From Syncephalis fuscata (taxonomy: Eukaryota; Zoopagomycota; Zoopagomycetes; Zoopagales; Piptocephalidaceae): DNA of 20,946 nucleotides. Both the position numbers and the translations under genes were made by a program. The DNA lies in assembly GCA_025786725.1 (NCBI GenBank), contig JAHLTZ010000158.1, positions 1 to 20,946 of the forward strand, written 5' to 3'. Position 1 is the stretch's first letter, and each line of letters starts with the position of its first letter. This document shows, one piece after another, positions 1 through 20,946 of the stretch. Below the pieces are notes generated by a model. The model saw nothing but the letters and a program-made list of their open reading frames with translations, searched no databases and was not told where the DNA came from.

Positions 1-749
1 TTTAGTCTACACCTGAAAACTGGTGACGAAAATGACCTGTTGGAATGTTTCATTGCTCAAAATGCTGTGATGCATCACCCTACAAATAGTACTTATTGTA
101 TAGTCAATTGCAAATAATTTAGATGAGCCGCCATTTAAATGATGGTAGTTGCGCAGCATGTAGTATGGTATGCCTGGATGTGCTGCATTGTGAATTCAAA
201 GCAATAATTACCCCTGTAACAATGGGCATAGTGTCGAATGAAATGTATACACGTACCAATCAACACACTTTATGATTTAAAAATTATGACTGGCCTATGT
301 ATGGCAGTAAAACCTGTATAAAATACCAGCTTGATATGTTAAACTTGTTTTTGCATCAGTGTTGTGTGCTATTCTGTATGCAACAGATATTGAGGACTGA
401 GTCGGTAGAAATGGCAGCAAAGACATCATTATTGTTTTTACAAAACCAAGCAATATACTTGTTTTACCAAATAGTTAGATCGTGTACCAGAAAATACAGA
501 ATGATGTACATGTCTCTATTGCATATGTACTGCTTATTGTAATTGCTGCATCATCTGTGTAAATGCCGAGAAAATTGAAGTAAAGGCTGGTCAGGTTGGA
601 ATCAAGGCTGAGATACATATTATCACGCCATGAATCTATTGGTACATGTGCACCTCAACCACTGTTTGGATTATTTTATTGGTTCATATTACACATCAAT
701 GGTATATATCGTATACTGTAGTATACTAGCATTTCAACAAGATCATAAG
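1..749. other. 5' flank, no supported gene
   Basis: AT-rich sequence upstream of the secreted-peptide gene. An open frame of 81 codons at 297-542 (+) has no recognisable domain, no supporting splice structure and an unremarkable composition, so I do not call it. No RNA gene, mobile element or clear repeat was seen here. Confidence 0.5.
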
Positions 750-757
750 TATAAATA
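750..757 (+). promoter_or_regulatory. TATA-like box of the micro-exon peptide gene
   Basis: The octamer TATAAATA lies about 138 nt before the ATG at 895. It is followed by a pyrimidine-rich tract around 848-865, as is common in strongly expressed fungal genes. Promoter function is inferred from position and sequence only. Confidence 0.5.
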
Positions 758-894
758 GCCCACAAAATATACACAACCAACTGCAATATCATCATTACGC
801 TCTACTTCTTGCTAAACACGCACTATTCACCACTTTACACCAACCACACTCTACTATCTCTTTTATTTGTTTGTCTTAACAAATCAATATTACC

Positions 895-3372
895 ATGAAG
901 CTTTCTATTGCCGCCGTTTGCACCATTGTCGTGGCTATCATGGCCAGTACAGCCATGGTAGATGCTAAACCAGCCTTAGTTCGCCGTGGTGGTATGTTGC
1001 AATAACAATAAATATACCATAATATTTTGTTTACTAACATTGTTTTTAAATAATAATTATAATAGAATGTAAGCACTATTGTATATTAACTGACTATACA
1101 TTAACTATGCCATTTATCAACTATACCGACTATTTAATATTAATAGCTCGTAAGTCGTATTGTATGTTAATAGAGCATACAATAATTATATACTATGCAT
1201 TACCTCCATCAATAACTTGATATTAGTAACATGTAAGTTGTATTGTATAGCAATCACCTACTCGCTAATTGCATATTATGCATCATGTGCATCAATGATT
1301 TAATAATAATAGGCGGTAAGTAATACTGTATATTGATTAACTATTGACTAATTATATACCATGCATTGTGTGTACCAAAAAATTAATGCCATAGAGGGTA
1401 AGATGTATTATATGTTAATTAACTGTTCACTAACTTTATATTATACACCACGTATATAAAAAACTTAATATTAATAGAATGCAAGTTATATTATATATTA
1501 ATTAAACATTGACTAATTACATTTTATGCACTGTGTATCAATAACTTAATAGGCAGTAAGTAGCATTGTATGTTGTTGATATAAGTTAATTATGCATTAT
1601 GCATTGTGTATATCAACAACTTAATGCCATAGGAAGTAAGTTGTATTGTACATTAATTAAGTATTAATTAGTTATATACTATGTAATGTGTGTATCAATA
1701 ACTTAATATTACCAGGCAGTAAGTTATATTGTATATTAGTTGGCTATACATTAACCATGTTATTTACTAATGATATTAATAACTTGATACTAATAGAATG
1801 TAAGTTATATTGTATATTAATTAAACATTGGCTAATTACATTTTATGCACTGTGTATCAATAACTTAATATTAATAGGCAGTAAGTGATATTATATATTA
1901 ATCGACTATACATTAACTATGCTATTCACTAATTGTACTGCTTATTTAATATTAATAGAGGGTAAGTGGTATTGCATACTAATTAACTATGCTATTCACT
2001 GATTGTACCAATTGTTTAATATTAATAGAATGTAAGTAATATTGTATGTTAATTAACTATACATTAACTATAATCTTTGTTAATTGTGCCAATTATTTAA
2101 TATTAATAGGGAGTAAGTGATATTGTATATTACTTAATTGTACATTAATTGCTATTTACTGAATGTGCTAATTATTTGATATTAATAGAGGGTAAGTGGT
2201 ATTATATATTAATTAACTATACATTAACTATGCTATTTACTAATTGTGTTAATTATTTAATATTAATAGACTGTAAATGATATTGAATATTAATTAACTA
2301 TACATTAACTATGCTATTTACTAATTGTGCCAATTATTTGATATTAATAGATAGTAAGTGATATTAAATATCAATTGACTATACATTAACTATGCTATCT
2401 ACTGATTGTGCTGATTATTTAATCTTAATAGTTAGTAAGTTATACTGTATATTAACATGCTATTTACTGATTGTATCAATTGTTTAACATTAATAGGTGG
2501 TAAGTTGTATTGCATATTAACAGACTATACATTAACTACGCTATTTGCTGATTGTGCCAATTGTTTAATATTAATAGCCTGTAAGTTGTATTGTATATTA
2601 ACTGACTATACATTAACTATGCCATTTATTGATTGTACCAATTATTTAATATTAATAGGTGGTAAGTTATATTGTATATTAACTGACTGCATTAATTTTA
2701 CCAATTATTTAATATTAATAGTGTGTAAGTAATATTGTATATTAATTGGTTATATAGCAACCATGGTATTTATTGATTGTATCAATTATTTAATATTAAT
2801 AGTTAGTAAGTGGTATTGTATATTAACTGATTATACATTAAATATGCTATTTATTGATTGTACCGGCTATTTAATATTAATAGAATGTAAGTTGTATTGT
2901 TTATTAATTGATTATTCACTAATTACATGCCATTTACTGCGCATCAACAACTTAATATTAATAGGTAGTAAGTAAAGCTATGTATTAACTGAATATGCAC
3001 TAACTACATGCCTTGTATTATGTACAAATAACTTAATATAATAGGACGTAAGTTGCATTATGTGTCGATTAACTACTTGCTAATTATATGCCATGTATTA
3101 TGCGTATAAATAACTTAATATAATAGAAAGTAAGTTGTATTATATATTAATTAAATATCCACTAATTATGTGCCATGTGCTGTATCCATCAATAAATCAA
3201 TATTAGCGGAATGTAATTTGTATAGTATATTAATTAATTCCTCACTAATTACATGTTATGCACTATGTGTATCAACAACTTGATATTAATAGGCGGTAAG
3301 TAGCATTGTATATTGATAGATTATGTATTAGTTATGTGTAATATAATATATTTATTTGTAAATACAGAATAA
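895..3372 (+). CDS. secreted six-cysteine peptide encoded by about 29 single-codon exons
   Basis: Exon 1 (895-991) encodes a signal peptide (residues 1-24, hydrophobic core ending V-D-A), a short propeptide and Arg-Arg at residues 30-31. It ends in phase 1 at a GTATGT donor, with branch site TACTAAC at 1032-1038. Exons of 3 nt then start at 1066, 1147, 1227 (6 nt), 1313, 1395, 1478, 1553, 1633, 1716, 1797, 1878, 1959, 2029, 2110, 2189, 2270, 2351, 2432, 2497, 2578, 2659, 2722, 2803, 2884, 2965, 3045, 3127, 3207 (6 nt) and 3293. The last exon starts at 3368 and gives TAA at 3370-3372. The joined CDS is 195 nt (64 aa). Cysteines fall at 37, 40, 44, 54, 58 and 63; each codon is split across an intron, with T from one exon and GC or GT from the next. 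The CxxxC-x9-CxxxC core resembles alpha-hairpinins (inference). Function is unknown: effector, antimicrobial or signalling peptide are all possible. The main alternative is one 2.4-kb intron filled by a minisatellite, which would leave only 33 residues. Confidence 0.82.
992..3367 (+). repeat. tandem array of about 30 intron units, modal period 81 bp
   Basis: Unit structure is donor GTAAGT, about 40-50 nt with TTAACTA or CTAAT branch-like sites, then a TTAATATTAATAG-type acceptor, 3 variable nt and the next donor. Most intron parts are 76-80 nt, with 78 commonest; shorter ones are 60 (2662-2721), 62 (2435-2496) and 67 (1962-2028). Two sequence subfamilies are visible. One carries an ACTATACATTAACTATGC block (1069-1146 and most of 1881-2883). 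The other carries a CACTAATTACATG / TGTATCAATAACTTAAT block (about 1150-1715 and 2887-3292). Acceptor and donor motifs are conserved while the three nucleotides between them vary freely and are richer in GC, the opposite of what neutral minisatellite drift would give. Confidence 0.9.
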
Positions 3373-5134
3373 TCGATGGTTTCAAGACATCAGCATTGGT
3401 GGTGCAATCAAGCCACTATTCCAATACACTTTAGGTATATATTTGGTGAAAAGCAAGACCATTTGACAACTACGCCGTCCAGTCTATCTATATATCAAGT
3501 TTTGGCCAATGCTCCGATTTATCCAGTCTTTAATCAATGGAATCCTTATTTTATCAACATGTTTGCATCTAGTTGTCCCTATTCAGCTGTGCAAGCTTAT
3601 CGTAATAAACTTATGGTTTCATTTTAACAAGATAATAATAATAAATTGCCAATTGGATTTTAATACTGAGAAATAATTTATTGAAGCAGTGCTATATCAT
3701 TTCCAATTAATTCAAGTGATAAGTCAGCCCGCATTATTTTTAATATCCAATATTAGTGTCAATAAATGTTAAATAATATTTTATATTGTTACTATATCGA
3801 TTTTAAGGTACTGTAAAGTTTGTAAACAGCCAAAGTAGGAGGGAAAGCGGTAGGGATGGCTTAGCAAACTATAAATACTTAATTAATAAAATTGTTATTA
3901 AATATTTACGTAATGGACTTTGTTACCAACAAATAGCTTTGTTTAGCACTTTACACAGAGGTCACAGCTGTATAAACCTGAAATTTAAGCTAAAAGAAAA
4001 CGTTGGGAGCAAAAAAGCTGTTTATTAACTGTTTGGCCGACAGTATTATAATACTTAATACTTTCGGCATTTAAAATGGTGTATACTGCAATGGGCCCTG
4101 ACGGGAAAAGCTTAATTAAAGTACGACAAAGCTTAAATTGAACTTCGTTAAGTACGTAATTTAAGCATTGGTAACAATATTATATACAATAAAATATACC
4201 CACTTTAGCCACTGATCATAATAAATGGCTAACAAATTTAATTAAATTGTATAATAATGTTAAATGAAACACAACAGTTTACATAATTATCCCGTTTATT
4301 CAACTCAATTAACGCAATAATCATTGATATCATTACTAAAATAGCTAACATGAGTGTAATTGTAGTAAATGTACCTCATTGTAATATGCTAATATTCAAT
4401 CAATCTTTTTACACATGGCCAACAACAATAATGATTAACCTCAAATGTCTTAATGAAATCAAATACTATTAATAAAAAGTAATATAAATATATTGTGTAT
4501 AATAATGGTATGACTTTAAACAAAATTTACTTTAAGGACTCAAAATAGAGTGTGAAAAATAAATGTTAATCAACTTTAGTATATAATTAGATACTGTGTT
4601 TTACACAAAAAGACACAAGTAATGTAAATATAAAGGCGCATTTTACTTTGGATCAAATAAGTTAATAGGATAATGTACTTATTAAAATGCTAATAAATCT
4701 AAATATAAAGATTACATGTGTTTAATATGTGCAGTGTTAGCTTTTAGTCTTGCAATTTCAATCATATCGTATTAATCCATCTAATAATAATAGTGATTAA
4801 ATGACATTAATTATTAATATTTCTACTAAATGCTGTTTATAAAGTTATAATAAATTTACTTATTTTATTCAATCGATTTAAACAGGCAATAAAATACTGA
4901 ATTGTTTATCATTTTATAAATATGATGTCTAACAAACGTCATCACATTTTCTTATTTCTTATTATTGACTGTGTACAAGTGCCGTCATTTCACCAATCAG
5001 CCATCTTTACGCATTCTCTTCCCAAACCAATTCCATCGCCTGTGTCTTTCATTTGCTAACAAGAGTATATTGGATTCTTGAGCCTATTCTCTAGTTTAAT
5101 TGGCGTTTTAATCGCAAAACAGAACTATATTACA
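3373..5134. other. 3' flank and long intergenic stretch
   Basis: An open frame of 83 codons (3376-3627, +) starts just after the peptide stop codon and in the same frame. Its composition is less AT-rich than its surroundings, but I recognise no domain, so it is left as possible 3' UTR or read-through sequence. From 3630 to about 5060 the sequence is very AT-rich with no convincing gene. The only notable structure is a perfect 9-bp inverted repeat, GCTTAAATT at 4131-4139 against AATTTAAGC at 4158-4166. Confidence 0.5.
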
Positions 5135-8100
5135 ATGTCGGTTGCCAAGGATGCAGCAACTATCGAGCAGTTTCGAGCATTCCGTCGAATGAATCTCGAT
5201 GCATGGCGAAGCAAGCCAGGTATGTTATACTCGGGCCAACTAACAAGAATGACAGACTTATACATGAATACTATACAGATCCAGAACAGTTTAAGAATCT
5301 AGATTCTAATCTAAAGAAAAATACCGCGTTTATTAAAAAATGCCGCGCCTCGTTAGGCCAAGATGCCTTAGCACAGTTGAAGCGTGATATCAAACAGCTT
5401 AAACTTGAAAAATATGTTAGTGAAATTGTTACCGCAATACCAGAGGGTCTACAGCGGTGTAAGCGAGAAGCAGACGTTACGGCAGCTGTAGAAGTAAGTA
5501 CAACAATGAGTTTAATTCAATCGATATTTAAAGATTAATGTGTGTATTTTAAGATTGTATCATTGCTACACCAGCGATTTGCTGATACGTTTTCCGTACC
5601 ACTAGCTCAACAGCTACAACGGGCCATGGCGCCAACACCCAAAGCACATCTTGCCTCATTATCGGCTGAACAACGAGAACGTGAAGAAACAGCCAGAGTA
5701 TCAAAACAACGCATTCTTGGTCGAATCTTTGTTGATTTATGGCTAGTGGGCATATTTGCGGGTATTGATGGTGGAAAAGAGAAAGAGCGTAATATTCGTA
5801 TTGATGATCATGTTGTGTTCCAATGTTTCTACAATTTGGTAAGTTATTTAACTGATGTATACTGAGTTAATAGACTATAACTTAATGCATCTATATTTGC
5901 TATGCCTAGCTGAAGGACGATGCAGATCATATTAATCTTTTATTGGCAACGTCTTTTACTCGGTATTATGGCCTACAAATACTAAATATTGCGGCTCGTA
6001 AAGTGCGTAAAACAGCCGACGGTCAAGATGCTACTACAAACATAGAATCAAGTAAAGAAGAGAGCCTGAAACTATATCCCGATGATATTATATCCAACGA
6101 ACTACGCCAGAAATACCTTAATCTATTCACTGAATATTATCATTCAGTGGCCAAACATCTGGTTCGTGACTATCGTGTAAGTATAGTATGTATATAATCG
6201 ATAGCGTTATTATTGATAGAATTGAAGTATATGAAACGACTTGAACGAAGAAATAATGAATGGGCCATTGCTCGCGGTGAAATTACCGAAGAAACTCGAC
6301 AAAACTTTGACCGTGTAGTGAAGAATTATGAAAAGTTACAAAGTAGCACTCAAAGGTAAATAAATAGCAAATAAAAAGGTAGAAATACTAATTACTATGT
6401 ATACTAATTGGTTTATTCGTAGTCTGGCCGATTATTTGGACAAAGATTTGCCTGAATTACCTGTAGAAGAAGACACATCAGTTGGTGTATCTTTAGTTAA
6501 GGCAGGAGGCAGAGATGAAGATGAAACAGTTAGTATTTATTAATAATATTGATATAATAATTAATTAATATATCAATCGTTATCAGGATATGGGAAATGG
6601 TGTATGGGAAGATGAAGATTCTAGACTATTTTATGAATCAACATTAGATCTCAAAAATGCTGTACCAGCCATTCTGTTAGAAGGACGCAAGAATAAGAAA
6701 GAGTCAACGGCTAATACGGTAAATGACGAACCCGCTGAATTGTCACAAGATACACAAGCAACAATCGATGAAGCATCTCAGCCATCATCAAAATTAACAT
6801 CAACAGCAACAGCAGATGCTCATGAAGTAGAAGAAGCAATGCGACAGATGATGGAGCGTATGGGTGTTGCCGAAGAAGGCGATGAAGATGAAGACAACGA
6901 CGATGCCGATGATGCAGCCAATCCAGACTCGCTCTTTAATCAACATTTAGATGAAGCAACAGCAACAACAGCAAATGATGAAGAGAAAACAGTCGATGAA
7001 GGTGGCATGGCCGCCAGTGGTAAGATTGGTACATCGGCTAAACTTGACAGTTTATTAGCACGATTACCAACTATGAACAACCGAGAGCTTATTGATAGAG
7101 CAGCCATAGACTTTTGTTTTCTTAATACAAAAGGATCTCGTAAACGATTAGCTCAGGTAAATTGTAGCAACTATATCATTTAATATTGATACTGATCAAT
7201 ATGATAGGCATTATACAATGTACCACGTACTCGGTTAGATCTACTACCTTATTATGCTCGACTAGTAGCCACATTACACCCATATATGCCAGAAATTAGT
7301 GAACTTGTTTTAGGTGGATTAGAAAGTGAATTTCGCTATTTATCACATAGAAAGCGTCGACAATTACTTGAATCACGTATTAGGAACATTCGATTTATTG
7401 CTGAATTAGTGAAGTTTGATGTAACGCCACTACATGTGGCATTCCATTGTTTTAAAGTGCTGCTTGATGATTTTTTATCAGAAAGTATTGAAATCTTATG
7501 CCATTTACTTGATAGTTGTGGTAGATTCCTTTTTAGAACACCGGCTACGCATGCTCGTACAAATACTATGGTAAGTTGTATTAGTGTATTATTAATAGAC
7601 AATAAATGAACTAATAGTAATAACAATAATATACAATATATAAAATACAATACAATTAGCTGGAAATTGTTATGAAGAAGAAACAGGCTCTACCATTGGA
7701 TGCCCGTCTTACTATGATGATCGAGAATGCTTACTACCAAGTGAGTAAAATGACACTTGTAACAAGTCAAAGTAAAATAGCTATTAATAGTGTATATTTA
7801 TTTGTATTTATATATAGTGTAATCCACCCGAGGTAGTTGCTCGTGAAGAGAAAGAACGCACACCCATCGAGCAATATGCACGTAAATTGATATATATCGA
7901 TTTAGGACCTCGTACAGTAGAAAAAGTATTGCGTAGTCTACGTAAATTTGATTGGGATGATCCAGAAGTATGTCAATAGCTACAATTTTATTACCAATAT
8001 TCTAATATTTTAATATTATTAGATTGTTACTATGATGGTTAGACTATTAACAAAGCCATGGAAGATTCAATACAGCCAATTACACTTATTAGCTGTATTG

Positions 8101-9881
8101 GCCAGTGGTCTCTATCGATACCATAGCGATTTAGGTGTTATGGTAATTGATACGCTATTAGAAGAGATTCGTGTTGGTCTTGAGGTAAGTAGATGAAGTA
8201 TAAGTATTCAATAATAAGCTAATTAATAAATGTAAATGAACTATAAATAGAAAAATCTATTTAGACAAAATCAACGACGTGTATCAGTTGTTCGATATTT
8301 GGGAGAATTGTATAATTATCGAATGATTGATTCATCCATTGTATTTGAGACACTTTATACAATTATTACATTGGGTCATGGTAAGTATACTATTGATGTT
8401 AATGATACTATTCTTATTCAATATTCTATAGAAAATGGTAGACCGGCATGGGGTAGAATCTGTTGGTTAGATTTACCAAATGACTTTTTCCGTGTACGAC
8501 TATGTTGTGTTCTACTTGATACATGTGGCATCTACTTTAACAAAGGGCCATCTAAAGCACGATTAGATGCATTCCTTACCTTCTTCCAGGTAATGATAGC
8601 TATAATTGATGTTTATTACGACAACTAGACTATACTAACACGAAATAATAGATGTATTGCCTTACTAAGAGTCAAATGCCTATGGATGCCGATTATATGG
8701 TGAAGGATCTATACGATGTAAGTTTACTAATATAATATTTATTAATGAAATGACAATTAATAATCTACATATACGTCATTAGCTATTAAGGCCACACATG
8801 AAGCTACATGCAACCTATGAGGCTGCACAATTGGCAGTTGATGAGCTGTTAATGGCAAATCTAAAGGCAGTACAAGGTATATTTATTGCATGTAGTATCT
8901 ATAAACAACCACTAATCAATAAACTATAGAGGCTACAGGTGACACATCACAAGTTACCGGTCCTATGGCAGATCCAATTCAGTTGCCGGATAACGAAGAA
9001 GAGTATTTGGAAGACGAGGAGGAAGATGACGACGATGAAGATGAGGAAGAGAGTGAGCGTTCAGATGAAGATGAAGATGAGGAGGACGATGAAGATGAGG
9101 AGGAAGAGGAGGAAGAGGATGAGGATGAAGAAGAGCTACCACCTGCTGACAATGATGAACATGGCACATTTGTTGATCCTGATGACGATAATGTTGTAGT
9201 AGTATTGGGTAGAAAGGATGAGACGAGTATTGATGAAGAGTTTGAAAAGGAATTCAGTCTTATGATGGCAGAAAGTTTGGAATCTCGTAAATTTGAACGT
9301 AAAGCGGGTACATTAGATGTGGCAATTCCCATGCATTTACGTGGATGTAAGTGGTGTGACTAACATTTATTGTATACTATGTTAATATTTACTGTACAAT
9401 TACTATAGCGAATCATGAACCCTTAACCGTTGATACAGTGACGCCATCTGATGGACAACATGTATCATTTACGTTATTATTAAAGCGTGGTAATCGACAA
9501 CAGGTGATTTAAACGAATAGACGGAGATGATGGTACTGATTATGCAATTATTTAGACCAAGATAGTGGATGTGCCATCAGATTCAGCCCTAGCTGTTTCT
9601 ACTCGTCAGAAACAGTCTGCAGAGAAAGAAGAGAAACAACGACTAAAACAACTAGTGTTGAACTATGAAGAGAGGGAACAAGCTCAAGAGATGCAATGTA
9701 AGATAATTTAAATAGATCATTGTATTACATTTATGATACTAATACAATCAATATTGCTATTACCCTATGACTAATAACAGCTTTGAAGCGTTCACTGGCC
9801 CAACAAGGTGTACATCTAAAGCACTCGGGACATGGACGTAGCCAGCGTGGCCGATCAAACCCATCACTTTACGAACAATAA
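5135..9881 (+). CDS. UPF2: UPF2, nonsense-mediated mRNA decay regulator
   Basis: Scaffold that bridges UPF1 and UPF3 on mRNAs ending translation prematurely; cytoplasmic. Nineteen exons join without a break to 1204 aa (human about 1270): 5135-5219, 5279-5493, 5554-5838, 5910-6176, 6228-6355, 6423-6528, 6587-7156, 7208-7570, 7660-7740, 7818-7967, 8023-8184, 8251-8380, 8432-8589, 8652-8717, 8783-8876, 8930-9346, 9409-9503, 9556-9697, 9781-9881. MIF4G-1 covers roughly residues 40-265 (KKNTAFIKK, IVSLLHQRF, LKDDADHINLLL). MIF4G-2 is about 510-715 (LDSLLARLP, TRLDLLPYYARL). MIF4G-3 is about 730-945 (FFRVRLCCVLLDTCG). An acidic tract spans about 974-1024, and the UPF1-binding region about 1093-1165 (LKRGNRQQTK). 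The ATG at 5135 lies in a good context. The exon 4/5 junction uses the AAG acceptor at 6225-6227, because the nearer TAG would bring a stop. No sign of decay. Confidence 0.96.
8990..9140 (+). repeat. Asp/Glu-coding low-complexity tract inside UPF2
   Basis: Runs of GAT, GAC, GAA and GAG codons encode a nearly uninterrupted acidic stretch of about 50 residues between the third MIF4G domain and the UPF1-binding region. UPF2 proteins are known to carry an acidic segment here. The antisense strand shows a poly-serine frame that is an artefact of this tract. Confidence 0.85.
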
Positions 9882-10303
9882 CCAACCAACCGACCAACCA
9901 ACCATTTTATGGCTAGCTAGCCACTAGTATATTCTAGTACAGCATTGACGTCTATTTAACGGACATAAAACTATTGATTAATTGGTTCAACATCACGCAC
10001 TGCACTGGTTTGGTCAGAAAGAGTTATTTTTGCCGATGAACAGCTATTGATCACTGGAAATTTGATTAGCTATACCAATTAGAAAGCTGTTACACATACA
10101 TGCATACATATATATACATATATATTGTATTGTATATTACATATATTCGATGCTCAAAAGTGTTGTAGGTAACGATGGGTAAACAAGATTGATGCTATTA
10201 ATAAATGTCGAGTCATTTTTTATTACAACTATATTGATATGATTAATTTTGATTGATTAAGCAAAAGGTTATTGTTAATTATTTGCTATTTGTAAGGATA
10301 TAT
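9882..10303. other. convergent 3' region between UPF2 and GCNA-like
   Basis: CCAAC-type short repeats directly follow the UPF2 stop (about 9880-9903). A TACA/TATA microsatellite spans about 10091-10126. AATAAA at 10200-10205 (+) and the minus-strand AATAAA complement at 10219-10224 could serve the two tail-to-tail genes, so their 3' UTRs may overlap. No gene seen. Confidence 0.5.
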
Positions 10304-12806
10304 TTACTCATCAGTGACTGTAACTATTCTTGGTACTGGTTGTATTTGTTCAAATCGACTAAGTAGCGTGTTATTATACTATTTAGTAGATATTAATCAG
10401 CACAATACCTACCTATAACATTTACCGCACACTTTTCGAGTAATATCAAGTGATTTGGAGTGTCGCCCAATTCTATCAAATAATAGTTAGACTAATTAGT
10501 TACGGATATTATACTTGTAATTAATTAAAACTACAAACATTATAGCGCAGCTTGTATTGGTGCATCGCCATTGATACTTGTAGTAAATGTCAAAGTTATG
10601 TGTCCGCGATGTCTTTAGTGTTGGATAGATCTTGTTAATACGTTGACACCTATTTAATATTATAGAATAGCCATTAATACATGTTTGCCTTTATTTATAG
10701 TTACATTAAGTAATTTATATATTTTACTTACCATATACGAAATATTGGTCCATGATGTGCTTTACAAGTGTGATTAATAACAAAGGTGGCCGCGTGTGTC
10801 ATCTCATGCACAAGTACTTCAGCAAGTCGTTCTATCATAATGTACAACTAAGCAATAGGTTGCTATACCTACGCATAACCATGCCTTACCTGCACTATCA
10901 ATTACTTTCTCAACTAAGCGAATATATGGTTTTGCCCGAACACTGCCATCTTCTTGGGTTTGTCTATTGATAGTATCGTATTAGTTAAGTAATTATTTAT
11001 AGCGTGTTACCGACGTTTCAAAATGACACCAACCACCGGTGCGTCGTCCTTTGTTATCCCAGTCAATTACCATGTCGTGCGGTAGTAATTGGTCAAAAAT
11101 AGTTTGATTAAATATTCGATACAACTCGCTAACCAAATTGTCGCGTCGACGTCGAAATTGTAGTCGCGTTAAATTTTGATAAGCCATTAACCAGGATAGA
11201 TCGTGTTCTTGTGGACGTGATACACTACAAAGTACCCAGGTAGATGTGATTCGTTTTGGTAATGACTGGCAATAAGTTAAACAGCATCGATTAACGCGGC
11301 CATTTTTGGATGTTGTTTCTGTAATTTTTAATGAAATACTGAAATTTAATTCAATAAATTGATTGTAAGTAAAATGGTTTAAATTCAATTAGTGTCCGCG
11401 TTACCTTTCTTCTATTTCATCTTCAGATAGTACAATAGTGTTATTAAGCTGCTCAGTTACTGATAGTTTAACAGTTAATATCGATCATATAAGTAGATTA
11501 CTTATGGCACTTACGTAAATCGACTTCTTCTATTTGCTTGGTTGCTAAAGATGGTGTTATGTTATTTGGCACTATTTCTAATTCCTTACTTGGCGTGGAG
11601 CTTGGCGTAAAAAAAGGTGTGGAGCTGGTGGATTCGCAACCAGTCGGCACTTTTCCATTATTTTTCACTATTGGACTGTGCAAATGATATTGATCTAATA
11701 ATTGCGATGGACTTGTTATTGGTGTTTGCCAAATATGCTGCGGCAGTATATCGTCAGTTATAGTATCTAACTCCGCAGCAGATGAATTGCCACTTTCATT
11801 ATGGTGATGATGCTCTTGCAAATCCTCTTCATCTTCATCTTCATCGCTGTCATAGACAATATTTCGACGTCGATGTACAAGTTTTTGGTTATCGATAGGA
11901 CGTCGTCGAAATACAATACTTGTATCAGATATATAGGTAGATTCAAAATTTCCTATACTCAAATTGCTTGTATTATTAGCGATACCTGGCGAACAAATAG
12001 CTGGAATATTTGTAACATTGTTGCCAGCCTCTTTCTCAGCCTCTTCATCACTAGAAGTTATCTGAAGATTTCGTCTGTTTGCACGACCGCCACGTCGCCG
12101 TAATATCTGTATTGATTCTTCGTCGTCGCTCTGTTCTAACTCCTGCGATGCCAGTATCATAATTTCATTATTACTTGTACATTTACGAATTTGCTTGATT
12201 GGAACTGAACAATCAATTGATTGTTGTCTTTCATCCTAACAATAATAAAATTATTTTATATTCAATATTTAAATCAATTGCTTACTTGCTCATCATTAAT
12301 ACACAGTGAACGATTTATTAAATTGCAAATGCCACGATCCTCATTATCTTCACTTTCACTTAATAAAGCAGTTTGATCCACTACTACATTTGATTCGACG
12401 TTGGCTAAGGATGGCGCATCTAACAAGTTGGTTTGGCTGCTTTGCTGTATTAGATAGGCTGGTTGGTTTGTTATTTTGATGCTCAACTTACTTTACTATA
12501 TCTTCTATTGTCTGCTTAGTCGAATTTTCAGAAATATTGCATTGTTGCAAGGGAGGGTCAGAGGTATCTGCGCTATTTAAAGCTATTTCATGTTGGCTAT
12601 CCTTGTCTTCTGACATACAAACGCGACGCGTTTTGCTCGCTACTATTTATGGCTTAGATTGAGGAATACGTGTTTATATTGTCATTACCTTCTTGCTGAG
12701 TCAAGGCTGTAGGCTTTTGAGATTGGCACAAAATGCCCAAGAGCTGCTTAGTGTCAGGAAGCTCATCTTCTGAACTTGAGCTTAGCACTATAGAAATGTC
12801 ATTCAT
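10304..12806 (-). CDS. GCNA: GCNA/ACRC-like SprT-family protease
   Basis: Zinc metalloprotease family that acts in the nucleus on DNA-protein crosslinks, recruited by SUMO. Eleven exons, high to low: 12806-12689, 12642-12497, 12444-12286, 12235-11515, 11459-11405, 11338-11015, 10963-10890, 10831-10732, 10649-10539, 10472-10413, 10358-10304. They join to 640 aa. The N-terminal half is disordered and acidic with SUMO-interaction-like motifs: ISIVLSSSSEDE near the start, TALLSESEDNED, NIVYDSDEDEDEED and TIVLSEDEIEE. The C-terminal SprT domain has ELYRIFNQTIFDQLLP, the HEMTH zinc/catalytic motif (10794-10808) and a zinc ribbon, C-x4-C then C-x2-C, around IIGRHSKSLD. This order is typical of GCNA rather than Spartan. 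The intron at 10964-11014 needs an unusual GTCGGT donor to keep frame; the stronger GTAACA donor 4 nt on breaks it. I see no HMG box. Confidence 0.87.
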
Positions 12807-12903
12807 TGGTCTGGTAGTAAAATAAAATGAAATGAAATTTTTGTTTACTTATATTTTTTATTAATAACTCAGTAAATTGTATTGACAAATAAAATACAAA
12901 AAA

Positions 12904-13891
12904 TTACTCAAATATATAAGTTGTAGTTATTCCAGTCACACCGAATCTATTACGAGTAGTTGTTTGATCCTCGATCGATACTTTGGATGTTGTTGTTGGT
13001 TTAGTACGTGGTTTTGTTGCCGTATATGATTCAGGTAACATGTGTAGATTGTATATGTTGTTTACAAGTAATGTAGCCGCTATCGCCCTATACTTTTCAA
13101 TTTAGTACTTTACACGTATGAAAAATTTTAATTTTTACTTACCAATCAACGATATACAGTAAATCACCATTTTCTTTAATTACCTCGGTTGCATTGATGA
13201 TAAAACATAACATATTCGATGCAACTACTAATAGCATTGTAAGCACGCCGTCTTTTGCCAGTTTTTTCCAACATGCTTCTTGGTATCGTTTATAATGACG
13301 ATAAATCACCATAAGGAATATTGCAGAAAATATAATATTGGATGGAAGGTCAAGGGCTATTCGGGCGTATGGAAGATATGATTTGTATTGAATATAGCAT
13401 CCGTGGATTTCACTATATCGGGAAGTTGATGAATATTGTACAATGGTAATGTATATGGGGCCAGGGACAATGATCAGTATAATGCCAATTATTAAAAACC
13501 ATCTTGGACGGCCACATGCAAGGTAGGCACGTTCAAATAGTACAACATTTGTGAGTGCTAATGAAAATGTTGCCCCAACTATTATGGCCCAAATTAATAT
13601 GTGGCAGGATAAGGAACCTAGTGCAAGAGATGGAAAGCCAATAAGCACAAACAGCATTATACCAGTCAGATTTATAGTTAAGCAGCACCATGGAGCGAGT
13701 TTACGCGGATAAGCAGATACTACAAATCCAGCGCGATAAGCATTTCTTAGGAAAATGGACAGCACTATTATACCAAATAATATTTGGAAATTGATTGCTA
13801 GATAGCGTCGCCTTAACGAATCTATTTCATCGCGTGCTTCCCATACAAAATCTATGCTGTTCAAATTTCCTGACAAATCACCTTCTATCAT
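12904..13891 (-). CDS. 7-transmembrane receptor-like protein, copy A
   Basis: Two exons, 13891-13143 and 13087-12904, join across a 55-nt intron inside the seventh helix to 310 aa. Seven hydrophobic segments are visible after a short N-terminus: about residues 31-52, 60-85, 92-118, 125-150, 175-200, 220-243 and 250-272. The tail is Thr-rich and hydrophilic. Helix 3 ends in F-E-R-A-Y-L-A, reminiscent of the E/DRY motif of rhodopsin-like receptors; basic runs such as YRHYKRYQEACWKK lie between helices 5 and 6. G-protein coupling is inference. The start M-I-E-G-D-L-S-G is chosen because all three paralogs begin at this ATG, although the frame stays open upstream to 14086. It has no frame break. 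It lies 97 bp from the GCNA-like start, on the same strand. Confidence 0.8.
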
Positions 13892-14012
13892 GTTATTAAT
13901 ATATATATAAATTATCTTTGACTGGAAATTATGTATAATATGAGTGTAGACTACAAAAAAGAAAGGCCTTGCAGGGCTATTAAAAGTGGGTGCAAGGATA
14001 GATTGATGGAAG

Positions 14013-14091
14013 CAACATGACGCGTGATTGGTATGTAAACGGGTTAGGTGCATGCATATCATACAAGATAAATCAGAATGCTGCAAGCTTA
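14013..14091 (-). promoter_or_regulatory. conserved upstream block of 7TM copy A
   Basis: About 120-200 nt before the start of copy A, this block is strongly alike to the matching block of copy C. Shared pieces include GCGTGATTGG/ATATGTAAAC, GGTTAGG/GGTTTAGG, GCATGCATAT and CAGAATG (plus-strand sense). Copy B keeps only a degraded version at about 15613-15647. It could be a shared regulatory element or simply recent duplication. Confidence 0.4.
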
Positions 14092-14503
14092 GTGGTTAAA
14101 TCTGACTTAAATACATGTACTAAACGTCTAGTAAAAATCGAGGCTTTGCATAAGCCGTCGTATTAAATTACAGCATAAACTGAATGCACTTAATATAGTC
14201 AAACAGTACAGTTTAAAGTAGATTTTTATTATAAAGATAACCAGCTAAAAGATTTATGTTTAGTTATGTCCGAATATTATTTTATATCTTGTAACTATTT
14301 AAAGCCTATGCTCTATGTATTGTGTAACCTCTGAGTATCATTAAGTGCTGGATTTATGGTCTATTCATAACAATACAATTATAGTATTCATATTACATAT
14401 TATATTTACAAGTGTTAATGAGGCCATGTCAGTATCATTTATATAATATTGAAAACCTTTGCCATAGAATCAATGTATTTAATCAGCGTTTGTTGTTATC
14501 AAA
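14092..14503. other. spacer between 7TM copies A and B
   Basis: AT-rich spacer without a gene that I can support. Unlike the spacer before copy C, it has no recognisable remnant of GCNA exon 1. Confidence 0.45.
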
Positions 14504-15490
14504 TCACTCAAACATATAAGTTGTAGTCATGCCTGTCACTCCAAATTTATTGCGAGTAGTTGTTTGGTTCTCGATCGATACACTGGATGTTGTTGTGGGT
14601 TTAGTACGTGATTTTGTAGCCGTGTATGATTCAGGTAACATGTGTAGATTGTATGTATTATTTACAAGTAATGTGGCCGTTAATAACCTATACTCTTCGA
14701 GTTAATACTTAACACGTATAAAGTGTTTAAAGTTTACTTACCAATCAGCAACATACGTTAGATCACTGGTTTCCTTAAATACATTGGTTGCATTGATAAT
14801 AAAAGATGCTATATTTGATGCAATTATCAATAGCATTGTAAGCACGCCGTCTTTTGCCAGCTTTTTCCAACATGCTTCTTGGTATCGTTTATACTGACGA
14901 TAAACCACCATACTAAATATTGCAGAAAATATAATATTAGGCGGAAGGTCGAGGGATAGCCGAACATATGGAAAATATGATTGATATTTAAAATAACATC
15001 CATGTGTTTCATTGTATCTGGGAGTTGATGAGTACCATACATTAATTACGTATGCGGGGCCGGAACCACCAACCATTATAGCGCCTAATATTAAAAACCA
15101 CATTGGACGATTATATGCAAGATAGGCACGTTCAAATAATATAACATTTGTAACTGATGATGAAATTGTCACTCCGGCTATTATAGCCCAACCTAACGTG
15201 TTGCAAGATGCGATACCCAGTGCAATAGATGGAAGGGTAATAAATACCGACAGTAATACGCCAACTAAATTTATAACTAAACAGCACCATGGTGCGATTT
15301 TATGAGGATAATTAGCTACTATATATATAGCTCGATAAGTATTTCTTAGAAAAATGACTGCTGCTATTATTGCAAATAATATCTGGTAATTAATTGCCAA
15401 ATAGCGCCGCCGTAACGAAGCCGTTTCATTGCGTGCCATCCATACGAAGTCTGTGCTTCCCAAGCCTCCTGACAGGCTATCTTGTGTCAT
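14504..15490 (-). CDS. 7-transmembrane receptor-like protein, copy B
   Basis: Exons 15490-14742 (749 nt) and 14687-14504 (184 nt) have the same lengths as in copy A and give 310 aa. The same seven hydrophobic helices, FERAYLA motif at the end of helix 3, basic YRQYKRYQEACWKK loop and Thr-rich tail are present. It differs from copy A in the N-terminus (MTQDSLSGGLGS, then MARNETASL) and in helix 4, where it has a GGSGPAYV segment shared with copy C. The frame is intact with canonical splice sites (GTAAGT, TATAG). The stop is TGA at 14504-14506. Role as an orphan receptor is inferred from topology only. Confidence 0.8.
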
Positions 15491-15612
15491 GTTATTAATA
15501 TATGAAAGCTAACTTTGAATAAGCAATTATGTATAGTATAAATACAAACTAATAGAGGAAAAGCATTACAAGGCCATGGAAAGTGGCTACAAAGGATGGG
15601 CTGATGGGGGAT

Positions 15613-15647
15613 GACATGATGCATAATTGGCATGCAAACAGGTTTTA
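15613..15647 (-). promoter_or_regulatory. degraded conserved upstream block of copy B
   Basis: This is the counterpart of the upstream blocks of copies A and C. It keeps the ATTGGCATGCAAACAGGTTT portion (plus-strand sense) but lacks the GCATGCATAT and CAGAATG portions seen in the other two. Copy B may therefore be regulated differently. Confidence 0.3.
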
Positions 15648-15900
15648 AATGAATTTACATTCTTTATATTAAGTAAAAGCGCCCGCAGACCAATGTTTAG
15701 TCTTTGGTTTAAAATATATGTGTTAGGCTTATAGTAAAAGTAATTACAGGTTTAATTAAATGTAAGTTAGATATTGGTTGCTATTTGTCGCTAACCGAAC
15801 TAGTTATAAATTTGTTTTACTCACTAATCTATATGCACAATAACCTCATATTGCTACTTATGTTTTCCCATTCTATATTAGCTTTAATGTATAATATTAT

Positions 15901-16040
15901 CTTCTTGCAGAGTTGAAGCCACAGAAGTTCAAGATTGGCACAAAATATTTAAGAGTTACTCGGTGTTTGGAAGCTCGTATTTTGAGCCTGCGCTTAGTAT
16001 TATAAAAATATTGTTCGTCGGTTTGACAATAAAATAAAAT
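15901..16040 (-). pseudogene. relic of GCNA-like exon 1
   Basis: The segment is clearly alike to 12689-12835, the first exon and upstream region of the GCNA-like gene. Shared pieces (plus sense) include CTTCTTGC, AGATTGGCACAAAAT, GGAAGCTC, the CTTAGTAT-like tract and AATAAAATAAAATG. The start codon is lost (ACG in its place) and the reading frame is broken. It sits in the same position relative to copy C as the real exon does to copy A, so copy C was duplicated together with the 5' end of the neighbouring protease gene. Confidence 0.82.
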
Positions 16041-16158
16041 GCTTATAACGTTTTTGCTTATTTGCTTTTATATAAACAATTAATGTATTTCATTAAATAG
16101 CTATTCGTACATTTATTAATAGTTCGATAATTAAATTGACAAATAAAGATGTAACAAA

Positions 16159-17142
16159 CTATTCATAAATATAAGTTGTAGTTATTCCAGTCACACCAAA
16201 TCTATTACGAGTGGTTGTTTGATCCTCGATCGATACCTTGGATGTTGTTGTTGGTTTATTACGCAGTTTTGTAGTCCCATATGATTGCGGCATCATATGT
16301 AAATTGTATATGTTGTTTACAAGTAATGTAGCTGTTATTATCCTATATTCCTCGCTTTAGTATTTTACACATAAAGTGTTTCAATTTTACTTACCAATCA
16401 GCAACATACAGTAGGTCACTTGCTTCTTCGAGCATTCTGGTTGCACCTACAATAAAGCATATTATATTCGATGCAACCACTAATAGCATTGTAAGCGCGC
16501 CGTCTTTTGCCAGCTTTTTCCAGCAGTCCTCTTGGTATCGCTTATAATGACGATAGATCACCATACTAAATATTACAGAAAATATAACATTAAATGGGAG
16601 GTCGAGGGATAGTCGAACATATGGAAGATATGCTGGATACTTAAGATAACATCCATGCATTTCATTGTATCTAGGAGTTGATGAGTACCATACAGTAATT
16701 ACGTATGCAGGGCCGGAACCACCAATCATTATAATGCCTAATATTAAAAACCACATTGGGCGATTACATGCAAGATAGGCACGTTCGAATAATACAGCAT
16801 TTGTAATTGCTGATGAATTGTCACTCCGGCTATTACAGCCCAGGCTAACGTGTTGCAAGATGCGATACCCAGTGCAATAGATGGAATACTAATAAATACC
16901 GACAGTAGTACGCCAACTAAATTCATAGCTAAGCAGCACCATGGAGCGAGTTTACGAGAATAAGCAAATACTACATATCCAGCGCGATAAGTATTTCGTA
17001 GTAAAATAAACACCATTATTACACCAAATAATATTTGATAATTGATTGCTAGATAGCGTCGCCTTAACGAATCTATTTCATCGCGTGCTTCCCATACAAA
17101 GTCTATGCTTCCCAAATCTCCTGACAAATCATTTTTTATCAT
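16159..17142 (-). pseudogene. 7-transmembrane receptor-like copy C, 1-nt frameshift
   Basis: Exons 17142-16395 and 16342-16159 match copies A and B in structure. Exon 1 is 748 nt rather than 749: one base is missing at about 16816, where the run encoding G-V-T-I-S reads ATTCATCA against ATTTCATCA in copy B. This throws the frame at the start of helix 3. Downstream, FERAYLACNRP and all later helices remain open in the shifted frame, and the splice sites and stop (TAG, 16159-16161) are intact. The break is therefore very recent or a sequence error; if an error, this is a third functional 310-aa receptor. It is mosaic: its ends resemble copy A and its middle copy B. Confidence 0.78.
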
Positions 17143-17264
17143 GTTATTGATATAGAAACTAACTTTGAATAAAACAGTAATAAACAATATGGATATAGAT
17201 TAATAGAAGGAAAACGTTACAAGGTTACCGAAAACTGCCATAAAGGACAAGCTATCAAAAATCT

Positions 17265-17345
17265 ACATGTCGCGTGATTGATATGTAAACAGGTTTAGGC
17301 GCATGCATATTATACAGGACAAACAGAATGTTGAAGCCTAGTGCA
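17265..17345 (-). promoter_or_regulatory. conserved upstream block of 7TM copy C
   Basis: Closely alike to 14013-14091 upstream of copy A, including CGCGTGATTG, ATGTAAAC, GCATGCATAT and CAGAATG in the same order and spacing. It lies about 120-200 nt before the copy C start. Confidence 0.4.
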
Positions 17346-17738
17346 TAAAATTTGACGTACGATATACATGCAATTTTATGACAAAAGCATAATTATCAAT
17401 CTGGCTATATTTAATAGCATCCATGCACCTGGAATAGACAATTATTTTACTAAACATGGACTGGATAATAAATGATATCGCTTAGCAAATCATTATGCCA
17501 TAGATACATCATTACCAACATTTTGCATAAGTTATAAGCAAAGTAAATCAAAACTTACCGATAATAAAACAAGAGATAAAAAATAAAAACTGTGAGTAGG
17601 ATAGTACTAGACAAGCATGAAAATGATATATAATAGAGCGAATTACATTGTTAATAATAAAGTTGAGTAAAAGATACATGTGTTTCATATTTCTTATTTA
17701 AAATTATTTTTTTAAAATTATTTTTTAAGCTTTTCACT
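17346..17738. other. divergent intergenic region
   Basis: Separates copy C (-) from the next gene (+). A TATA-like TATATAATA lies at 17627-17635, about 110 nt before the ATG at 17739. A directly repeated TAAAATTATTTTTT unit lies at about 17699-17726. No gene seen. Confidence 0.45.
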
Positions 17739-18457
17739 ATGGAATCTACGTTCAATGACCATAACAACGACGAATATGACTACCCGCCAGATGTCATTAT
17801 TCGTGCCGTGCTACGGCGTCAGTTGTCAGACGTACAAACTACGCTGGGCCCATATCTCCATGCAAAAGTCCATCAAATGAATCCTGCGCGATATTTTGAA
17901 ACACTTTTCAGCGAACTGCCCTATGTTCTTGGTGGGTTTGCTTATCCTTGGCTTGACTGGAGGACGGGACGCCAGGATAGCCGCCATACAGCGACAGGTT
18001 CGACCAACAAAGAACTAACTAAGGGCGCGGATGATGCATATTCAGCAATGGTAAGAAAATACACATATTCTTTTATTATCAAAAACTAATAAACTGGTCA
18101 ACTAGTCTGCGTGGAAATCGATTCTAAATGAAGACGATGAGCCGCAATCTCTTTACGATTTGTTTTTGATGAAATGGCTGAACGTAAACAAAATCAATTT
18201 CGTCGTTTCTCTCCTTGGTTTGATACCGAATTTGACGAACGAATTCCTAATAACGTGGATCCGAATGTAATAGAGAAAGATCCACCGTGTAGCATACGAA
18301 TCACTAAAACACAGAATGCCGACGGCGTAAGTGATAAATGGATACGAGTAGATGAGTTTTTAAATTTATTGATTAATAGATTATTGAAACGCGTGAAGAG
18401 ATGCGCTGGGCGGATGGCCGCGAATATGTTACAGTAACGCAAGACAGTAGTAAATAA
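17739..18457 (+). CDS. unrecognised protein, about 203 codons, one frameshift
   Basis: Exons 17739-18050, 18106-18326 and 18380-18457 are joined by canonical introns (GTAAGA...ACTAG and GTAAGT...AATAG). Exon 2 is 221 nt, one short of a multiple of three. The frame that enters it (SAWKSILNEDDEPQSLYDLF) and the frame that leaves it (DEMAERKQNQFRRFSPWFD) meet at a run of five T at 18163-18167; one more T would restore the gene. The protein is hydrophilic, without signal peptide or membrane helix. The N-terminus has YDYPPDVIIRAVLRRQLSD; the end has two similar short segments, QNADG and then RWADGREYVTVTQD, which suggest a beta-hairpin repeat. I do not recognise the family; a distant HAX1/MLF-like tail is only a guess. 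Confidence 0.68.
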
Positions 18458-18838
18458 ACAAAGTGTTTTTATTAAACTTATCACCACTATTATTATTATT
18501 ATTTATTATATTGTATACTGAATTTAAGTATTTTGGTCGCTGATATTACTCACTACCCTGGTCTATTTACAATAGAATGCATGTGCAGCTTACTCATATA
18601 AATAATGTCAGATGCAACTATTTAACCTCCAAATAATACTAAATAGGTAATAAATTGTTTATAAAACCAAAATTATAATAACGTTAGATGGCACATAGCA
18701 TAATATGTAACCAACAGGTATGGCAATGCTGCTGCAGTTACTTGAAAATACAAAATGTAAAGTAAAATGAAAAAAAGTATTAATTAGAAACAGCAACCGT
18801 CATTAAAAATGATCATAATAATATTAGCTTCTTCAAAA
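18458..18838. other. spacer with a short TTA microsatellite
   Basis: AT-rich. A (TTA)n run lies near 18488-18509. Nothing recognisable as a gene, and no terminal inverted repeat for the adjacent Fanzor relic could be made out by eye. Confidence 0.4.
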
Positions 18839-19660
18839 TCAACCCGGTATAATATTACTTAATCGTAGACTATCAATAATATGTTTGAAATTCAAAGCAG
18901 CAGCCAAGTCACGATTCTACAATCTTGCACCCGTAAAAAGTTTCATGTTTTTTTACGTTTGATTTGTGCACCTACAAATAATCTAGATGTTAGAATAAAA
19001 TATTTATTTTGTATTTAGTCTATAAATTATAGTATCTTAGAAGCCCATGGCACTTTACTTTTGGATGATTGTGACGCCGATACAAATGTGGATTATCGAT
19101 TATTTTGAATGTTTCTAAACTTCAAGCTTGACAAGTGGGACAGGTTTAAAGCTGTTATACTCATCAATTAAAAGCACATTAAAACCACTCTTTTGAAGCA
19201 TACGCTTCAAGCCAGCACCTTAAATAGGTTTTTTGAAAATTTACACAACTTGCAGACCAGTTACCAAATATTAAAGTAGCATTACTATCAAGCTTGGATT
19301 TAAGCTTATTGATAAGTTTTTGGTCAGCTTGCTGTCGCCTAATGTACGAAGATAGTTTTAGTTTCTGAACAAACAGTTTTGTTTGATAGGATCTATATTT
19401 GTTTGATAAGTGTAGTATGGTGCAGGATATCGGCTGGCAACAGCACAAACGGTGAGATATTCCTCAAAGTTAGATATATTAGCAGATCTGGTTTGACATT
19501 GAGACAATAATTTTTCTTTTCTTTAAACATCGCAATACTTTGCCTTTGATTCAATTCTGATTCTGCGATACTTCTTGTCCCGGTATCAAAATGTTTTTGA
19601 TTTAAAGTGTATCTGTAGGCCATTGGCTCTTGGATGGTGCTGAAGTTATAGTGTGCGTAT
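18839..19660 (-). pseudogene. decayed Fanzor (eukaryotic TnpB-like RNA-guided nuclease)
   Basis: Fanzors are transposon-encoded relatives of bacterial TnpB with a RuvC-like nuclease and zinc ribbon. Read on the minus strand from 19650 down, spread over shifting frames, are: AYRYTLNQKHFDTGTRSI; a segment with YLTLRN; FVQKLKLSSYIRRQQADQKL; IFGNWSAS (19248-19265); GAGLKRMLQKSGFNVLLIDEY; CPTC (19131-19142); VKCHGLLR (19035-19058); and NRDLAAALNFKHIIDSL (NRD at 18908-18916), the RuvC-III motif. Damage: several frameshifts; TAG (18917-18919) where Trp is expected before NRD; the Cys after CHGLLR apparently separated from it by an intron whose donor has lost its GT (acceptor at 18972); and no N-terminal half or RuvC-I Asp. 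It is dead. Family assignment rests on motif order recalled from fungal Fanzors. Confidence 0.87.
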
Positions 19661-19817
19661 GAGCAAAATAGCTTTATAAAAATACAACTATTTAACCATT
19701 GAATTACATTAAATAATCATCAAGTTGTAAAATGATCTATTAGCTAATTTATTTGTGAAGGCAATATTGCTAATGAGATAGTGAAATAATACTAGGCAAA
19801 ATCTATATTTAAGTTGT

Positions 19818-20946
19818 TTAACCTTTAACTGCTCCGTAATATGGAACATAAACGGCACGGTTCGATGGTGGTTCATTGAGCCTTGGATTGGGATCAATTA
19901 CAATATACCCGGAATATGATCATATCTCATCCTTTTGTATATTTTTCGGCGTACTGATTTGTACAGTAATATCGATGATCTGATATGGCTGTAAATTGAT
20001 AAATTCTAGAATGGAGGCAGTTTCAGTTGTGTGTTGCCTTGATGATATATTGCTAGTAGGTCTTGATTTTGGAACTGGAGCATTTGGAATACGTGAAAAG
20101 CTATACGATAGCGATGTAGCAGATAAAGATGAAATTTTGATAGCTACATTTACTACTTTAGCATAACTATATCCTATATTAATTGAAGATGGCTCAACAC
20201 GAGTGTTCTCAGCGCCTATTATTTTGTTAAGATTGATCATGCTGGCCACCTTGATATTTTACAGAAATGTAGGAACTTAAATTGCTGTTTTTAATCGGAA
20301 TTGCATTGTTTTTTTAGTATAGTCTTGATAGATCTAACGTCGATCGAATCATATTGATCAAGTTCAACTATCAATGCCGCTGCACCAGCAACGTGGGTAA
20401 CAGCAGCTGATATATCGCTAAAATGAGATTTGTTTCATTGTTTATAAATGGTAGTAGTGTAAACTTTGTGACTTGGTGCTAAAATGTCAGGATAGTGAGG
20501 CGGTATGGATGGCTTGTTTTGCGATCCAGTTGTAGCGACAGTAATATTGCCATCTGTAATATAGCCATACTTTTCTTTAAAAGCGTATTTATATCCACGT
20601 CCATTCATGCAAACTTTTTTATAAATAAAACATTTTTTTGCTAATACTAAATAAAGGTATGCCACATTCAATTTTCGTTTCCTTTTTTAAATACCATCTA
20701 CAATGATAAACCCAGTTATTTCTGCTGATTTAGCAAGCTGTAGCATGGCCTCTATCTCCGGTTTTATGCCAAACAAGTGCAATACCACCTTTGTTAAGCC
20801 TGTTAAAGTGCTCATTCAAGGTGCCTATAAAATTATTAGGAATAATAGCCATTTCATTATCAAAGTTATATTTCATATTTGAACATGAAGATATAAACTT
20901 AATGCGACGACCAGTTGTTTTTTCTTCAAACCAATGCGATAAATGA
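19818..20946 (-). pseudogene. decayed subtilisin-like (S8) protease with PA domain, partial
   Basis: Secreted serine-protease family. The piece runs off the window; the Asp and His catalytic regions lie beyond 20946. Going down the minus strand: a PA-type segment (KGGIALVWHKTGDRG, then AEITGFIIVDG in another frame), IPLFSISKKM, PHYPDILAPSHKVYTT, then DISAAVTHVAGAAALI in place of GTSMAxPHVAGAAALI. The nucleophile position is still Ser (TCA, 20408-20410) but the flanking Gly-Thr is lost. The next segments are an Fn3-like domain (MINLNKI, SSINIGYSYAK, LSYSFSRIPNAPVP) and SGYIVIDPNPRLNEPP to VPYYGAVKG. Breaks include an in-frame TGA at 20435-20437, a stop after LKKQCNSD, and a frameshift near 20237 between KYQGG and MINLNK. 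The C-terminal remainder expected downstream is missing, with the Fanzor relic in its place. Confidence 0.82.

Follow-up and report, generated by a model that had tools for sequence, protein, structure and literature searches.

This analysis identified in Syncephalis fuscata a gene that very probably encodes a secreted pre-pro-peptide, the mature Cys-rich part of which would be spliced together codon by codon from exons of 3 or 6 nt. The gene lies in the window, the 20,946-nt stretch of DNA analysed here, which is the entire contig C66 of a genome of 28,950,602 bases in 299 contigs.

A probable gene of single-codon exons in the window

The original prediction reported 29 sites in which an acceptor AG is separated from a donor by 3 or 6 nt, and all of these are present between 1066 and 3295 on the + strand, giving 27 exons of 3 nt and two of 6 nt (exons 3 and 28). 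This micro-exon array (1066-3295) is made up of units of approximately 81 nt, each an intron of about 78 nt and a 3-nt exon, with introns that range from 60 to 80 nt; the approximately 81-nt tandem repeat in the window corresponds to these array units. When up to two mismatches were allowed, the pattern had 27 matches in the window, 25 in the array and two elsewhere, against an expected 0.79. The array is confirmed as real and not due to chance. One extra match to the regular expression, at 3332, was left out of the gene model. The gene adjoining the array gene has MIF4G matches and looks like UPF2.

Exon 1 (895-991, + strand) has a signal-peptide-like start and a pro-part ending in VRR-G and the first base of the next codon, followed by the donor GTATGT at 992. 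Intron 1 (992-1065, GTATGT...AG) is similar across array genes and is unlike the array introns. The micro-exons, all on the + strand, are then AAT (1066-1068), CTC (1147-1149), TAACAT (1227-1232; exon 3 is of 6 nt in many paralogous arrays, too), GCG (1313-1315), AGG (1395-1397; donor GTAAGA), AAT (1478-1480; a GC donor, GCAAGT), GCA (1553-1555), GAA (1633-1635), GCA (1716-1718), AAT (1797-1799), GCA (1878-1880), AGG (1959-1961), AAT (2029-2031), GGA (2110-2112), AGG (2189-2191), ACT (2270-2272; donor GTAAAT), ATA (2351-2353), TTA (2432-2434), GTG (2497-2499), CCT (2578-2580), GTG (2659-2661), TGT (2722-2724), TTA (2803-2805), AAT (2884-2886), GTA (2965-2967), GAC (3045-3047), AAA (3127-3129), CGGAAT (3207-3212; 6 nt, donor GTAATT), and GCG (3293-3295). 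The last exon (3368-3445, + strand) contributes two coding bases and the TAA at 3370-3372, followed by a 3′ UTR homologous to the post-stop sequence of continuous paralogues; 3445 is the approximate end of the compared stretch and not a mapped 3′ end.

Joining exon 1 (97 nt), the 29 micro-exons (93 nt), and the coding part of the last exon (5 nt) gives a coding sequence of 195 nt with the TAA in the last exon, the length and stop that had been predicted. The claims that the product contains six Cys with the spacing 2-3-9-3-4 and that every intron is phase 1 are likewise correct in the gene model. The mature part after Arg-Arg, as predicted from the joined exons, is G-ESLTCEECRSKCKEWKDYISACVFKCRQTECE. 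The switch to single-codon exons had been placed right after Arg-Arg; this is so in several other members, but in the window one extra Gly codon precedes the switch. When the order of the window's 29 exons was shuffled 20000 times, the frame was open in 78 trials, open with at least six Cys in 17, and open with a match to a Cys-framework regular expression, written only once the peptides were known, in none.

Recurrence of the pattern across the genome

The strict pattern ATTAATAG-NNN-GTAAGT occurs at 1727 sites in the genome, and the reversed control occurs at none. With other spacings, the strict pattern was found genome-wide only seven (NN), three (NNNN), and four (NNNNNN) times; of these, two NN sites and one NNNN site fall in arrays modelled as frameshifted (L039, L057, L053). 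The excess of NNN sites is partly due to common descent of the units. From the 12 modelled genes, in which the strict pattern recovers 165 of 396 micro-exons, it can be extrapolated that the genome may contain a total of about 4,000 micro-exons, spread over roughly 100 genes. There are at least 150 genomic copies of the putative signal-peptide exon (150 scored matches among 330 candidates); when counted by eye, 83 of these have an open frame of at most 43 codons, as in array genes, and 67 have a longer one.

Models were made for 24 arrays, of an estimated hundred or so, from this one genome, being the window, a joined stretch (C1a), and 22 genomic loci. Most were chosen through similarity of the signal peptide to that of the window and the rest through matches to the pattern, none being picked for openness. 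The models use a GTATGT-type donor for exon 1, and the number of intact arrays is the same with a poorer donor in L059, L060, and L062. The presence of the pattern in relatives had been suggested as a check of the original prediction, and within the S. fuscata genome it recurs in all 24 arrays, behind a window-type signal peptide, as well as at the strict sites.

Adjacent exons as one message

In the arrays, the last base of one exon and the first two bases of the next would form a codon. These junctions were examined in all 24 arrays, 23 of which contributed (L044 gave none), with identical introns counted once, leaving 566 non-identical junctions. Of 186 exons ending in T, 2 were followed by an exon that would create a stop, versus 106 of 380 other exons (p 1.8e-18). 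A next exon that would make a Cys codon was present after 102 of the 186 exons ending in T, versus 66 of the 380 not ending in T (p 2.7e-19), Cys codons split T|GY thus being enriched at the junctions of adjacent exons. The avoidance of stops is seen when one array is taken per close group (14 arrays, 427 junctions; 1/136 versus 84/291, p 4.7e-15) and when neighbouring AG-NNN-GTAAG sites are compared without a gene model (438 junctions; 2/139 versus 77/299, p 2.8e-12). The avoidance of stops and excess of Cys between adjacent exons argue that bases approximately 80 nt apart are read together, the spacer being removed from the message, and support selection on the putative joined message as a coding sequence. 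A stop test on 11 genes was discarded as circular for stops, because these genes had been chosen as open, and was replaced by this unselected junction test. The single-codon-exon reading of the original prediction is supported by the unselected junction test, the 24 arrays, the 1727 strict sites, and the intron-free paralogues.

Stops were also counted by phase in 12 genes, with 2 of 413 in phase 0, 3 of 425 in phase 1, and 36 of 413 in phase 2; of the three phase-1 stops, two span the last junction and truly end the frame, and one is the early stop of L043. These counts speak against phase 2 and fail to separate phase 0 from phase 1. The phase is fixed by the exon-1 boundary and the Cys, stop counts alone being insufficient.

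It has been proposed for schistosome micro-exon genes (MEGs) that one gene yields a mixture of peptides, and many subsets of the in-frame 3-nt exons could be joined in the same way here. In all 11 arrays that are fully intact, the micro-exons follow phase-1 introns and every exon is a multiple of three in length, so a skip would keep the frame unless the new junction is a stop, and the donors and acceptors of the units are near-identical, with little to enforce a choice between them. However, no significant effect was found between non-adjacent exons when exon i was compared with exons i+2, i+3, and i+4 (p 0.2, 0.58, and 0.058). Since the avoidance of stops is limited to adjacent pairs, selection would see the in-order, full product; skipping would, in addition, often yield stops or odd numbers of Cys. 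Combinatorial joining is therefore considered unlikely.

Array integrity and change between copies

Eleven of the 24 arrays are fully intact, with 26-49 micro-exons, introns of 57-85 nt, and a single frame that stays open until a stop within, or at, the last exon. The intact members include the window gene and those at C68:436103, C223:405305, and C234:135860. Nine of the 11 genes have six Cys and two have eight. Their intron lengths are free modulo 3, using all three classes (125, 111, and 158 of 394), whereas exon length is kept throughout the genome. Past a near-constant signal peptide, the array products are strongly divergent; L059 and L060 are near copies of each other. Five more arrays are open only across a long intron (L041, L042, L047, L048, and L063), six Cys being present in L048 and L063 only. 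Four contain a 2- or 4-nt exon (C1a, L039, L053, and L057), two have an early stop (L043 and L045), and the remaining two could be traced only as far as a large gap (L044) or the end of the contig (L056). An insertion of approximately 400 nt is common to some arrays. With six arrays frameshifted or stopped early, five open only across a long intron, and two not followed, either many array copies have decayed or the gene model misses something.

In simple alignments of paralogues, changes were seen in 29.7 % of micro-exon bases versus 7.9 % of intron bases, with 319 nonsynonymous versus 14 synonymous changes. Of the columns in the units of an array, those of the three exon bases vary most (0.70-0.74 mismatch; others up to 0.65), and AG and GTAAG, columns that had a part in finding the units, are nearly fixed. 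In a leave-out profile, the exon columns reach 0.322 and the next highest column of the unit 0.307, so other columns are almost as variable. As a control for register, pairs were restricted to those with both flanking introns aligned at 90 % or more, giving eight pairs that are not independent, L058 being used three times. In these pairs, 13 of 402 exon bases had changed versus 206 of 9689 intron bases, which is no significant excess (p 0.16). Accelerated substitution of, or positive selection on, the 3-nt exons was therefore rejected as a claim, the excess not being significant under register control, and it is concluded that the apparent change in micro-exons is mostly unit gain, unit loss, or register shift. 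In the same pairs, only 6 of 1135 splice-site bases had changed versus the 206 of 9689 in introns (p 3.7e-5), supporting probable constraint on the splice sites between recent copies.

This constraint bears on whether the family is mostly decaying, its members being products of a recent amplification, with few, if any, still expressed, and its architecture a relic. Such decay would account for the six frameshifted or early-stopped arrays, the five for which openness depends on a long intron, and the shared insertion, but would not be expected to leave 11 of 24 arrays intact over 26-49 micro-exons or the splice sites constrained between recent copies, and is regarded as improbable.

Intron-free paralogues

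Continuous paralogues are present in the same genome. P0001 (C236:180381-180587) and P0003 (C212, from 183081) are uninterrupted, and further continuous members are found among L033, L050, L051, L054, L055, and L065-L069. In these, the same putative signal peptide is followed at once by an uninterrupted Cys-rich frame; Arg-Arg is absent from L069 and from one of the two continuous genes in L065. At the DNA level, eight continuous genes match the arrays up to CGTCGTG, the position of the exon-1 donor in the arrays, and the match restarts after the last acceptor AG and goes through the stop and the 3′ UTR. For each of the two common last-exon types there is a matching continuous gene. The continuous paralogues would appear to show the form expected of the spliced message, and may be either retrocopies or the ancestral form. 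The window-type array genes share with P0001 and P0003 the features taken to define the family, which are the signal peptide and the 3′ UTR, along with a similar arrangement of the Cys. In a tree of exon 1 and the 3′ UTR, the continuous genes fall in about three places, with modest support.

When the 11 intact array products and nine continuous proteins are aligned, three mature Cys are invariant and two more are conserved at 90 % or above; the number of invariant Cys drops from five to three when the intact array products aligned rise from four to 11. A profile of the continuous mature peptides was rejected as a test of the array peptides, since it discriminates weakly. It scores them weakly (10.3 bits at best), and in a comparison with exon-order shuffles, fewer than 4 % of the shuffles matched the score for six of 12 array peptides; for the window peptide the count was 29 of 490, and for the remaining five it ranged from 57 to 250, out of up to 498 shuffles. 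A search for a retrocopy encoding the window peptide without interruption found none, an empty answer that by the tool's own warning proves nothing.

The resemblance of the array products to the intron-free paralogues in their Cys framework is evidence, too, on whether the array is a non-coding minisatellite in one large intron, with exon 1 joined to 3368 to encode a signal peptide and a very short tail, and with splice-like repeats that are a consensus or non-productive ratchet points. The units are indeed a tandem repeat of about 81 nt, and joining exon 1 directly to the last exon also keeps the frame. Nevertheless, stops are avoided and Cys favoured between adjacent 3-nt pieces, which lie some 78 nt from each other, but not significantly between non-adjacent ones, and the splice-site bases are constrained; a minisatellite of this kind is very improbable. 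The excision of spacers from DNA instead of RNA, in the manner of internal eliminated sequences and yielding continuous genomic copies, can for practical purposes be dismissed, for although continuous members coexist with arrays, the spacers end in GT...AG, the continuous members examined differ in mature sequence from the arrays examined, and to our knowledge no programmed DNA excision occurs in the phylum of S. fuscata.

In protein searches with family members, all of the matches listed were S. fuscata entries named 'hypothetical protein BDF19DRAFT_...' (10 among 23 candidates and 13 among 160). Annotation can miss genes of this type: ten deposited S. fuscata family proteins were compared and none equals any modelled array product, and the deposited proteins P0005 and P0008 seem to run on into array-intron sequence. 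Rfam gave no match for the family. Among 12 proteins compared with Pfam, P0001 had no match and there were only weak matches of single members.

The predicted, low-confidence model of P0001 (pLDDT 66) has a hydrophobic N-terminus with a helix at 5-20 and three helices in the mature half. Alpha-hairpinins, which have CxxxC pairing, gave weak and non-significant profile matches to solved structures (vicilin-buried peptides and luffin P1; E 0.021 to 0.63), which weakly suggests an alpha-hairpinin-like helical hairpin fold. Unlike the alpha-hairpinins, the family has extra Cys, and we know of no gene structure shared with them.

Proposed mechanism

In the codon-by-codon reading favoured here, exon 1 would give the signal peptide and the dibasic site, and the spliceosome would remove 30 short introns: the one that follows exon 1, the 28 that separate the micro-exons, and the one ahead of the last exon. 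The 29 exons of 3 or 6 nt would thereby be joined, with every intron in phase 1. Only 3 nt separate an acceptor from the donor that follows it, so that the two could hardly be occupied together, and intron removal is therefore likely to be stepwise, running either 5′ to 3′ or in two alternating waves; the short introns, of 57-85 nt, could each be recognised as a unit, and splicing would be by intron definition. Each step would set a GTAAGT donor beside the growing exon, as a ratchet that leaves one codon behind. Recognition of GTAAGT sits within the intron, which fits with exon bases that are free to be any codon. The chemistry of splicing is presumably ordinary and spliceosomal.

A dibasic site is a Kex2-type cleavage site, and a protease of this type would cut after Arg-Arg. 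The even number of Cys in all 11 intact genes suggests that the mature peptide would be disulfide-rich. S. fuscata (Zoopagales) parasitises other fungi, and from this lifestyle and the diversity of the products the peptide may be diversified and serve as an effector, as an antimicrobial, or in recognition. New variants would probably come about largely as whole 81-nt codon units are gained and lost, with the frame kept.

Comparison with known systems

The central coding region of schistosome MEGs is described as tandem symmetric exons of 6 to 36 base pairs, in multiples of three (PMC3961193), exons that are longer, as had been predicted, than those seen here. By that description, the S. fuscata arrays are similar in having tandem symmetric exons of 3n length in multiple copies, and differ in that 27 of the 29 window exons have 3 nt and that strict sites have N3 1727 times and N6 four times. 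No flatworm homology to MEGs was found, all protein matches listed being from S. fuscata, which is in a different phylum. The exons of aphid bicycle genes, too, are longer than 3 nt. As outlined in their description, these genes encode putative effectors and have approximately 17 exons on average, with many small internal exons nearly all of which start at codon position 2 (PMC9168663). To the extent of that outline, the arrays are alike in being a fast-diverging family with small internal exons that start at codon position 2; they are unlike in having internal exons of 3 nt in near-identical repeat units, and no bicycle protein was among the matches.

A 3-nt exon can be spliced in, as described for micro-Ex8 of Drosophila homothorax (PMC7392893). 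On that account, micro-Ex8 is one such exon in an ordinary gene, whereas intact arrays have 26-49 in a row, making up nearly the whole mature product. Ratchet points and RS-exons of Drosophila, in which an acceptor is directly followed by a donor, are described as serving the stepwise removal of introns (PMC8605326). As described, they occur within long introns and nothing of them is left in the mRNA; in contrast, the arrays have introns of about 78 nt and each proposed step would leave one codon. In place of the juxtaposed AG|GT of ratchet points, the array sites of the window have 3 nt between AG and GTAAGT.

The original prediction knew of no described gene of this form, which agrees with a search of titles and the beginnings of abstracts in open PubMed Central, a scope outside which most subscription papers fall, in which no description of single-codon-exon arrays or of this Syncephalis family was found. 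The architecture is filed here as of a new kind, set apart by their descriptions from MEGs, bicycle genes, lone 3-nt exons, and ratchet points; on a stricter view, it is an extreme variant of the micro-exon gene.

Implications

If the one-codon exons are true, gene architecture reaches a new lower bound, the exons being too short for exonic signals and the splice sites too near each other to be easily bound at the same time. The array family makes the order in which the spliceosome proceeds through 26-49 near-identical units testable. Many tiny symmetric exons are seen in secreted families of parasites among flatworms, aphids, and, with S. fuscata, one fungus, and this suggests a shared evolutionary reason. 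The gain and loss of a protein's residues through the turnover of repeat units would be a form open to a eukaryotic gene.

It is tentatively suggested, as a possibility about which some doubt is due, that the array is a peptide-writing device, in which each 81-nt unit holds one codon flanked by preformed splice sites. Recombination between units would add, delete, or swap single residues with the frame intact, a ratchet through approximately 30-50 introns would read the row in order, perhaps also in chosen subsets, and reverse-transcribed messages would be frozen as continuous genes. If this is true, the parasite turns the turnover of a minisatellite into a generator of new disulfide-rich peptides.

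Frame-breaking exons and an insertion in the array introns

In four genes that are otherwise array-like, the reading frame is broken by one exon that is not 3 nt long. This exon has 2 nt in locus L039 (exon 28), locus L057 (exon 12) and the modelled array of the joined stretch C1a (exon 3), and 4 nt in locus L053 (exon 23). In the whole genome, strict sites (the fixed acceptor sequence, the exon and a GTAAGT donor) occur seven times with 2 nt and three times with 4 nt.

An element of ~400 nt, beginning GAAGAGCTTGTGAGCCCC, is found within array introns at loci L044, L047, L056, L063 (reverse strand), and also in the stretch C1:474793-478613, L027 and L035. In the four cases printed, it starts after a T-rich run ~20 nt 3′ of the donor, and array sequence is duplicated on either side of it. 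Its far end carries, reversed, apparent A and B boxes of tRNA, and the element may therefore be a tRNA-derived SINE. No tRNA was called in it by ARAGORN.

Neighbouring genes

The array gene is adjoined downstream by a UPF2/NMD2-like gene on the plus strand (~5137-9363), with two MIF4G matches. UPF2/NMD2 is part of nonsense-mediated decay; the adjacency is probably due to chance. A cluster of similar hydrophobic proteins, probably membrane-spanning, lies on the minus strand at 13139-17187 (ORFs 13139-14086, 14738-15490 and 16391-17187); a Pfam scan of two of the three gave no matches.

Deposited proteins with the family signal peptide

Five deposited S. fuscata protein models (P0002, P0004, P0005, P0006 and P0008) begin with the family signal peptide, but the Cys framework is missing from their tails. 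In P0005 and P0008 the tail looks like array intron in translation (LYCILTDY-like, as in the window ORF at 2457-2732), and the public annotation of these two therefore looks wrong. A further deposited protein, P0007, from a contig of 1005272 bases (equal in length to C1), carries the same signal peptide, with no Cys downstream of it. What follows is a series of lysine-rich, seemingly amphipathic segments with KR between them, an arrangement that resembles a multi-peptide precursor. One signal peptide is therefore common to quite different mature products.
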